A stretch of 64,000 bases of DNA, taken from positions 1-64,000 of the forward strand of contig JAUSAG010000009.1 of the NCBI GenBank assembly GCA_030652995.1, in the 5' to 3' direction. The first letter of the stretch is position 1, and each line of letters starts with the position of its first letter. Source of the DNA: Methylotenera sp. (GTDB lineage: Bacteria > Pseudomonadota > Gammaproteobacteria > Burkholderiales > Methylophilaceae). This document shows, in pieces, positions 1 to 64,000 of the stretch. Both the position numbers and the translations under genes were made by a program. Under the pieces are notes generated by a model. The model was not told the DNA's origin and searched no databases. It worked only from the letters and a program-made list of their open reading frames with translations.

Positions 1-1
1 T

Positions 2-103
2 GCGACACTGGAAACGGTGCGGGCTTACGTGGATGCACAAGGTACGATGGAGCATGGAAGAAAATCAGAAACTAAAAAACTAAAATCAAAACCGCCCGCT
101 TGA
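2..103 (+). CDS. C-terminal end of an unidentified gene (cut by window edge)
   Basis: An open frame enters from the left edge and runs 33 codons to a TGA at 101-103. The visible tail has an amphipathic stretch (ETVRAYVDAQG) and then a Lys-rich end finishing KSKPPA. I do not recognise the family, and too little is visible to assign one. It is followed by about 190 bases without a gene before pqqA. Confidence 0.35.
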   Translation, partial: ATLETVRAYVDAQGTMEHGRKSETKKLKSKPPA

Positions 104-220
104 CCCACCTCTTGCCTCAAAGCTGGTTCGGAATTCGGCTAAGAGGGGCAATGCGCGGGCAAATGTTCATGATTTTACTTAGCTGTCATTCATGAGTAGC
201 AATAGTGCTGATTTATAAGT

Positions 221-239
221 TGAGTTCATAATGAACTCA
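221..239. promoter_or_regulatory. Perfect palindrome upstream of pqqA (candidate operator)
   Basis: The arms TGAGTTCA and TGAACTCA are exact reverse complements separated by TAA. The site lies 52 bases before the pqqA start, just after a TATAAG hexamer at 214-219 that could be a -10 box. Size and symmetry fit a dimeric-regulator operator, but no matching -35 box is obvious and the regulator is unknown. Confidence 0.45.
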
Positions 240-290
240 CTCGAACAGACATGTTGTCAGTTCAAAATAAATAACACTTTGGAGAATATT

Positions 291-362
291 ATGTGGACTA
301 AACCAGCTGCTACTGAAATGCGTTTTGGCTTTGAAGTAACAATGTACGTAATGAACAAATAA
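291..362 (+). CDS. pqqA: PqqA, precursor peptide of pyrroloquinoline quinone
   Basis: This 23-residue peptide begins [10 protein letters not shown] and contains EVTMY. In known PqqA peptides the Glu and Tyr of the E-x3-Y motif are cross-linked by the radical-SAM enzyme PqqE and become the PQQ cofactor; here they are E15 and Y19, the same spacing and position as in Klebsiella PqqA. GGAG at 281-284 lies 6 bases before the ATG. No pqqB, C, D or E follows. Instead a terminator comes 22 bases after the stop, so this is a free-standing copy, and the maturation enzymes must be encoded elsewhere. PQQ serves periplasmic methanol and glucose dehydrogenases, which suits a methylotroph. Recognition is confident because the motif and length are diagnostic. 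Confidence 0.93.
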
Positions 363-383
363 TCATTGTTCTAGCTACAAGAT

Positions 384-409
384 AACCCGGCTTAGGCTGG
401 GTTTTTTTA
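384..409 (+). terminator. Rho-independent terminator after pqqA
   Basis: An 8-bp stem (384-391 with 396-403, including one G-U pair) closes a TTAG loop and runs into a T-tract to about 409. It isolates pqqA as a single-gene transcript. Confidence 0.85.
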
Positions 410-532
410 TGTCTGTGTGTTTAATACTTGATGACAGGCGTGTGTTTCATAGACCATACCCAAGCCCAAACACAGACAAAGGCGCGGCGGTGGCAGTTAA
501 AGAATGGTTAAAGTTAAATGGAGTGAAACCCA

Positions 533-865
533 ATGAATAAAATGCAGATAAACGACATAAACGCCGTGATTAGTTATGACCCTGATATAAACCTGTTTCG
601 TGGTGAGTTTGTAGGGCTTAATGGCTATGCAGACTTTTACGCAGCGGACGTGGAAGGCTTGAGAAAAGAAGGTGCGCTATCACTCAAGGTATTTTTAGAG
701 GCTTGCGAAGCTGATAACGTAAACCCCTACAAACATTATTCAGGCAAATTGATTGCACGAATAGCCCCTGACTTGCACGCACTGGCAGCCGAAACAGCCA
801 AAGCCGAAGGGGTAAGCCTAAACGCACTAATTGAGCGTGCTATACAGCATGAAATAGCCGCATAA
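533..865 (+). CDS. HicB-family antitoxin-like protein without a visible HicA
   Basis: The 110-residue protein has the HicB layout: an N-terminal partial RNase-H-like fold (residues about 5-60, with ISYDPDINLFRGEF and the conserved Y/F-x-ADVEGLR) and a C-terminal ribbon-helix-helix segment (residues about 68-105, IARIAPDLHALAAETAKAEG). HicB normally neutralises the small mRNA-cleaving toxin HicA and represses the operon. I see no HicA-like ORF on either side, so this is a solitary relative or an orphan antitoxin. GGAG at 519-522 supports the ATG at 533; a second ATG at 542 is possible. Family assignment is good, but the functional role is inference. Confidence 0.75.
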   Translation: MNKMQINDINAVISYDPDINLFRGEFVGLNGYADFYAADVEGLRKEGALSLKVFLEACEADNVNPYKHYSGKLIARIAPDLHALAAETAKAEGVSLNALIERAIQHEIAA

Positions 866-994
866 AGCCCATTACGCGCTATAAGCGATTATTTAAATTA
901 ACAACATTTTCATGTTGGAGTTCCCCTTACTGGCTTACTGGCTTTATATTTCTTCGCCAAATACTTGGTCATGCTCAGATCCAATTATCCTTTT

Positions 995-1070
995 AACTGT
1001 CTATCAAATCGATTAAAACTGTCTATTGGGTATTGTAAAGCTGTCTATACTATATATAATAACTGTCTAT
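995..1070 (+). repeat. Four direct repeats (ACTGTCTAT-type) at exact 22-bp spacing
   Basis: Copies of AACTGTCTAT start at 995, 1017 and 1061, with a one-base variant (AGCTGTCTAT) at 1039. Successive starts are exactly 22 bases apart, about two helical turns, so all four lie on one DNA face. The intervening 12-base segments are unrelated. The array covers the promoter of the next gene: copy 3 sits between its -35 and -10 boxes and copy 4 directly follows the -10. This geometry is expected of an operator for a cooperatively binding repressor, possibly the downstream HTH protein itself. Confidence 0.85.
1033..1060 (+). promoter_or_regulatory. Sigma-70-like promoter inside the 22-bp repeat array
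   Basis: TTGTAA (1033-1038), a 16-base spacer and TATAAT (1055-1060) form a near-consensus promoter about 30 bases before the ATG at 1091. The spacer contains one complete repeat copy, so repeat binding and polymerase binding should exclude each other. Confidence 0.65.
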
Positions 1071-1090
1071 CGTTCTATTTGGTGGACTGT

Positions 1091-2104
1091 ATGCGAGAGA
1101 GAACTAAAAATATCCGTGACTATATGCTTGATCTATGTAGATCAAGGACGCTTAACGTTGCTAGTGAGGCGGCGGCGCACTTTGGTATGACAAAACAATC
1201 TGCTGCGAAGCATCTTCAAGCCTTAGAGTTAGAAGGTCTTGTCGTGTCAACAGGTAGTACCAAAGCTAAGGTCTCTGTTCTTGCCGTGTTAAAAAAGCAA
1301 ACCTGGAAATTTACCAGGGACGGTTTGCGCGAGGACATCGTTTGGCGTGAGAGCCTTGAACCATTGATTCACGACCTCCCCGAGAATGCTCACAACATAT
1401 GGCACTATGGCGTTACTGAGATGGTTAATAACGCAGTTGACCATTCTGAAGGCACCGAAGTTGTCATCGATCTCGAGCGTACGGCTTTGGATACAACAGT
1501 CAGGATTTCAGATAACGGCGAAGGTATCTTTCATCGCATTCAACGATTAGTAGGGCTTTATGATCCACGTGAATCTATTTTAGAGCTATCTAAGGGCAAG
1601 CTGACAACAGACCCAGCGAATCACTCCGGTGAGGGCATATTCTTTACTTCACGTGTATTCGATATGTTTACGATACTTTCTAGAACGTTGTACTTCTCAC
1701 ACCAAGCTGAGAAAGATGATTGGCTAATCGACTACGATGTAGATGTGCCAGGCACAATAGTTAGATTGAAATTAGCTAACAACTGTGAGCGAACACTTAA
1801 ATCTGTTATGGATTATTACGCTGAGCCTGACGAGTTTTCATTTAGTAAAACGACAGTACCAGTTAGGCTTGCAAGGCACGAAGGTGAAAAGCTTGTATCT
1901 AGATCTCAAGCTAAACGTTTGGTGGCGCGGTTTGAAAAGTTCAAAACAGTTATGCTTGATTTCGATGGTGTGGAGGAGATCGGTCAAGGCTTTGCAGATG
2001 AGATTTTTAGAGTCTTTGCAAACTCACACCCCGGAGTTGAGCTCATACCTATTAATGCAACAGTAGCCGTGCGCCAGATGATTAGCAGAGCTCTGGCAGC
2101 ATAA
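1091..2104 (+). CDS. HTH / histidine-kinase-like ATPase / STAS-like (DUF4325) regulator
   Basis: This 337-residue protein has three parts. A winged-helix HTH (about 1-75) includes AAAHFGMTKQSAAKHLQALELEG. A GHKL-type ATPase domain has N-box E110-MVNNAVDHS, G1 box D141-NGEGIF and G2 box H178-SGEGIFF. A C-terminal STAS-like DUF4325 domain (about 267-335) includes VMLDFDGVEEIGQGFADEIF. There is no phosphoacceptor-His segment, so it is probably not a classical kinase; it resembles the anti-sigma kinase plus STAS logic condensed into one DNA-binding protein. The ATG at 1091 is chosen because GGTGGA precedes it and because the frame upstream reads through the promoter and repeat array. A 20-base inverted repeat lies within its early codons. 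The stop directly abuts a truncated higB, suggesting the gene was inserted there. The biological role is unknown. Confidence 0.7.
   Translation: MRERTKNIRDYMLDLCRSRTLNVASEAAAHFGMTKQSAAKHLQALELEGLVVSTGSTKAKVSVLAVLKKQTWKFTRDGLREDIVWRESLEPLIHDLPENAHNIWHYGVTEMVNNAVDHSEGTEVVIDLERTALDTTVRISDNGEGIFHRIQRLVGLYDPRESILELSKGKLTTDPANHSGEGIFFTSRVFDMFTILSRTLYFSHQAEKDDWLIDYDVDVPGTIVRLKLANNCERTLKSVMDYYAEPDEFSFSKTTVPVRLARHEGEKLVSRSQAKRLVARFEKFKTVMLDFDGVEEIGQGFADEIFRVFANSHPGVELIPINATVAVRQMISRALAA
1127..1146. promoter_or_regulatory. Inverted repeat within the first codons of the HTH/ATPase gene
   Basis: The 9-base arms CTTGATCTA and TAGATCAAG are exact reverse complements around TG. The site overlaps codons 13-19 of the gene starting at 1091. 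It could be an intragenic operator or an mRNA hairpin near the translation start, or it could be coincidental to the coding sequence. Confidence 0.35.
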
Positions 2105-2194
2105 AAGTGTAATGGTAATTGGCGCATGACTTTTATGTTTGAAGGCGAAAATTCGGTTCTGGTTGATTATCAGGACTACCACTATGAGATGTGA
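2105..2194 (+). pseudogene. C-terminal remnant of a HigB-type (RelE/ParE) toxin gene
   Basis: In frame directly after the upstream stop codon, 29 codons encode a tail containing GNWRMTFMFEGEN and LVDYQDYH, which match the last quarter of HigB toxins (mRNA-cleaving RelE/ParE fold). It ends at TGA 2192-2194, immediately before higA, the canonical higB-higA order. The N-terminal two thirds are absent and no start codon or RBS is present in this stub, so it cannot make active toxin. The deletion endpoint coincides with the end of the HTH/ATPase gene. Confidence 0.8.
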
Positions 2195-2196
2195 AT

Positions 2197-2490
2197 ATGA
2201 ACAAGATGCACAATCCACCACATCCGAGTGAAACGCTAAAAGAGGATGTACTGCCAGCGCTGGGCTTAACGGTCACAGAAGCGGCTGAGCAGCTAGGCAT
2301 TGCCCGTGTAACACTCTCTCGCATGATTAACGGCCATGCGGCAATTAGTGCTGATATGGCTATTCGTTTGTCGCAATGGCTTGGGGGTACGGCTGAGATA
2401 TGGCTACTTTTACAGCTTCAGTATGACTTATGGCATGCAGAGAAAAATAGCAAGATTAAGATTAAGCCAGCACAACAGTTGGCGACATAG
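2197..2490 (+). CDS. higA: HigA-family antitoxin, XRE-type HTH
   Basis: The 97-residue protein opens [20 protein letters not shown], the hallmark start of HigA/VapI-type antidotes, followed by an XRE helix-turn-helix (residues about 24-60, [23 protein letters not shown]) and the [19 protein letters not shown] segment typical of the family. HigA binds and neutralises HigB and represses the operon. Here its partner survives only as a C-terminal stub upstream, so HigA is an orphan antitoxin or a free-standing regulator. ATG 2197 is preferred; GTG at 2191 is an alternative that overlaps the stub's stop codon. Confidence 0.85.
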
Positions 2491-2650
2491 AGAGCTAACC
2501 GCCGCCTGACGGTCTCAGGCAAAAGCGGCAACACCGGCATCTTTTCGAGGGGCACCAGTGAATTTATAGGCTGTACATCACCCATTTATTGGAGTGGCGC
2601 GGCTTTTCTGAGATAATGATGTTTTGATTTTTTAATGGGAGCTAAATAAA

Positions 2651-2962
2651 ATGGCGCAATTTGATCATGTCAGCGTAAAAAAGAAAGCTAACATTTATTT
2701 TGATGGTAAATGTGTGAGTCATACCGTGATGTTTCCTAATGGAACACGTAGCACCATTGGGGTGATTTTTCCTAGCACACTTACATTTAATACCGCGGCA
2801 CCTGAGCTGATGGAAATTAATACAGGTGTTTGTAAAGTACGTATCAAAGGTGAAGATGCCTGGAAAACATACAGTGCAGGCGAGAAATTTACGGTTCCAG
2901 GAAACTCGTCATTTGATATTGAAACAGTAGAGACATTAGATTACGTTTGTCATTTTGAGTAA
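2651..2962 (+). CDS. ppnP: Pyrimidine/purine nucleoside phosphorylase (DUF1255 cupin)
   Basis: This 103-residue single-domain cupin matches PpnP (formerly YaiE): [20 protein letters not shown], then [18 protein letters not shown], then [10 protein letters not shown] and a C-terminal YVCHFE. PpnP phosphorolyses several nucleosides to base and ribose-1-phosphate in salvage. Length equals the family norm. GGGAGC lies just before the ATG. It is a single-gene unit after the toxin-antitoxin remnant and marks the return to core chromosome content. Confidence 0.9.
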
Positions 2963-3108
2963 TTATTAGCCTCAGATTTACACGGATGAAGCTTGATATT
3001 GAAATTTCATGTTTATTTCTTAACATAAATTAAAGTAAGTAGCTGTGTTTGAATTTATCGGCGTTTATCTGTTTCTATCTGCGGCCAGTTTGATTTTTAA
3101 GGATTTTT

Positions 3109-3603
3109 ATGCCTTCATTTGATATAAGTTCAGAAGTGGATATGGTTGCATTGAAAAATGCGATTGATACTGCGGGTAAGCAAATTACCAATCGTTATGA
3201 CTTCAAAGGTACTTCAGCCAAGGTTGAGCTAAACGAGAAAGATAGTCTCATCACTTTGTTTGGCGATAATGATTTTCAGTTGGATCAAATTAAAGATATT
3301 TTGTTGCCTGGCATGGAGAAAAAAGAGCCTGATTCATCCAAGCGACTTGATCACCAGGATGTGCAAAAAGTGGGTGGCAATAAAGTGAAGCAAGTGCTTA
3401 AAATTAAAGACGGTATTGATAGTGATTTAGCCAAACGTATTAGTAAGCTGATTAAAGATTCCGGTTTGAAAGTACAGGCCAGCATTCAGGGTGATACGGT
3501 ACGTGTCAATGGTGCCAAGCGCGATTTATTGCAAGATGCAATTGCATTTGTAAAAAAGAATGTAACGGATTTTCCGTTGCAGTTTGGTAATTTTAGAGAT
3601 TAA
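3109..3603 (+). CDS. yajQ: YajQ-family cyclic di-GMP / nucleotide-binding protein
   Basis: The 164-residue product is a full-length UPF0234/YajQ protein. It starts MPSFDISSEVDMVALKNAID, has the TNRYDFKGTSAKVEL core, and ends FPLQFGNFRD. The family consists of two ferredoxin-like subdomains; some members bind cyclic di-GMP and modulate transcription factors, and others bind nucleic acid. AAGGA precedes the ATG. A diguanylate cyclase occurs at 39.9 kb in the same window, but no direct link can be shown. Confidence 0.92.
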   Translation: MPSFDISSEVDMVALKNAIDTAGKQITNRYDFKGTSAKVELNEKDSLITLFGDNDFQLDQIKDILLPGMEKKEPDSSKRLDHQDVQKVGGNKVKQVLKIKDGIDSDLAKRISKLIKDSGLKVQASIQGDTVRVNGAKRDLLQDAIAFVKKNVTDFPLQFGNFRD

Positions 3604-3624
3604 CCAACTCTAGCCAACTCTCGA

Positions 3625-3843
3625 CCGTCATTCCAGCGTACCAGTGCTTGGCATCACCGTGGAATATATGTGCTAAAGCACATTATTCACACGTGATAGG
3701 CAGGTTTCAAGGTAACAACTATTGATTTAAAATAAAAATCGTTAAATATAAAATGCTTAAAAGAAAAATTTGCCATCAATCCAATCATGCTAATCACAGC
3801 ATCTTGCACCTCGACTGGATTCCAGCCTACTCTGGAATGACGG
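3625..3843. repeat. Segment bounded by 12-bp inverted repeats (REP/MITE-like)
   Basis: CCGTCATTCCAG at 3625-3636 and its exact complement CTGGAATGACGG at 3832-3843 bracket a 195-base non-coding spacer between yajQ and cimA. The right arm also pairs with ATTCCAG at 3819-3825 to form a compact hairpin. This looks like a dispersed palindromic element. No transposase is present, and target duplications are not evident. Confidence 0.55.
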
Positions 3844-3871
3844 AGTGCCTGTGGTGCAAAGGTCATTACAA

Positions 3872-5443
3872 ATGATGCAAAGTAAAGTAACGGCTTACGA
3901 TTCTACCCTGCGCGATGGTGCGCAAGCGCAAGGCGTTTCTTTTACCGTTGAAGATAAGCTCAAAATCGTACAGCAATTAGATGCGCTAGGCATTGGCTAC
4001 ATTGAAGCAGGCAATCCAGGCTCAAACCCTAAAGATTTAGAGTTTTTTAAGCGTGTGGCTGAGCTTAAGTTGCAACACGCTAAAATTATTGCATTTGGCA
4101 GTACGCGCCGTATTGGTATAAAAGCGGCAGATGACAATAACCTTCGTTCTTTATTAAGCGCAAATACACAATCCGTGGCGATTTTTGGCAAAAGTTGGGA
4201 TTACCAAGTCACCGATATTTTGCGCACCACGCTAGATGAAAATTTGAGGATGATAGCTGACACCATTGCCTATTTAAAACAGCAGGGCAAAGAGGTGGTG
4301 TTTGATGCCGAGCATTTTTACGATGGCTATAAAGCCAATGCACCATACGCGCTAGCCACCCTAAAAGCCGCCGCAGATGCAGGGGCTGATGTGCTTTGTC
4401 TTTGCGACACTAATGGTGGTACATTTTCAGATGAGATTTTTGCTGTTACGCAAACCGTGGTAAAAGCTTTTAATCTGCAAGTGGGCATCCATTGCCATAA
4501 TGATTGCGATATGGCGGTAGCTAATTCCGTGGCCGCCGTGCAAGCAGGCGCAAGCCAAGTGCAAGGCACCATTAACGGCATTGGAGAACGTTGCGGCAAT
4601 GCTAATTTAGTGTCTATCATCCCTAATTTGCAATTAAAGCTCGGCTTAAATTGCATACCAGCAGAAAATATCACCGCGCTTACGCATGTAGCACGTTTTG
4701 TGAGCGAAGTCGCGAATATGCCGTTTAACGATAAAGCGCCGTATGTGGGCAATGATGCGTTTTCGCACAAAGGCGGCATGCACATTGATGCGGTCAACAA
4801 AAACCCTATTTCTTATGAGCATATTAACCCAGAACAAGTCGGCAATATCCGCCATATTTTGGTTTCTGAAGTGGCAGGGCGGGGCGCATTGCTTTCAAAA
4901 TTACGCGAAATTGACGCTACGCTTGATAAAGATTCCACAGATACTCAACGCATTTTGGCGCGCATTAAAGCCCTAGAGCACGATGGCTATCAGTTTGAAA
5001 GCGCTGAAGCTTCTGTTCAACTTTTAGTGTTGCGAGAACTAGGCAAGTTACGCCCAAGTTTTGAGTTTAAAGAGTATCAAGTCAATATTCACGAACCTGC
5101 CCTCAACGGTGTTAATTCATTTGCGCACATAAAACTGGTGGTTAATGGGCAAGAAGAAACCACAACAGCCGAAGGCGATGGCCCAGTAAACGCGCTAGAT
5201 AAAGCCATGCGCCGTGCCTTAGAACGCTTTTACCCCGCCATTAAAACTGTGCGTTTAACCGATTACAAAGTGCGTGTATTGAATTCAGATCAAGCCACCG
5301 CCGCTAAAGTGCGCGTGTTGATTGAATCCGCCGACCAAAATGAAAGCTGGACGACTACAGGCGTTTCAACAGACGTGGTCGATGCTTCATGGCGTGCGCT
5401 AATTGATGCGATTGAGTATAAGTTGATGCGTGATTTGGTTTGA
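3872..5443 (+). CDS. cimA: (R)-citramalate synthase
   Basis: The 523-residue enzyme condenses acetyl-CoA with pyruvate to (R)-citramalate, the threonine-independent entry to isoleucine. The HMGL-like TIM barrel is clear: DSTLRDGAQAQGVSF near the start, HCHNDCDMAVANS metal ligands, and GTINGIGERCGNANL. A C-terminal LeuA-dimer/regulatory domain follows (about 390-523). Subfamily features, such as the FDAEHFYDGYKAN motif, fit CimA rather than 2-isopropylmalate synthase. ATG 3872 is preferred over the in-frame GTG at 3845 because AAAGG lies just upstream and the earlier codons overlap the repeat. Its citramalate would be processed by the leuCD and leuB products encoded 1-4 kb downstream, so the clustering makes metabolic sense. 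Confidence 0.93.
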   Translation: MMQSKVTAYDSTLRDGAQAQGVSFTVEDKLKIVQQLDALGIGYIEAGNPGSNPKDLEFFKRVAELKLQHAKIIAFGSTRRIGIKAADDNNLRSLLSANTQSVAIFGKSWDYQVTDILRTTLDENLRMIADTIAYLKQQGKEVVFDAEHFYDGYKANAPYALATLKAAADAGADVLCLCDTNGGTFSDEIFAVTQTVVKAFNLQVGIHCHNDCDMAVANSVAAVQAGASQVQGTINGIGERCGNANLVSIIPNLQLKLGLNCIPAENITALTHVARFVSEVANMPFNDKAPYVGNDAFSHKGGMHIDAVNKNPISYEHINPEQVGNIRHILVSEVAGRGALLSKLREIDATLDKDSTDTQRILARIKALEHDGYQFESAEASVQLLVLRELGKLRPSFEFKEYQVNIHEPALNGVNSFAHIKLVVNGQEETTTAEGDGPVNALDKAMRRALERFYPAIKTVRLTDYKVRVLNSDQATAAKVRVLIESADQNESWTTTGVSTDVVDASWRALIDAIEYKLMRDLV

Positions 5444-5573
5444 TTTTTTGGTTAGATTCGCTAGCTGACTGGTGTGCAAGATAACGCCTTTTGCACACCC
5501 TACGGCATAGCATGTCATTGCACCACCTCTGTAAGCTAATACCAATGATGTGCCTCTCACTCTTATTATTTTT

Positions 5574-6374
5574 TTAATCGTTCAATATTGCATCTGCCTG
5601 CAGCAAAACCAGTTTAAGTTGCTCTTGCTCCACAGGTCGCAAAGTCACTTGTTGGTAGCTGATCAAACCGTGTTGTGGGTGGTTAAATTCGCGCTGGCCG
5701 CCTTGTCTTTCTAACACGTCGTGTTGTTTCCAAAAGCGGTCAAATTCTGGATTGGCTTGCGTGAGTTCATACACCAACTTTTGTAGCGCTGGTTCTTCTA
5801 AGCGGCTGCGGCAATCGGCGCGAAATTCTGCTACCAGCCTGCGGGCGCGTAGCTCCCAATTCACTACAAATTGTTTTGCGTTGGCGTGTAAAAATACAAA
5901 GCGTAGCAAATTGGGTTGGAGTGATTCTTTGTTCCAAACATCCAACCAGCCGCTAAATAACGCCTCGGCCGGTTTGTTCCAAGCTAGTAAATCCCAGGTT
6001 CGCCCCATAATGTAGGCGGGTATTTGAATGCTATCAAGCATATTTACCAGCGTATCAGGTGCTGTGTCTGCTTCTAGCATATGGGCTTGTGGGTCTCGCC
6101 TATCGGCCATGTCAAACAAGTAGGTGCGTTCTGATTTGGTGAGTTTAAGTGCAGTGGCGAATCGTTCTAATGCTTCGGCTGATACATTAACCTTACGGCC
6201 TTGTTCTATCCACGTATACCATGTAGCGCTTATGCCTACGAGTTGCGCGACCTCTTCTCGGCGCAAGCCTGGTGTTCGCCTGCGCGCACCTGAGGGGAAT
6301 CCAAATTCTTCTGGTGTACCACGTTGGCGCAGTGCTTGTAAAAATTCAGCGAGCTCTTTACGTCTGGTATCCAT
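5574..6374 (-). CDS. MmyB-like XRE-family transcriptional regulator
   Basis: The 266-residue protein has an N-terminal XRE helix-turn-helix (about 8-85, GARRRTPGLRREEVAQLVGISATWYTWIEQGR) followed by the MmyB-like ligand-binding PAS-like domain (about 100-260, IPAYIMGRTWDLLAWN). Such proteins bind hydrophobic ligands and usually regulate an adjacent oxidoreductase gene. Here the divergent neighbour is leuC, 112 bases away, with a 7-bp inverted repeat in the shared gap. Whether it regulates leuC or only itself is not shown. It splits the cimA/leuCDB biosynthetic cluster, which is unusual. Confidence 0.88.
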   Translation of the reverse strand: MDTRRKELAEFLQALRQRGTPEEFGFPSGARRRTPGLRREEVAQLVGISATWYTWIEQGRKVNVSAEALERFATALKLTKSERTYLFDMADRRDPQAHMLEADTAPDTLVNMLDSIQIPAYIMGRTWDLLAWNKPAEALFSGWLDVWNKESLQPNLLRFVFLHANAKQFVVNWELRARRLVAEFRADCRSRLEEPALQKLVYELTQANPEFDRFWKQHDVLERQGGQREFNHPQHGLISYQQVTLRPVEQEQLKLVLLQADAILND

Positions 6375-6411
6375 TGATTACTCTATCCTGTTATGTTTAA
6401 TACTAGTATAA

Positions 6412-6449
6412 CCTATATCATTGTCAGGGTATTAAAATATAGGTATGCT
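6412..6449 (+). promoter_or_regulatory. Candidate leuC promoter with inverted repeat
   Basis: TTGTCA (6421-6426), a 17-base spacer and TATGCT (6444-6449) read toward leuC. CCTATAT (6412-6418) and ATATAGG (6437-6443) form a 7-bp inverted repeat that straddles the -35 box and ends against the -10. The site lies between leuC and the divergent MmyB-type regulator gene and could be that regulator's operator. Confidence 0.5.
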
Positions 6450-6486
6450 TGCGTTTTTGTTTGAGTTGGCAGTAATTTAAGGAGCT

Positions 6487-7896
6487 ATGATGGCGGCAAA
6501 AACGCTTTACGATAAATTGTGGGATTCGCACGTGGTGCATGAAGATGCTGACGGCACTTGTTTAATTTATATTGACCGTCACTTGGTACATGAAGTGACT
6601 AGCCCGCAAGCTTTTGAAGGCTTGCGTTTGGCCGGTCGTAAGCCTTGGCGTCCTGATACGCTTGTGGCGAACCCTGACCACAATACGCCGACCAAAGATT
6701 GGGATAAAGGTATCGAAGACCCAATCTCTCGTTTGCAAGTTGAAACACTTGATAGCAATATTAAAGAAACAGGCGCTTTGGTTTACTTCCCGTTCAAGCA
6801 TGCCAATCAAGGTATTATTCACGTCATTGGCCCTGAGAACGGCACGACATTGCCAGGCATGACGGTGGTGTGTGGCGATAGTCATACTTCTACCCATGGT
6901 GCATTTGGTGCCTTGGCGCACGGGATTGGCACCTCAGAAGTTGAGCATGTCATGGCGACACAAACTTTAATTGCCAAAAAATCTAAAAGCCTATTGGTCA
7001 AAGTGGATGGCCAATTGGGCGTTGGCGTGACCGCAAAGGATGTGGCTTTGGCCATTATCGGCAAAATTGGTACGGCTGGCGGCAATGGCTTTGCCATTGA
7101 GTTTGGCGGTGAAGTGATTCGCGCGCTCTCTATGGAAGGCCGCATGACTATTTGCAATATGGCGATTGAGGCAGGCGCGCGCGCAGGTATTATCGCGCCA
7201 GATGCCAAAACAGCAGAATACTTAAAAGGCCGTCAATATGCACCAAAACCAGCAGACTGGGATAAAGCTGTGGCTTATTGGAACACATTAGCAACGGATG
7301 CTGATGCAACATTCGATAGTGTAGTTGAGCTAAAAGGCGCAGACATTGCACCGCAAGTCACTTGGGGTACATCGCCTGAGCAAGTGTTGCCGATTAACGG
7401 CCGCGTACCAGACCCAGCACAAGAGAAAGATGCCACTAAACGCACCAGTATTGAAAATGCCTTGAAATATATGGGCTTAACTGCCAATACGCCAATTGAA
7501 GAGATTAAATTGGATAAAATCTTTATCGGCTCATGCACCAATAGCCGCATAGAAGATTTACGTGCAGCAGCGGTCGTAGCAAGAGGCAAAAAAGTGGCGA
7601 GCTCTATTAAGTTGGCGATGGTGGTGCCAGGTTCTGGTCAAGTAAAACGCATGGCCGAAGCAGAAGGTCTCGATAAAATATTTACCGAAGCAGGTTTTGA
7701 ATGGCGTGAACCAGGTTGCAGCATGTGCTTAGCGATGAACGCTGACAGACTCAGCCCAGGCGAGCGCTGCGCTTCTACCTCAAACCGCAATTTTGAAGGT
7801 CGCCAAGGCCAAGGCGGGCGCACGCATTTGGTCAGTCCAGCGATGGCAGTTGCCGCGGCTATTGCAGGCCATTTTGTTGACGTGCGAAATATTTAG
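6487..7896 (+). CDS. leuC: 3-isopropylmalate dehydratase, large subunit
   Basis: This 469-residue aconitase-family subunit isomerises 2- to 3-isopropylmalate (and citramalate in the CimA route) together with LeuD. The Fe-S ligand regions are visible: [24 protein letters not shown] and GCSMCLAMN. The AAGGAG ribosome site precedes a double ATG at 6487/6490. It leads a leuC-leuD-leuB operon, with leuD starting 15 bases after its stop. Length is standard for the proteobacterial enzyme. Confidence 0.97.
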
Positions 7897-7911
7897 TTAG
7901 GATATAAAACA

Positions 7912-8550
7912 ATGAAAGCATTTACCCAATTAAAAGGCTTAGCTTGCCCGATAGACCGCGCCAATATTGACACTGACGCGATTATTCCAAAGCAATTTTT
8001 AAAATCTATCAAACGATCAGGTTTCGGCCCGTATTTGTTTGATGAGTGGCGCTACAAAGACCATGGCGAACCAGGTATGGATTGTACCAATAGGCCGCTA
8101 AACGAAGATTTTGTACTCAATCTACCACGCTACAAAGGCGCACAAGTGATGCTTGCGCGTGAAAATTTTGGTTGTGGCTCAAGCCGTGAACATGCGCCTT
8201 GGGCAATTGAAGATTACGGCTTTCGCGTGATTATTGCACCGAGCTATGCCGATATTTTCTTTAACAATTGCTATAAAAATGGCATGCTGCCGATTGTGGC
8301 GAGTCATGCCATGGTCGATAAATTATTTAAAGAATGTCAAGAAAATGTGGGTTATAGCTTAAACGTAGACTTGCCTTCGCAAACCGTGACTTTGCCTTCT
8401 GGTGAAACCTTTGGTTTTGAAATTAATGCGACATCTAAACATAATTTATTGAATGGTTTAGACGAAATTGGCTTAACACTATTGCATGCGGAAAAGATTA
8501 AAACATTCGAGCAAAAACATAAGCAAAATCAGCCGTGGTTGTTTGCTTAA
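7912..8550 (+). CDS. leuD: 3-isopropylmalate dehydratase, small subunit
   Basis: The 212-residue swivel-domain subunit has [14 protein letters not shown] near the start and the [25 protein letters not shown] signature. It forms the active isomerase with LeuC, and TAGGATA upstream provides the ribosome site. It is separated from leuB by 58 bases that contain a strong GC-rich hairpin. Confidence 0.97.
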
Positions 8551-8558
8551 CTAAATAA

Positions 8559-8584
8559 CCCCTCTCCCGCCAGCAGGAGAGGGG
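8559..8584. repeat. 9-bp perfect hairpin in the leuD-leuB gap
   Basis: CCCCTCTCC (8559-8567) and GGAGAGGGG (8576-8584) pair around an 8-base loop. No T-tract follows, so it is not a typical terminator. It may be a REP-like element or stabilise the upstream mRNA end, giving different leuCD and leuB expression. Confidence 0.6.
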
Positions 8585-8608
8585 GCTAAAACATAGAGGA
8601 TAAATAAA

Positions 8609-9679
8609 ATGACAATGAAAATTGCAGTATTACCCGGTGATGGCATCGGTCCAGAAATTGTTACACAAGCACTTCGTGTACTTGATGTGTTGAAAAATGA
8701 AGGCATGGCAATGGAGTTTACTGAAGCGCCTTTGGGTGGCCAGGCTTATGACCAATTCGGTCATCCATATCCAGAATTTACGCAAAAAATCTGCCGTGCC
8801 GCAGATGCAGTATTGCTAGGCGCAGTAGGCGGTCCACAATATGACAATTTGGATCGTCCGTTACGCCCAGAGCGTGGTTTGTTGGGCATTCGTAAAGACT
8901 TAGGTTTGTTCGCAAACTTGCGTCCTGCGGTGTTGTATCCGGAATTAGCCAATGCTTCTACGCTTAAGCCAGAAGTGGTGGCGGGTTTAGATATTATGAT
9001 TGTGCGCGAATTGACGGGTGATGTGTACTTTGGCCAACCGCGCGGCATGCGCGTGAACGAAGAGGGTGAGCGCGAAGGCTTTAACACCATGATTTATAAA
9101 GAGTCTGAAGTGCGCCGAATTGCGCATGTGGCATTTGATATTGCCATGAAGCGTGGCAAAAAATTGTGCTCAGTGGACAAAGCCAACGTGCTAGAAACCA
9201 CCGAGTTCTGGAAAGAAATCGTGATTGATGTAGCGAAAGAATACCCAGAAGTGGCGTTGAGCCATATGTACGTAGACAACGCTGCAATGCAGTTAATTCG
9301 CAACCCAAAACAATTTGACGTGATAGTGACAGGCAATATCTTTGGTGACATCTTGTCAGACGAAGCGTCTATGTTGACAGGCTCTATCGGCATGTTGGCT
9401 TCAGCTTCACTCAACGAAACCAAAAAAGGCTTGTACGAGCCATCACACGGTTCAGCCCCTGATATTGCAGGTAAGAACTTAGCCAACCCAATTGCGACGA
9501 TACTTTCAGTGGCGATGATGTTGCGTTACACCTTTGATAACGAGACTGCTGCACAGCGCATTGAAAATGCGGTCAAAAAAGTATTAGCCGCAGGTTACCG
9601 TACAGGCGACATTTTTGAAGAAGGCATGAAACGTGTATCATGCTCTGAAATGGGTGATCAAATCGTTGCTGCAATGTAA
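8609..9679 (+). CDS. leuB: 3-isopropylmalate dehydrogenase
   Basis: The 356-residue NAD-dependent enzyme oxidatively decarboxylates 3-isopropylmalate in leucine synthesis. Visible features are the N-terminal [11 protein letters not shown], the substrate-binding region [10 protein letters not shown], the catalytic-Lys area [15 protein letters not shown] and the NAD-binding [11 protein letters not shown]...[16 protein letters not shown] second ATG lies at 8615. A strong terminator follows, closing the leuCDB operon. Confidence 0.97.
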
Positions 9680-9701
9680 CCTTTGTTACTTAAGTTGTAT
9701 G

Positions 9702-9732
9702 AAAAAGCGGCGCTTTTAAAGTGTCGCTTTTT
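9702..9732 (+). terminator. Terminator after leuB
   Basis: A 13-bp stem (9702-9714 with 9720-9732, two G-U pairs) begins with A5 and ends in T5, typical of a bidirectional Rho-independent terminator. Confidence 0.75.
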
Positions 9733-9805
9733 ACATAAAACATTCATAATGTCATTAAAATAACAACGTGTTATAAAATACGAGTTATAAAAAAAGGATA
9801 AAATT

Positions 9806-9925
9806 ATGTTAAAACATTTTGTATTAATTGCCCTAGTGATAGGAATTGCTGGTTGCAATACGATTCATGGTGTTGGTAAGGATATTGAAAAAGCTGGCGA
9901 AGCTGTTCAAAAATCAACTAAATAA
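9806..9925 (+). CDS. Entericidin A/B-family small lipoprotein
   Basis: The 39-residue product begins MLKHFVLIALVIGIAGC, a short signal peptide with a lipobox ending at Cys17. It continues NTIHGVGKDIEKAGEAVQKSTK, the amphipathic GxGKDIxKxGExIxxS core of entericidins. These are small membrane lipoproteins described in enterics as an antidote/toxin pair linked to stationary-phase lysis. Only one copy is present here, so no pair is visible. AAAAAGGA precedes the ATG. It lies alone between the leuB terminator and asd. Confidence 0.88.
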   Translation: MLKHFVLIALVIGIAGCNTIHGVGKDIEKAGEAVQKSTK

Positions 9926-9960
9926 ATTTACGGCAGTAGGCCGTTACGATAGGTTTAAGT

Positions 9961-11073
9961 ATGCTAAAAGTAGGATTTGTAGGCTGGCGCGGTATGGTGG
10001 GTTCAGTCCTCATGCAACGCATGATGGAGGAAAATGATTTCGCGCACATTGAGCCGCAATTTTTCACAACGTCACAAGTTGGTGGAAAAGCGCCGAACGT
10101 CGGTAAAGATTCTGCGCCATTAAAAGACGCAATGAATATCGCGGAACTAGCGCAAATGGACGCGATTATCTCGTGCCAAGGTGGCGATTACACTAGTGAA
10201 GTATTTCCAAAACTCCGTGCAAATGGCTGGACTGGTCATTGGATAGATGCAGCCTCTACACTGCGAATGGAAAAAGACGCTGTGATTATTCTTGATCCAG
10301 TCAATATGCATGTAATTCAAGACGCCTATACGCACGGCAATAAAAACTGGGTTGGCGGTAACTGCACTGTTTCACTCATGCTAATGGCTTTAAATGGTTT
10401 GTTTAAAGCGAATTTAGTCGAGTGGGCAACCTCAATGACCTATCAAGCAGCCTCCGGTGCTGGCGCGCAGAATATGCGCGAATTACTCAAGCAGATGGGC
10501 GAGGCGCACTTTGCCGCCAGCGAGTTGTTAGCTGATCCAGCATCTGCGATTTTAGATATTGACCGCACGGTAGCCGGTACATTGCGTGATGACGCTTTTC
10601 CAGTTGCCAATTTTGGCGTACCACTGGCTGGAAGTCTTATCCCATGGATTGATAAAGATCTTGGCAACGGTCAAAGCAAAGAAGAGTGGAAAGGCGGCGC
10701 TGAGACTAATAAAATTTTAGGTCGCGAAGCTAACCCCATTATTATTGACGGTCTTTGTGTGCGCATCGGTGCCATGCGTTGCCATAGCCAGGCGCTCACA
10801 ATCAAACTTACCAAAGATGTACCATTGGATGAAATCAATCAAATGTTAGCTGAGGCTAATCAATGGGCAAAAGTGATTCCCAATGAACGTGAACCTAGTA
10901 TGCGCGAGCTTACGCCAGCCGCAGTGACAGGCAAATTAACAACGCCAGTCGGACGTTTGCGTAAATTGAGCATGGGAAACGATTATTTATCTGCATTTAC
11001 GGTAGGTGACCAATTGCTGTGGGGTGCGGCTGAGCCGTTACGCCGTATGTTGCGGATTTTAATAGAAAAGTAG
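9961..11073 (+). CDS. asd: Aspartate-semialdehyde dehydrogenase
   Basis: This 370-residue enzyme of the Gram-negative type reduces aspartyl phosphate to aspartate semialdehyde, the branch point to Lys, Met, Thr and cell-wall diaminopimelate. Visible are the NADP-binding [18 protein letters not shown], the catalytic Cys in [13 protein letters not shown], and the substrate-binding [19 protein letters not shown] 9961 gives the canonical N-terminus. The position between leuB and fimV is conserved in many betaproteobacteria. Confidence 0.97.
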
Positions 11074-11226
11074 TGAGGATTATCCCTTCATTGATGTCTA
11101 AATCATAACAATGAAGGTCGGCAGCCAGATAGGGGTTGGAATATAATGTGCATTATGAGCTTGCATAGCTAACTGTTTGATGTTATTTTCATATTGCAAA
11201 TTTTTAGTTTGATTAAAGGTAGCAGT

Positions 11227-14200
11227 GTGCATAAATCGAAAATAAAGCAAATCTCGTTGGCTGTCTGTTTGGCATTTATACCTTTTTATGGTTTTGCTGC
11301 AGGGTTAGGTAAGCTAAACGTAAGCTCGGGTTTAGGTGAGCCGCTTCGCGCTGAAGTGATGCTATTATCAGTCACACCAGAAGAGCTTTCAACAATGGTT
11401 GCTAGCATTGCTTCTGAAGAAGCCTACGCCGTACAAGGCATCTCTCGTCTTGGTATTCATAGCAACATTAAAGTAGATTTAGCTAAAAATGCAGATGGGG
11501 CACCGGTCCTCAGACTGTTCACCAATCAACCTATTAGCGATCCGTATTTGGATATGCTTATTCAAGTAGATTGGGCATCGGGTCGGTTATTGCGCGAATA
11601 TACGATTTTATTAGACCCACCTGGCTATAAAGATGCGCTTAGTAGTGCATCAACCTCAACAGTTTCACTTCCATCTGCAGCAAGTAAGCAAAACCGGGAT
11701 GTAATCTCTAGTGGTGCTAGTTCAAGTACATTTGATGACGTACAACAACCTTCTAAAAATTCTAAAAATTTCAAAAAACAAAGTAAGCAAATTAAAGCGC
11801 AACAAGATCAAAGTGAAGTTGGCGGAGATGCGGCGCCAAATCAGTTGATTTCAACGCGGGGGGATACCTTAAATTCACTTGCAAAAGAAATGCAAGTTGA
11901 AGGGGTGAGCTTAGATCAAATGCTCGTAGGTTTATTTGAGCAAAATAAACAAGCTTTCACCAACGGAAATATGAACCAGCTTAAGGTTGGGCAGATTATC
12001 AAAGCGCCTTCAAAAGAAGTTTTGACGGCCATTGGAGCACAGGAGGCTAGGCAGGCTGTTAAGGTACATTCAGCCAACTGGAATGACTATCGTAACGCTT
12101 TGGCTGGTAACGTGGCCGCAAAATCAGTCATTGAAGAAGTCGAACAAAAGCAATCTGCATCTGGAAAAATTACCACTGCTGAAGATCAAGCGACTCCGAT
12201 TAAAGCTGGTGCGCAAGATGTAGTTAAATTGTCGGCTGGCGAGAAAGACAATACAAAAGCCGGTAAAGACGGTGATAAAAATGCAAAAGATTCAGCACTA
12301 CAGCTTTCAGTATTACAAGAAGAGGCAATAGCGCGTGAAAAGGCATATAAAGAGTCGCAGCAACGGATTAGTGCGTTAGAGAAGCAAATTGAAGATATGC
12401 AAAAGTTACTGGTTTTGAAAAACCAAACCATGACAGATTTGCAAAAAAATGCTGAGCAAACCATCACTACAGTTGAGGATGAATCGGCAAATAATCAAGT
12501 CAAGACAGTCGCTGAAGTAAAAACCGCAGTAAAACCTGAAGTAAACCCAGTGCCTCCAGTAGTTAAGGCGCCTGCTGAAGTGTTGGCAGAGCCATCACTT
12601 TTTGGCGATGTAGATATGACGCTGTTAGGTGGCGCTGCTGGCGTTACTTTGCTGGGCGCTGGCTGGTTGTTTTTGCGTAATAAACGCAGGAAAGATTTAG
12701 ACAGCTTTGAGCGGGGTATTTTAACTTCAGGTGGCCTACGCGCAAACACCGTGTTTGGTAATACTACGGGTAGTTCTAGCAATTCAGACACTTCATTCTT
12801 GACGGACTTTGCTCAAAGTGCTGATGGCAGCATGATTGACACCAACGATGTTGATCCTATCGCTGAGGCCGAAGTTTACATGGCGTACGGTCGTGATGCA
12901 CAAGCAGAAGAAATCTTAAAAGATGCTATCTTAAAAGAACCAAAACGTTACGAGTTACATTTAAAACTACTAGAAATGTACGCGGGTCGTAAAGATGCAG
13001 CTGCATTTGAAACCATCGCTGGCGAACTTTACACAACATTAGGGGCAGGTGATCCTACATGGGCGAAAATTGCTGAGCTTGGTATCACAATTGAGCCTGA
13101 GAATCCGCTGTACGACATTAGCAATATAGTTAGTGCTGATGTCTTGGCGGCAGGAAAGTCTGATGTTTCTGATCTCGATGAAATTGCTACCTCAGCTGAA
13201 GATGGTCTCGATTTTTCATTAGATACAGTAGAGCCGATTGCAGATAATAAACCCGTAATTGAGCCAATTATTGATGATGCTAATTCCGCTGTTATGCAAA
13301 GTTTTGCAACAACAGAAAATGTTGATCACGACCAATCGTTCGATTTGGGTAGTGTTGATGTTGCTACAAGCGAAAATATTGCTGAACCTGATGTAGATTT
13401 AGTTAGTACTGATGAGCAAGATCTAGGTGTTATTGAGCTGGAATTACCGGAAATTGGTTCAACAGAAGTAGCAACTGTAGCGGATGCTGTTGATGCGTTA
13501 GAGAGTGGTAAGCACGTTGTTGAAGTGGATAGTAGCAATGATAATTTGATGGATTTTGATATTTCAGATTTCAATGTGAAAGAGGAAGTTTCAGTTGAGC
13601 CTCTAGCTGAAACCTTAATTGAACCACCTCTAGCCGAAGCCGTTTCTGCTTCAGCGGTTGAGGATGAGCCGGTTTTTGAATTTGCAAATACGTTTGATGT
13701 TGCGGCTGACTTAAATCTGCCTAATGAGGTTGAACAGCCGGATCGAGAAATAAGCAGTGATGCTGTTGAATTTGGTTTGGAATTTGACGTTCCTGATGTT
13801 GTAACCGATGTCACTACTACGGACTTGGCGCCACAGGCTCAAACTCAGTCAGCCTCAGAGATCGAGCCTGATGCTGAGGAGATTTCTTTTGACTTTCCGT
13901 TGGTAGAGGATGAAGCGTTAACTGACGATTATGAAAGTTTGGCTCTAGGTAATGAAATTGATGCCAATGCGTTTGATTTTTCAGCAATTAGTTTGGATTT
14001 AGGCGAGGATGATGTAAAAGCTGAGGAAGGGTTTGCTAAGGATGACTTATCTGTTGAATTAGCAGCGCCAACCGCATCTGAAAATCAAGATGTTGATATT
14101 AAACTTGATTTAGTCGCAGCCTACATTGATATGGATGACAAAGAGGGCGCACGTGAATTGTTAGATGAAGTACTTAAAGAGGGTGGCCCGCAACAGGTGC

Positions 14201-14235
14201 AGCGTGCTGAGCAGTTATTAGCAAGTTTGGCATAG
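11227..14235 (+). CDS. fimV: FimV-family polar/type IV pilus assembly protein
   Basis: This large (1002-residue) acidic protein has a signal peptide (residues 1-25, ending GFAAG) and the FimV N-terminal domain LGKLNVSSGLGEPLRAEV. A LysM-like peptidoglycan-binding segment (about 207-262), a coiled coil (about 370-410) and one transmembrane helix (about 465-490, GGAAGVTLLGAGWLFL) follow. The cytoplasmic part has TPR-like motifs and a long acidic repeat-rich stretch, and ends in the FimV C-terminal module (VDIKLDLVAAYIDMDDKEGARELLDEVL). FimV organises cell poles, type IV pili and twitching in gammaproteobacteria. GTG 11227 with AAAGG upstream is preferred over an in-frame TTG at 11194 because it gives a normal signal peptide. 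Confidence 0.92.
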   Translation: MHKSKIKQISLAVCLAFIPFYGFAAGLGKLNVSSGLGEPLRAEVMLLSVTPEELSTMVASIASEEAYAVQGISRLGIHSNIKVDLAKNADGAPVLRLFTNQPISDPYLDMLIQVDWASGRLLREYTILLDPPGYKDALSSASTSTVSLPSAASKQNRDVISSGASSSTFDDVQQPSKNSKNFKKQSKQIKAQQDQSEVGGDAAPNQLISTRGDTLNSLAKEMQVEGVSLDQMLVGLFEQNKQAFTNGNMNQLKVGQIIKAPSKEVLTAIGAQEARQAVKVHSANWNDYRNALAGNVAAKSVIEEVEQKQSASGKITTAEDQATPIKAGAQDVVKLSAGEKDNTKAGKDGDKNAKDSALQLSVLQEEAIAREKAYKESQQRISALEKQIEDMQKLLVLKNQTMTDLQKNAEQTITTVEDESANNQVKTVAEVKTAVKPEVNPVPPVVKAPAEVLAEPSLFGDVDMTLLGGAAGVTLLGAGWLFLRNKRRKDLDSFERGILTSGGLRANTVFGNTTGSSSNSDTSFLTDFAQSADGSMIDTNDVDPIAEAEVYMAYGRDAQAEEILKDAILKEPKRYELHLKLLEMYAGRKDAAAFETIAGELYTTLGAGDPTWAKIAELGITIEPENPLYDISNIVSADVLAAGKSDVSDLDEIATSAEDGLDFSLDTVEPIADNKPVIEPIIDDANSAVMQSFATTENVDHDQSFDLGSVDVATSENIAEPDVDLVSTDEQDLGVIELELPEIGSTEVATVADAVDALESGKHVVEVDSSNDNLMDFDISDFNVKEEVSVEPLAETLIEPPLAEAVSASAVEDEPVFEFANTFDVAADLNLPNEVEQPDREISSDAVEFGLEFDVPDVVTDVTTTDLAPQAQTQSASEIEPDAEEISFDFPLVEDEALTDDYESLALGNEIDANAFDFSAISLDLGEDDVKAEEGFAKDDLSVELAAPTASENQDVDIKLDLVAAYIDMDDKEGARELLDEVLKEGGPQQVQRAEQLLASLA

Positions 14236-14255
14236 TTAACGCTATTTAGAAGATT

Positions 14256-14283
14256 AAGCCGAGCTAAACGCTCGGCTTTTTTT
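14256..14283 (+). terminator. Terminator after fimV
   Basis: A perfect 9-bp stem AAGCCGAGC / GCTCGGCTT with a 5-base loop is followed by eight further T residues or near-T positions. Confidence 0.92.
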
Positions 14284-14365
14284 ATCTGGCTTAAATGGTT
14301 TTTAATCGCTGATCAACTATTTTTCGGAAATCCATTTTTAGTTCAACATTGGCTCACGTTTACTG

Positions 14366-14998
14366 ATGCATCCTATTATTAAAATATTAAGCTTTATTTT
14401 GACGCTGTTACTTATGAATTTTTTAAGTAATTCACTATTGCATCTACTTTTTATTGGCGTTTGTATGATTGCAATGAGCTTGCAAATGCGTAGCTTTACG
14501 CGCGTTGTGATGCGTATGCGCTGGTTGTTTATTTCGATATTGGTTATTTACGGACTTGGTACGCCCGGTGAATTGATTCCACATATTCCCCTTGATTTTG
14601 CACCTACTTTTGATGGTTTGCAGTTAGGGCTATTACATATAGAAAGAATAACTATTGCCTTGGCCACGCTTAATATATTGTTTATCACCGGTTCAAAACA
14701 AGACATAATTCTTGGTTTATATATATTACTTAGCCCGCTTAAATATGTAGGGTTAAATATTGAAAAATTTGCTGTAAGATTGTTTTTAACGCTTGAGTAT
14801 GTTGAGGACTTTGCAACGCAGCGACATAAGCCATTTGACTTAAATAATTTTGATCACCTTTATTTAAGTACGGATGATGTATCGAGTGAAAAAATAGTTG
14901 TTTTTAATCAAATGCCTTTTAGGCTATTAGATAAAGTATTGATCGTAATTTTTATGATAATAGCTTCAATTTGTCTGGTATTGGGATTGCGCTCGTGA
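14366..14998 (+). CDS. EcfT/CbiQ-like integral membrane protein
   Basis: The 210-residue, strongly hydrophobic protein has about five predicted membrane segments (near 7-45, 52-66, 85-110, 112-130 and 188-208). GLQLGLLHIERITIALATLNILF resembles the transmembrane T component of energy-coupling-factor vitamin or metal transporters. The paired Ala-Arg-Gly coupling motifs of true EcfT proteins are not apparent, and no ATPase or S-component gene is nearby, so the transport role is tentative. The gene sits in the fimV-truA gap and overlaps truA by four bases (GTGA), implying co-translation. A divergent membrane protein of another family cannot be excluded. Confidence 0.5.
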   Translation: MHPIIKILSFILTLLLMNFLSNSLLHLLFIGVCMIAMSLQMRSFTRVVMRMRWLFISILVIYGLGTPGELIPHIPLDFAPTFDGLQLGLLHIERITIALATLNILFITGSKQDIILGLYILLSPLKYVGLNIEKFAVRLFLTLEYVEDFATQRHKPFDLNNFDHLYLSTDDVSSEKIVVFNQMPFRLLDKVLIVIFMIIASICLVLGLRS

Positions 14999-15780
14999 AA
15001 TATGCATTAGGGATATCTTATGATGGCGCACATTTTTGTGGGTGGCAAAGCCAACCGAATGCCGGTGCTGTGCAGGATGCATTAGAGGCAGCCATTACAA
15101 GCATCGCTCAGCATACCGTTAGAGTGCATGCCGCAGGCCGCACTGATACAGGCGTGCATGCACTTGGTCAAGTTGTACATTTTAATACAGAGGCTATACG
15201 CCCGATTTCTGCATGGGTGCGTGGCGTAAATGCACATTTGCCACCAACAGTACGTGTGGAGTGGGCGCATCAAGTAGCCGATGACTTTCATGCTAGATTT
15301 TCAGCTTTTAGTCGTAGCTATCAGTATTTGCTGGTCAATTCATCGGTAGCGCCTGCGCTGATGGCAAATAAAGCTGGTTGGTTTCATTTGCCTCTGGATT
15401 TTTCAGCCATGCGTGAGGCCGCTAGCTATCTGGTTGGGCAGCATGATTTTAGTGCATTTAGAGCCTCTGAATGCCAGGCAGCATCACCAATCAGACATTT
15501 AACAGAAGCCGGTGTTTGTGTGGCTGGGCAGTATTTTGTATTTAACTTCTCTGCAAATGCTTTTTTGCAACATCAGGTGCGCAATATGATCGGTGCCTTG
15601 ATTTACGTGGGTAAAGGCAATTATCCACCTAGCTATATTAAGGAGTTATTACAAAAGCGAGATCGTACGTTGTCGCCGCCAACTTTCTCACCTTGTGGAT
15701 TGTATTTAACGGGTGTCGGGTATGATGAAAAATGGGGGTTGCCTCAACGCTCCCAACATGGCTTGCAGGTGCTTATTTAG
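14995..15780 (+). CDS. truA: tRNA pseudouridine(38-40) synthase
   Basis: The 261-residue enzyme modifies uridines 38-40 of the tRNA anticodon stem. The catalytic Asp motif AGRTDTGVHALGQVVHF is intact, as is the C-terminal FLQHQVRNMIGALIYVG. The GTG at 14995 shares its bases with the upstream stop (GTGA), and starting there gives the canonical MKYALGISYDGAHFCGW N-terminus. It is translationally coupled to the membrane-protein gene upstream. Confidence 0.95.
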   Translation: MKYALGISYDGAHFCGWQSQPNAGAVQDALEAAITSIAQHTVRVHAAGRTDTGVHALGQVVHFNTEAIRPISAWVRGVNAHLPPTVRVEWAHQVADDFHARFSAFSRSYQYLLVNSSVAPALMANKAGWFHLPLDFSAMREAASYLVGQHDFSAFRASECQAASPIRHLTEAGVCVAGQYFVFNFSANAFLQHQVRNMIGALIYVGKGNYPPSYIKELLQKRDRTLSPPTFSPCGLYLTGVGYDEKWGLPQRSQHGLQVLI

Positions 15781-15858
15781 CGGTACAATAGCACCTTGTG
15801 ATTTAATGCTGTTGTTAAAAAATCTTGTGATATAGCTCGTCAGCTTAAGGATGGTGCT

Positions 15859-16473
15859 TTGAGAGTTAGAGTTAAAATTTGTGGTATTACGCGTGTGGAA
15901 GATGCTTTAAACGCAGTAGCTAACGGTGCAGATGCCATTGGTTTGGTATTTTACGCTCCCAGCCCGCGTTGTGTCAGCATTGCAGAAGCTATTGAAATCG
16001 CCAATAAAATTCCTGCTTTTGTGAGTGTGGTTGGCTTATTTGTAGATGCGGAAGCCAGCTTTATTGAAGAGGTGATGTCGCAAGTGAAATTAGATTTACT
16101 GCAATTTCACGGTGACGAAACACCTGAAGCTTGCGCGCGTTATAGACTGCCTTTTATCAAAGCAATTCGCGTTAAGTTGGACACAAATTTGGTACAATGT
16201 GCACAAGATTTTTCTGTAGCCAAAGCCTTGTTATTGGATACTTATACCGAGGGTGTAGCAGGCGGTACCGGGCACGTATTTGATTGGAATTTAATTCCAG
16301 CAACCTTAGAAAAACCTGTGATTCTTGCTGGTGGTTTAAATGCGCAAAATGTGGCGCAGGCCATTACACAGGTAAAACCTTATGCGGTGGATGTAAGCGG
16401 CGGTGTGGAAATTTCAAAAGGAATTAAAGATGCAACGAAAATTGCTGCATTTATGCAACAGGTTTATATATAG
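15859..16473 (+). CDS. trpF: Phosphoribosylanthranilate isomerase
   Basis: The 204-residue TIM-barrel enzyme performs the Amadori rearrangement in tryptophan synthesis. Visible are [13 protein letters not shown] with the catalytic Cys, [30 protein letters not shown] and the phosphate-binding [11 protein letters not shown]...DVSGGVE. The start is a TTG at 15859 with AAGGA eight bases upstream. It begins the trpF-trpB-trpA-accD-folC run, while trpEGDC must be elsewhere, as is usual in betaproteobacteria. Confidence 0.95.
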
Positions 16474-16528
16474 TGAGTTTCAGGCAGTAAGCTTCGAGAT
16501 GCAAATAAGTTAATGTGGAGAGTAAATA

Positions 16529-17731
16529 ATGCAGCTTTATGACATGCCGGATGCACGTGGGCATTTTGGACAATTTGGCGGTACGTTTGTAGCGGAAACA
16601 TTGGTTGAAGCGTTGGAAGACTTGCGCATCATGTACGAAAAATATCGTCATGACCCTGAGTTTTTAGCTGAATATGCGTATGATTTAAAACACTTTGTTG
16701 GTCGTCCTAGCCCTATTTACCACGCAAAACGCTTGTCAGATAAAATTGGCGGTGCGCAAATTTACCTGAAACGCGAAGATTTAAACCATACAGGCGCACA
16801 TAAAATTAACAATACTATTGGTCAGGCATTGCTGGCTAAGCGTATGGGTAAGCCTAGAGTCATTGCGGAAACCGGCGCCGGTCAGCATGGTGTTGCCACA
16901 GCAACCATCGCGGCACGTTTAGGCTTGGAGTGTGTGGTATATATGGGCAGTGAAGATGTTAAACGTCAAGCGCCTAATGTATTCAGAATGAAACTACTGG
17001 GAGCCACCGTGGTGCCGGTAGAAAGCGGCTCTAAAACACTGAAAGATGCGCTGAATGAGGCAATGCGTGATTGGGTGACCAATGTGCATAATACGTTCTA
17101 TATTATTGGTACAGTTGCAGGTCCGCATCCGTATCCGATGATGGTGCGTGATTTTCAGGCGGTAATTGGTATTGAAGCTAAAGAACAAATGATGGAAATG
17201 GTGGGTCGCCAGCCAGATGCAATCGTTGCATGTGTTGGCGGTGGCTCTAATGCCATGGGTATTTTTTACCCTTATATTGACGTACCTAATGTACGTTTGA
17301 TTGGCGTTGAAGCGGGCGGTCTTGGCATGGAAACCGGTCAGCACGCTGCGCCATTAACAGCTAATAGTCCGGTAGGAGTGTTGCATGGCAACCGCACTTA
17401 TTTGATGCAAGATGCCGATGGTAATATTATTGAAACGCACTCAATTTCAGCAGGGTTAGATTACCCTGGCGTTGGCCCAGAGCATGCATGGCTAAAAGAC
17501 ATTAAACGTGCTGAATATGTGGCGATCACTGATGATGAAGCCATGGCAGCGTTTCATAATTTATGCCGTACAGAGGGTATTATCCCAGCACTTGAATCTA
17601 GCCATGCTTTAGCACATGCTGAAAAAATGGCTAAAACCATGCATAAGGATCAGATTATTCTCGTTAATTTATCTGGTCGTGGCGATAAGGATATCAATAC
17701 GGTTGCCAAACTTGCAAATATCACTTTATAA
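16529..17731 (+). CDS. trpB: Tryptophan synthase, beta subunit
   Basis: The 400-residue PLP enzyme joins indole and serine. The PLP-Lys motif [15 protein letters not shown], the catalytic Glu region [12 protein letters not shown], and the Gly-rich phosphate loop [10 protein letters not shown] are present. Ending LANITL, it is of normal length (TrpB1 type). It lies between trpF and trpA and forms the alpha2-beta2 complex with TrpA. Confidence 0.98.
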
Positions 17732-17809
17732 AATGCAAACCTCGCACCACAGGCACTTTGATTTTCTAACTAATTAACTAGTACATTTAAACTTTAACTG
17801 ACGCCCATT

Positions 17810-18610
17810 ATGTCCCGTATTCAATCTGTATTTGCAACACTTAAACAACAAGGAAAAACTGCCTTAATTCCATATATTACGGCAGGCGATCCGCATCCTA
17901 AACATACGGTCAATTTACTGCACACGCTGGTTAAGCATGGTGCTGATATGATCGAACTTGGCGTACCGTTTTCTGACCCAATGGCCGACGGTCCTGTCAT
18001 TCAACGTGCCAGTGAACGTGCTTTGGCGCATAAAGTTGGGTTGACTGCAGTATTGGCTATGGTGAAAGAGTTTAGACAAACCAACCAGACCACACCGATT
18101 ATCTTGATGGGTTATGCTAACCCGATTGAAGCCATCGGTGCGATGGCTTTTGCAGATCGTGCGAAAGCGGCAGATGTAGATGGTGTGATTACAGTTGATT
18201 ATCCACCAGAAGAGTGTGGTGAATTTGTTAAAGAGCTTCGCGCACGCGATATAGATCCTGTGTTTTTATTGTCACCAACCACGGAACCTGAACGCGTTGA
18301 TTTGATTGTGAAGCAAGCTAGTGGTTTTGTGTATTATGTGTCGCTCAAAGGTGTTACTGGTGCGGCTAATTTAGATATTATTGAAGTGACTAAACGCGTT
18401 GCTTCTATTCGTGGGCAAACCAGTTTGCCAGTAGGCGTTGGTTTCGGCATTCGTGATGCAGCTACTGCAAAAGCAACCGCTGCGATTGCAGATGCTGTGG
18501 TGGTAGGTAGTCGCATGGTACAAGTGATTGAAGCATCAACAGATGAAAATTTGCTTAGCAACGTTGCTAAGCTTATGGATGAATTAAAAACGGCAGTAGA
18601 TGCTGCGTAA
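17810..18610 (+). CDS. trpA: Tryptophan synthase, alpha subunit
   Basis: The 266-residue TIM barrel cleaves indole-3-glycerol phosphate. Visible are [14 protein letters not shown], the catalytic-Glu motif [21 protein letters not shown], the Asp-containing [11 protein letters not shown] and the phosphate site GVGFGIRD. Its partner trpB ends 78 bases upstream, and accD follows after 20 bases. Confidence 0.98.
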
Positions 18611-18630
18611 TTGTTAAAAAGGATGCAACT

Positions 18631-19494
18631 ATGGGTTGGTTAAACAAACTACCACAAAAAATTAAACGTGTTGTCGGTGCAGACAAAAAAAACGTACCTG
18701 AAGGGCTGTGGAGTAAATGTCCATCATGTCAATCAGTGCTGTACCGTAAAGACTTGGAAGATAATTCCGATGTATGCCCAAAATGTACGTATCACAACCG
18801 AATTGGCGCACGTGCACGTTTAGCACAATTGTTAGATGCAGAAGGTCAATTTGAGATCGGTGCTGGCGTACAGCCAGTAGATACGCTCAAATTTAAAGAC
18901 AGCAAAAGCTATGCGGATCGTATTAAAGAGTCGCAGAAAGCCGTAAACGAGAAAGATGCGTTAATTGTGATACAAGGCAGCATTAAATCAGTGCCGGCAG
19001 TCGTGGCGGTATTTGAGTTTAAGTTCATGGGCGGCTCAATGGGCTCGGTCGTGGGAGAACGTTTTGTGCGCGGTGTTCAAGCCGCGATTGATAATAAAAT
19101 GGCTTTTGTTTGTATAGCAGCCAGCGGTGGGGCTCGTATGCAGGAAGGTTTGTTCTCACTAATGCAAATGGCAAAAACCAGTGCGGCACTCACACAATTA
19201 AGTGCAGCAGGATTGCCTTACATATCAGTGCTGACTGACCCTACTATGGGCGGTGTTTCAGCAAGTTTTGCCATGCTAGGTGATGTGATTGTGGCTGAGC
19301 CGCAAGCATTGATTGGTTTTGCAGGCCCGCGCGTAATTGAACAAACAGTGCGTGAAACGCTACCAGATGGCTTCCAGCGTGCAGAGTTCTTGTTAGAACA
19401 TGGTGCGATTGATTTGATTATTGACCGTCGTGAAATGCGTAGCAGACTCGCTGGAATATTGGCTAATTTAATGCGTTTGCCGGTAATTGCTTAA
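18631..19494 (+). CDS. accD: Acetyl-CoA carboxylase, carboxyltransferase beta subunit
   Basis: The 287-residue subunit carries the N-terminal Cys4 zinc finger (CPSC...CPKC, about 29-51) and the crotonase-like carboxyltransferase fold with [25 protein letters not shown] and [16 protein letters not shown]. With AccA it transfers CO2 from biotin to acetyl-CoA, producing malonyl-CoA. The trpA-accD-folC order is conserved across proteobacteria. Confidence 0.97.
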
Positions 19495-19558
19495 TTGACA
19501 AATAACGTTGGCATTATTCTTAGCCTGAAATTGATGCCGATTGCTAAAGGTGATGTAG

Positions 19559-20890
19559 ATGCCTAGTGACTTGGCGCCTAAAGATATAAATGCATGGCTA
19601 AGGTACATTGAAAGCCTGCATCCTAAATCTATCGCGATGGGGCTAGCGCGTGTTAAACAGGTTATCGGGCGCTTAAAGTTGCAGAAAAACTTTAAAGTTA
19701 TCTCTGTCGCAGGCACCAATGGCAAAGGTTCAACTTGCGCAATGTTAGAGCAAACTTATACGCAGGCCGGTTTTGCTGTGGGTTGTTATACTTCGCCTCA
19801 CTTGCTGCGTTATAACGAGCGTGTTCGAATTAATGGCATTGAGGTGAGCGATGAGGCGCTGTGTGCAGCCTTTTCTGCAGTTGAAACAGCAAGGAAAAGC
19901 GGAGAGGTCGTAGCGCTCACGTATTTTGAGGTGGGGACATTAGCCGCAATGTGGCATTTTGCGCAAACAGGGATTGATGTCGCGATTTTAGAAATTGGAT
20001 TGGGTGGTAGATTAGATGCAGTGAATGCATTTGAACCTGATTGCGCCATCGTGACCAGTGTTGATTTAGATCATCAAGAATTTTTAGGTGAATCACGCGA
20101 GGAAATCGGCTTTGAAAAAGCTGGGGTGTATCGTCAATCAATACCAGCTATTTGTGGAGATAACCATCCCCCACAGAGCTTAATAAACCATGCCCAACAA
20201 ATTGATGCTGATTTTAAGTGCATCAATCGTGATTTCACTTATACCTGGTCAGCGGCTGATTGGTGTTATTTGTCAAATGGGCGGGTCATACATACGTTGC
20301 CATTGCCAGCGTTGAAAGGCCATTATCAACTCAATAATGCTGCATGTGCGGTAGCGGCGGTAGAGTCGTTACAAGCATACTTACCTGTTACCACGGCATC
20401 TATTGCTAATGCAATGCGTCAGGTATTTCTAGCTGGCCGTTTTCAGACAGTATCTAAGACACCTTGGGTGATCTTAGATGTAGCGCATAACCCACACGCG
20501 GCGCAAGCCCTTGCAGAGAATCTGGCAGCATTAAAGTTAACAGAACGCACTCACACTAAAACTTTGGCGGTATTTGCAATGTTGGCTGATAAAGATATGA
20601 AAGGTGTTGTGAATACGTTAAAAAATGAAATCGACACTTGGTATGTCGCCAATATTGACCATGTTCGCGGGGCTTTGGCTTCAGACTTGGCTGCCATTAT
20701 TGCGGAAATTATACCTAATGCCAGCATTAAATGTTTTGATACAGCGGCTAAAGCCTACGAGCAAGCTTGTATCGATATAGAAACCTGTATTGATAGAAAT
20801 GAAAATGATAAAATAGTCGTGTTTGGTTCATTCTTTACCGTTGCAAGCGTAATGCAACATTTGAATCAACGCGCAAATCCTAATCTTTAA
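19559..20890 (+). CDS. folC: Bifunctional dihydrofolate / folylpolyglutamate synthase
   Basis: This 443-residue Mur-ligase-like enzyme has the ATP P-loop ISVAGTNGKGSTCAMLE, YTSPHLLRYNERVRING, the ILEIGLGGRLDAVN motif and WVILDVAHNPHAAQAL. It adds glutamate to dihydropteroate and to folates. It is followed after 10 bases by the SPOR-domain gene, forming the classic folC-dedD-cvpA-purF string. Confidence 0.96.
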   Translation: MPSDLAPKDINAWLRYIESLHPKSIAMGLARVKQVIGRLKLQKNFKVISVAGTNGKGSTCAMLEQTYTQAGFAVGCYTSPHLLRYNERVRINGIEVSDEALCAAFSAVETARKSGEVVALTYFEVGTLAAMWHFAQTGIDVAILEIGLGGRLDAVNAFEPDCAIVTSVDLDHQEFLGESREEIGFEKAGVYRQSIPAICGDNHPPQSLINHAQQIDADFKCINRDFTYTWSAADWCYLSNGRVIHTLPLPALKGHYQLNNAACAVAAVESLQAYLPVTTASIANAMRQVFLAGRFQTVSKTPWVILDVAHNPHAAQALAENLAALKLTERTHTKTLAVFAMLADKDMKGVVNTLKNEIDTWYVANIDHVRGALASDLAAIIAEIIPNASIKCFDTAAKAYEQACIDIETCIDRNENDKIVVFGSFFTVASVMQHLNQRANPNL

Positions 20891-20900
20891 GGACGCAGTA

Positions 20901-21611
20901 ATGCCCCCAGATCTACCTAATGACCAAGCTCTAAATCTAAAAAAACGTGCCCGTCGGCGCTTGGTGGGTGCTGTAGCGCTCGTGCTGTTGATGGTGATTG
21001 TTCTGCCGCAGATATTGCAAGATAGAGTGGCAATATCACAACACGAGAGCATTAAAATCACGATGCCTGACACTATAAGCACTACAAACCCTGAGCCAAT
21101 GATTGGGCATGAAAGTAAGATTGAAATTAACGAGGTTTTAGCGTTAGACCCAGAAGCTGAAGCTGTGGTTGAAAATGTTATCGAAAGCAATGTTACCGAA
21201 AGTAAAGTGAGCGACACTAAATCTGTTGAATATAAAGAATCAGCTCTCAAAACGGAAAAACCTCTTCCACCAAAAAATCCTGAAGTTAAAACTACAGTAA
21301 TTAAAAACAATGAGACAATTGTAGCTTCTAAAAAGCCTGCTGTTAATGAAACGGATTCGACTCCACCTCAAAAATACAATGAGCATTTCACAGTACAAGT
21401 GGGCGTGTATGCTGATATTGCTAACGTAAAGCGCATACAAGATCAATTAAAACCAACAGGGTTCAGCACGCATACAGAAAAAATAACCACGCCTAAAGGT
21501 GAAAATATTCGTCTGAAAGTAGGCAATTTTACATCTCGTCAAGCGGCCGTAAATGCCTTAGATAAAATCAAAGAAATAGGTCTAACTGGAATTGTTGTTA
21601 GCAATGAGTAA
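20901..21611 (+). CDS. SPOR-domain cell-division protein (DedD-like)
   Basis: The 236-residue protein has a short basic cytoplasmic start, a single membrane anchor (about 19-36, LVGAVALVLLMVIVLPQIL), a low-complexity Glu/Lys/Val linker in the periplasm, and a C-terminal SPOR domain (about 155-235, HFTVQVGVYADIANVKRIQDQLKPTGFSTH). SPOR domains bind denuded septal peptidoglycan, so a septal location is expected. The position between folC and cvpA is that of DedD. Confidence 0.88.
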   Translation: MPPDLPNDQALNLKKRARRRLVGAVALVLLMVIVLPQILQDRVAISQHESIKITMPDTISTTNPEPMIGHESKIEINEVLALDPEAEAVVENVIESNVTESKVSDTKSVEYKESALKTEKPLPPKNPEVKTTVIKNNETIVASKKPAVNETDSTPPQKYNEHFTVQVGVYADIANVKRIQDQLKPTGFSTHTEKITTPKGENIRLKVGNFTSRQAAVNALDKIKEIGLTGIVVSNE

Positions 21612-21674
21612 AGTTGTTAATCAGTCACGTTACTACCCATTAAATCAATTAAATCAGTTGGTTAGAATAAAACG

Positions 21675-22166
21675 ATGACCAGTTTTGATTATGCAGTACT
21701 AGTCATCATCGGCTTATCCATCATATTTAGCGTGATGCGAGGCATGGTGAGGGAAGTGTTGGCTATTTTAGGCTGGGTGGCTGCATTTTATGTAGGCAGA
21801 ACTTACACTGATCAAGTTTTGCCGATGATGCCCGTTGATATTCCTAGCGAATCATTACGTGTATTAGCGGCATTTTTAGTGCTTTTTTTAGCAACGTTAT
21901 TACTGGCGAGTTTATTGGGTATCGCACTATCTGCAATAGTTAGAAAAGTAGGTCTTGGTTGGCTTAATCGCTTGCTAGGTGCCATATTTGGCGTGATTCG
22001 TGGATTGCTTGTCGTATGTGTATTGGTGTTCTTAGCTGGGCTAACTAGCGCTCCTCAAGATGAACGCTGGCGCAATGCGATGTTTAGCGCGCCGATTGAA
22101 GCACTTGTGATAAGCATGTTGCCGTGGATACCTGAAAACATTGCCAAGCATGTTAAATACGATTAA
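21675..22166 (+). CDS. cvpA: CvpA family membrane protein
   Basis: The 163-residue protein has four membrane segments (about 5-22, 25-42, 60-85 and 98-122). It starts with the CvpA motif TSFDYAVLVIIGLSIIFSVMRGMVREVLAILGWVAAFYVGR. CvpA is associated with colicin V production, envelope homeostasis and purF co-transcription, but its molecular function is unclear. It lies 56 bases before purF. Confidence 0.93.
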   Translation: MTSFDYAVLVIIGLSIIFSVMRGMVREVLAILGWVAAFYVGRTYTDQVLPMMPVDIPSESLRVLAAFLVLFLATLLLASLLGIALSAIVRKVGLGWLNRLLGAIFGVIRGLLVVCVLVFLAGLTSAPQDERWRNAMFSAPIEALVISMLPWIPENIAKHVKYD

Positions 22167-22222
22167 AAATTATTATAAAAAATCATCTTCAATTACAAAA
22201 TTAACCAATTAAGGCTTTATTC

Positions 22223-23746
22223 ATGTGCGGAATTATAGGCATTGTAGGTAAAAATCCAGTTAACCAATTGTTATACGATGGTTTGCTGGTGTTGCAACAT
22301 CGTGGACAAGATGCCGCAGGTATCGTCACCACCGATGGCAATACTTTTTATATGCATAAAAATAATGGGCTCGTTAAAGATGTTTTTCATACACGCCACA
22401 TGCGTAATTTAGTGGGGAATGTGGGTATTGCTCATGTGCGCTATCCTACAGCGGGATCATCTAGCGCAGCTGAAGCACAGCCGTTTTATGTGAATTCTCC
22501 TTTTGGCATTGTGCTTGGTCACAATGGTAATTTAACCAATTCAGTGCAGCTTAAACAGGAAATGTTCAAGCAAGACCTGCGTCATATCAACACCTCTTCA
22601 GACTCTGAAGTATTGCTCAATGTACTTGCGCATGAAATTGAAAAAACCGCCCCTAACTCGGTGCTTAATACCGACATGGTGTTTGATGCAGTTGAAGGGG
22701 TGCATAGGCGTTGCAAGGGCGCGTATGCTGTGGTGGCGATGATTGCCAATTTCGGCTTGCTTGCATTTCGGGATCCTAACGGCATTCGCCCGCTGATCAT
22801 TGGCAAGTTAGAATCAGAAAAGGGTACAGAGTATATTGTGGCATCTGAGAGCGTTGCTTTAGATGTGTTAGGCTTTAAAATATTGCGTGATGTAGCGCCT
22901 GGTGAAGCTGTATTTATCGACATGGATGGTAACTTTTATTCTCGTCAATGTGCTGAAAATCCAAAACTTAATTCTTGCATCTTTGAGTATGTTTATTTAG
23001 CGCGGCCAGATTCTGTGATTGACGGGATATCCGTGTATCAAACGCGTTTAGACATGGGAACCAGTCTTGCAGAAAAAATCAAGCGTGAATGGTCTGATAA
23101 AAAAATTGACGTTGTCATTCCTATTCCTGATACTAGCCGCCCAAGTGCGTTGCAGGTAGGCATTAGCCTAGGTTTGGATTATCGTGAAGGTTTTATTAAA
23201 AACCGTTACATTGGCCGTACATTTATTATGCCGGGTCAGGCATTACGTAAAAAATCGGTGCGCCAAAAACTTAACCCGATTGGCGTGGAATTTAAAGGTA
23301 AAAATGTACTGTTAGTCGATGATTCGATTGTGCGTGGCACAACTTCGCAACAAATCGTACAAATGGCACGTGATGCTGGCGCTAATAAAGTTTATTTTGC
23401 CTCAGCGGCGCCACCTGTTCGCTATCCCAACGTATATGGGATTGATATGCCCAGCCGCGATGAACTATTGGCAACAGACCGTACTGATGAGGAAATCTGT
23501 CAAGAAATTGGGGCGGACGGGCTAATTTACCAAGATTTAGATGCGCTGATTAAAGGCATTAAGTTGAGTAACCCCGCCATTGATGATTTTGACTGCTCAT
23601 GCTTTGATGGCAAATATATCACCGGAGATATTGATGAAGCTTACTTGGCCAACATTGAGGCGGCGCGTGGCGATGGTAATCAAGTGCAAAAGCCAGCTAA
23701 CTCCAGTACGCAAATGGACTTAAATTTGATTGATAGCCAGGAATAG
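22223..23746 (+). CDS. purF: Amidophosphoribosyltransferase
   Basis: The 507-residue enzyme commits PRPP and glutamine to purine synthesis. It has the Ntn-hydrolase N-terminus with catalytic Cys2 (MCGIIGIVG), [27 protein letters not shown], and the C-terminal PRPP-binding loop [18 protein letters not shown]. No Fe-S cysteine set of the Bacillus type is apparent, consistent with the E. coli-like class. It ends the folC-dedD-cvpA-purF string. Confidence 0.97.
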
Positions 23747-23837
23747 TAGGCTTCTTAAAAATAGCGACCCTTATTTGTGCTTGCAAGTAAATATTAAGCT
23801 GAAGCTTGACGTTGTAAAAGGTAGGGCTTAACATATA

Positions 23838-23918
23838 AGGGCGCTGATTTGAGTGGCCGACTTTAAACAAAGCCTTACTCAGCTTGCGAGCGCATAATAA
23901 ATTCTGCTAAAGCGAGAA
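23838..23918 (+). promoter_or_regulatory. SAM-II-like riboswitch upstream of metZ
   Basis: The conserved SAM-II elements appear in order. P1 5-prime strand GCGCT with GATTT is at 23841-23850. TTGCGAGCGC at 23884-23893 supplies the pairing 3-prime strand AGCGC. ATAATAAAT and GCTAAAGCG (23906-23914) follow and supply the pseudoknot region. Between the P1 strands is an extra hairpin: GAGTGG with CC..ACTC, and CTTT/AAAG around AAAC (23851-23880). The element lies directly before a hairpin-plus-T-run and metZ, a methionine biosynthesis gene. SAM binding would therefore be expected to shut off metZ. It was recognised from remembered consensus and not scored with a covariance model. Confidence 0.75.
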
Positions 23919-23921
23919 CCT

Positions 23922-23959
23922 AAAACCCGTTTTAGCCCATTGCTATCACGGGTTTTTTT
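23922..23959 (+). terminator. Terminator hairpin between the SAM-II element and metZ
   Basis: AACCCGT (23924-23930) pairs with ACGGGTT (23948-23954), with A/T extension of the stem, a 17-base loop, and T-run to 23959. It starts a few bases after the riboswitch core, so it may be a transcriptional expression platform; it could also simply terminate upstream transcripts. Confidence 0.8.
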
Positions 23960-23980
23960 ATTTTAGAATTTGAGGGCATT

Positions 23981-25165
23981 ATGAATAAACAACAATATCA
24001 CCCTAATACGTTATCTGTACGTGCTGGTAGCGAGATGACTGAATTCGGCGAGAATTCAGAAGCCTTGTTCCTGAACTCAAGCTTTAGATTTAACAGTGCC
24101 GCGCAAGCTGCCGCCCGCTTTGGCGGAACAGAGCCTGGTAATATTTACTCGCGCTTTACCAACCCCACTGTCACCATGTTCCAAAATAAGCTCGCTGCAT
24201 TAGAGGGTGCAGAGCAGTGCGTCGCAACGTCAAGTGGTATGTCGGCGATTCTCGCCTGCGTGATGGGCTTGTGTAGCGCTGGCGACCATATTGTCGCATC
24301 ACGTAGTATTTTTGGCACTACTGTACAGTTATTTGGCAATATTTTAAAACGCTGGGGTTTGGAGGTGACATTTGTGTCATTGACCAATCCAGATGAGTGG
24401 CAAGCCGCTGTAACGTCAAAAACCAAACTATTTTTTGTCGAAACACCATCTAACCCGCTTACTGAAGTTTGTGATATAAAAGTGTTAGCGGATATTGCGC
24501 ATCAGGCAGGTGCGCACTTGGTGGTAGATAATTGTTTTTGCACACCGGCAATTCAGCGACCATTAGCACTGGGTGCCGATATTGTCATCCATTCTGCGAC
24601 AAAATATATTGACGGGCAGGGCAGATGCCTAGGGGGCGCTGTGCTGGGCTCTAAAGCATTAATGGAGCCTGTATACGGATTTTTGCGTACGGCAGGTGTC
24701 ACCATGAGTGCATTTAATGCATGGGTGTTTTTGAAAGGACTAGAAACACTGTATATCCGTATGGAAGCACATGCCAAAAATGCTTTGGCGTTAGCTGCCT
24801 GGCTAGAGGCACAGCCGCAGGTGGCGCGTGTACATTACCCTGGCTTAAAATCTCATCCACAGCATGACTTGGCCATGCGTCAGCAAAGCAGCGGTGGTGG
24901 TATTGTGACGTTTGAGGTTAAATCTAACGCTAACCAAACCCCACAGCAGGCCGCTTGGGCGCTAATTGATGCGACACAATTGATTTCAATTACGGCCAAT
25001 TTAGGGGATGCAAAAAGTACGATTACGCATCCAGCCACGACAACACATAGTCGCGTAACGCCAGAAGCGAGAGCTGCAGCAGGCATTACCGATGGTTTAG
25101 TAAGAATTGCCGTGGGCTTAGAGTATATTGAAGATTTAAAATCGGATTTAGTGTTTGCAAGTTAA
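23981..25165 (+). CDS. metZ: O-succinylhomoserine sulfhydrylase
   Basis: This 394-residue PLP enzyme of the Cys/Met-metabolism family makes homocysteine directly from an acylated homoserine and sulfide. It has YSRFTNPTVTMFQNKLAALEGAE, the PLP-Lys motif HSATKYIDGQGRCLGGAV, and SLGDAKS-equivalent NLGDAKSTITHPATTTHS. The proximity to purF is typical of metZ. TTGAGGGC precedes the ATG. The SAM-II-like element and terminator upstream imply feedback by S-adenosylmethionine. Confidence 0.93.
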   Translation: MNKQQYHPNTLSVRAGSEMTEFGENSEALFLNSSFRFNSAAQAAARFGGTEPGNIYSRFTNPTVTMFQNKLAALEGAEQCVATSSGMSAILACVMGLCSAGDHIVASRSIFGTTVQLFGNILKRWGLEVTFVSLTNPDEWQAAVTSKTKLFFVETPSNPLTEVCDIKVLADIAHQAGAHLVVDNCFCTPAIQRPLALGADIVIHSATKYIDGQGRCLGGAVLGSKALMEPVYGFLRTAGVTMSAFNAWVFLKGLETLYIRMEAHAKNALALAAWLEAQPQVARVHYPGLKSHPQHDLAMRQQSSGGGIVTFEVKSNANQTPQQAAWALIDATQLISITANLGDAKSTITHPATTTHSRVTPEARAAAGITDGLVRIAVGLEYIEDLKSDLVFAS

Positions 25166-25293
25166 TGCTGATTAACTTTTGTACAGTTAAAGCCGGCAAA
25201 TGGTTGTTAGCCAGCTTTAATACATTCCATCGACCTAATCCTGACACAACGGTCAAATTCGTTCATTAACTATAGAATGTAGATAGCCCACCA

Positions 25294-27180
25294 ATGAAAA
25301 AAACACTCATGAACCCGCGTACTTTTTTTGCTTTACTACATGATGTGGTGGTGGCGGCAATTGCTTGGGTAGCGGCTCACTTGTTACGTTTTAATTTTTC
25401 AATCCCTGATTCATATTTTCAGGAAATGTTGCAATCAATGCTGTGGGTGGTCGCGTTACAAGTGGGCGTCTTCATTACATTGGGCTTGTACCGTGGCATG
25501 TGGCGCTTTGCCAGTGTGCCTGATCTTAAACGTATATTTTTAGCTGTTGGTTCTGCAGCAGTGTTGGTGGCAGCAGTTTTTTTTATGGTAAAAACTGCCA
25601 CGGTGGTGCCGCGCTCAGTGTTGATTCTTGACCCGCTATTACTTATTTTAATGATGGGTGGCAGCCGTTTTGCCTATCGCGCTTGGAAAGAGAATCAGCT
25701 TTATGGCGTAAGTTTAAGGCAGGGTAATCCAGTGATTATACTGGGTGCAGGTGATGCGGCAGTTGCCTTGGTTAAAGATTTGGCTCGCAGCACGCAATGG
25801 CATGTGGTTGCGATGTTAGATGACGATGCAACCATGTTGGGTCGTGAAATTTTTGGCGTAAAAGTGAAAGGGGCAATACAACAATTAGATGCTGTGCGCC
25901 AACGTTTGGGTGTCGCGCACGTAATTGTAGCAATGCCTTCGGCTTATCATCAAAAGCGTCGTCAGGCGATTGAGCTTGCCAATGCGCTGGGGTTAGATGT
26001 ACTGACAGTGCCTGCGATTGATGACCTAATGAGCGGGAAAGTCAGTATTTCGCAAATTCGCAAAGTAGATGTAGAAGACTTGCTGGGGCGTGACGCAGTA
26101 AAGCTTGATAATACAGGTTTACAAAATCTGATTGCCGGGCATACGGTATTGGTGAGCGGAGCGGGTGGTTCAATTGGCTCGGAGCTATGTCGCCAAATCG
26201 TAAAATATCAACCTGCCACATTAATTTGCCTAGATATTTCAGAGTTTGCACTTTACCAGTTAGAGCAAACGTTAAGCGCATTTAACTTACCGACAAAGCT
26301 GTTATATATGACTTGTGATGTTAAAAATAGAGTGCGCATTGTAAATCTATTAACTCAATATCAACCAGCAGTAGTGTTTCATGCTGCAGCTTATAAGCAT
26401 GTGCCGATGATGGAAAATGGCAACGTGTGGGAAGCATTGTCGAATAATGTTATTGGTACTCATACGCTGGCTTCAGCCTGCAAAGACGCTGGTATAGAAA
26501 AATTTGTGTTGATTTCAACCGATAAAGCCGTTAACCCAACGAATGTGATGGGTGCAAGTAAACGCTTGGCGGAGATGGTGTGTCAAGGCTTGCAAGATCC
26601 CACTGGAACGCGGTTTGTGATTGTGCGCTTTGGTAACGTACTGGGTAGCAGTGGCAGTGTGATTCCTAAATTTCGCGAACAAATAGCCAAGGGCGGGCCG
26701 ATCACTATTACCCATCCTGAAATTACGCGCTATTTTATGTCTATTCCGGAGGCGGCACAGTTGGTGATGCAGGCAGGGCTAATGGGTAAGGGTGGTGAGA
26801 TTTTTGTGTTGGATATGGGTGAGCCCGTTAAAATCGCTGATTTAGCCATGGATATGATTCGATTGTCAGGGTTAGAGTTAGACGAAATTAAAATTGAATA
26901 TATAGGTTTGCGCCCTGGTGAGAAGCTTTATGAAGAGTTATTAGCTGATGATGAACACACCATGCCTACGCCACATGAAAAACTGCGTATTGCGCAAGCA
27001 AGAACCGCAGACACCGTATGGGTCAATAAGCTACTTAAATGGATTGAAGGCGCACATAGCACCAAAGAAAATCTTATCAAGCTTGAGTTGGCAGTTTGGG
27101 TTGAGGAATATAGTCCGCAAATTCAGACCGGCATAGAGATCCGCACCCAAGCCCTGAGCGAGCAGCTAACTTTGCATTAA
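25294..27180 (+). CDS. CapD/WbpM-type nucleoside-diphosphate sugar 4,6-dehydratase, membrane-anchored
   Basis: The 628-residue protein has four N-terminal membrane helices (about 10-115), a CoA-binding-like Rossmann segment (VIILGAGDAAVALVKDLAR, about 148-165), and a C-terminal short-chain dehydrogenase module (about 285-590). The latter has NAD-binding VLVSGAGGSIGSELCRQ, CDVKN, HAAAYKHVPMME, and the catalytic STDKAVNPTNVMGASKR in which Met replaces the usual Tyr. Relatives (WbpM, PglF, FlaA1-like) make UDP-4-keto-6-deoxy sugars for O-antigen, capsule or protein glycans. It is probably the start of, or a solitary gene for, surface polysaccharide modification; an EpsA-like regulator lies nearby. 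Confidence 0.9.
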   Translation: MKKTLMNPRTFFALLHDVVVAAIAWVAAHLLRFNFSIPDSYFQEMLQSMLWVVALQVGVFITLGLYRGMWRFASVPDLKRIFLAVGSAAVLVAAVFFMVKTATVVPRSVLILDPLLLILMMGGSRFAYRAWKENQLYGVSLRQGNPVIILGAGDAAVALVKDLARSTQWHVVAMLDDDATMLGREIFGVKVKGAIQQLDAVRQRLGVAHVIVAMPSAYHQKRRQAIELANALGLDVLTVPAIDDLMSGKVSISQIRKVDVEDLLGRDAVKLDNTGLQNLIAGHTVLVSGAGGSIGSELCRQIVKYQPATLICLDISEFALYQLEQTLSAFNLPTKLLYMTCDVKNRVRIVNLLTQYQPAVVFHAAAYKHVPMMENGNVWEALSNNVIGTHTLASACKDAGIEKFVLISTDKAVNPTNVMGASKRLAEMVCQGLQDPTGTRFVIVRFGNVLGSSGSVIPKFREQIAKGGPITITHPEITRYFMSIPEAAQLVMQAGLMGKGGEIFVLDMGEPVKIADLAMDMIRLSGLELDEIKIEYIGLRPGEKLYEELLADDEHTMPTPHEKLRIAQARTADTVWVNKLLKWIEGAHSTKENLIKLELAVWVEEYSPQIQTGIEIRTQALSEQLTLH

Positions 27181-27275
27181 CCATTCTTTTTTGATAAAAA
27201 GTGTACATAGTTTATTAGGTAAAACAATCTGCGGTGCAATACCCGCGCCATAGTAGGAAACATAGGCTCCAATAT

Positions 27276-27821
27276 ATGCATTTAACTGATCCTCAACAAT
27301 TGCTCGCACAATCTGAACTTATTTATTCATCTGAGGCTGTTGCAACAGAAATTGTGAGATTAAGTAAAGAAATTACGCGCACACTAGAACATAGCCGCCC
27401 TGTAGTTATTTGCGTCATGGGAGGCGGCGTTGTTTTTGCTGGACAATTGCTAACGCAGCTCTTATTTCCATTAGAGCTGGACCATGTACATGCCAGCCGT
27501 TACCAAAATGCAACCGTAGGTAAGACGCTCAGCTGGAAATCACTCCCCAAGCTAGACTTATCCGGTCGCACCGTATTGTTGGTGGATGATATTTTGGACG
27601 AAGGTATTACCTTGAAAGAGATTCAAGACAAATGTTTAGCACTTGGCGCCTTAAAAGTGTTTTCTGCAGTATTGATTGAAAAAAAACTTGGACATGCCAA
27701 ACCGATTGAAGCCGATTTTGTAGGGCTTGAAGTGCCTAATTGTTATGTATTTGGTTATGGCATGGATGTTTATGGATGGTGGCGCAATTTACCTGCGATT
27801 TATGCGCTAAATTTAGAGTGA
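27276..27821 (+). CDS. Hypoxanthine-guanine phosphoribosyltransferase
   Basis: The 181-residue type I phosphoribosyltransferase has the PRPP motif TVLLVDDILDEGITLKEI, an upstream VICVMGGGVVFAGQLL strand, and FVGLEVPNCYVFGYGMDVYGWWRNLPAIYAL, the hypoxanthine/guanine-type hood region. It salvages purine bases to nucleotides. ATG 27276 (AGG upstream) is preferred over GTG 27234, which adds a 14-residue basic extension without conserved features. Confidence 0.88.
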   Translation: MHLTDPQQLLAQSELIYSSEAVATEIVRLSKEITRTLEHSRPVVICVMGGGVVFAGQLLTQLLFPLELDHVHASRYQNATVGKTLSWKSLPKLDLSGRTVLLVDDILDEGITLKEIQDKCLALGALKVFSAVLIEKKLGHAKPIEADFVGLEVPNCYVFGYGMDVYGWWRNLPAIYALNLE

Positions 27822-28020
27822 TTTTTCAAATCTGGCACGAATTTCTCTTTTTAGTGTTGTTGTAAAATTGACACTAGAGTTGACTTGTTAACGATTAAAT
27901 CAATACTCTTCTAAAATTATCTTATAACTATCTGTTTTTATTAAATTAAATATCTGGCATTTATTATGCATTATTAAGTGTACGTGAGCAATGTTGCTCA
28001 TCATACGGTGCCTAATTATT

Positions 28021-28833
28021 ATGGATATAGAAGTTAATAATAAACTTTGGAAAGATATTTTTTCCGTCATACAGCACGCTGAACATATTGAAACTCACTT
28101 TGACTTTTTTCAGTGGATGCAAAACACTATTACCAGCTTGATTCCACACGATGTGCTTGTAGCCGTCTGGGGCGATTTTAGCAATAAGCGTGTTGGTGAA
28201 AGCTTAAGTTATGACGTTACCTCTCATTTAGAGGGTGTTAACACGAGCGCATTGTGGGCAACATTAGATCAAATCGGCGTCTGCGCCACACACTTGCATA
28301 AACGTTGGGTCAATAATGGTCGCCAGTGGTATGTGATTGATGGTCTGGATGATATGGCTAGTCAGTATAATTTTAAAACCATATTTCCTGGCAAACTCAA
28401 TGAAATGCGCTCGATATTAGTTTATGGGGTTACTGATTGCCGTAGTAAAAATGAATGTTTATATGTGTTTTTAGATAAACATAAATCATTTGAAGTCAGT
28501 GGGTTAGCGATGCCTCTACTCATACCCCATATAGACCATGCACTCAGAAAAATCACGCCGCTTGCACCCACTGATACTTTAGAGAAATGTTCGCCCGTGG
28601 TTAGTCTATCCAGTTTAAGTGAGCGAGAGCTGGAGGTGATTGATTGGATTAAAACGGGTAAAACCAATCAGGAAATTGGCATGATCTTAAATATCAGCCA
28701 AAATACAGTTAAAAGCCACCTTAAACGTATTTTTCAAAAATTAAATGTGGGTAAAAGGGCGCAAGCCGTTGCCCTGCTTGCCAATTTAAATTCAACAAAA
28801 CCAGGTTACAACGCCCTTAACTTTACACACTAA
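28021..28833 (+). CDS. LuxR-type transcriptional regulator, EpsA-like
   Basis: The 270-residue protein has an N-terminal sensor region of about 185 residues and a C-terminal GerE/LuxR helix-turn-helix (about 205-265, LSERELEVIDWIKTGKTNQEIGMILNISQNTVKSHLKRIFQKLNV split across turns). The N-terminal pattern (FFQWMQNTITSLIPHDVLVAVWGDF) resembles EpsA regulators linked to exopolysaccharide and PEP-CTERM/exosortase loci in betaproteobacteria. That assignment is by memory of the family. It is not a canonical acyl-homoserine-lactone receptor as far as I can see. ATG 28021 is preferred over ATG 27991. Confidence 0.8.
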   Translation: MDIEVNNKLWKDIFSVIQHAEHIETHFDFFQWMQNTITSLIPHDVLVAVWGDFSNKRVGESLSYDVTSHLEGVNTSALWATLDQIGVCATHLHKRWVNNGRQWYVIDGLDDMASQYNFKTIFPGKLNEMRSILVYGVTDCRSKNECLYVFLDKHKSFEVSGLAMPLLIPHIDHALRKITPLAPTDTLEKCSPVVSLSSLSERELEVIDWIKTGKTNQEIGMILNISQNTVKSHLKRIFQKLNVGKRAQAVALLANLNSTKPGYNALNFTH

Positions 28834-28979
28834 TCATAAGCGACTCATCTTACACGTAGAAGCTAATGCTAATCAGCGTTTATCGACCTGTTTACGTTGA
28901 ACCAATGCTAGCCAGCCTCAATTATCATTGAGGTGATGAGCGATATTTTACGCGCGATAGAGTAGAATATGCATTTGAT

Positions 28980-29064
28980 TGGTGCCCGGAAGAGGACTCG
29001 AACCTCCACACCCTAAGGCACATGGACCTGAACCATGCGCGTCTACCAATTCCGCCATCCGGGC
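28980..29064 (-). tRNA. tRNA-Leu (anticodon CAG)
   Basis: Read on the minus strand, the 85-base gene starts GCCCGGATGGCGGAATTGG and ends CCGGGC-ACCA with encoded CCA. It has a D-arm with GGTAGACGC, an anticodon stem around TTCAGGT (CAG decodes CTG), a long class II variable arm and the T-loop GGTTCGAGTCC. The acceptor stem pairs fully (GCCCGG with CCGGGC). Confidence 0.97.
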
Positions 29065-29135
29065 AATTAACTTACGTATTTAAATACTGTAGCCAATTAA
29101 GGCGTTGAATTTTATATTAAAGGTGAGCTTTGTCA

Positions 29136-31616
29136 ATGACAAATCATAGAAATAGTCACAAAAGTAAAAGAAGTAACGATCCCCATGCTGCGCGCGAAGC
29201 GAGTCGATATGACACACCGTTGCCAAGTCGTGAATTGATATTAACCACGATGAGCGACCAAGGTGTGCCGTTGGGCATTGAGCAGCTCTACGCATTACTT
29301 GAGATTAGTGATGCTGAGCGTGAGGTGTTTAATAAGCGTTTAAATGCGATGGAGCGTGAAGGTCAAATTATTCGAAATAGAAAAGGTGCGCTTTGTATTG
29401 CCGATAAACTCGATTTAATCGCGGGCGTGGTCCAGGGGCACCCTGATGGTTTTGGCTTTTTAGTTCCAGACGATAAATCCAAGTCCAATGGCGAGGATTT
29501 ATTTTTAAGCCCTAAAGAAATGTCGCAGGTGATGCATGGTGACCGTGCCATGGTGCGCATGAGCGGCTTGGATAGAAGAGGTCGGCCAGAAGGGAAAATT
29601 GTTGAGGTGCTTGAACGCCGCACCCAAAAGCTGGTAGGCCGTGTGATTCAAACTAGCGGCGTAACCGTAGTGGCCGCTGAAGATAAGCGCATTAACCTTG
29701 ATATATTGATTCCGTATCATTTAGATATGGGGGCAAAATCTGGGCAAGTGGTGATGGTGGAGCTAACAGAGCAGCCATCTTCACACGCAAAGCCGATGGG
29801 CAAAGTGGTGGAAATTTTAGGTAACTATGCCGATAGCGGCATGGAAATTGAAATTGCACTGCGTAAGCATAATTTACCACACGAATTTAGTGCCGAATCT
29901 GTCAAGCTTGCAGAGTCTTATCCTAAGTTAGTGCAAGCAACTGACTATAAAGACCGCATTGATTGCCGTGAAATGCCGTTGATTACGATTGATGGTGAAA
30001 CGGCGCGCGACTTTGATGATGCGGTATATGCACAGCCACAAGGCAAAGGGTGGCGGTTAGTGGTGGCGATTGCCGACGTGAGTTTTTATGTAAAACCAAA
30101 CGATGCACTGGATAAAGGTGCGTTTGAACGTGGTAACTCCGTTTATTTTCCGCGGCGTGTTATCCCGATGTTGCCAGAGGCTTTGTCTAATGGCTTGTGT
30201 TCATTAAACCCTGATGTTGAGCGTTTGTGCATGATCTGTGACATGCAGATTGACGGCGCTGGCATTGTAAAGCAATTTAAGTTTTACCCCTCAGTGATGC
30301 GCTCAAAAGCACGCATGACTTACAATCAGGTGTTTGAAATCTTGCAAAATCCAAAAGGTGAGTTGGCACAAGAATACGCTTGGTTAGTACCGTATTTGAA
30401 TGATCTCAATAGTGTTTACCAATTGCTACAGACGCAACGTGAAAAACGCGGCGCGATTGAATTTGAGTCATCAGAAACCATCATGATTTTTGACGATAAT
30501 GGAAAAATTGAGCGTATTGAGCCAAGTACACGCAATGAAGCGCACAAGCTGATTGAGGAATGTATGCTGGCAGCCAATGTTTGCGCAGCTGAGTTTCTAA
30601 AAAAACATGAGCATCCTGCTTTGTATCGGATTCATGAAGGCCCAACACCTGAAAAATTAGAGCTACTACGCACGTTTATGGGTGAGTTTGGCTTTGGCGT
30701 GGGTGGTGGAGATAAACCTCACGCCAAAGACTACGGTAAGTTATTAGACAAAATCAGAGAGCGCCCTGATGCGCAGTTATTGCAAACTGTGTTGTTACGC
30801 TCTATGCAGCAAGCCGTATATAGCCCGGAAAACGTAGGCCACTTTGGTTTAGCCTATGAGGCTTACGCTCACTTTACGTCACCTATCCGCCGTTACCCAG
30901 ACTTGCTCATTCATCGTGCAATTAAAGCAGTATTAAATGGCGATCGTTATAAAGCTGGAGACTGGAGTAACTTAGGTATGCAATGCTCAATGACTGAGCG
31001 CCGCGCCGATGATGCTACGCGTGATGTGACTAATTGGCTTAAATGCTTTTACATGCAGGATAAAATTGGTGAGGTGTTTGAGGGTACGGTAGCAGGTGTG
31101 ACCAGCTTTGGTTTATTTGTCGCACTCGATGGCGTGTATGTAGAAGGCTTGCTGCACGTTACCGAGCTTGGAAATGATTATTTCCATTACGACAAAGCGC
31201 GCCATGAAATGGCTGGTGAGCGGACTGGAGTACGTTATCAGTTAGGCGACAGGTTAACCATTAAAGTTGTGCGTGTTGATTTAGAAACCACTAAGATTGA
31301 TTTTTCTTTAGTTAATGAAAACAATGAGATAAACAATAAAATTAATGTTAATTCTAAAAAAATAAGTATGAGTATTAAAGCGGGCAACAGCGGTAAATCT
31401 ACTGTAAAATCCACGCCTGGTTTTGATGAACCAAAGTCAGAAGCTACTAATTTTGGTGGTAAGTTTGGCAATAAGCCAAAAGTTGAGTCATTTGAACCAT
31501 CAACACGGAAGTCATCGCCTTCAGGCAAACCTAAAACACAAAATAAAACCAGTAAACCTAAGAAAGTAGCGACCAAAGCTACTGCAAAAGCAACTAAACG
31601 TAAGGTAAAAAAATGA
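29136..31616 (+). CDS. rnr: Ribonuclease R
   Basis: This 826-residue 3-to-5 exoribonuclease degrades structured RNA. It has an HTH-like N-terminus, cold-shock domains, and the RNB catalytic domain with [19 protein letters not shown] (metal-binding Asp cluster) and [34 protein letters not shown]. An S1 domain (about 645-730, [22 protein letters not shown]) is followed by a long Lys/Ser-rich tail. ATG 29136 is used because AAAGGTGAG lies about 9 bases upstream; TTG 29130 would be too close. Its stop overlaps the rlmB start (ATGA), a conserved rnr-rlmB operon. Confidence 0.97.
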
Positions 31617-32380
31617 GTGATGCCCGTATTTTATTTGGCTTTCATGCCGTATTAAGCCGTTTGCGCCAACATAGCGCCAGTGTGCAAGAGATTTTAATTG
31701 ACCGTGACCGCCTTGATGCGCGCATGAAAGATTTGCTGAAAATGGCTGAAGCTTCAGGTGTGCGTACTATGGAGGTTGAACGTGCCCGCTTGGATGGTAT
31801 GGCTGGCATAAATGGACGTCATCAAGGCGTCATTGCACGCGTGGTAGATACCCCTATACCATACAAAGATATACACGATATTTTAGAATCTGATTTAACA
31901 GAACCGCCGTTCTTTTTGATTTTAGATGGTGTGGAAGACCCGCATAATTTAGGCGCGTGTTTGCGCGTGGCCGATGCCATGGGCGTGCATGCGGTGATTG
32001 CGCCTAAAGACAGAGCCGTTGGCTTGAACGCAACCGTACGTAAAGTGGCATGTGGCGCGGCGGAAACCGTACCATTCATTGCGGTGACAAACCTAGCTAG
32101 AACGATACGTGAGCTCAAAGAGGCTGGGGTTTTTGTAGTAGGTACCACCATGGACGCGCCAAGCAACTTGCTCAATACCAAGCTAGATGGCCCAATTGCT
32201 TTAGTGCTAGGCGCAGAAGGCGATGGCATACGCCGCTTAACCGCTGAAACTTGTGATGCGCTAGTGACAATTCCAATGTTTGGTTCGGTTGAAAGCTTAA
32301 ACGTAAGTGTAGCTAGTGGTATTTGCCTGTATGAAGTGCGACGCCAGCGTAGCTTGATTGCTACTAAACTCGCGGTTTAA
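31613..32380 (+). CDS. rlmB: 23S rRNA (guanosine-2'-O-)-methyltransferase RlmB
   Basis: The 255-residue SPOUT methyltransferase has an N-terminal substrate-binding domain ([11 protein letters not shown]) and the knotted catalytic domain with [35 protein letters not shown] and [22 protein letters not shown]. It modifies G2251 of 23S rRNA using SAM. The four-base overlap with rnr indicates coupled translation. Confidence 0.96.
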
Positions 32381-32402
32381 CTTGTAGCTTAACTTGTAGC
32401 AT

Positions 32403-32453
32403 AACTTGGGTAAGATGCGGACTGACGATAATAGTCATCATCTTACTCAAGTT
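32403..32453. terminator. Long hairpin after rlmB
   Basis: AACTTGGGTAAGATG (32403-32417) pairs with CATCTTACTCAAGTT (32439-32453) with one mismatch, and GACT/AGTC pairs inside. It begins 22 bases after the rlmB stop. The T-run is weak, so it may act as an mRNA end stabiliser or a factor-dependent terminator. Confidence 0.55.
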
Positions 32454-32632
32454 TAATCCAGATTTTTCATTAGGACTTGGAATGGTAACGCCGCATAGTT
32501 TGATGGATTTTTTGTGCAAATTTTATGGGCAATAGTGATTCTATTGACAGACAATTTGCACAAAAAAGACGCAAAATGGGCTAGTTAACATTCAAGTCGA
32601 TGAAAAATCGCCTAATGGAAAATCTGGGTTTA
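32451..32632. repeat. Nested imperfect inverted repeat in the rlmB-mqo gap
   Basis: This 367-base intergenic region (32381-32747) carries no ORF of note. The outer arms 32458-32474 and 32611-32627 pair over 17 bases with one mismatch, and pairing resumes around ACTTG..AATG..TAAC. The inner arms 32508-32522 and 32553-32567 (TTTTTTGTGCAAATT and its exact complement) pair over 15 bases around a 30-base loop. The right outer arm contains an extra GATTTTTCAT duplication. The whole could fold as one approximately 180-base structure or be a decayed MITE. Confidence 0.7.
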
Positions 32633-32747
32633 ACCAAAGCCTCTGGATTTCCATCCGTATAAACGGTGCGTGACTTACTTTTTGGGAAGGACGTAATTTA
32701 AGGACTTTCTGGTTAGAAAAATCAACCACGCAAAAATCCGCTTGAAT

Positions 32748-34229
32748 TTAAAGCAGTTGCATCGTGCTAAGTGTTCTTGTTCTGATTTTTTTTAATAATT
32801 TGGCATCATCAATGAGTGATTCTCCAAAACTTGGTACTAAAGTTTTCATTTTCCTCTGCCAGTCATCAGTTTTCAGTTGCGTTTTAAAACAGCGTTCAAT
32901 CACGTTAATCATGGCTTGTACAGACACTGATGCACCAGGGGATGCACCAAGCAGAGCCGCTGCTGAGCCATCTTTTGCGCTGACGATTTCAGTACCAAAC
33001 TCAAGCTTGCCACCTTTTTCATCACACCTTTTGATCACTTGAACGCGTTTGCCAGCATGTGCTAACTGCCAATCAGACTCAACCGCTTGTGGATAAAACT
33101 GGCGTAAAGACGCAATGCGTGAAGTATGTGATTGCAGCGCTTCGCCCATGAGATAGCGTGTTAAATCTAGATTGTGCCAGCCAACGCCTAGCATGGCTTT
33201 GAAATTGTTAGGTTTGATTGACTTCAACAAATCCCAATACGAACCTTCCTTTAAAAACTTTGTAGTGAACCCAGCGTAAGGACCGAATAGCAGGGCAGAT
33301 TTGCCATTGATAATGCGGGTATCTAAGTGTGGTACAGACATGGGTGGCGCGCCCAACGCGGCCTTACCATAGACTTTGCTGTCATGTTGCCTAACGATGT
33401 CAGGATTGCTACATACCAGCCACTGACCACTGACTGGAAAGCCGCCATAGCTTTTGCCTTCTGGGATGCTAGCCTTTTGTAATAACGCTAATGCTCCGCC
33501 CCCTGCGCCTAAAAATACAAAACCGGCATCAATCTTTGTCGTATGTTTACTGGCAAGGTCTTTTAAGCCAACCTGCCAACGCCCGTTGTTTAGTTGTTTT
33601 AAGCTTTGCACTTCCGTATTGAGATTAAGATCAAAGTTATTTTTAGAGGCTAACGAGTTGATTAAGCTACGTGTTAATGCGCCAAAGTCAACATCACATC
33701 CATAACTTACACGTGTCGCCGCTACTTTTTGATGGCTATCGCGTTGTTCCATCATCAGCGGCATCCAGCTTTTTAGCTGAGTTATATCATCACTAAATTC
33801 CATATCCTGAAATAGATGATTTGCTTTGAGTCGCTGATAGCGCTTGCGTAAAAACTCAACATTATCATCACCCCAAACAAAGCTTAAATGCGGTGTTGTA
33901 TTGATGAATTTTTTTGGGGTAGGCAGTGTATTTTGTTCAACAAGGTAAGACCAAAATTGCAGCGAAACCTCAAAAGAAGCGTTAATGGCCAAGGCGCGGT
34001 CGATTTCTACAACGCCATCTGAACGCATAGGCGTGTAATTGAGTTCACAATAGCCCGCGTGCCCAGTGCCTGCATTATTCCACGCATCGGTACTTTCTGC
34101 GGCAATCTGAGGTAAGCGCTCTATCATCATCATGCTTAGTGAGCTATCTAATTCAGATAACAATGAGGCTAGGGTGGCGCTCATGATGCCGCTACCGACT
34201 AATAAAACATCTACTTTTTTTTCAGTCAT
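32748..34229 (-). CDS. mqo: Malate:quinone oxidoreductase
   Basis: The 493-residue FAD enzyme oxidises malate to oxaloacetate and passes electrons to the quinone pool at the membrane. The N-terminal VDVLLVGSGIMSATLASLLSEL nucleotide motif, NNAGTGHAGYCELNYTP, FVFLGAGGGALALLQK and GASPGASVSVQAM are all typical. It is a peripheral membrane enzyme with no signal peptide. It lies downstream of the redox operon on the same strand, 51 bases after the cytochrome gene, and could share its transcript. Confidence 0.95.
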   Translation of the reverse strand: MTEKKVDVLLVGSGIMSATLASLLSELDSSLSMMMIERLPQIAAESTDAWNNAGTGHAGYCELNYTPMRSDGVVEIDRALAINASFEVSLQFWSYLVEQNTLPTPKKFINTTPHLSFVWGDDNVEFLRKRYQRLKANHLFQDMEFSDDITQLKSWMPLMMEQRDSHQKVAATRVSYGCDVDFGALTRSLINSLASKNNFDLNLNTEVQSLKQLNNGRWQVGLKDLASKHTTKIDAGFVFLGAGGGALALLQKASIPEGKSYGGFPVSGQWLVCSNPDIVRQHDSKVYGKAALGAPPMSVPHLDTRIINGKSALLFGPYAGFTTKFLKEGSYWDLLKSIKPNNFKAMLGVGWHNLDLTRYLMGEALQSHTSRIASLRQFYPQAVESDWQLAHAGKRVQVIKRCDEKGGKLEFGTEIVSAKDGSAAALLGASPGASVSVQAMINVIERCFKTQLKTDDWQRKMKTLVPSFGESLIDDAKLLKKIRTRTLSTMQLL

Positions 34230-34280
34230 AAGGTTTCTATTTTATAAAACGATTCTCAAGGTTGACTTGAAATTTTGCGC

Positions 34281-35945
34281 TTATTCTTTTTCTTTAGGTG
34301 ATTGTTCTGATATGGAAAGCGCCTTATCAAGTGTGTCCTGGGTGGAACTTTCACTTGAAATGGGTGCGTTAACTGTTGCATGTACGCTATGAAAGTCATG
34401 GCAGGACATGCAGCCGCTGGCAATGCGTTTGTGTTTCGGGCGCTTGCCAGAGTGGCAGCGCAAGCAAGAGTCGCGGTCGGGCATGGCTACATCTGCGCTG
34501 GTTTCTGAAGATTCTACCTGATGACACGAATCACATTGTTGCGTGCGATGTGAGGCATGTTTAAATCGCGCCTTACTGAACCAGTCCTGGTTAATTTGCA
34601 ATGGTTTTACGCGCCATGGTAAAGCATCTCCTTTATTTGACGTTTCAACCACATGGCAGTACGCACAACCGTCAGTTTTTAATTTTTCTGAATAGCGCTC
34701 AACATTTTTTGGCGCAAATAATTTTAGTGTATTCATCACTATTTGCTCTGAGCCATGCGGCACATCAAACTTCGAGTCTGCGGAGCCCACCTTGAGCTCG
34801 CCCGCATGGCAAGCCGCACAATCGCGCTTATAAGCGATTGGTTCAAATTGCAACTCTTTACCTTTTGACTGGTGGCAAGTTTTACATGAAAGCTCGCGTA
34901 CATCCCACATGCCATTAGGACCCTGCACTTTTCCGATATGCTGCGAATGTGGAAAATTCAGCCCTGAATTTTCAATAAGCCGTTCTTTTTCAGTTTGCGG
35001 GATCCGCTCAATTTTCTCGTTATTATCATGGCTACTACCTGTTTTGAATGTGAGTTTAAAACCAGGATGGTCTTTATCAAAATCATGAATATCCGATAGT
35101 TTTGTGGTGGCATTAATGGCTTTAATGTTGCCGTGACACTTAATGCACATGCCATCATCTTGCCTTGTTAACGGTTGTGGTGCTTTGTGTTCACGATGAC
35201 ATTCACCACAGCGAGTACTGCCTAAAAACTTGCGTTTAGCTTCAAAAGCATGATGTTGTAGCACTGGGTCAGTAATGTGCGGTGTAGTGTCGCGATGACA
35301 CTGCATACAGGCTTGGTCAGTCACCTGTTGTGTCAGAGTTTGATGGCAATTAGCGCATTGTGAGCCAAAATGCCGATGCGCATTTGAAATATGCCCTGGA
35401 CTCCACACCCTATCAAAACCAAAGGGGAGTTCTGCCATGGTGTCGTGTAGTTTTGGGATTAAATTTTGTGCTAACGGTAATGCTAAAAATAATAGCGCAA
35501 TCAATACCGCCATCCATATAGATAAACGTCTTTTAAACCGTGTCGCCCCTGGTAGAGGTTCGTGTGTCCGTGATTTGATGTTTTGAAAATCATCAGGCAA
35601 GCTGTGCGCCAGCGCGAGTGATATTGATAAATCGATATCAGGGGGCGTTGGCTCTACTGTTAACAGATACGGCCCCACCATGATTTGCATGCCTTGTGTT
35701 AGCGGAATGTTTTGCCTAGATGCAGAATCAACTTCTAATTCGCCATTGAGCGCTATTAAATGTAGCTCACCATCATCACGGCGCTTGATTACCGCGTGGT
35801 GCATAGCAATGCGTGGGTCAGGCAAGTGAATGGTGCACTCTGCACCGCGGCCAAACGCGATTTCCTCTGCGACCAATGTGCGATAACTCCGCATGGGTAA
35901 ACCACGTGAGTTTTGGGTGATTTTAATTAACAGACAATTGATCAT
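34281..35945 (-). CDS. FHA-domain, membrane-anchored decaheme cytochrome c (cytochrome c3/c7-like)
   Basis: The 554-residue protein joins three parts. An N-terminal FHA-like phosphothreonine-binding domain (about 18-105) includes IAFGRGAECTIHLPDPRIAMHHAVIKRR. One membrane helix is at about 143-163 (WMAVLIALLFLALPLA). A large C-terminal region has exactly ten CxxCH heme-attachment motifs (CANCH, CMQCH, CGECH, CIKCH, CKTCH, CAACH, CAYCH, CDSCH, CLRCH, CMSCH). FHA would be cytoplasmic and the hemes periplasmic. FHA on a multiheme cytochrome is an unusual fusion. It begins 3 bases after the membrane-protein stop, so the operon order is flavoprotein, membrane cytochrome, then this gene. The electron acceptor or donor is unknown. 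Confidence 0.85.
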   Translation of the reverse strand: MINCLLIKITQNSRGLPMRSYRTLVAEEIAFGRGAECTIHLPDPRIAMHHAVIKRRDDGELHLIALNGELEVDSASRQNIPLTQGMQIMVGPYLLTVEPTPPDIDLSISLALAHSLPDDFQNIKSRTHEPLPGATRFKRRLSIWMAVLIALLFLALPLAQNLIPKLHDTMAELPFGFDRVWSPGHISNAHRHFGSQCANCHQTLTQQVTDQACMQCHRDTTPHITDPVLQHHAFEAKRKFLGSTRCGECHREHKAPQPLTRQDDGMCIKCHGNIKAINATTKLSDIHDFDKDHPGFKLTFKTGSSHDNNEKIERIPQTEKERLIENSGLNFPHSQHIGKVQGPNGMWDVRELSCKTCHQSKGKELQFEPIAYKRDCAACHAGELKVGSADSKFDVPHGSEQIVMNTLKLFAPKNVERYSEKLKTDGCAYCHVVETSNKGDALPWRVKPLQINQDWFSKARFKHASHRTQQCDSCHQVESSETSADVAMPDRDSCLRCHSGKRPKHKRIASGCMSCHDFHSVHATVNAPISSESSTQDTLDKALSISEQSPKEKE

Positions 35946-35948
35946 GCG

Positions 35949-36779
35949 TTACCAATAAGCAAAAACAGCAATGACATGTGCCAGCATCGCCACCAGCAAT
36001 GCGATGGTGAATGGCACATGAAAATATAACCAAAAACCTAATCGAGCGCGATACATTAAATCCTGGCGCGCGCGCCTTACCAAGGACTCACGCCGTACCA
36101 TGATTGAATATAAATCTCGATACAATTTACGTTGCTCAGGGGATAGTGTGTTGTCCACTGTCGAGAGTTGTTGAACCGCGATGGCGGAAGGGCAGTTTGG
36201 TTGAAATCCTCTGAGTTGCTCTAACAAGCCAATGCCGATAGAAGTTTCGCCGCAAGCGTGCGCAACAACGTTATTGATGTGGTCTGGCATCAATAATGCA
36301 ATCTGTCGGGCTAACTTGTCAGATTCAGCGATGCGTAACAACAAGCCATCCAAGTTATCCTCACCCATGTTCTCGGTCATTTGGCGTGGATAAATCATGT
36401 AAGTGTAATTACCAAAAAATCCACTGATCACTACGATTAACAACATGGCGTAGGCAAATGTATGAATGTTTAGCCCGAAGTGAAAGCCGCTGTGCAAGGT
36501 AACAATAACTGTAAGCGCTGTGCCCAAGTAGATGTGCGCAGATAGCCAGCCTTGCGTGGCGCCGGAGCCACGATAACGCCGCTTGCGCACACCATACCAA
36601 GCCATCCACAACACCATTAACGCTGAAATAGTGCCGAGTCCATAGCCAAGCCAGCTACCACCATAATGTCCAACTGCTGGCTCAAATAACAAATAAGCAG
36701 CAAAAGCGATCAGAATGATAACGACCGCTAGTTTAAAATAGAGGTAATTTTTAAAGTCAAAAATGTTACTGCGTTGCAT
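35949..36779 (-). CDS. b-type-cytochrome-like integral membrane protein
   Basis: The 276-residue protein has about five membrane helices (near 14-32, 43-60, 82-98, 108-126 and 250-274). Histidines fall within or next to helices in pairs that could ligate heme (AHIYLGT, LHSGFHFGLNIHTFAYAM, FHVPFTIALLVAMLAHVIAVF), as in cytochrome b561 or ferric-reductase-like proteins. Between helices 4 and 5 is a soluble loop of about 110 residues. Placed between a cytosolic Fe-S flavoprotein and a periplasmic decaheme cytochrome, it is the natural candidate for carrying electrons across the membrane. No named family was recognised; the heme assignment is inference. Confidence 0.6.
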   Translation of the reverse strand: MQRSNIFDFKNYLYFKLAVVIILIAFAAYLLFEPAVGHYGGSWLGYGLGTISALMVLWMAWYGVRKRRYRGSGATQGWLSAHIYLGTALTVIVTLHSGFHFGLNIHTFAYAMLLIVVISGFFGNYTYMIYPRQMTENMGEDNLDGLLLRIAESDKLARQIALLMPDHINNVVAHACGETSIGIGLLEQLRGFQPNCPSAIAVQQLSTVDNTLSPEQRKLYRDLYSIMVRRESLVRRARQDLMYRARLGFWLYFHVPFTIALLVAMLAHVIAVFAYW

Positions 36780-36793
36780 GCAATTAGCGCTTT

Positions 36794-39250
36794 CTAAGTT
36801 TCATCTAAGCCAAGTAAAGCGACTTCACCAGAGGTGCCGCTGGCATAACCCAACAAACCTTCAGGATTAACACGTAGTGCAGCGCCAACAGGGCAGGCAC
36901 GTACGCATACAGGACCATCGGTAATATCTTTACACATATCGCATTTAACCGCGACCTTGCTACTATTGGTTGTGGGTAATGCTTTTGGCTCAATGCCCAG
37001 CATAATTTGCCACAGGCTACGTTCTGGCTGATCTTGAATCACAGCCATTTGAATCACGTCATACGGACAGTTCTGCTGGCAATTGCCACAACCGATGCAG
37101 CTATCATCTATATAAACTTCGCCATGTGGTGCACGGTGAATCGCGTCTGGCGGACAGTCTTTCATGCAATGCGGATGCTCGCAATGACGACATGAAGTAG
37201 GAACGCGGATGTTAGCAAAAATAGGTCCGGTGTCACGATCTAATCGCGTTGCACCGCCATGGGTATCGGCACAGGCTTGTTCACAGTGATTGCAGCGGAT
37301 ACATAATGACTCATCAATCAGCAATACATCAGTTGCTTCGCCAACGCCTTGTTGAATGAGGAACGAGATTAAGTTGGATTGCGTAGATTGGCTAGTAAAC
37401 GCACCGCTGCCATCAGAGGCACTTTCAAGTTGTTGACGTTTTTCTTGTTCTTGTAAATGATTAAGGTAGCGTGCATCAAGCGCGTTACGAATTTCAGGAT
37501 TTCGCGCGATGATGTCGCGCATACGATCTGCTTTAATCAACACGGCCTCAGTGGCTACTGCTGCACGCACGGTGGCGTAGCGGGGCTCGCCAGAAACCAG
37601 TGACATTTCTCCAACATAGTTACCCGCAGCCACATAAAACAGTACCACCTCGCGCCCGCCTATCATGCGGGATACGGTCACTGAACCACTTTGAATCAGG
37701 TACAAACCATCTGCTTCATCACCTTCGTGAAAAAGGTCTTCACCGGCTTCATAACTTTTAAGCGTTGCTTGACTGGCAACATCATTAAGGTCCTCTTCAC
37801 TTAAGGAGAGCCCAATACAAACTTGAACCACACTTTTAATGGCGACTTCGTTCAGCATGCGGCGCATAGCCTGTACTGAGCCTATCAGCTTTTGCATCAC
37901 ACGCCGTGGCGTTTCGATAATGACGCACTTGGTACGTGCGCGAACTGTGCCGGGCCTGCGGCGACCGGAAACCAAAGCAAGTTCGCCAAAAAAGTCGCCA
38001 GCTTTAAGTGTGGCATCTGGTTCGTTATCTTCATCAATCAGAACATCTAGTTCACCTTCAATGATAGAAAAGAAAGTGGTGCTGTAATCGTTGCGTTTAA
38101 AGATAATATCGCCAGGTTCTGACAATAAAATATTACTTTCCAACACCAGTTCACGTAATTGCAACGTATTGAGCATGGCGAGAATTGGCACGTTTTTTTG
38201 AATTTTATACAGCACATCATCAACCCCACGATCATTGCAAAAGTTTGAGAACTTTTCACGCAACAAAGTAGTATCAGCTGGCTCTACATCATTGCCAAGA
38301 ATATACTCAATAACCTCATAGCCTTGGTTGATGCCTTGCTTAATTAAAGGGTAACCGGCAAGTGCGCCTATAATATAGAGCCCGGATACATTGGATTCAT
38401 AACTGGCAGAAAGTAGCGGCAGGGCACCCACATCATCTGTCGGGAAAGCAATGCCAAAGCTCTCCAATAAGGGGCGCGATGGCAGCGCGCCAAGTCGAGC
38501 AATAATGCGGTGACACGGAATGCGTTCAACCCCCTTGGGCGTACTGGCAAAAAGGGTGATTGGAAATTCACCTGTGGCATTTTCTTCAATGGATTGAGGT
38601 TTGGTTTCGAGCAACCAATCTATAGCACCTTTTTGCCGTGATTCCATTAACTGGCTCAGGTTGCTTTCTTTTAAATTACTAAAGTCTTCAGCACGGTTAA
38701 CGATGATAACTTGGTTTTTATTGGTAAGTGCCAGCGCGTTTTCTACGCCACTATCACCACCGCCCACCACAATAATGGTTTCATTTTGGTAAGCGTCTGG
38801 GTCATCCAATTGATATTGTACTTGTGGTAAATCTTCACCGGGAATCCCTAGCCTGCGTAGATTACCTTGCACACCAATGGCAAGAACCACGTGATTAGCG
38901 GTGAACTTTTCGCCCTCTACCAATTCAACTTCAAGCTTGTTTTTAAGGCGTGAAATCGCAACCACTTTAGCTTCATAGCGCACATTAACTTTGTGATCTG
39001 CAATGGATTTTTCCCAATTTTCAAGCACAGTTTCACGTAATGATGCCGTAAATGGAAGCGGGCTACGAAGAGGTAATCCACGAGGCTCAGACATCACTAG
39101 TTTACCGCGCTGATAGCTACGAATCGTGCTTGCTACAGTTTGCGACGCCTCTAGCAATATGTATGAAACGCCATGCTCGGCCGCTCGGATGGCTGCTGAT
39201 AATCCACTGGGTCCGGCTCCAATAATAATGACATTAAAATGTTTGGGCAT
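36794..39250 (-). CDS. FAD/NAD(P) oxidoreductase with two cyclic-nucleotide-binding domains and a four-cluster ferredoxin domain
   Basis: The 818-residue protein has four visible modules. A thioredoxin-reductase-like FAD/NAD(P) domain (about 1-320) has IIGAGPSGLSAAIRA and VVVGGGDSGVENALAL but no redox-active CxxC. Cyclic-nucleotide-binding domain 1 (about 360-470) has FFGELALVSGRRRPGTVRA, and domain 2 (about 485-610) has YVGEMSLVSGEPRYATVRA with the phosphate-binding Arg. A ferredoxin region (about 649-790) has four Cys groups (CIRCNHCEQAC, CRHCEHPHCMKDC, CIGCGNCQQNC, CDMCK..CVRAC) as in DmsB/NrfC-type electron-transfer subunits. No signal peptide is seen, so it is cytoplasmic. It leads the operon. 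It probably channels NAD(P)H or quinone electrons to the membrane partner under control of a small nucleotide. The function is not known to me. Confidence 0.85.
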   Translation of the reverse strand: MPKHFNVIIIGAGPSGLSAAIRAAEHGVSYILLEASQTVASTIRSYQRGKLVMSEPRGLPLRSPLPFTASLRETVLENWEKSIADHKVNVRYEAKVVAISRLKNKLEVELVEGEKFTANHVVLAIGVQGNLRRLGIPGEDLPQVQYQLDDPDAYQNETIIVVGGGDSGVENALALTNKNQVIIVNRAEDFSNLKESNLSQLMESRQKGAIDWLLETKPQSIEENATGEFPITLFASTPKGVERIPCHRIIARLGALPSRPLLESFGIAFPTDDVGALPLLSASYESNVSGLYIIGALAGYPLIKQGINQGYEVIEYILGNDVEPADTTLLREKFSNFCNDRGVDDVLYKIQKNVPILAMLNTLQLRELVLESNILLSEPGDIIFKRNDYSTTFFSIIEGELDVLIDEDNEPDATLKAGDFFGELALVSGRRRPGTVRARTKCVIIETPRRVMQKLIGSVQAMRRMLNEVAIKSVVQVCIGLSLSEEDLNDVASQATLKSYEAGEDLFHEGDEADGLYLIQSGSVTVSRMIGGREVVLFYVAAGNYVGEMSLVSGEPRYATVRAAVATEAVLIKADRMRDIIARNPEIRNALDARYLNHLQEQEKRQQLESASDGSGAFTSQSTQSNLISFLIQQGVGEATDVLLIDESLCIRCNHCEQACADTHGGATRLDRDTGPIFANIRVPTSCRHCEHPHCMKDCPPDAIHRAPHGEVYIDDSCIGCGNCQQNCPYDVIQMAVIQDQPERSLWQIMLGIEPKALPTTNSSKVAVKCDMCKDITDGPVCVRACPVGAALRVNPEGLLGYASGTSGEVALLGLDET

Positions 39251-39423
39251 GAAGTCTTCGATTGTTTTTAAATTGCAATTTTAAAAGGCGTATAGATGGT
39301 GTCATATACGAGGTGATAAGTCAAAATTGAGTGGGCTAAAAAACTTAAGTTTTCAAGCTTTATTGCTTCAACCCGATGAAGTATCAACTTCCATTCGGCC
39401 AGACCTTGTCTAAGGCGTTGCAT

Positions 39424-39456
39424 CCATTCACATTTCGACAAACTCAATGTGAATGG
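39424..39456. repeat. 11-bp perfect hairpin repeat
   Basis: CCATTCACATT (39424-39434) and AATGTGAATGG (39446-39456) flank TCGACAAACTC. The layout and the TTCGACAAxCTCA core resemble dispersed palindromic repeats found in many proteobacteria. Confidence 0.6.
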
Positions 39457-39864
39457 ACTTCAAATACCACTAAACCGAATCAATAGAATGTGTTTTTCTT
39501 TTAATTATTTGGGTATATGTATTCGATGATTGATTTTGCATTTTGTAATTGCGAAGCATAAACAAATTATATGATTGATTTGGCAAAGTTACTCAGAGAT
39601 TAAGTGCCATATTGCGGACGCTGCTGAAGCGTCACTATCAACTCACTTCTCTCACCAATTTTTTTCTGATAGGTAGTTAAGTGGGATATTGCAGTTAGAC
39701 ATACTTAATTACTGTATGACTCGTTACAACTGTGAGTGCTTAAACCTGATTGCCACATAGCTAACATTCACAAAATTGAACTGTCTCAAGCCCCATTTAA
39801 AAACAGAGTCTAAATGACATCAACAGAGGACTAAATTGCTGGATAAATTCCGGTAAGAAAATTT

Positions 39865-39911
39865 ATTGTTCATAACAATTTAAAGATAATTTAAACTCAA
39901 TGCATTGAGTT
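39865..39911. promoter_or_regulatory. Two palindromes immediately upstream of the diguanylate cyclase
   Basis: ATTGTT-CAT-AACAAT (39865-39879) and the uninterrupted 18-base palindrome AACTCAATGCATTGAGTT (39894-39911) lie 58 and 26 bases before the predicted TTG start. Beyond one mismatched pair, the second one's symmetry continues for three more bases on each side. They are good operator candidates. Confidence 0.5.
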
Positions 39912-39936
39912 AAAATTATGTTATTAATATCTGCAT

Positions 39937-41229
39937 TTGAGAATTCAATTGAAAAACAAGCTACTACACCATTACGCTGAACTCGACTTAGATGCCGTAT
40001 TTGAAAAATTCTATGACACGATGCTTTCAAATGCAGACTTCTCTGGATTTTTCAAAGATACCGCGCAGATTAAGTCATTGGTAGTACGTCAAAAGCAGTT
40101 TCTGCTTGATTCAATTCTAATGACCGATGAGGAAATCAAAACGCGCTATGTAGCATTGGGTGAAATGCACCACCAAATCAATGTACCTTATGTCGATTAT
40201 ATGGCGGGGATGAATATATTAGAGCAAGGGTTAATTCTGGCAGTGGTCTCGCATCAAGAGTCTATGGAAATGCTAGAAACAACATTTCATTTTTTCAAGA
40301 TAATTCGCGCATACACGGCTAAGGGTTATTTGAATAAGATGCTTGAGGCTGATATTGAAGATATTGATCGCTATTTAACGCACGTGCAACGCGCCTCAGA
40401 AATTGACACATTGCTTGCCACTGAACGTATTATTTGGCTTAAAAATGTGGTTTTTGCTATCAAGGTGGGTAATCGTGCCGCAGCTCCAGCACTGCACATG
40501 CCACCAGATATTGTCGATAGTATCAAATCGGCCACTTCAGGTGATAACGCGCTTGCCAGTTACGCTGTAGATATGTCAGCTAGAATGGAAATGAATGCTA
40601 GGAATGTGTTCTACTTTCTAGATAAAGGCAGTTTCGAAGAGGCGCTTCCCTTATACCGTGAGCTCATGAGTATCTATAAGCTTACCTTGATGCTGACGAA
40701 TGTTGTCACCATCGCTTCTACCAATTTGCTAATGCAAAATCTGACAAAAGATACATTGACGGGTCTGTTAACCCGCCATTCATTTACATCCATCCTAAGC
40801 AGGGAACTCTCTATCGCCACTGCTGGGCAATATCAGCTCTCGTTCATTATGATTGATATAGATTTTTTTAAGAATGTGAACGACGTTTATGGACATATGG
40901 CAGGTGATTTAGTCCTTGCTAAAGTGGCGCAAACTGCTGCGGCAACTATGCGTGCTACTGATTATGCTTTCCGACAAGGTGGTGAAGAGTTCCTGCTTGT
41001 ACTTAAGGGCGCTTCACTAGTCATTACATGCGCACAAGCAGAAATAATGCGACAGAAAATTGAGAGTCTTGAATTTGAATTTGATGGCAAAAAATTTAAT
41101 GTAACGGCGAGTTTTGGTGTGGCGGTATTTAGCGCGCCGTTTGACTTGACGTATGAAGCCATGCTGGATGTCGTCGATAAGAAACTCTATGCCGCTAAAG
41201 AGACTGGGCGTAACCGCGTGGTTTCATAG
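39937..41229 (+). CDS. Diguanylate cyclase with N-terminal globin-coupled-sensor-like domain
   Basis: The 430-residue cytosolic protein has an all-helical N-terminal domain (about 10-165) resembling globin-coupled sensors. VVRQKQFLLDSI aligns with the E-helix region, and EMHHQINVPYVDYMAGM fits the segment carrying the proximal heme His. A linker region and a complete GGDEF domain (about 268-430) follow, with DTLTGLLTRHSF, MIDIDFFKNVNDVYGHMAGD and the active-site motif RQGGEEF. The domain should make cyclic di-GMP, possibly under oxygen or redox control. An inhibitory RxxD I-site is not obvious. The start codon is uncertain: TTG 39937 or TTG 39949. It faces away from the redox operon and shares its upstream region. 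Confidence 0.85.
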   Translation: MRIQLKNKLLHHYAELDLDAVFEKFYDTMLSNADFSGFFKDTAQIKSLVVRQKQFLLDSILMTDEEIKTRYVALGEMHHQINVPYVDYMAGMNILEQGLILAVVSHQESMEMLETTFHFFKIIRAYTAKGYLNKMLEADIEDIDRYLTHVQRASEIDTLLATERIIWLKNVVFAIKVGNRAAAPALHMPPDIVDSIKSATSGDNALASYAVDMSARMEMNARNVFYFLDKGSFEEALPLYRELMSIYKLTLMLTNVVTIASTNLLMQNLTKDTLTGLLTRHSFTSILSRELSIATAGQYQLSFIMIDIDFFKNVNDVYGHMAGDLVLAKVAQTAAATMRATDYAFRQGGEEFLLVLKGASLVITCAQAEIMRQKIESLEFEFDGKKFNVTASFGVAVFSAPFDLTYEAMLDVVDKKLYAAKETGRNRVVS

Positions 41230-41368
41230 TCTATCATTTACACAAGATGCGCTTACAGATCGCTATGGGGATTATTGCAGCCAAACATCCTTAATTAGGA
41301 TGTAATTCATATAGGGGTGCCCATTTATTTTGATCAAATCTTAAATTATTAAAATGGTCCTAAAATAT

Positions 41369-41698
41369 TTAAGCCGATAAATCGCCACCACCTTTTTTCA
41401 TTATTTTTCCGTCAGCGGCACGTTGTTTACGCACCTCTTTAGGGTCGGCTATTAAAGTGCGATAAATTTCGACACGATCTAAATGTCTGAGTGGAGATTC
41501 TAATTTAGTCAGCTTGCCGAAAACACCAATTTTATTCACAGATAAATCAATTTCTGGAAATTTATTTAAAATACCGGATGCTTGAATCGCCTGCTCGGCA
41601 GACGCGCCATCTTGCACGTTAACTGGCACAATCAACTGCTCTGTAGGTAATGCGTATGCCACTTCTACTGTAATATTGGCTTGGTTATTCACTGTCAT
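41369..41698 (-). CDS. rnfH: RnfH-family ubiquitin-like protein (RatB)
   Basis: The 109-residue UPF0125 protein has a beta-grasp core (INITVEVAYA-type start, then VPVNVQDGASAEQAIQASGIL, IGVFGKLTKLESPLRHLDRVEIYRTLIADPKEVRKQRA) and a Lys-rich tail. Members sit beside ratA and smpB or in rnf operons; the biochemical role is unsettled. The gene follows ratA by 20 bases on the same strand. Confidence 0.92.
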   Translation of the reverse strand: MTVNNQANITVEVAYALPTEQLIVPVNVQDGASAEQAIQASGILNKFPEIDLSVNKIGVFGKLTKLESPLRHLDRVEIYRTLIADPKEVRKQRAADGKIMKKGGGDLSA

Positions 41699-41718
41699 CG
41701 TCCTTTTGGCTTCTATTT

Positions 41719-42150
41719 TTATGCATATACTTTATCAGCACGCGTCACAAATCCATCAACAAAGGTATTAGCGATGTGGCTAAAAACGGGTGCGATGATT
41801 TTTTCTAAAAAGCTGTTAGTAAACTCATAATTGAGCATGAATTCAATTTTACAGGCGCTATCATTTAGCGCGATAAAGCGCCATACGCCTTCAAGCTGCT
41901 TAAATGGGCCATCTTTAAGTTTAATTTCCATCAAGCTAGGGTAAGTTTTATGGTTTTCGGTGGTAAATTTTTGGTGCAAGCCGTGGTAGGCAATATGCAG
42001 TGTGGCAATGGTCGAGATTTCATCTTGTTTAATTAAGTCTACGCCACCGCACCAAGGCAAGAACTCAGGATACTTGGTCACATCGTCCACCAGCGCGTAC
42101 ATTCGGCTTGCTGAATGGTTGATGAGAACTGATTTTTGAACTTGTGCCAT
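41719..42150 (-). CDS. ratA: RatA / COQ10-like START-domain protein
   Basis: The 143-residue protein belongs to the polyketide-cyclase/START superfamily: MAQVQKSVLINHSASRMYALVDDVTKYPEFLPWC, then GPFKQLEGVWRF and ANTFVDGFVTRADKVY. RatA was described as a ribosome-association toxin in E. coli, while eukaryotic Coq10 binds ubiquinone. For this chromosomal homologue a ubiquinone-related role is equally plausible. The ATG at 42150 has AAAGGAAAGC directly upstream, better than the ATG 18 bases earlier. It is divergent from smpB, a conserved arrangement. Confidence 0.92.
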   Translation of the reverse strand: MAQVQKSVLINHSASRMYALVDDVTKYPEFLPWCGGVDLIKQDEISTIATLHIAYHGLHQKFTTENHKTYPSLMEIKLKDGPFKQLEGVWRFIALNDSACKIEFMLNYEFTNSFLEKIIAPVFSHIANTFVDGFVTRADKVYA

Positions 42151-42259
42151 GCTTTCCTTTAATGACAAGCTAAATATGCGCGAGTGTTGTTAAGCAAACT
42201 GGCGCATAAAGTAGAGTAAAATGATATTTTAAGTCATTCGCCAAGAAATATTTAGTTTT

Positions 42260-42709
42260 ATGAGCATTGCACAAAATAAAAAAGCTTTTTTTGATTACTA
42301 CATAGAAGATAAGTATGAGGCTGGTATTGTTTTAGAAGGCTGGGAAGTTAAAGCCATTCGAGATAACCGCGTCAATATTAAAGAAGCTTATGTCATTATT
42401 CAACGTGGAGAGATTTACCTCATTGGTTGCCACGTCACACCATTAGGTGCAGCTTCTACGCATATTCGGCCAGATGCAATAAGAACGCGTAAGCTATTGT
42501 TGCATAATGAAGAAATCATCAAGTTAATTGCTAAAGTTGAACGCTCTGGGTACACCATTGTCCCGCTTGATTTGCATTTTTCAAAAGGGCGCGTCAAAGT
42601 GCAAATTGGGTTAGCCAAAGGTAAAAAGCAACACGATAAACGTGATACTGAAAAAGAACGTGATTGGGAGCGTGAAAAAGGCAGGATTATGCGGGCGCAT
42701 AATAAATAA
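42260..42709 (+). CDS. smpB: SsrA (tmRNA)-binding protein
   Basis: The 149-residue OB-fold protein escorts tmRNA to stalled ribosomes for trans-translation. [66 protein letters not shown] and the basic C-terminal tail that probes the decoding centre are all present. tmRNA itself was not found in the window. Confidence 0.97.
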
Positions 42710-42712
42710 ACT

Positions 42713-43189
42713 ATGCCCCGTGCTCTATGCCTCAATCTTCCCACAGGTCTGACAAAAGCGCTTTCACTCAAGCAACCCTATGCATGGTTAATCGCTCACG
42801 GATATTTGTTGGTGGATGACCGTACTTGGGGAACACAGTACCGTGGACCTGTCTTGATTCACGCCAGTAAAGGCTTGTACGCTGAGTATTATGACTACCT
42901 GAAATCCAACACTGATATTCCTTTGCCAGCTAAAGACAAACTGGAGTATGGCGGCATAGTCGGCATTGCCAATTTGGTATTGTGCTGCCGACCAGGAGAA
43001 TTGCCAGATGGTATAAGCCGTCAGCAACGTGCACACTTTGGCGGGGTTCACCAAACATATTATGGCTTTCTTTTTGAGCAGGCGACCCCTTTGACGCTTA
43101 TGCCATGCCGAGGGAAGCTCGGAATTTTTGAAATTGACATCGATGAGCTATTAGCGGCCCCACCTGTTAAGCAAGCTGAGTTATTCTAG
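42713..43189 (+). CDS. ASCH-domain protein
   Basis: The 158-residue protein has the ASCH (PUA-like beta-barrel) pattern: ALSLKQPYAWLIAHGYLLVDDRTWGTQYRGPVLIHASK near the N-terminus, then GGIVGIANLVLCCRPGE and a C-terminal GKLGIFEIDI. ASCH proteins are predicted RNA-binding or modified-nucleoside hydrolases. The gene starts 3 bases after smpB without a clear ribosome site, so translational reinitiation is likely. The RNA-related neighbour smpB fits but proves nothing. Confidence 0.82.
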   Translation: MPRALCLNLPTGLTKALSLKQPYAWLIAHGYLLVDDRTWGTQYRGPVLIHASKGLYAEYYDYLKSNTDIPLPAKDKLEYGGIVGIANLVLCCRPGELPDGISRQQRAHFGGVHQTYYGFLFEQATPLTLMPCRGKLGIFEIDIDELLAAPPVKQAELF

Positions 43190-43226
43190 TTTCTCGATTA
43201 TTAGCCTTGCATACCTGGGTGACTTG

Positions 43227-43409
43227 ATGACCAAACATGAACAACTAAAATACCAAGACTGTCTGCAATGCTCGCATTACTTCATTTCTTATGATGCTAG
43301 TTTTCCTTACGGTTGCCGTGCGATGAACTTCAAAAGTAAACAGCTGCCATGCAAGGAAGTATTTGAAGTTTCTAAAGCTCACTGCATGATGTTTGTGAAA
43401 AAGGCGTAG
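43227..43409 (+). CDS. Small cysteine-rich protein, uncharacterised
   Basis: The 60-residue product has cysteines at CLQCSHYF (two, CxxC), FPYGCRAMNF, LPCKEVF and AHCMMF. The spacing suggests a compact zinc- or metal-binding fold. I recall similar small proteins in betaproteobacteria but no function. It follows the ASCH gene by 37 bases. ATG 43227 is preferred to the in-frame TTG three bases upstream. Confidence 0.6.
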   Translation: MTKHEQLKYQDCLQCSHYFISYDASFPYGCRAMNFKSKQLPCKEVFEVSKAHCMMFVKKA

Positions 43410-43643
43410 CCGTTATTGGTCTTAAAATTACACTTAAACTAAGTTCAAGAATAATGCTTCGAGTCACTTACCATGCAGCGAATCTAAAATTAGTTGACCT
43501 CAAATTAGCGGATCAATGAAGGGATGCGAAATGGTGTTCAAAATTAGCATTGAGCTGGATGCGTGCTATCGTTAAACTTGACCCTGCGTCAGTTTTGTCA
43601 AAAAATACGCCCGTTAGAAAAATATGAAATATAAGGAATAAGC

Positions 43644-45629
43644 ATGGCAGAAAAAGAATATGGCGCAGATTCAGTAAAGGTTTTACGTGGCTTAGAGCCA
43701 GTACGCGCTAGACCTGGCATGTACACTCGAACGGACTCTCCGACGCATATCGTGCAGGAAGTGATTGATAATGCGGCAGATGAAGCGCTTGGCGGTCATG
43801 CCACACATATTTCGGTCACTATTTTTAAGGATGGCGCAGTTGAGGTGTCCGACAATGGCCGAGGCATTCCTGTAGAAATTCCCACCGGTGAATCTCAACC
43901 AGCGGTTGAGTTGGTTTTTGTACAACTGCACGCTGGCGGTAAGTTTGATAAAGAGGATGAAAATAGTTCGTATCGTTTTTCTGGCGGTTTGCATGGCGTT
44001 GGTGTGTCTGTCACCAATGCACTTTCTACGCGCTTGGAAGTTAAAGTGAAGCGTGGTGGCAAGGTTCACGGGCTCACATTTGCGCATGGTGACTGCATGG
44101 AGCCATTAACGGAAATTGGAAAATGTTTGAAGAAAGACACTGGCACTACGGTGAAATGCTGGCCAGATCCTAAATATTTTGATTCGCCAAGCGTTTCTTT
44201 ACCACAGCTTGAGCATTTAATTAAATCTAAGGCAGTACTTCTGCGCGGAGTGAGTGTCACGCTGAGCATTGAAGGCGCGGAAGGTTTTGATGAGCGTTCG
44301 TGGACGTATGAAGGTGGATTGCCCCAGTACCTGGACGAGATGCTAGGCGAGCGTGACGAGATTGAAAATGAGTCGCCAATCCCGACCATTTCAGGCGAAT
44401 TTTACCATCACGAAAATAATGATGGCATATCAAAAGGTGAGGGCGCTCTATGGGCATTGTCATTTGGCGCAGGCGGCGCGCGCGGCGAATCCTACGTTAA
44501 CCTGATTCCAACGCTCTCAGGTGGTACGCATGAAGCTGGACTGCGTAATGGTGTATTTGAGGCGATCAAAACTTTCATGGAGCATCACAGTATGATGCAG
44601 CGTGGCATTAAAATTTCATCGGAAGATGTTTGGAGTAATGTAGGTTATGTATTGGCAGCAAAAGTCTTGGATCCTCAATTTCAAGGGCAAACTAAAGAAA
44701 AGCTGACCAATCGAGATGCCATGAAAATGGTGGCTTCATCCGTGAAGCCAATGATGGAAACTTGGTTGAGTCAAAATGTAGATTATGCAAAGCGTATTTC
44801 TGATTTAGTGAATCGTTCTGCGGCAGCGCGGAATAAATCGACACAAAAAATTGAGAAACGTAAATCTTCTGGCGTCAATATGATGCCATCCAAGCTTACC
44901 GACTGTGAAGCCGCGGGGACAATGGCCGCTGAATTGTTTTTAGTCGAGGGTGACTCGGCAGGCGGTAGCGCGAAGATGGGGCGCAATAATGAATTCCAGT
45001 CATTGCTACCATTGCGCGGCAAGGTGCTCAATACTTGGGAAGTGGATGCCGGACGTATTTTTGGTAATTCTGAGGTGCATGATATTTTTGTGGCACTAGG
45101 GATTGAGCCACATACCCTTAAAGATGACCCTGATTTTTCTGGCCTGCGTTACGGTAAATTATGTATTTTGTCGGATGCTGATGTGGATGGTTCGCATATT
45201 CAGGTGTTATTGCTCACCATGCTGTTGCGACACGCTCCTAAACTCATTGAACGTGGTCATGTGTATATTTCACAACCCCCGTTATATCGAATAGATGTGC
45301 CGGCACAAGGCAAGAATAAGCCGATGCGCAAAATCTATGTGTCTGACGATGCTGAAAAAATATTGATGATTGAAAAACTAAAACGCGAAGGCATTGCAGA
45401 AGAAAAGCTGGGTATTCAGCGTTTTAAAGGTCTGGGGGAAATGAACCCGGAGCAGTTGTGGGAAACCACGCTATGTCCAGATACACGGCGCTTAGTGCAG
45501 GTGAGGTTGCCTGAAAATGAGGTGGAAGGTGCGCATAAAATGTTTGATATGTTGATGGCAAAAAATGAGTCTCCAGCCAGAAAAGCCTGGATGGAGCGTC
45601 GTGGTAATGATGTTGAGGCCGATGTGTAA
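43644..45629 (+). CDS. parE: DNA topoisomerase IV subunit B
   Basis: The 661-residue GHKL ATPase subunit has EVIDNAADEALGGHATHISVTI, DNGRGIPVEIP, YRFSGGLHGVGVSVTNALS, the TOPRIM segment LFLVEGDSAGGSAKMGRNNEFQ with the acidic DADVDGSHIQ, and RFKGLGEMNPEQLWETT. Length and absence of a GyrB-type insertion fit ParE. AAGGAATAAGC precedes the ATG. parC follows immediately after the stop. Confidence 0.96.
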   Translation: MAEKEYGADSVKVLRGLEPVRARPGMYTRTDSPTHIVQEVIDNAADEALGGHATHISVTIFKDGAVEVSDNGRGIPVEIPTGESQPAVELVFVQLHAGGKFDKEDENSSYRFSGGLHGVGVSVTNALSTRLEVKVKRGGKVHGLTFAHGDCMEPLTEIGKCLKKDTGTTVKCWPDPKYFDSPSVSLPQLEHLIKSKAVLLRGVSVTLSIEGAEGFDERSWTYEGGLPQYLDEMLGERDEIENESPIPTISGEFYHHENNDGISKGEGALWALSFGAGGARGESYVNLIPTLSGGTHEAGLRNGVFEAIKTFMEHHSMMQRGIKISSEDVWSNVGYVLAAKVLDPQFQGQTKEKLTNRDAMKMVASSVKPMMETWLSQNVDYAKRISDLVNRSAAARNKSTQKIEKRKSSGVNMMPSKLTDCEAAGTMAAELFLVEGDSAGGSAKMGRNNEFQSLLPLRGKVLNTWEVDAGRIFGNSEVHDIFVALGIEPHTLKDDPDFSGLRYGKLCILSDADVDGSHIQVLLLTMLLRHAPKLIERGHVYISQPPLYRIDVPAQGKNKPMRKIYVSDDAEKILMIEKLKREGIAEEKLGIQRFKGLGEMNPEQLWETTLCPDTRRLVQVRLPENEVEGAHKMFDMLMAKNESPARKAWMERRGNDVEADV

Positions 45630-47924
45630 ATGGATAATACTCGTATGATTGAAAATAATAACGATAACGACAATGGTGCTGTTGCCATTGGTGAGTATGC
45701 TGAAGAAGCCTATTTAGCTTATGCCGTATCAGTGGTAAAAGGGCGCGCGCTTCCATCTGTAGAAGATGGGCAGAAGCCGGTGCAAAGACGCATTTTGTTC
45801 GCCATGAAGGAAATGGGCTTGGTTGCCGGCGTTAAGCCGGTAAAGTCGGCGCGTGTTGTGGGTAATGTGTTGGGTATGTACCACCCGCATGGCGATAGCT
45901 CTGCTTATGAAGCGGCGGTACGCTTGGCGCAAGACTTTACGTTACGCTACCCACTCATTGACGGTCAGGGTAACTTTGGCTCACGTGATGGTGATGGCGC
46001 GGCGGCAATGCGATACACCGAAATGCGCTTATCGCCGATTGCCGATTTACTTCTTTCTGAAATTGACCGCGGTACGGTTGATTTTCAAAGTAACTATGAT
46101 GGCGCTTTTCAAGAGCCTGTCTTGCTTCCAGCCAGATTGCCGATGATGCTACTTAATGGAGCTTCTGGTATTGCGGTGGGAATGGCAACAGAGATGATTC
46201 CACACAACATGCGCGAGATTGCAAATGCAGTATTGCATATGATGGATAAGCCCGATTGCACCACGGCGGAGTTGATGGTACACGTACCTGGACCAGATTT
46301 TCCAGGTGGCGGTCAGTTAATTTCGCAAACATCTGATATTCACGCAACTTATGAAACTGGACGCGGTTCGTTAAGATTACGTGCCAGATGGGTGGTAGAG
46401 CCAATGGCGCGTGGCCAGTGGCGCATTATTATCAATGAATTGCCGCACGGCGTTTCTGTTGAAACCGTCATGGCCGAAATTGAAGCGATTTCTAATCCCA
46501 AGCCCAAAAAAGATAAAAAGACGATAGACCAAGACCAGTTGCTGGTGAAACAGTCTGTGTTAAGTATGCTAGATTCAGTTAAAAGTGAGGGTAAAAAGGA
46601 TGTGCGTCTCATTCTTGAGCCAAAGACGAGTAAGATTTCCAGTGACGAGTTAATGGCATTTCTACTCGTTCACACCAGTATGGAGGTGTCATGCCCAGTC
46701 AACATGGTCATGATTGGTACTGATGGTCGCCCAGCGCAAAAAGGTTTGGTTAAAATCCTGCAAGAGTGGATTGAATTCCGTCTTAGCGTTGTACGCAGAC
46801 GGTGCCAGTTTGATTTGGACAAGATTAGTCGCCGCATTCATATTTTAGATGGTCGATTAATTGCGTTCCTGCATATTGACGAAATCATCAAAGTGATTCG
46901 TAATTCAGATGATCCCAAGGCAGACTTGATTGCCGCCTTTAAACTGAGTGAAATTCAGGCTGAAGACATTCTAGAAATTCGATTGCGTCAATTAGCAAGG
47001 CTTGAAGGCTTCAAAATAGAGCGGGAATTAAAAGAACTGCGTGAAGAGGCGGGCAGGTTGGAAGCGATTTTGACCAGCGAGTCTAAATTACGCAAACTGA
47101 CTGCTAAAGAAATTAAACAGGATGCAGAAAAATACGGTGACGAAAGGCGCACTTTGATTGAGCCCGTTGAACGTGTGCAGGGCGGTCAAAAAGCATTTGT
47201 TGTGGATGAGCCTGTGACTATTATGCTTTCTAAAAATGGCTGGATTAGATCTAGGCAAGGTCATGGTGTTGACCGCGAGTCAATCGCATGGAAAGCAGGG
47301 GATGGAGAATTCGCTGTACTTGAAACAAGGACTACATTACCTGTCGTCTTAATAGACGCTAACGGTCGATGCTACTCATTTGATGCGTCTATTGTTCCTG
47401 GTGGCAAAGGTGATGGCATCCCGGTCAGTTCCGTCATAGAGATTCAAAATGGTGCAAAATTAGTGCATGCGCTGTCTGGAAAAGATGATGATCGGTTCCT
47501 ATTCACCACCTCAAACAGCTACGGATTTGTCGCGCCCTTAAAGGGATTGATCGCCAGACCTAAAGCAGGCAAGGCATTTATGAAACCTGAAGATGGCGCA
47601 ACTATTTTCCCACCAATTAAATTAGATGCAAGCACCCATGTTGCAGTCACATCGTCCGAGAACAAACTACTGGTATTCCAAATCAGCGAAATAAATGAAT
47701 ACCCAAATGGCGGCAAAGGTGTGAGGATGATGGATATCCCTGACGGCGCCTTACTTATACGCGTTGAATTGTGCGATGGATTATCTGCAAGCGTGATTAT
47801 TAAAGGTAAAACAAAAACCGTTAGCGGTGAGGATTTGAGCAAACATCTTCTGAAGCGCGCTAAAAAAGGGTGTTTATTCAATGCAAATAATAATAGCCAA
47901 TCAAGACAGGGGAAGCTACTTTAG
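45630..47924 (+). CDS. parC: DNA topoisomerase IV subunit A
   Basis: The 764-residue breakage-reunion subunit has [19 protein letters not shown], the resistance-determining region [19 protein letters not shown] with the susceptible-type Ser residues, and the catalytic Tyr in [12 protein letters not shown] coiled-coil region and a C-terminal beta-pinwheel with several short blades (ending near 750) complete the protein. The ATG follows the parE stop directly, with no intergenic base. Together they decatenate replicated chromosomes. Confidence 0.96.
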
Positions 47925-47954
47925 ACGCAGTCACATGACTGGTAAGCACAATTG

Positions 47955-47996
47955 AATCATTCGCTTAGGCACCAACTGCGTAAGCGAATGATTTTA
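47955..47996 (+). terminator. Terminator after parC
   Basis: AATCATTCGCTTA (47955-47967) and TAAGCGAATGATT (47981-47993) form a perfect 13-bp stem with a 13-base loop and a short T-run. Confidence 0.8.
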
Positions 47997-48068
47997 GCGG
48001 TGTTTACCCCCGATTTGACACTTCAAGTTGTGTCGGTTGATGGATTTATCCAGATAACGCCACGCTAA

Positions 48069-48098
48069 AAGCCTCATGTTGTTCTTGAGGCTTTATTT
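48069..48098 (+). terminator. Second hairpin in the parC-aminotransferase gap
   Basis: AAGCCTCA (48069-48076) pairs with TGAGGCTT (48086-48093), followed by TTATTTATT. It is a terminator-like structure reading in the plus direction, about 100 bases before the aminotransferase start. Confidence 0.6.
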
Positions 48099-48199
48099 AT
48101 TCGTTGAATAGACCTGAGAGTTATTCCTAACGGACATATTTGTGCGTAAAATGACGCTTATTCAACCATTTACCCACCAATTGCTTTAAGGAACAGACC

Positions 48200-49402
48200 T
48201 TGTCACACTCCGTACTATCACAGCGCGTTTTATCTATTAAAGAATCTCCTACGCTTGCGATTACAGCAAAAGCTGGCAAATATAAAGCAGAAGGCCGCGA
48301 TATTATTGGTCTAGCCGCGGGTGAGCCAGATTTTGATACGCCTCAGCATATTAAAGATGCAGCGAAATCTGCCATCGATGCCGGTTTTACAAAGTACACG
48401 CCTGTGGCTGGTATTCCTGGTCTTAAAAAAGCCATTGTTGCAAAATTCAAACATGAAAATGGGTTTGATTACGCACTCAATGAAGTGATTGTAGGTGTGG
48501 GTGGCAAGCAAACTATTTTTAACCTATGCCTAGCGGTGCTTAACAAAGGTGATGAAGTGATCATCCCCGCACCTTATTGGGTCTCTTACGCAGACATTGC
48601 GCTAGTCGCCGAAGCTACACCAGTGATTATACAATGCGGTATTGAGCAAGGATTCAAGCTCCTGCCAGCACAGTTAGAAGCGGCCATTACGCCAAACACT
48701 AAAATTTTCATGATCAACTCGCCATCCAATCCAACGGGTGCGGTGTACAGTTTGGCTGAGTTGCAAGCCTTGGGCGAAGTGTTACTTAAACATCCTCATG
48801 TATTGGTCGCCACAGACGACATGTACGAACATGTGAATTTAACCGGCGATAAGTTTTACAACATTCTTAACGCTACCCCAGCACTTAAAGATCGTTGTAT
48901 TGTACTTAACGGCGTTTCTAAAGCGTATTCAATGACCGGTTGGCGCATAGGCTACGCCGCAGGCCCGGCTTACATTATTAAAGCCATGGAGATTTTGCAA
49001 TCGCAATCTACCAGCAACGCAACCTCTATTTCGCAAGTGGCAGCACAAGCCGCGCTAGAAGGTTCACAAGATTGCATCACCCCAATGGTAACGGCATTTA
49101 AAGAACGCCACACTTATGTAGTTAACCGCTTTAACACCATGCCCGGATTAAGTTGCTTAATGGCGGGCGGAGCATTTTATGCATTTCCTGATGCCCGCGC
49201 TGCGATTGATCATTTATTTAAAGCTGGCAAAATCAAAGCAGCTACAGACATGGCTTTAGCTGAATACTTACTTGAAGAATTTGATGTAGCGGTAGTACCG
49301 GGCTCAGCATTTGGTGCTGAAGGCTATTTCCGTATTTCATTTGCTACATCAATGAATAACCTTAAAAATGCATTGGATCGTATTGAACATGCACTAAGTT
49401 AA
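48200..49402 (+). CDS. Aspartate/prephenate-type aminotransferase (class I, PLP)
   Basis: This 400-residue enzyme of the Ib aspartate-aminotransferase subgroup has LAAGEPDFDTPQHIKDAA, FTKYTPVAGIPGLKKAI, INSPSNPTGAVYS, the PLP-Lys motif LNGVSKAYSMTGWRIGYAAGP and a C-terminal RISFATS with the substrate Arg. Subgroup Ib members act on aspartate and some on prephenate, so exact specificity is open. The start is TTG 48200 with TAAGGA 7-8 bases upstream; no ATG fits the conserved N-terminus. Confidence 0.9.
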   Translation: MSHSVLSQRVLSIKESPTLAITAKAGKYKAEGRDIIGLAAGEPDFDTPQHIKDAAKSAIDAGFTKYTPVAGIPGLKKAIVAKFKHENGFDYALNEVIVGVGGKQTIFNLCLAVLNKGDEVIIPAPYWVSYADIALVAEATPVIIQCGIEQGFKLLPAQLEAAITPNTKIFMINSPSNPTGAVYSLAELQALGEVLLKHPHVLVATDDMYEHVNLTGDKFYNILNATPALKDRCIVLNGVSKAYSMTGWRIGYAAGPAYIIKAMEILQSQSTSNATSISQVAAQAALEGSQDCITPMVTAFKERHTYVVNRFNTMPGLSCLMAGGAFYAFPDARAAIDHLFKAGKIKAATDMALAEYLLEEFDVAVVPGSAFGAEGYFRISFATSMNNLKNALDRIEHALS

Positions 49403-49453
49403 ACGTTGGCGCTCCAGATATTCAATCACCACTTTCAAACAAACAGTCTAAAT

Positions 49454-49483
49454 AAAAACGCCTTTACTGCTAAAGGTGTTTTT
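49454..49483 (+). terminator. Terminator after the aminotransferase
   Basis: A 13-bp stem (49454-49466 with 49471-49483, one G-U pair) has a 4-base loop, A5 on the left and T5 on the right: a compact bidirectional Rho-independent terminator. Confidence 0.9.
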
Positions 49484-49685
49484 AGTTACAGTGACAATAA
49501 AATAGGATGCATAAGGCGCTGTTTAATTTTAGGCCATCAAACAACAGAGCACAATTGAGCGTTGCTTGCAACGAGCCTCTAGGCCCTAATGTAAAGTCAC
49601 AGATAAACACAACATTATTTTCAATTTCGCAATTTCGTATTCTAGGTAGTTCAGGAAAGCATTGCGTTTCATAAAGGGCTAAATA

Positions 49686-49961
49686 ATGACATTTACCGAA
49701 TTTTTAGCATTGTTGGCAAATTATTATGATTTTTCATTGTATTGTTCGGCTCACCAGGTGGGTTGGGTAGGCTGTAATAAATTCTGGGGCGTGATTTATC
49801 TTTCTTCAATCTTAATTCTTTTTATTGTTTGCTATAAGCTTGTTTTTAAATTATTGCGTCAGCGTAAAGAATGGCAAGCTTATTCTGCTAAAAAAGCAGA
49901 ACGAGAAAAAATTGCTGATCCTGAAACTATGGCTAATCATGTTTGGAACGGCGATTATTAA
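49686..49961 (+). CDS. Small single-pass membrane protein, uncharacterised
   Basis: The 91-residue product has a central membrane helix (about 34-56, FWGVIYLSSILILFIVCYKLVFKL broken by no charge), two Cys in the preceding segment (LYCSAHQVGWVGC) and a basic, then acidic, cytoplasmic tail (RQRKEWQAYSAKKAEREKIADPE). I do not recognise the family. Isolated between terminators, it appears to be its own unit. It lies at the left edge of the GC-rich block but has low-GC codon usage like the core genes. Confidence 0.6.
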   Translation: MTFTEFLALLANYYDFSLYCSAHQVGWVGCNKFWGVIYLSSILILFIVCYKLVFKLLRQRKEWQAYSAKKAEREKIADPETMANHVWNGDY

Positions 49962-50055
49962 GAAAAACAGCCCGCCGCACGCCAGTAGGGAAGCGAGGAC
50001 GCACGAAAGGGCAGACTTTATTTTGGTGGCTTTGGGGTAGCGTATTAAACGTAAA

Positions 50056-50080
50056 AAAGCCCCAATTACGGGGCTTTGTT
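50056..50080 (+). terminator. Terminator after the small membrane-protein gene
   Basis: AAAGCCCC (50056-50063) and GGGGCTTT (50070-50077) form a perfect 8-bp stem with a 6-base loop. The gap 49962-50302 holds nothing else I can support beyond a TATAAT hexamer at 50201-50206. Confidence 0.8.
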
Positions 50081-50302
50081 TATGGATATTCCTGTCTTGA
50101 ATGCAGCACGGCTCTACTTAAACTACTCTGTGATTTTAGGTCAATCATTCCGTGCTCGCTACACGTGTTAGCACGTAGTTAAAAAATTCCGCTATAAGAC
50201 TATAATTAGTTTAACTTGATTGTGAATAGTTGCACGTAAACTGCCACTGCTTCTGTGCAGAGTGTTACGTTAAACAAGGTGTCACGTGAATAGAGGGGTT
50301 GC

Positions 50303-51700
50303 ATGACTGCCACGCTAAAGTTGATTGTAGGTGTTTTTCTGACCTTGCTGTACATTCTGCCAGCAAAAGCGCAGGAGGTTCACGTGCTTAGCGTGCAAGG
50401 TGCGATCAGCCCAGGTAGCGCAGATTATCTGGTGCGTGGTATCAATAAGGCAGCAGAGGCTCAAGTTCGTTTAGTGGTCATCGAACTGGATACGCCAGGC
50501 GGGCTGGATACCTCAATGCGCGACATCATCAAAGCTATTCTCGCCTCGCCCGTACCTGTGGCAACCTATGTATCACCCAAAGGTGCGCGCGCAGCCAGTG
50601 CTGGCACCTATATCCTTTATGCCAGCCACATCGCCGCCATGGCGCCAGCCACCAACCTAGGTGCTGCTACGCCGGTGGAGTTTGGCCCCAGCAGCGGCAC
50701 CCCGCCTGAAAAACCCGCCACACCGGACAAGAAGGGCGAGAAACCCGCGCCGGATACCACGCCCAATGATGTATCTAAAGGTGCACCTCAGGACGCAAAA
50801 ACGAAAAAAGTTGTACATGACGCTGCAGCTTATATCCGCAGTCTGGCCGAGCTGCGCGGGCGCAATGCAGATTGGGCCGAGCAGGCGGTACGCGAAGCGG
50901 TGAGCCTATCCGCCGAGGCTGCGTTGCAAGCCAAAGTAGTTGATGTCGTGGCGACGGATATTGCTGACCTTTTAAAACAAATACATGGCCGCAAGGTTAA
51001 GCTACTCAATAGCGAAGTTACTTTGGACACCGCCAACCTTAGCGTCACTCGTGTTGAACCGGACTGGCGTAGCGAATTGTTGGCGGTGATAGGCAACCCT
51101 GGCATCGCCTACATACTGATGCTGCTGGGCATTTACGGGCTGCTTTATGAGTTCTCCAACCCCGGCACGCTGTTTCCCGGCGTGGTCGGCGGCATCTGTC
51201 TTTTACTCGCACTGTTCGCGCTGCAGCTCATGCCAATTAACTATGTGGGGTTGGCACTCGTTATCCTTGGTGTTGCGCTCATGGTATCCGAGGCGTTTCT
51301 GCCCAGCTTCGGCGCGCTGGGGCTGGGGGGTATCGTTGCTTTCGTCATCGGTTCGGTGATGCTGATTGATACTGATTTACCAGGTTATGGTATTTCTTGG
51401 GCGCTCATCGTGCCGATAGCAGTCACCACAGCAGTATTCACCTTTATCGTCGCCAGCATGGCGCTGCGCGCGCTCAAACGGCCTGTAGTCACTGGCGCCG
51501 AGGAGCTATTGGGTGCCGAAGGCGAAGTGCTGGATGACATGAAAAACGAAGGCTGGGCGCGCGTGCATAGCGAGTTATGGCGGGTGCGTAGCAGCTTGCC
51601 GCTTGCGCACGGAACGAAAGTGCTGGTCACAGCGCGGCATGATTTGATTTTGGAAGTGGAAGCCATGAATAACTCGGTAAAGGAGAGTGACCATGTTTGA
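50303..51700 (+). CDS. nfeD: NfeD-family membrane serine protease (ClpP class)
   Basis: The 465-residue protein has a signal peptide (about 1-23, ending AKAQEV), a ClpP/SppA-like protease domain with [21 protein letters not shown], the nucleophile segment [11 protein letters not shown] and the Lys-bearing [19 protein letters not shown] Pro/Lys-rich insert (about 133-168), four membrane helices (about 253-385) and a C-terminal NfeD OB-fold domain (about 400-460, [10 protein letters not shown]) follow. Long NfeD proteases cleave stomatins; here the stomatin/slipin gene overlaps the 3-prime end, the classical pair. It opens the GC-rich block. Confidence 0.93.
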
Positions 51701-52457
51701 ATTAGGCGGCCTTACGGCTTTTATGTTGGTACTGGCACTGGTGGCATCTAGCGTGCGCATTTTGCGCGAATACGAGCGTGGCGTGGTATTTCAACTTGGT
51801 CGCTTCTGGAAAGTAAAAGGGCCGGGGTTAATCATCCTCATCCCTGGCATCCAGCAGATGGTGCGGGTGGATTTACGTACTGTGGTATTTGATGTGCCGA
51901 GTCAGGATGTCATCTCGCGCGATAACGTCTCGGTTCAGGTGAACGCAGTGGTGTATTTTCGCGTGGTCGATCCAGCTAAGGCGATTATGCAGGTAGAAGA
52001 CTACATGAATGCTACCAGCCAGCTTTCACAAACCACGTTGCGTTCGGTGCTGGGCAAGCATGAACTGGATCAGATGCTGGCCGAGCGGGAAACGCTCAAT
52101 CTGGATATCCAGCAAGCCTTGGACACACAAACCGACGCCTGGGGCATTAAGGTTTCCAACGTCGAAATCAAGCATGTCGACATCAACGAAACCATGGTGC
52201 GCGCCATTGCAAAGCAAGCGGAAGCCGAGCGCGAACGTCGCGCCAAGGTTATTCATGCGGAAGGCGAATTTCAGGCTTCGGAAAAACTGCTGGCAGCGGC
52301 AGAAATTCTTGCGCGCAAACCACAGGCCATGCAGTTGCGCTACCTGCAGACGCTGAGCGGTATCGCTGGGGACAGAACCAACACTATTGTATTCCCAGTA
52401 CCGGGAGATTTTCTGGAATTGCTGATGCGTAGTAAAACAACGCGTGACGAAGTGTAG
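51693..52457 (+). CDS. Slipin (stomatin/SPFH-domain) protein
   Basis: The 254-residue protein has one N-terminal membrane helix (about 4-20) and an SPFH/band 7 domain (about 25-190) with [58 protein letters not shown], and an [32 protein letters not shown] helix. Slipins scaffold membrane microdomains and are NfeD substrates. ATG 51693 lies inside the nfeD stop region (8-base overlap), with AAGGAGA upstream. Confidence 0.95.
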
Positions 52458-52540
52458 GAGGCGCGACCCCGTGCCAATTCTTTATCGCGACAAGGGCGTC
52501 TTCCTTAGCCATCCAGGAAAGTCTTTCTAAGGAGAATACC

Positions 52541-53449
52541 ATGCAACCCTTCACCCACATCATCGCCGCTACTGACTTTTCAGTTGCGGCAGAGCGCGCG
52601 GTACGGCGCGCAGCAAAGATCGCAAGACAACTTGGCGCAGAATTACACCTGATCCATGTGGTGCACCCTATGGATTTATACCTCGGGTCAGAACTCTCTT
52701 TCGGGTCTCAGAAATATTATGAACACAAGTTGCAGGAGTCCGGAAAAAGTCAACTTGACACGCTTGCCGCTAACCTGCAACAAGACTTCGGCATCCAGCC
52801 TGAAATCGCTACGCGTATTGGTCTCGCTCACACAGAAATAGCCAGCTATGCTTCAAACAAAGCCAATGGCTTGGTTGTAGCGGGCGCACGCGGGGAGAAC
52901 GAAAGCAACTTACTTAGCCTGCTATTGGGCTCCACCGCCATGCGCCTGTTGCGGGCGGCTACCTGCCCAGTACTCATCGTTAGAAACATGGAAGAAAACC
53001 ACTATCGGCACGTGATTGCTACAGTGGATTTTTCAGCAGGGTCTGCCGAGGTGCCGACGCTTGCCCGTATTGCCGCTCCAGAAGCGCATATAGAGATACT
53101 GCACATTTTTGAGCTGATACAAGAAGCACGTATGCGTAGAATAGGTCTTGATAATGTTAATCTCAATAAGTATCACAACGATGCGCTGATCGAAGTGGAT
53201 AAAAAGCTGGGCAAGATACTGACAGACCAGCACGATAATCGCATGACACATAAGATTGTCACTGGATACCCGGCAACGGAAATTTGTGCACGCGCCACTG
53301 AGCTGCCTGCTGATCTGATAGTCATCGGCCGGCACGGCATGAGTGGCATGCAGGAATGGCTGCTGGGCAGTGTCAGCAAAAATGTTTCCCGAGCAGCGAC
53401 TTGTGATGTTTTGGTTGTAAACCAGCATCACGAAGTGCGCGAGCAGTAA
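52541..53449 (+). CDS. Tandem universal stress protein (two UspA domains)
   Basis: The 302-residue protein contains two UspA folds (about 4-148 and 155-300). Each ends in the ATP-binding G-2x-G-9x-G(S/T) pattern: GARGENESNLLSLLLGSTAMRLLRAATCPVLIV and GRHGMSGMQEWLLGSVSKNVSRAATCDVLVV. Such proteins bind ATP and aid survival under energy or oxygen stress. TAAGGAGAATACC precedes the ATG. marC follows after 4 bases. Confidence 0.93.
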   Translation: MQPFTHIIAATDFSVAAERAVRRAAKIARQLGAELHLIHVVHPMDLYLGSELSFGSQKYYEHKLQESGKSQLDTLAANLQQDFGIQPEIATRIGLAHTEIASYASNKANGLVVAGARGENESNLLSLLLGSTAMRLLRAATCPVLIVRNMEENHYRHVIATVDFSAGSAEVPTLARIAAPEAHIEILHIFELIQEARMRRIGLDNVNLNKYHNDALIEVDKKLGKILTDQHDNRMTHKIVTGYPATEICARATELPADLIVIGRHGMSGMQEWLLGSVSKNVSRAATCDVLVVNQHHEVREQ

Positions 53450-53453
53450 GCTC

Positions 53454-54053
53454 ATGCTAGAGTTCTGGCTCTGCTTCGTACCCTTGTTCGTGGCGGTGGA
53501 TGCCGTTGGCGTTATGCCGATATTCCTTTCCCTGACGCAGGGCATGGACAGGGATAAGGTACGCCAGGCTATCTATCGCTCGCTGGCAACTGCCGCCGGT
53601 GTTGCGCTGGCTTTTCTCGCGCTGGGCACGGCAATTCTGCATCTGCTCGGCATCACGGTGGCCGACTTTATGGTAGCAGGCGGTATTCTACTGTTTTTAC
53701 TGGCAATAGGCGATTTGCTGGCGAATGAAAAATTGCTGCGGCAAGTTGATGTCAACAATATGGGTATCGTTCCACTGGGCGTGCCGTTGATTACCGGGCC
53801 TGCCGTACTCACCACTTCGATGCTACTACTCAACCAGTACGGGGCGGCTTGGACTGCGACGGCGATTGTTGCCAACATTCTAATTGCAGGCGCCGTGTTT
53901 TTCTTTGCAGGAACCATCGGCCGTGTGCTGGGGCAGGTAGGCGAAAAAATCATTTCCAAAATCGCCATGCTGTTGCTCGCTGCCATCGGCGTTATGATGG
54001 TGCGTAAAGGTATCGAATCTTTCATTACAGCAGGCATTGCCAGTTCATCATAG
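53454..54053 (+). CDS. MarC-family integral membrane protein
   Basis: The 199-residue protein has six membrane helices and the MarC/UPF0056 pattern: FVAVDAVGVMPIFLSLTQGMD, GGILLFLLAIGDLL, VPLGVPLITGPAVLTTSMLL and ISKIAMLLLAAIGVMMVRKGIESF. It was once linked to multiple antibiotic resistance, but that role is not supported for E. coli MarC, so the function is unknown. It lies in a tight gene run, 8 bases before the acyl-CoA ligase gene. Confidence 0.9.
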   Translation: MLEFWLCFVPLFVAVDAVGVMPIFLSLTQGMDRDKVRQAIYRSLATAAGVALAFLALGTAILHLLGITVADFMVAGGILLFLLAIGDLLANEKLLRQVDVNNMGIVPLGVPLITGPAVLTTSMLLLNQYGAAWTATAIVANILIAGAVFFFAGTIGRVLGQVGEKIISKIAMLLLAAIGVMMVRKGIESFITAGIASSS

Positions 54054-54061
54054 GAGGCTAC

Positions 54062-55759
54062 ATGGAGCCCGTCTGGCTGAAGCACTACCCGCAAAGCGTT
54101 CCGACCGAAGTCGATATTTTCCGTTACGCTTCGCTCAATGATATGCTCGAACAGAGTTGCGCGCGTTTCCGCGAACTACCCGCTTTCACCAACATGAGCG
54201 TCACTTTAAGCTATGACGAGCTCGACCGCTTATCACAGGATTTCGGCGCCTATTTGCAACATGAACTCGGCCTAACCAAGGGTGACCGCGTGGCCATCAT
54301 GCTACCCAACCTGCTGCAATATCCGGTCGCATTGTTTGGTGCGTTGCGCGCCGGCATGGTGGTAGTCAACGTCAATCCGCTCTATACGCCGCGCGAACTG
54401 CAACACCAGTTGGCCGACTCTGGAGCAACAGCCATAGTAGTGCTGGAGAATTTCGCGCATACGTTGCAACAGTCCCTCGAAAAAACCGCCGTGCGCCACA
54501 TCATCACCACGCAGGTAGGCGATCTGTTTCCGCCGCTGAAAAAATGTCTGGTCAACTTGGTCATTAAATGGATTAAGCGCATGGTGCCACGCTGGAACCT
54601 GCCGACAGCTACCGCATTTAACACCGCGCTGAGTCTTGGCGCAAAGTATACGCTGAGCGACGCGCCACTTACGCATGAGGACATCGCCTTTTTGCAATAC
54701 ACCGGCGGCACCACCGGCGTGGCCAAAGGCACGATTTTGACGCACGGCAATATGGTGGCCAACGTGGAACAGACTTCAGCCTGGATTGGCGGTACACTCA
54801 AAGCAGGCGAAGAAGTTGTCATCACGCCGTTGCCGCTTTACCATATCTTCGCGCTCACCGCCAACCTGCTCACTTTCGTGAAATGGGGTGCGAACAATGT
54901 GCTCATTACCAATCCGCGGGATATTCCCGGCTTCATCAAAGAACTGCACAAGACTCGTTTCACTGCCATTACCGGCGTCAACACCTTGTTCAATATGCTG
55001 CTGCATGCACCATACTTTGAAAAAGTAAAAGAGGCTAATATTGGCGCGCTCAAACTGGCGGTAGCAGGCGGCATGGCAGTGCAGCGTGAAGTGGCAGAGC
55101 GCTGGCAGCAGATAATGGGTGTGCCTCTGATCGAAGGCTACGGCCTGACCGAAGCATCTCCAATTGTCTGTGCCAATCCGCTGGATGCCAAAGAATTCAG
55201 TGGCATGATTGGCCTGCCGATCCCATCTACCCAGGTAGAGATACGCGACGAAGCTGGGCATGAATTACCAGCAGGGGAGGTGGGCGAGCTGTGTGTTAAA
55301 GGTCCGCAGGTAATGCGCGGCTACTGGAATATGCCGGAAGAAACCTTGCGTGTTCTTTCCACAGACGGCTGGCTACGCACCGGTGACATGACGGTAATGG
55401 ACGAGCGCGGCTATATCCGCTTTGTCGACCGCCACAAAGACGTAATCGTCGTCTCCGGCTTCAAGGTTTATCCTGCCGAAATCGAAGAAGTGGTGATGAT
55501 GCTTCCCGGTGTCAAGGGAGTGGGCGTGATCGGCGTACCGGATGAAAAGAGCGGCGAAGTGGTCAAGGTTTACTTGGTGAAGAATGACCCAGCACTAACC
55601 ACAGAGGTCGTGCTGGCGCATTGCCATGCCAACTTAACTGCATACAAGGTGCCAAAACAGGTGGAATTCCGCGACAAGTTGCCGAAATCCCCAATCGGCA
55701 AAATCCTGCGCAGAAAACTGAAAGAGGAGCATGCTGCCTCCACGGAAGCCGGTACCTGA
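54062..55759 (+). CDS. fadD: Long-chain fatty acid-CoA ligase (FadD-like)
   Basis: This 565-residue adenylate-forming enzyme has the P-loop FLQYTGGTTGVAKGTILTHGN, EGYGLTEASPIVCANP, WLRTGDMTVMDERGYIRFVDRHKDVIVVSGFKVYPAEIEE and the catalytic Lys in LPKSPIGKILRRKLK. It activates fatty acids to acyl-CoA through acyl-AMP. AGGAGG precedes the ATG, and the stop overlaps the next gene by one base. It is the first of five lipid-looking genes in a row. Confidence 0.93.
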   Translation: MEPVWLKHYPQSVPTEVDIFRYASLNDMLEQSCARFRELPAFTNMSVTLSYDELDRLSQDFGAYLQHELGLTKGDRVAIMLPNLLQYPVALFGALRAGMVVVNVNPLYTPRELQHQLADSGATAIVVLENFAHTLQQSLEKTAVRHIITTQVGDLFPPLKKCLVNLVIKWIKRMVPRWNLPTATAFNTALSLGAKYTLSDAPLTHEDIAFLQYTGGTTGVAKGTILTHGNMVANVEQTSAWIGGTLKAGEEVVITPLPLYHIFALTANLLTFVKWGANNVLITNPRDIPGFIKELHKTRFTAITGVNTLFNMLLHAPYFEKVKEANIGALKLAVAGGMAVQREVAERWQQIMGVPLIEGYGLTEASPIVCANPLDAKEFSGMIGLPIPSTQVEIRDEAGHELPAGEVGELCVKGPQVMRGYWNMPEETLRVLSTDGWLRTGDMTVMDERGYIRFVDRHKDVIVVSGFKVYPAEIEEVVMMLPGVKGVGVIGVPDEKSGEVVKVYLVKNDPALTTEVVLAHCHANLTAYKVPKQVEFRDKLPKSPIGKILRRKLKEEHAASTEAGT

Positions 55760-57012
55760 TGAAATCCGCATTGCGCAGGGCGACATACAGCCTGAAGGTT
55801 TCTGCGCTTCTCTTGTTGCTGACGGGCTGTGCACCGGTACGGCACTATGAAGCCGCACTGGTGCTGCAGGATTTTGCCGCAGCTGAGGGTGCATCAAGAC
55901 TCAAACAGACCACAGCCGCACCGCAGTTACAGTCTGTTTCGTATACCGTAGCAGGGCGCACCCACCATGCCGATCTTTATCTGCCCGGTTCGCTCGAAGG
56001 TTGTATGCTTTCCAAGCCATTGGCCGATTCACAGGCGGTGGTCGCGCCTGGCAAGCACTGCCCGCGCGCTGCCATCGTCGCTGTTCCGGGTGCGGTGCCG
56101 CAGGGCAAGGACGATCCGCGTTTTGTCGCTTTTGCCACTACTCTGGCGCGTGCCGGATTTGCAGTGCTGGCGCCAGATCTGGACGGATTTCGGCAACTGC
56201 GTATCCGTCCTTCGAATATCCGTGAAATTTCGGATGCGTTCGGCTACCTTGCCAGCCGCCCTGAACTGACTCCCGGCGGCCGCGCCGGCATGTTCGCCTT
56301 CAGCTATTCGGTCGGCCCCGCAGTTCTCGCCGCGCTGGAAGACGATATCCGCGAAAAAGTGCGCTTTGTGGTGGGGCTGGGCGGCTATCACGACCTGCCG
56401 CGGGCGATGCGTTTCTTCACCACCGGCTGGTTAGAGCACGCAGGCAAGCAGCACTACCTCATGCCGGACGACACCGGCAGGATGGTGCTGGTCTATTCCA
56501 GCCTTGATTATCTAGCGGAGGGTAACGGAAACGCGGCGCTTGATCGCAGGGTATTCGATCAGATGGTGGCGTTGCGTAGCCGGAACGCAGAAGCTGATCT
56601 CACAGCTCTGGCCTCACAGTTGAGTGCGGCAGCCAAGTCGGTGTATGCGCTGGCGGTCAACAGTGACCCTAAACGCTTTCCCGCACTGCTGACACAACTA
56701 CCTGCGGTCATGCAGGCGGATATCAAACACCTTGACCTGGCGCGCCATGACCTAAAACCGCTCAAAGCGCGGCTCATTCTGGTGCACGGCAAGAACGACA
56801 ACCTCATCCCTTACCCGGAGAGTTTGGCGCTAGCCGCCGCCGCACCGGAGAAACAGTCCCGCGTTTATCTTATTCATCGCGTCATCGGTCATGTCGACCT
56901 GAGCATTTCTCACCTGTTTTCGTGGCGTTTCTGGAGCGAAGACCTCCCTGACCTGTGGCGGCTGTGGCGAGTGATTGACCTGCTGCTGGCACAGCGCGAG
57001 GAGGCGGCATGA
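55759..57012 (+). CDS. Alpha/beta-hydrolase lipoprotein
   Basis: The 417-residue protein has a type II signal peptide with lipobox LLLLTGC (Cys about 24), then a dienelactone-hydrolase-like alpha/beta fold. Visible are a DLYLPG strand, a nucleophile elbow around MFAFSYSVGPAVLAAL (first Gly of GxSxG replaced), the Asp loop LVHGKNDNLIPYPES and a final His in RVIGHVDLSI. An outer- or inner-membrane-anchored esterase or lipase-like enzyme is expected. ATG 55759 shares a base with the fadD stop; starts further upstream are within fadD. The substrate is unknown. Confidence 0.85.
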   Translation: MKSALRRATYSLKVSALLLLLTGCAPVRHYEAALVLQDFAAAEGASRLKQTTAAPQLQSVSYTVAGRTHHADLYLPGSLEGCMLSKPLADSQAVVAPGKHCPRAAIVAVPGAVPQGKDDPRFVAFATTLARAGFAVLAPDLDGFRQLRIRPSNIREISDAFGYLASRPELTPGGRAGMFAFSYSVGPAVLAALEDDIREKVRFVVGLGGYHDLPRAMRFFTTGWLEHAGKQHYLMPDDTGRMVLVYSSLDYLAEGNGNAALDRRVFDQMVALRSRNAEADLTALASQLSAAAKSVYALAVNSDPKRFPALLTQLPAVMQADIKHLDLARHDLKPLKARLILVHGKNDNLIPYPESLALAAAAPEKQSRVYLIHRVIGHVDLSISHLFSWRFWSEDLPDLWRLWRVIDLLLAQREEAA

Positions 57013-57806
57013 ATTATTGGAGAAACACCAGCCAACGCGCGAAAGCACTCAGCCTGTGGCTGCTGGTAGCGGTGCTGGCGTTGGCAGCGTCTATGCTGCC
57101 GCGCATCGCACAGCCGCTTTGGTACCACTATTTTGCGGATCAGCGCGCTTGTTTTAGCCTGCCCAATTGCCTTGATACCGCCTCCAACGTCCTATTCGTA
57201 ATGGCGGGCGCGGCCGGGCTGATTTTTCTGCACAACACGCATCGTTCCACTTCTGTGCGGCGCACTTTCATCGATCCGCGTGAAGCGCGACCCTACGCGC
57301 TGTTCTTTTTCGCCACCATTCTGGTCGGCATCAGTTCCGGCTTTTATCACCTGTCCCCAGACAACGACCGACTGATGTGGGATAGGGCAGCAATTGCGCT
57401 GGCGCTTATGGCCTGGTCCGCCGCAATTCTCTGCGAGCGCGTCAGCCTCAGCGCAGGGCTGCGCCTGCTGCCGTTGCTTGTCATCGCAGGTTTAATTAGT
57501 GCCTATTATTGGGGCTGGAGCGAGGTGCAGGGCTTGGGTGATTTGCGTCCTTACGGGCTGACTCAAATCACCGCAGTGCTACTGATTCCGCTACTGCTCT
57601 GGCTTTATCCGCCGCGCTACAGTGGCGACCGCGACATCCTGATGGTTATCGTGCTTTATTCTCTGGCCTTGCTGTTCGACTTGAGCGACCGCCAGGTTTT
57701 TGCCTTGACTGGCGGCATCATTAGCGGTCACACAGTCAAGCATGTGATTGCCGCGCTAGCAGCATACTGGGTAATGCGTTACCTGCAGCGGAGGAGAGTC
57801 TTGTGA
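57009..57806 (+). CDS. Ceramidase-superfamily (CREST-like) membrane protein
   Basis: The 265-residue protein has about seven membrane helices. It carries the motif set of alkaline ceramidase/CREST hydrolases: DTASNVLFVMAG in helix 2 (SNxxF), GISSGFYHLSPDNDRLMWDRAAIALALM (Ser/His/Asp) and a C-terminal HTVKHVIAALAAYW (HxxxH). These form a zinc-dependent amidohydrolase site in related enzymes. Bacterial members are mostly uncharacterised. It overlaps the hydrolase stop (ATGA) and the next start (GTGA), so it is translated as part of the lipid cluster. The substrate (ceramide-like or other amide lipid) is inference. Confidence 0.75.
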   Translation: MNYWRNTSQRAKALSLWLLVAVLALAASMLPRIAQPLWYHYFADQRACFSLPNCLDTASNVLFVMAGAAGLIFLHNTHRSTSVRRTFIDPREARPYALFFFATILVGISSGFYHLSPDNDRLMWDRAAIALALMAWSAAILCERVSLSAGLRLLPLLVIAGLISAYYWGWSEVQGLGDLRPYGLTQITAVLLIPLLLWLYPPRYSGDRDILMVIVLYSLALLFDLSDRQVFALTGGIISGHTVKHVIAALAAYWVMRYLQRRRVL

Positions 57807-59116
57807 GACAAACCCTGCGTCACGACGTTCGCCCGCGCGAATTGTGGGCCTGGGCAATGTACGACTTCGCCAACTCCGGCTACACCACCGTGGTTATCAC
57901 CGCGCTGTTCAACGCCTATTTCGTGGCAGTAGTGGCAGACAATGCGCCGTGGGCCACCTTCGCCTGGACCGCTGCGCTTTCTTTTTCTTATCTTCTGATC
58001 GTGCTCAGCGCTCCAATCGTTGGTGCTTATGCCGACCTGCATGCGGCCAAAAAAAAACTGCTGGCGATCACCACCGCAGGCTGCGTGCTGTTCACCGCCA
58101 TGCTCTATTTTGCCCAGCCAGAAACACTGTGGCTCGCCATTGTGTGCGTGATTGCCTCCAACTTCTTTTTCGGTAGCGGCGAAAACCTGATCGCGGCATT
58201 TTTGCCGGAAATTGCCAAAGTCCGTGCTATGGGTCGTGTGTCCGGCTGGGGCTGGAGTCTTGGTTACCTCGGCGGGTTGCTCACGCTCGGCCTGTGCCTG
58301 CTCTACCTTACTTGGGCAGAAAAGCACGGCCAGGCGGCCATGCAGTTTGTACCGGTAACCATGCTGATCACCGCTGGCATCTTTGCGCTGGCCAGTTTGC
58401 CCACCTTCCTGCTGTTGCGCGAGCGTGCGGTACCCCTCGCCAAAGACGCTCGGCTACGTGATGCCTGGCTGGACGTATGGCAGACCCTGCGTAATCTGCG
58501 GCAATTCGCCGACCTGCACCGATTTCTGCTGTGCAGCCTGTTTTATCAGGCCGGTATTGCAGCGGTGATTACCCTGACCGCCATCTACGCTACCCAAGCA
58601 CTAAAATTCACCACCCGCGAGGCTTTGCTACTGATTTTTGCTGTCAATATCACGGCGGCAATTGGCGCCTTCCTGTTCGGTCACCTGCAGGATCGCATCG
58701 GTCATATCCGCACCATAGCGCTAACGCTGGCAGGGTGGATAGTGACTATTCTGCTGGCATGGGCGGCGGCGGGGGCATCGGAAGGCGTCACCTTGTTTTG
58801 GGCAGCGGCTAATATCGCAGGCTTATGCCTGGGGGCCTCGCAATCTGCCGGCCGGGCGCTAGTGGGTGTGCTGGCGCCACCATCAAGGCTGGCGGAGTTC
58901 TACGGATTCTGGGGACTGGCAGTAAAGCTCGCCTCTATCGCTGGACCGCTCACCTACGGCATCACCACCTGGCTGACTGGCGGCGATCACCGCCGTGCAC
59001 TATTACTCACCGGTAGCTACTTCGTCATCGGGCTGATTCTGCTCACCGGCGTACGGGTAGGGCGTGGCCGCCGTGCGGCTTTGCATGCAGAGCGCATGGC
59101 AAACAAGTTAATATAA
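57803..59116 (+). CDS. UMF1-family MFS transporter (Atg22-like)
   Basis: The 437-residue protein has 12 predicted helices and the UMF1 signature at its start: RELWAWAMYDFANSGYTTVVITALFNAYFV. Further typical segments are APIVGAYADLHAAKKKLL, AFLPEIAKVRAMGRVSGWGWSLGYLGGLL and GLCLGASQSAGRALVGVLAPPSRLAEFYGFWGL. Yeast Atg22 exports amino acids from the vacuole; bacterial substrates are unknown. The start is GTG 57803, overlapping the upstream stop (GTGA), with GGAGGAGAG before it. Confidence 0.9.
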   Translation: MRQTLRHDVRPRELWAWAMYDFANSGYTTVVITALFNAYFVAVVADNAPWATFAWTAALSFSYLLIVLSAPIVGAYADLHAAKKKLLAITTAGCVLFTAMLYFAQPETLWLAIVCVIASNFFFGSGENLIAAFLPEIAKVRAMGRVSGWGWSLGYLGGLLTLGLCLLYLTWAEKHGQAAMQFVPVTMLITAGIFALASLPTFLLLRERAVPLAKDARLRDAWLDVWQTLRNLRQFADLHRFLLCSLFYQAGIAAVITLTAIYATQALKFTTREALLLIFAVNITAAIGAFLFGHLQDRIGHIRTIALTLAGWIVTILLAWAAAGASEGVTLFWAAANIAGLCLGASQSAGRALVGVLAPPSRLAEFYGFWGLAVKLASIAGPLTYGITTWLTGGDHRRALLLTGSYFVIGLILLTGVRVGRGRRAALHAERMANKLI

Positions 59117-59150
59117 TGCTTCAACTGAATTAATTTATAAAACCACATAT

Positions 59151-61970
59151 ATGCACCTTCCATCCTCCCCATCTCACCCTGCCACCTCTCCAGATAAAGA
59201 GCGACTGCTGAATATCGTACGCGAGCTTGCGCGCGAGCTGCGACCGGGTGCAAACGATATGGAACGCCTGACGCTCGACCATGCACTGGAGCGTGATTTC
59301 GGCCTGGACAGCCTGGCGCGGGTGGAACTGCTTACCCGTATCGAGCGTGAAATGGGCATAAAGCTGGCCGAAGCAGCCTTTGCCGAGGCCGAAACACCAC
59401 GCGACTTGCTACGGAAGATGGCGAGCGAGGCACACGCTGGGGTACCTACTCAAGCTGAAGCACCAGCAGTGGCAGAAGTCGTGGTTGAGCATCCGCCGCA
59501 AACTATCGCCACCTTAATCGAAATGATTGACTGGCATGTTGAGCAACATGCTAATCGGGTGCACATCACGCTTTATATTGAGGAGGAGCGCACGCAGGAT
59601 ATTACCTATAAAATGTTGCAGACGGATGCCAAGACGCTGGCTGCCGGCCTGCTCGCGCAAGGCTTGAACGCCGGCGACAAGGTTGCCATCATGCTGCCCA
59701 CCGGGCGCGAGTTTTTTGCTGCCTTCTATGGTGCGCTCTATGCCGGCTGCGTACCTGTGCCGCTTTATCCACCGGCGCGTCCATCGCAACTTGAGGATCA
59801 TATGCGGCGTATCGCCGGCATCGTTGCCAACGCCGAGGCCACCATGCTGATCACCGATGACCGCGCCAAAGCACTTGGTTATCTGCTGCGCGCGCAGTGC
59901 GAGGCACTGCGTCACGTCGAAACTGTAGCCGAATTGTCCCGCCACAGCATGCCGATAACGCTGCCCAGACCAAATGCGCATGACATCGCTTTCCTGCAAT
60001 ACACCTCCGGCAGCACTGGCAACCCCAAGGGCGTGGTACTGACCCATGCCAACCTGCTCGCCAACCTGCGCGCGATGGAGCAGGCATCCGGCATCACTTC
60101 CATGGATACCTTTGTGTCCTGGTTACCGCTGTACCACGACATGGGGCTGATCGGTGCCTGCATGGGTAGCCTCTGCCTTGGCTTCCGGCTGGTACTGATG
60201 TCACCGCTGGCCTTTCTCGCCCGACCCAGCCGCTGGCTCGCCACCATTCATCGTCATCGCGCTACCGTTTCAGCGGCGCCCAATTTTGCCTACGAGTTAT
60301 GCGCCAACAAACTAGACGATCGCGACCTCGCAGGCCTGGATCTCTCCTGCTGGCGCATCGCCTACAACGGCGCCGAGCCGGTCAGCCCAGACACCATTGC
60401 ACACTTTGCTACGCGCTTCGCCCGTTACGGTTTTAACCAGGCCGCCATAACACCGGTTTACGGCCTAGCGGAATCCTCGGTTGGGCTGGCTTTTCCGCCG
60501 CTAGGGCGCGGCCCGCTGATCGACCGTGTGGAGCGCGCCGCGCTTTCCGACACGGGGGAAGCCCGCATCGCCGCAGAAAGCGATACGCATGCACGGCGAA
60601 TTGTTTCCTGTGGCCAGGCGTTGCCTGATCACGCCATACGCATTGTTGATGTCAGCGGCCGGGAACTGCCGGAACGCATGCAGGGGCGGGTACAGTTTCG
60701 CGGGCCGTCTGCCACCGACGGCTATTTCCGCAACCCTGAGATAACGTCACGCCTGTTCGATGGCGACTGGCTCAACACCGGCGATCTGGGCTATCTTGCT
60801 ACAGGGGAGCTTTACCTGACCGGGCGCGAAAAAGACATCATCATCCGCGGCGGACATAATATCCACCCGCAGGAACTGGAAGAGGCCATCAGCCAGATAC
60901 GCGCTATACGCAAGGGCGGCGTGGCAGTATTCCCGGCTACCGATGCGCGCAGCGGCACGGAAAGACTAGTGGTGCTGGCCGAGACGCGCGAAAAAGTTGC
61001 TACAGAAGAACGTAGCCGAATACTAGCCGAGATCAACAACCTCGCCGTCGACCTTATCGGTATGCCAGCAGATGACATCGTGCTGGCGCCGCCCCGCACG
61101 GTACTGAAAACCTCCAGCGGCAAAGTACGCCGCGCCGCCTGCCGTGAACAGTACGAGCATGGCGAGTTAATTGCTGTACAGCGCGCGCCCTGGCAGCAGA
61201 TATTGCGCCTGACCAGCGCAGGTGTCGTGGCACAGGCCAGTCGCTGGCCAAGGATTGGCGCCGGATGGGTGTGGAGCGTCTGGGCATGGGTGGTGTTTAC
61301 CACAATCGTACCTGTTGCCTGGCTTCTGATCGTACTGGCACCGAGGCTATCTTTGCGCCGTCGCATCTCCAGGATATGCGCGCGACTCGCACTGATGCTA
61401 ACCGGCCTGACCCCCAAAGTTGAAGGCTTGCAGCACTTAGCCGACGATACTCCTTATATCATAGTAGCCAACCACGCCAGCTATCTCGACGCGCTGATTC
61501 TGACCGCCGTGCTACCGCCGCGTTTCGCCTATGTGGCTAAGCAGGAACTGCTTGCCAAACCAGCCGCTGGCATTCCGTTGCGGTGCCTTAATAGTGCTTT
61601 TGTCGAACGTTTCGACAGTGCACGCGGTGCAGAAGATACGCGCGGGTTGGAGGAGAGAGCTTGCGCTGGCGACTCATTAGTGTTTTTTCCGGAAGGAACT
61701 TTCCAGATACAGCCCGGCCTGCTACCGTTCCGCATGGGTGCATTCATGATTGCCGCAAGTGCTGGCAAGCCAGTGATTCCTCTCGCCATCACTGGTACTC
61801 GCAGGTTGTTGCGCGGCGAAGAGTTGCGCCCACGTTACACCAAGCTGCAGATACTAATTGGCACACCGTTAACGGCAACAGAAGAAGGCTGGCAAGCGGC
61901 ATTGCAGCTACGCGATGCGGCACGCCAGCAGATTCTAGCGCGATTGAGTGAGCCAGACGCTACGACCTAA
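59151..61970 (+). CDS. ACP / acyl-AMP ligase / PlsC-type acyltransferase fusion
   Basis: The 939-residue fusion has three enzymatic parts. An acyl-carrier domain (about 15-95) has the phosphopantetheine Ser in FGLDSLARVE. A fatty-acyl-AMP-ligase-like domain (about 120-680) has FLQYTSGSTGNPKGVVLTHANL, SWLPLYHDMGLIG, GREKDIIIRGGHNIHPQELE and the catalytic Lys in KTSSGKVRRAA. After a membrane segment (about 705-735), a lysophospholipid-acyltransferase domain (about 760-925) shows NHASYLDAL (HX4D) and FPEGTF. It could activate a fatty acid, load it on its own carrier and esterify it to a membrane lipid. E. coli Aas has ligase and PlsC domains in the opposite order without a fused carrier. It ends the lipid cluster. 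Confidence 0.88.
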   Translation: MHLPSSPSHPATSPDKERLLNIVRELARELRPGANDMERLTLDHALERDFGLDSLARVELLTRIEREMGIKLAEAAFAEAETPRDLLRKMASEAHAGVPTQAEAPAVAEVVVEHPPQTIATLIEMIDWHVEQHANRVHITLYIEEERTQDITYKMLQTDAKTLAAGLLAQGLNAGDKVAIMLPTGREFFAAFYGALYAGCVPVPLYPPARPSQLEDHMRRIAGIVANAEATMLITDDRAKALGYLLRAQCEALRHVETVAELSRHSMPITLPRPNAHDIAFLQYTSGSTGNPKGVVLTHANLLANLRAMEQASGITSMDTFVSWLPLYHDMGLIGACMGSLCLGFRLVLMSPLAFLARPSRWLATIHRHRATVSAAPNFAYELCANKLDDRDLAGLDLSCWRIAYNGAEPVSPDTIAHFATRFARYGFNQAAITPVYGLAESSVGLAFPPLGRGPLIDRVERAALSDTGEARIAAESDTHARRIVSCGQALPDHAIRIVDVSGRELPERMQGRVQFRGPSATDGYFRNPEITSRLFDGDWLNTGDLGYLATGELYLTGREKDIIIRGGHNIHPQELEEAISQIRAIRKGGVAVFPATDARSGTERLVVLAETREKVATEERSRILAEINNLAVDLIGMPADDIVLAPPRTVLKTSSGKVRRAACREQYEHGELIAVQRAPWQQILRLTSAGVVAQASRWPRIGAGWVWSVWAWVVFTTIVPVAWLLIVLAPRLSLRRRISRICARLALMLTGLTPKVEGLQHLADDTPYIIVANHASYLDALILTAVLPPRFAYVAKQELLAKPAAGIPLRCLNSAFVERFDSARGAEDTRGLEERACAGDSLVFFPEGTFQIQPGLLPFRMGAFMIAASAGKPVIPLAITGTRRLLRGEELRPRYTKLQILIGTPLTATEEGWQAALQLRDAARQQILARLSEPDATT

Positions 61971-62109
61971 ACACTATTTGAAGCTACTGGACTAGCGGAA
62001 AAACAGTGGTAAAACACAGTAAAAAAATACATAAAACGAACATATTTAGTGAGCAAGCGTCGAATTCGAGGTTTTTTACCCGAGCAAAATTTTACCAAGG
62101 AATTAAGTC

Positions 62110-62190
62110 ATGAACCCGGAACAGAAAAAATCCATCCTCGCTATCACCCTCTACGCCGCCTTTGCCGATGGCGGAATTTGTACTGCATGA
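62110..62190 (+). pseudogene. Truncated TerB-like gene start
   Basis: An ATG with AAGGAA upstream opens MNPEQKKSILAITLYAAFADGG, which resembles the beginning of TerB/tellurite-resistance-type proteins. After 26 codons it reaches TGA, and no continuation occurs in any nearby frame. It looks like a gene cut by a deletion whose right junction is about 20 bases before the hydrolase gene. A genuine 26-residue peptide is less likely. Confidence 0.5.
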
Positions 62191-62211
62191 TATTTTTCAG
62201 AGAAAAACACC

Positions 62212-63069
62212 ATGAATGGGATGAGTAAGATGCTATCGAGTCTTTTAACCATACTGGCGCTGGCTTATGGCAGCGTTGCCGCGCTGCTGTTCCTGATGCA
62301 GGACAAGCTGGCCTATTACCCGCAGATCGGCCGCGAGATTCAGACAACCCCGCGCGAGCATGGTCTTGACTATGAGGCACTGACTCTGGCTACATCCGAC
62401 GGCGAACGGCTGGACGCCTGGTTCGTGCCAGCGCGTGGGCAGGCAGTTGTGCTCATTCTGCACGGCAATGCCGGAAATATCTCCCATCGCATGGATAGCA
62501 TCGCCATGTTCCACCGCTTAGGCTATGGCGTGCTGATATTCGATTATCGTGGCTATGGCCGCAGCAGCGGTAAACCATCAGAAGAAGGGCTATACCGCGA
62601 CGCGCAGACCGCTTGGGATCACCTGACCCGACAGCGCGGCATTGCGCCTGCGCACATTATCCTTTTCGGCGAATCACTGGGCGGGGCAGTGGCGGCTTGG
62701 TTGGCATCGCGGGAGAAGCCTGGCGCGCTGGCGCTGTCTTCAGTGCTCACCTCTGCACCTGAACTCGGCGCCGATCTTTACCCGTGGCTGCCGGCTAAAT
62801 GGCTGGTGCGCATGCGTTACGACACTTTGGCCACGATGGCGCAGGTAAGCTGCCCAGTGCTGATTGCCCACAGCCCTGATGACGAAATCATTCCATTCCG
62901 CCACGGACAAAGGCTGTTCGACGCAGCGGCGCAACCCAAGGCTTTTCTGCCATTAACGGGCGGCCACAACGACAGCTTCATTTTCATGCGACAGGAATGG
63001 ATGGATGTTCTGGCTGGCTTTCTGAGCCAGCATATTGAAAATAAAACCCCATCAATGCCCCCATTCTGA
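62212..63069 (+). CDS. Alpha/beta hydrolase, S33/BEM46-like
   Basis: The 285-residue protein has one N-terminal membrane anchor (about 8-28, LLTILALAYGSVAALLFLM) and a full catalytic set: oxyanion HGNAGNISHRMD, nucleophile GESLGGAVAAW, Asp in HSPDDEIIPF and His in GGHNDSF. Relatives are broad esterases or acyl hydrolases with a periplasmic catalytic domain. It starts at ATG 62212; ATG 62221 is an alternative. It stands between two decayed genes and is the last intact gene of the GC-rich block. Confidence 0.9.
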   Translation: MNGMSKMLSSLLTILALAYGSVAALLFLMQDKLAYYPQIGREIQTTPREHGLDYEALTLATSDGERLDAWFVPARGQAVVLILHGNAGNISHRMDSIAMFHRLGYGVLIFDYRGYGRSSGKPSEEGLYRDAQTAWDHLTRQRGIAPAHIILFGESLGGAVAAWLASREKPGALALSSVLTSAPELGADLYPWLPAKWLVRMRYDTLATMAQVSCPVLIAHSPDDEIIPFRHGQRLFDAAAQPKAFLPLTGGHNDSFIFMRQEWMDVLAGFLSQHIENKTPSMPPF

Positions 63070-63158
63070 TGGAGGCTTAAAATACCTTGTTAATTCATTG
63101 AAAACGTTTATAAAGCAAGTCAGTATATTCAGTAAAAACCTACGTCAGAGGATGTTGC

Positions 63159-63324
63159 ATGCATGAAATGTCATTGGCGTGCCTGGTATTGGTCAGTGCA
63201 GGCAATGCGCAACAACTGCGCCGATGGGCGAGCAGTATGGCGTATGCCTGCAATGGGCAACTATCAGATGCAGCCTGTCAGCGGTATGGAGAAAGCTGAA
63301 TATTGTAATTTTGTTGCGGTGTAG
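63159..63324 (+). pseudogene. Decayed hypA (NiFe-hydrogenase nickel-insertion protein)
   Basis: An ATG with GAGG upstream opens MHEMSLA, the diagnostic start of HypA. The frame then jumps: in frame +2 from 63179 it reads GQCRQCATTAPMGEQYGVC, a HypA zinc-ribbon half, and after another shift near 63250 it reads GNYQMQPVSGMEK, the HypA C-terminal region. The middle of the gene (about 60 codons) is deleted and at least two frame changes are needed, so it is non-functional. No hydrogenase genes are in the window. Confidence 0.75.
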
Positions 63325-63452
63325 CGTTTGCCATTTTGGCTTCTTTTGGAAGAGACCAAAAGCAGGGTTAAAAATGAATAACTGTTCCGCAAAATAATAT
63401 ACACTATTTCGTATAATGTATATTATGTAAAATTAAATAATTACCCATGTCA

Positions 63453-64000
63453 TTAAAATAAATGTTGGGTCTCTTTGTTGATTTCTTCAACCAAGGTTTG
63501 GTCATTAGTATTTTTAGCTATTAATTTTGCATGCGCTATTAAGTCTTTAGCGGATGAAGTATCACCCATCGCAACTTTAAGTTGAGCTAGTACGATGCTT
63601 CCTTTCGCTTCAAAATACGCACCGCCTTGTTTTTTAGCAAAGTTAATAATTTTATTGAGAATACGTTCTGCACTCGCGTAATTTTTTTCAATTGTGTAAT
63701 AGCGACCAAGTTCAATGCTTGTATGTGCATATTGGTCTAATGTGCCTACTTTTTCATGCATAAAGTAAGCTTTGAGTTGAGATTCAAGCGCTAAAGTATG
63801 CTGATTCAGCTCATGATAAGTAAGTGCAATTCTTTCATAGCTTTCTCCACGTTCATTATCATTAGCGTCTAGTTTGTTCGCTGATATAAAAAACGCTAGC
63901 GCCTGAGTATATTGTTTATCCTGAAAATAAATATCACCAATGGCAACAAGACCCATCCGCTCGAATCCTTGATGTTTTGCGGTTTGTGCAAATTCAATTG
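63453..64000 (-). CDS. TPR-repeat protein (5-prime end beyond the window)
   Basis: The C-terminal 182 codons of a minus-strand gene are visible; the frame stays open through the right edge. Repeating helical pairs fit tetratricopeptide repeats: GLVAIGDIYFQDKQYTQALAFFISANKLDAND, YERIALTYHELNQHTLALESQLKAYFMHE, SIELGRYYTIEKNYASAERILNKIINFAKK and a shorter last repeat. The in-frame ATG at 63956 is internal because the preceding codons continue the TPR pattern (IEFAQTAKHQGFER). Such domains mediate protein contacts; the catalytic or signalling part, if any, is outside the window. Base usage returns to AT-rich. Confidence 0.8.
   Translation of the reverse strand, partial: IEFAQTAKHQGFERMGLVAIGDIYFQDKQYTQALAFFISANKLDANDNERGESYERIALTYHELNQHTLALESQLKAYFMHEKVGTLDQYAHTSIELGRYYTIEKNYASAERILNKIINFAKKQGGAYFEAKGSIVLAQLKVAMGDTSSAKDLIAHAKLIAKNTNDQTLVEEINKETQHLF

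Follow-up and report, generated by a model that had tools for sequence, protein, structure and literature searches.

A conserved flavoprotein, membrane protein and FHA-decaheme cytochrome trio in Methylotenera, a candidate inner-membrane complex of PCC4-like conduits

Outside Shewanella and Geobacter, little is known of the way in which electrons pass the inner membrane on to multiheme conduits. The closest described systems are PCC3 and PCC4, porin-cytochrome complexes predicted by He et al. (2017; PMC5566968), whose inner-membrane protein carries an SGXXG motif and two WX3HX13H motifs and is modelled as quinone-active. PCC4 includes a 10-heme cytochrome and, in subgroup II, a pfam13247 Fe-S gene upstream of the membrane-protein gene; PCC4 is discussed for Fe(II) oxidation, and porin-less cytochrome/membrane-protein pairs are also described (PMC5566968). 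The terms FHA, forkhead and cyclic nucleotide are absent from the main text of that paper. In Gallionellaceae, Table 1 of PMC10734462 gives, under 'Other', cluster 403, a 'Forkhead-associated protein' with 10 heme motifs in 27 of 87 FeOB genomes; 'forkhead' occurs nowhere else in the main text of PMC10734462. For anoxic lake water, it has been hypothesised that methylotrophs export electrons (PMC6344600).

We analysed a window of 64,000 nucleotides from Methylotenera sp. (contig JAUSAG010000009.1), in which three minus-strand genes, in the order fla, mem and cyt, are separated by gaps of 14 and 3 bases. The preliminary description had proposed a three-gene operon with 3-15-base spacing, made up of a flavoprotein with two cNMP-binding domains and four Fe-S clusters, a five-helix membrane protein and an FHA-TM-decaheme cytochrome; the reading frames bear out the layout, and Pfam, motif counts and AlphaFold2 confirm the modules. 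The features are as follows.

36794..39250, minus strand: flavoprotein / tandem cNMP-binding / four-cluster ferredoxin fusion (fla), 818 aa (ORF and Pfam)
38291..39250, minus strand: FAD and NAD(P) domain, residues 1-320, TrxR/FNR/Bdr (YpdA) fold without a CxxC disulfide (7a7b, TMt 0.85)
37883..38119, minus strand: cNMP-binding domain 1 (E423, R432)
37499..37759, minus strand: cNMP-binding domain 2 (E548, R557)
36842..37333, minus strand: ferredoxin domain, residues 640-803, 16 Cys for four [4Fe-4S], resembling HycB/HydN
35949..36779, minus strand: five-helix membrane protein (mem), 276 aa, carrying SGXXG and two WX3HX13H motifs, predicted to bind two b hemes
34281..35945, minus strand: FHA-TM-decaheme c-type cytochrome (cyt), 554 aa (ORF and Pfam)
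35673..35855, minus strand: FHA domain, with the phosphothreonine Ser replaced by Ala47
35463..35522 (approximate, read by eye from the translation), minus strand: one transmembrane helix, separating the cytoplasmic FHA domain from the periplasmic hemes
34389..35357, minus strand: ten CxxCH heme sites, residues 197-519, and ten further conserved His
32748..34229, minus strand: malate:quinone oxidoreductase gene (Mqo), 51 bases downstream of the trio on the same strand

The fla product matches Pyr_redox_3 (2.6e-31), cNMP_binding twice (7.4e-39) and Fer4_11 (PF13247, 8.6e-10) in Pfam. Its flavin domain is nearest in fold to Bdr (YpdA) and TrxR-type ferredoxin-NADP reductases, from which it differs in being fused to cNMP and ferredoxin domains. 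It is assigned neither to Bdr (bacillithiol disulfide reductase), scoring 131.7 bits against the TIGR04018 cut-off of 339.9, nor to thioredoxin reductase, as there is no CxxC and C246 is the only Cys in the flavin domain. The pairs E423/R432 and E548/R557, which we take to be the phosphate-cassette residues of the cNMP-binding domain (PF00027), are invariant in both domains of all 81 sequences, and so are the 16 Fe-S Cys of ferredoxin type. In the AlphaFold2 model, mem shows five long helices and a helical insert. Four of its five invariant or near-invariant membrane His form two HX13H pairs; these four predicted heme-b ligands are kept in 79 of 79 sequences, and both WX3HX13H motifs together with SGXXG are present in 77 of the 79, the window included. 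Foldseek and VIA-align placed sensor-domain helical bundles in the best rows for mem, an uninformative fold search.

The cyt product matches FHA (1.8e-6) and Cytochrom_c3_2 (1.2e-13); against the DmsE/MtrA decaheme family (TIGR03508) it scores 26.3 bits, the cut-off being 192.2, and is not placed there. Its heme Cys and His are kept in 72-73 of 73 cytochrome sequences. The FHA Gly-Arg is found in 73/73. The FHA domain of the window retains its Arg and His; the Ser position, which we presume to be the residue contacting phosphothreonine, is occupied by Ala47, as judged from alignments to the Ser in known FHA chains whose E-values are weak (0.24-0.32), and holds Ser in only 15 of 73 sequences. 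Gating by phosphoprotein binding, as earlier proposed, is poorly supported because of this replacement, and on these residues we reject phosphothreonine reading for the family. Instead, the FHA domain is probably a docking site through which the cytochrome meets a partner in the cytoplasm.

With PCC4 the window shares the five-helix protein with SGXXG and two WX3HX13H, likened by the published motifs, and the ten-heme cytochrome; with its subgroup II it shares the upstream PF13247 Fe-S gene (PMC5566968). However, the 4-heme and 5-heme cytochromes and the porin that belong to the PCC4 cluster are not linked in the window (PMC5566968). Among reading frames of at least 80 codons, cyt alone has more than one CxxCH in the window, and no other Cytochrome_C7, no C554 (PF13435) and no LVIVD cytochrome was found in the window's genome; we thus do not file the locus as PCC4, and it most resembles the porin-less cytochrome/membrane-protein pairs (PMC5566968). 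Similarly, cluster 403 shares the FHA label, the ten heme motifs and the host family with the Gallionella trio loci, although the passages of PMC10734462 covered here connect it with no operon, cNMP domain or flavoprotein; judged from its description, it may well be the trio cytochrome. Beyond these mentions in PMC5566968 and PMC10734462, the cNMP/FHA trio is undescribed in the literature searched, a search outside which most subscription papers and all supplements lay, and the portions of PMC6344600, PMC11475568, PMC12442390 and PMC11978286 that it covered contain no such description. The earlier claim that no such system had been described thus holds in part: this kind of system is already suggested in the literature searched, as a membrane-protein type with an Fe-S/decaheme cluster (PCC4) and as an FHA ten-heme row, and what was not found there is the cNMP/FHA regulatory architecture.

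To follow the co-occurrence, 80 of the 133 relatives found were examined. Of these, 74 have the genes in the trio order, as do two Sphingobium plasmid loci; of the six exceptions, three are cut by contig ends, one is split and two are rearranged within one seven-gene cluster, a single block made up of mem, cyt, an HbpS-like gene, a barrel-like gene, an LVIVD decaheme, a tetraheme and fla. Sampling 299 Pseudomonadota genomes gave eight close mem homologues outside genome G000, each preceded by fla and followed by cyt, and among 41 genomes the 17 with a close cyt all carry fla. Genus genomes and scanned loci overlap and several loci are near-copies, so that the counts do not come from independent samples. 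In genome G027 the cyt match is weak and starts at residue 173, hence without the FHA part, and there is no fla at E 1e-60; fla and cyt lie on different contigs in G025, and fla lies apart from mem and cyt in the genome of locus L124. A look for an FHA in the weak relatives L018 and L019 gave nothing. Hosts include Methylotenera, Gallionella, Lysobacter, Colwellia and Sphingobium, with cultured strains among them. Since gene order and ligands recur across classes, the trio is not a chance arrangement.

Many relatives' loci adjoin a barrel-like protein and further multiheme cytochromes, and at least one of three conduit-type neighbours occurs in 31 of 46 non-Methylotenera loci. No such barrel-like or multiheme neighbours were seen beside the trio in Methylotenera or Gallionella. 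In the tree, which has long branches and an arbitrary root, the neighbour label 'none' includes contigs too short to show neighbours. An LVIVD conduit kept elsewhere in the genome was considered and rejected, as no match was obtained under 18 Methylotenera/Gallionella handles (at most 16 distinct genomes, mostly draft) while both positive controls matched. The linked LVIVD decaheme of the relatives, not the trio itself, is weakly similar to ExtM of the Geobacter ext cluster (NCBIfam ExtM/ExtN/ExtO; 64-73 bits vs a cut-off of 800).

The conserved cofactor ligands, the operon conservation and the linkage to outer-membrane conduit genes in relatives support well the electron conduit between cytoplasm and periplasm envisaged in the preliminary description. 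The path, its direction and its regulation we infer from the sequences: electrons would pass from NAD(P)H to FAD, through four [4Fe-4S] clusters to two b hemes of the five-helix protein and on to the ten c hemes of the FHA cytochrome, and the three proteins would form one inner-membrane complex linking the NAD(P)H pool of the cytoplasm to the periplasm. The trio is probably the inner-membrane NAD(P)H-cytochrome c complex of PCC4-like conduits and likely ligand-regulated; in Methylotenera and Gallionella this inner half would persist with no outer-membrane counterpart linked to it. Whereas the published PCC3/PCC4 route runs via quinone (PMC5566968), the trio would tie NAD(P)H directly to c-type hemes. 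It carries apparently intact allosteric pockets, has hosts, some of them cultured, among methylotrophs, relatives of iron oxidisers and marine bacteria, and offers a concrete testable candidate, including for the methylotroph electron export hypothesised in PMC6344600.

Lying between flavin and ferredoxin, the tandem cNMP domains probably serve the flavin-to-FeS step either as a switch under ligand control or as a rigid spacer. That a small nucleotide gates the flow, as first proposed, is plausible, with E423/R432 and E548/R557 kept in all 81 sequences. That the cNMP domains are structural spacers only, or bind a ligand other than cAMP/cGMP, is a serious possibility that we nevertheless place below even chances: searches of the window's genome for class I and class III cyclases found none, and four Methylotenera cyclase loci, taken with their flanks, had ORF matches at just 2 of 83 trio loci, only L109 being matched by all four. 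The invariance of Glu and Arg in both domains argues against it, and so does an SpdA/CpdA-like phosphodiesterase gene directly after the trio in both Sphingobium loci examined, though it scores below both curated cut-offs; the cyclase search covered classes I and III. Cyclase presence does not track the trio (8/11 trio genomes vs 4/5 others). More tentatively, the domains could act as a second-messenger valve, a cyclic nucleotide opening or closing the flow between NAD(P)H and the envelope; if so, the passage of electrons out to periplasmic or extracellular partners, or in from them, would be switched allosterically and not solely by gene expression.

It is rather doubtful that the five-helix protein trades electrons with the quinone pool, which would make the trio an NAD(P)H/quinone/cytochrome junction and not a direct wire. 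The membrane protein of PCC3/PCC4 is indeed quinone-active in the model of He et al. (PMC5566968), the trio has a weak Ni_hydr_CYTB match (E 0.051) in Pfam, and the Mqo gene follows the trio in 10 of 83 loci; yet none was seen in the other 73, some of which end early, including every non-Methylotenera locus, and no quinone site was identified. In a subset of Methylotenera, the Mqo gene may be a fourth member of the operon.

Inward flow, in which periplasmic or extracellular donors reduce NAD(P)+ via the trio as a reverse electron supply in iron oxidisers, fits the presence of the trio in Gallionella, the FHA ten-heme protein of 27/87 iron-oxidiser genomes and the Fe(II) oxidation discussed for PCC4, but is improbable, given the wide occurrence (e.g., Lysobacter, Colwellia and Sphingobium) and an NAD(P)+ reduction that is uphill without energy input, with no ion-pump subunit among the three genes. 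For the NAD(P)H-cytochrome c complex, outward reduction is slightly favoured.

No FNR-type box was found upstream of the trio in 39251-39936, and one-mismatch sites of this type number 14 across the window vs 9.3 expected. A link with the neighbouring protoglobin-GGDEF gene was rejected, as just 2 of 83 loci have a match close to the trio, with 33-39% identity. A secreted protein of 524-565 aa, a barrel candidate by position and signal peptide alone and with no family match, accompanies 5- and 4-heme cytochromes at loci L104 and L130, which are candidates for a full PCC4 set.

The preliminary description had proposed a flavoprotein-membrane protein-cytochrome gene group in the window, and this layout was seen: three consecutive minus-strand genes with intergenic gaps of 14 and 3 bases, whose domains were matched. 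The genome is 99.96% complete and Methylotenera-like, Methylotenera supplying the nearest named loci, and the genes are:

36794-39250, minus strand: fla, 818 aa, a TrxR-type FAD/NAD(P) domain, two cNMP-binding domains and a ferredoxin domain
35949-36779, minus strand: mem, 276 aa, a membrane protein with no Pfam match above cut-off
34281-35945, minus strand: cyt, 554 aa, an FHA domain, one membrane helix and ten CxxCH motifs

Compared by sequence with solved structures, fla resembles cGMP-dependent protein kinases in its tandem cNMP part, Bdr in its flavin part and HycB subunits in its ferredoxin part. The flavin domain is free of CxxC and resembles Bdr (TMt 0.85) and TrxR-type ferredoxin-NADP reductases in predicted fold, which would suit NAD(P)H-to-FeS transfer; the whole fla model has a mean pLDDT of 76 and is low in the ferredoxin part. 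In the mem model (mean pLDDT 86.5), a helical insert accompanies five long helices. Among the window's frames of at least 80 codons, cyt alone has two or more CxxCH, and it is also the sole Cytochrome_C7 match in a profile search of the window's genome.

The cofactor ligands are nearly invariant in alignments that comprise the window and those relatives covering more than 85% of the query (fla, 81 rows; mem, 79; cyt, 73). The sixteen Fe-S cysteines of fla are kept in 81/81 rows, His 82, 96, 254 and 268 of mem in 79/79, and the heme Cys and His of cyt in 72-73 of 73; seven Gallionella cyt rows have nine CxxCH, with CX4CH as the tenth motif in the three inspected, and one relative (L128) has seven. 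Since ten further His of cyt are each at least 95% conserved, the sequences fit ten bis-His hemes. We favor the view that the trio is an NAD(P)H:periplasmic cytochrome c module, in which electrons would pass from NAD(P)H through FAD, four [4Fe-4S] clusters and two heme b to ten heme c.

The genes also travel together. A scan of a species-genome collection gave 163 pattern matches, of which 133 proved to be fla relatives, and the locus comparison covered the best 80 of the 133, setting aside the 53 more distant ones. Hosts of these 80 include Methylotenera, Gallionella, Lysobacterales, Colwellia, SAR116 and Rhodospirillaceae, among others. The three genes are consecutive on one strand, in the order fla, mem and cyt, in 74 of the 80 loci (cyt running off the contig end in L077, L086 and L087), and also in both Sphingobium plasmid loci examined (12 plasmids had hits). 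As for the other six, L058, L085 and L089 are cut off by contig ends, L092 and L105 keep every gene in one block in changed order, and L124 has mem and cyt adjacent with fla separate. Across 299 evenly sampled Pseudomonadota genomes, mem matches of any strength occur in 36 and close ones (E below 1e-40) in 9, including the own genome; all 8 close homologs elsewhere have fla before and cyt after, and the 21 weaker matches with inspected loci have a fla-like neighbor in two and a cyt-like one in three. A close cyt was found in 17 of 41 genomes, all 17 with fla; beyond these, a partial fla lies at the edge of a contig in G008, distant relatives of fla and cyt lie on different contigs in G025, and in G027 a distant cyt is present and fla is not.

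At least one of three conduit-type families is linked to the trio (bit score >150) in 31 of 46 non-Methylotenera-type loci (44 of the 80 plus the two from Sphingobium): an HbpS-like protein (30 loci), a barrel-like protein of ~600 aa (30) and an LVIVD-repeat decaheme cytochrome (27). A tetraheme C554-type cytochrome lies near the trio in 13. Outer-membrane barrels end in Tyr or Phe, as do 28/28 complete copies of the ~600 aa protein, which matches a porin model weakly in an NCBIfam scan (20 of 250 bits, both copies scanned). The set may be an undescribed outer-membrane conduit of its own; in L117 (15029-22442) and relatives it is weakly similar to Geobacter ExtM. The three families were not seen in any of 36 Methylotenera-type loci (24 with at least 8 kb downstream) or of seven Gallionella loci (two with less than 5 kb downstream), and the LVIVD cytochrome has no match in 18 Methylotenera/Gallionella records that represent no more than 16 distinct genomes (controls 2/2 positive). 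The 56-row fla tree places the rows from Gallionella and from Methylophilaceae together in a single set of 17, supported at 100/99. Because the conduit-linked L105 and L092 join this set, loss of the outer part is likely, subject to rooting.

Systems of this kind have been proposed before. In the portions consulted, He et al. 2017 (PMC5566968) predict two porin-cytochrome complexes, PCC3 and PCC4. Both have an inner-membrane protein whose motifs mem shares and which the authors model as quinone-linked; PCC4 also has a decaheme cytochrome and, in subgroup II, a pfam13247 gene. The paper includes porin-less cases, for which the authors consider extracellular action less likely. Two loci, L104 and L130, carry in place of the three families a secreted 524-565 aa protein (no family match) with 5-heme and 4-heme cytochromes, resembling the PCC4 gene set as described in those portions; in L130 these genes are on the opposite strand, past a histidine-kinase gene. 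L130 (titled Mesoflavibacter) and L069 (titled Sulfuritalea) have titles that disagree with their proteins' nearest kin, and these bins are possibly mislabelled. In a Gallionellaceae pangenome (PMC10734462, likewise in part), a 'Forkhead-associated protein' that has ten heme motifs is listed for 27 of 87 genomes. Because of these precedents, and since 'cyclic nucleotide' is absent from the main texts of both papers, the trio is a variant of an already proposed, predicted kind as far as these sources extend, and its novelty is the fused tandem cNMP domains.

A distant core was found at one locus:

L023 8198-19996, Emticicia oligotrophica plasmid pEMTOL02: trio-like cluster with 23-heme and 40-heme cytochromes and CcsA

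Its membrane protein has the same motifs as mem and is accompanied by a two-cluster ferredoxin-flavoprotein; cNMP and FHA domains are absent. That such a core, lacking the receptor domains, lies beside multiheme cytochromes points to the electron path as the basic unit, with the receptor domains added to it.

In both cNMP phosphate cassettes of fla, Glu and Arg are kept in 81/81 rows. All 73 cyt rows keep the FHA Gly-Arg; where known FHA chains align a Ser, just 15/73 rows have one, and the window has Ala. Neither a class III nor a class I cyclase matched in the window's genome, the same searches being positive in 5/14 and 1/14 control genomes; among 16 genus genomes, class III cyclases occur in 8/11 with the trio vs 4/5 without the full trio. 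Directly 3' of the trio in both examined Sphingobium plasmid loci lies a metallophosphoesterase gene that is like those for the cyclic-nucleotide phosphodiesterases SpdA/CpdA while scoring below both cut-offs:

L021 13800-14648, Sphingobium megaplasmid: SpdA/CpdA-like phosphodiesterase gene
L022 10802-11650, Sphingobium megaplasmid: SpdA/CpdA-like phosphodiesterase gene

Gating of the trio by a cyclic nucleotide is thus plausible from sequence.

Other genes were noted in the window and in one Gallionella locus:

39937-41229, plus strand: protoglobin-GGDEF gene (oxygen-sensing type diguanylate cyclase), adjoining the trio on the opposite strand; a neighbor that is not conserved
32748-34229, minus strand: malate:quinone oxidoreductase gene, 51 bases 3' of the trio and co-oriented with it
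43644-47924, plus strand: type II topoisomerase gene pair, GyrB/ParE-like and GyrA/ParC-like

The malate:quinone oxidoreductase gene has the same position in 10 Methylotenera-type loci. In Gallionella L090 (5628-9208), a small lipoprotein-like monoheme cytochrome follows the trio, and genes on the other strand resemble, by eye, those for cytochrome c maturation.
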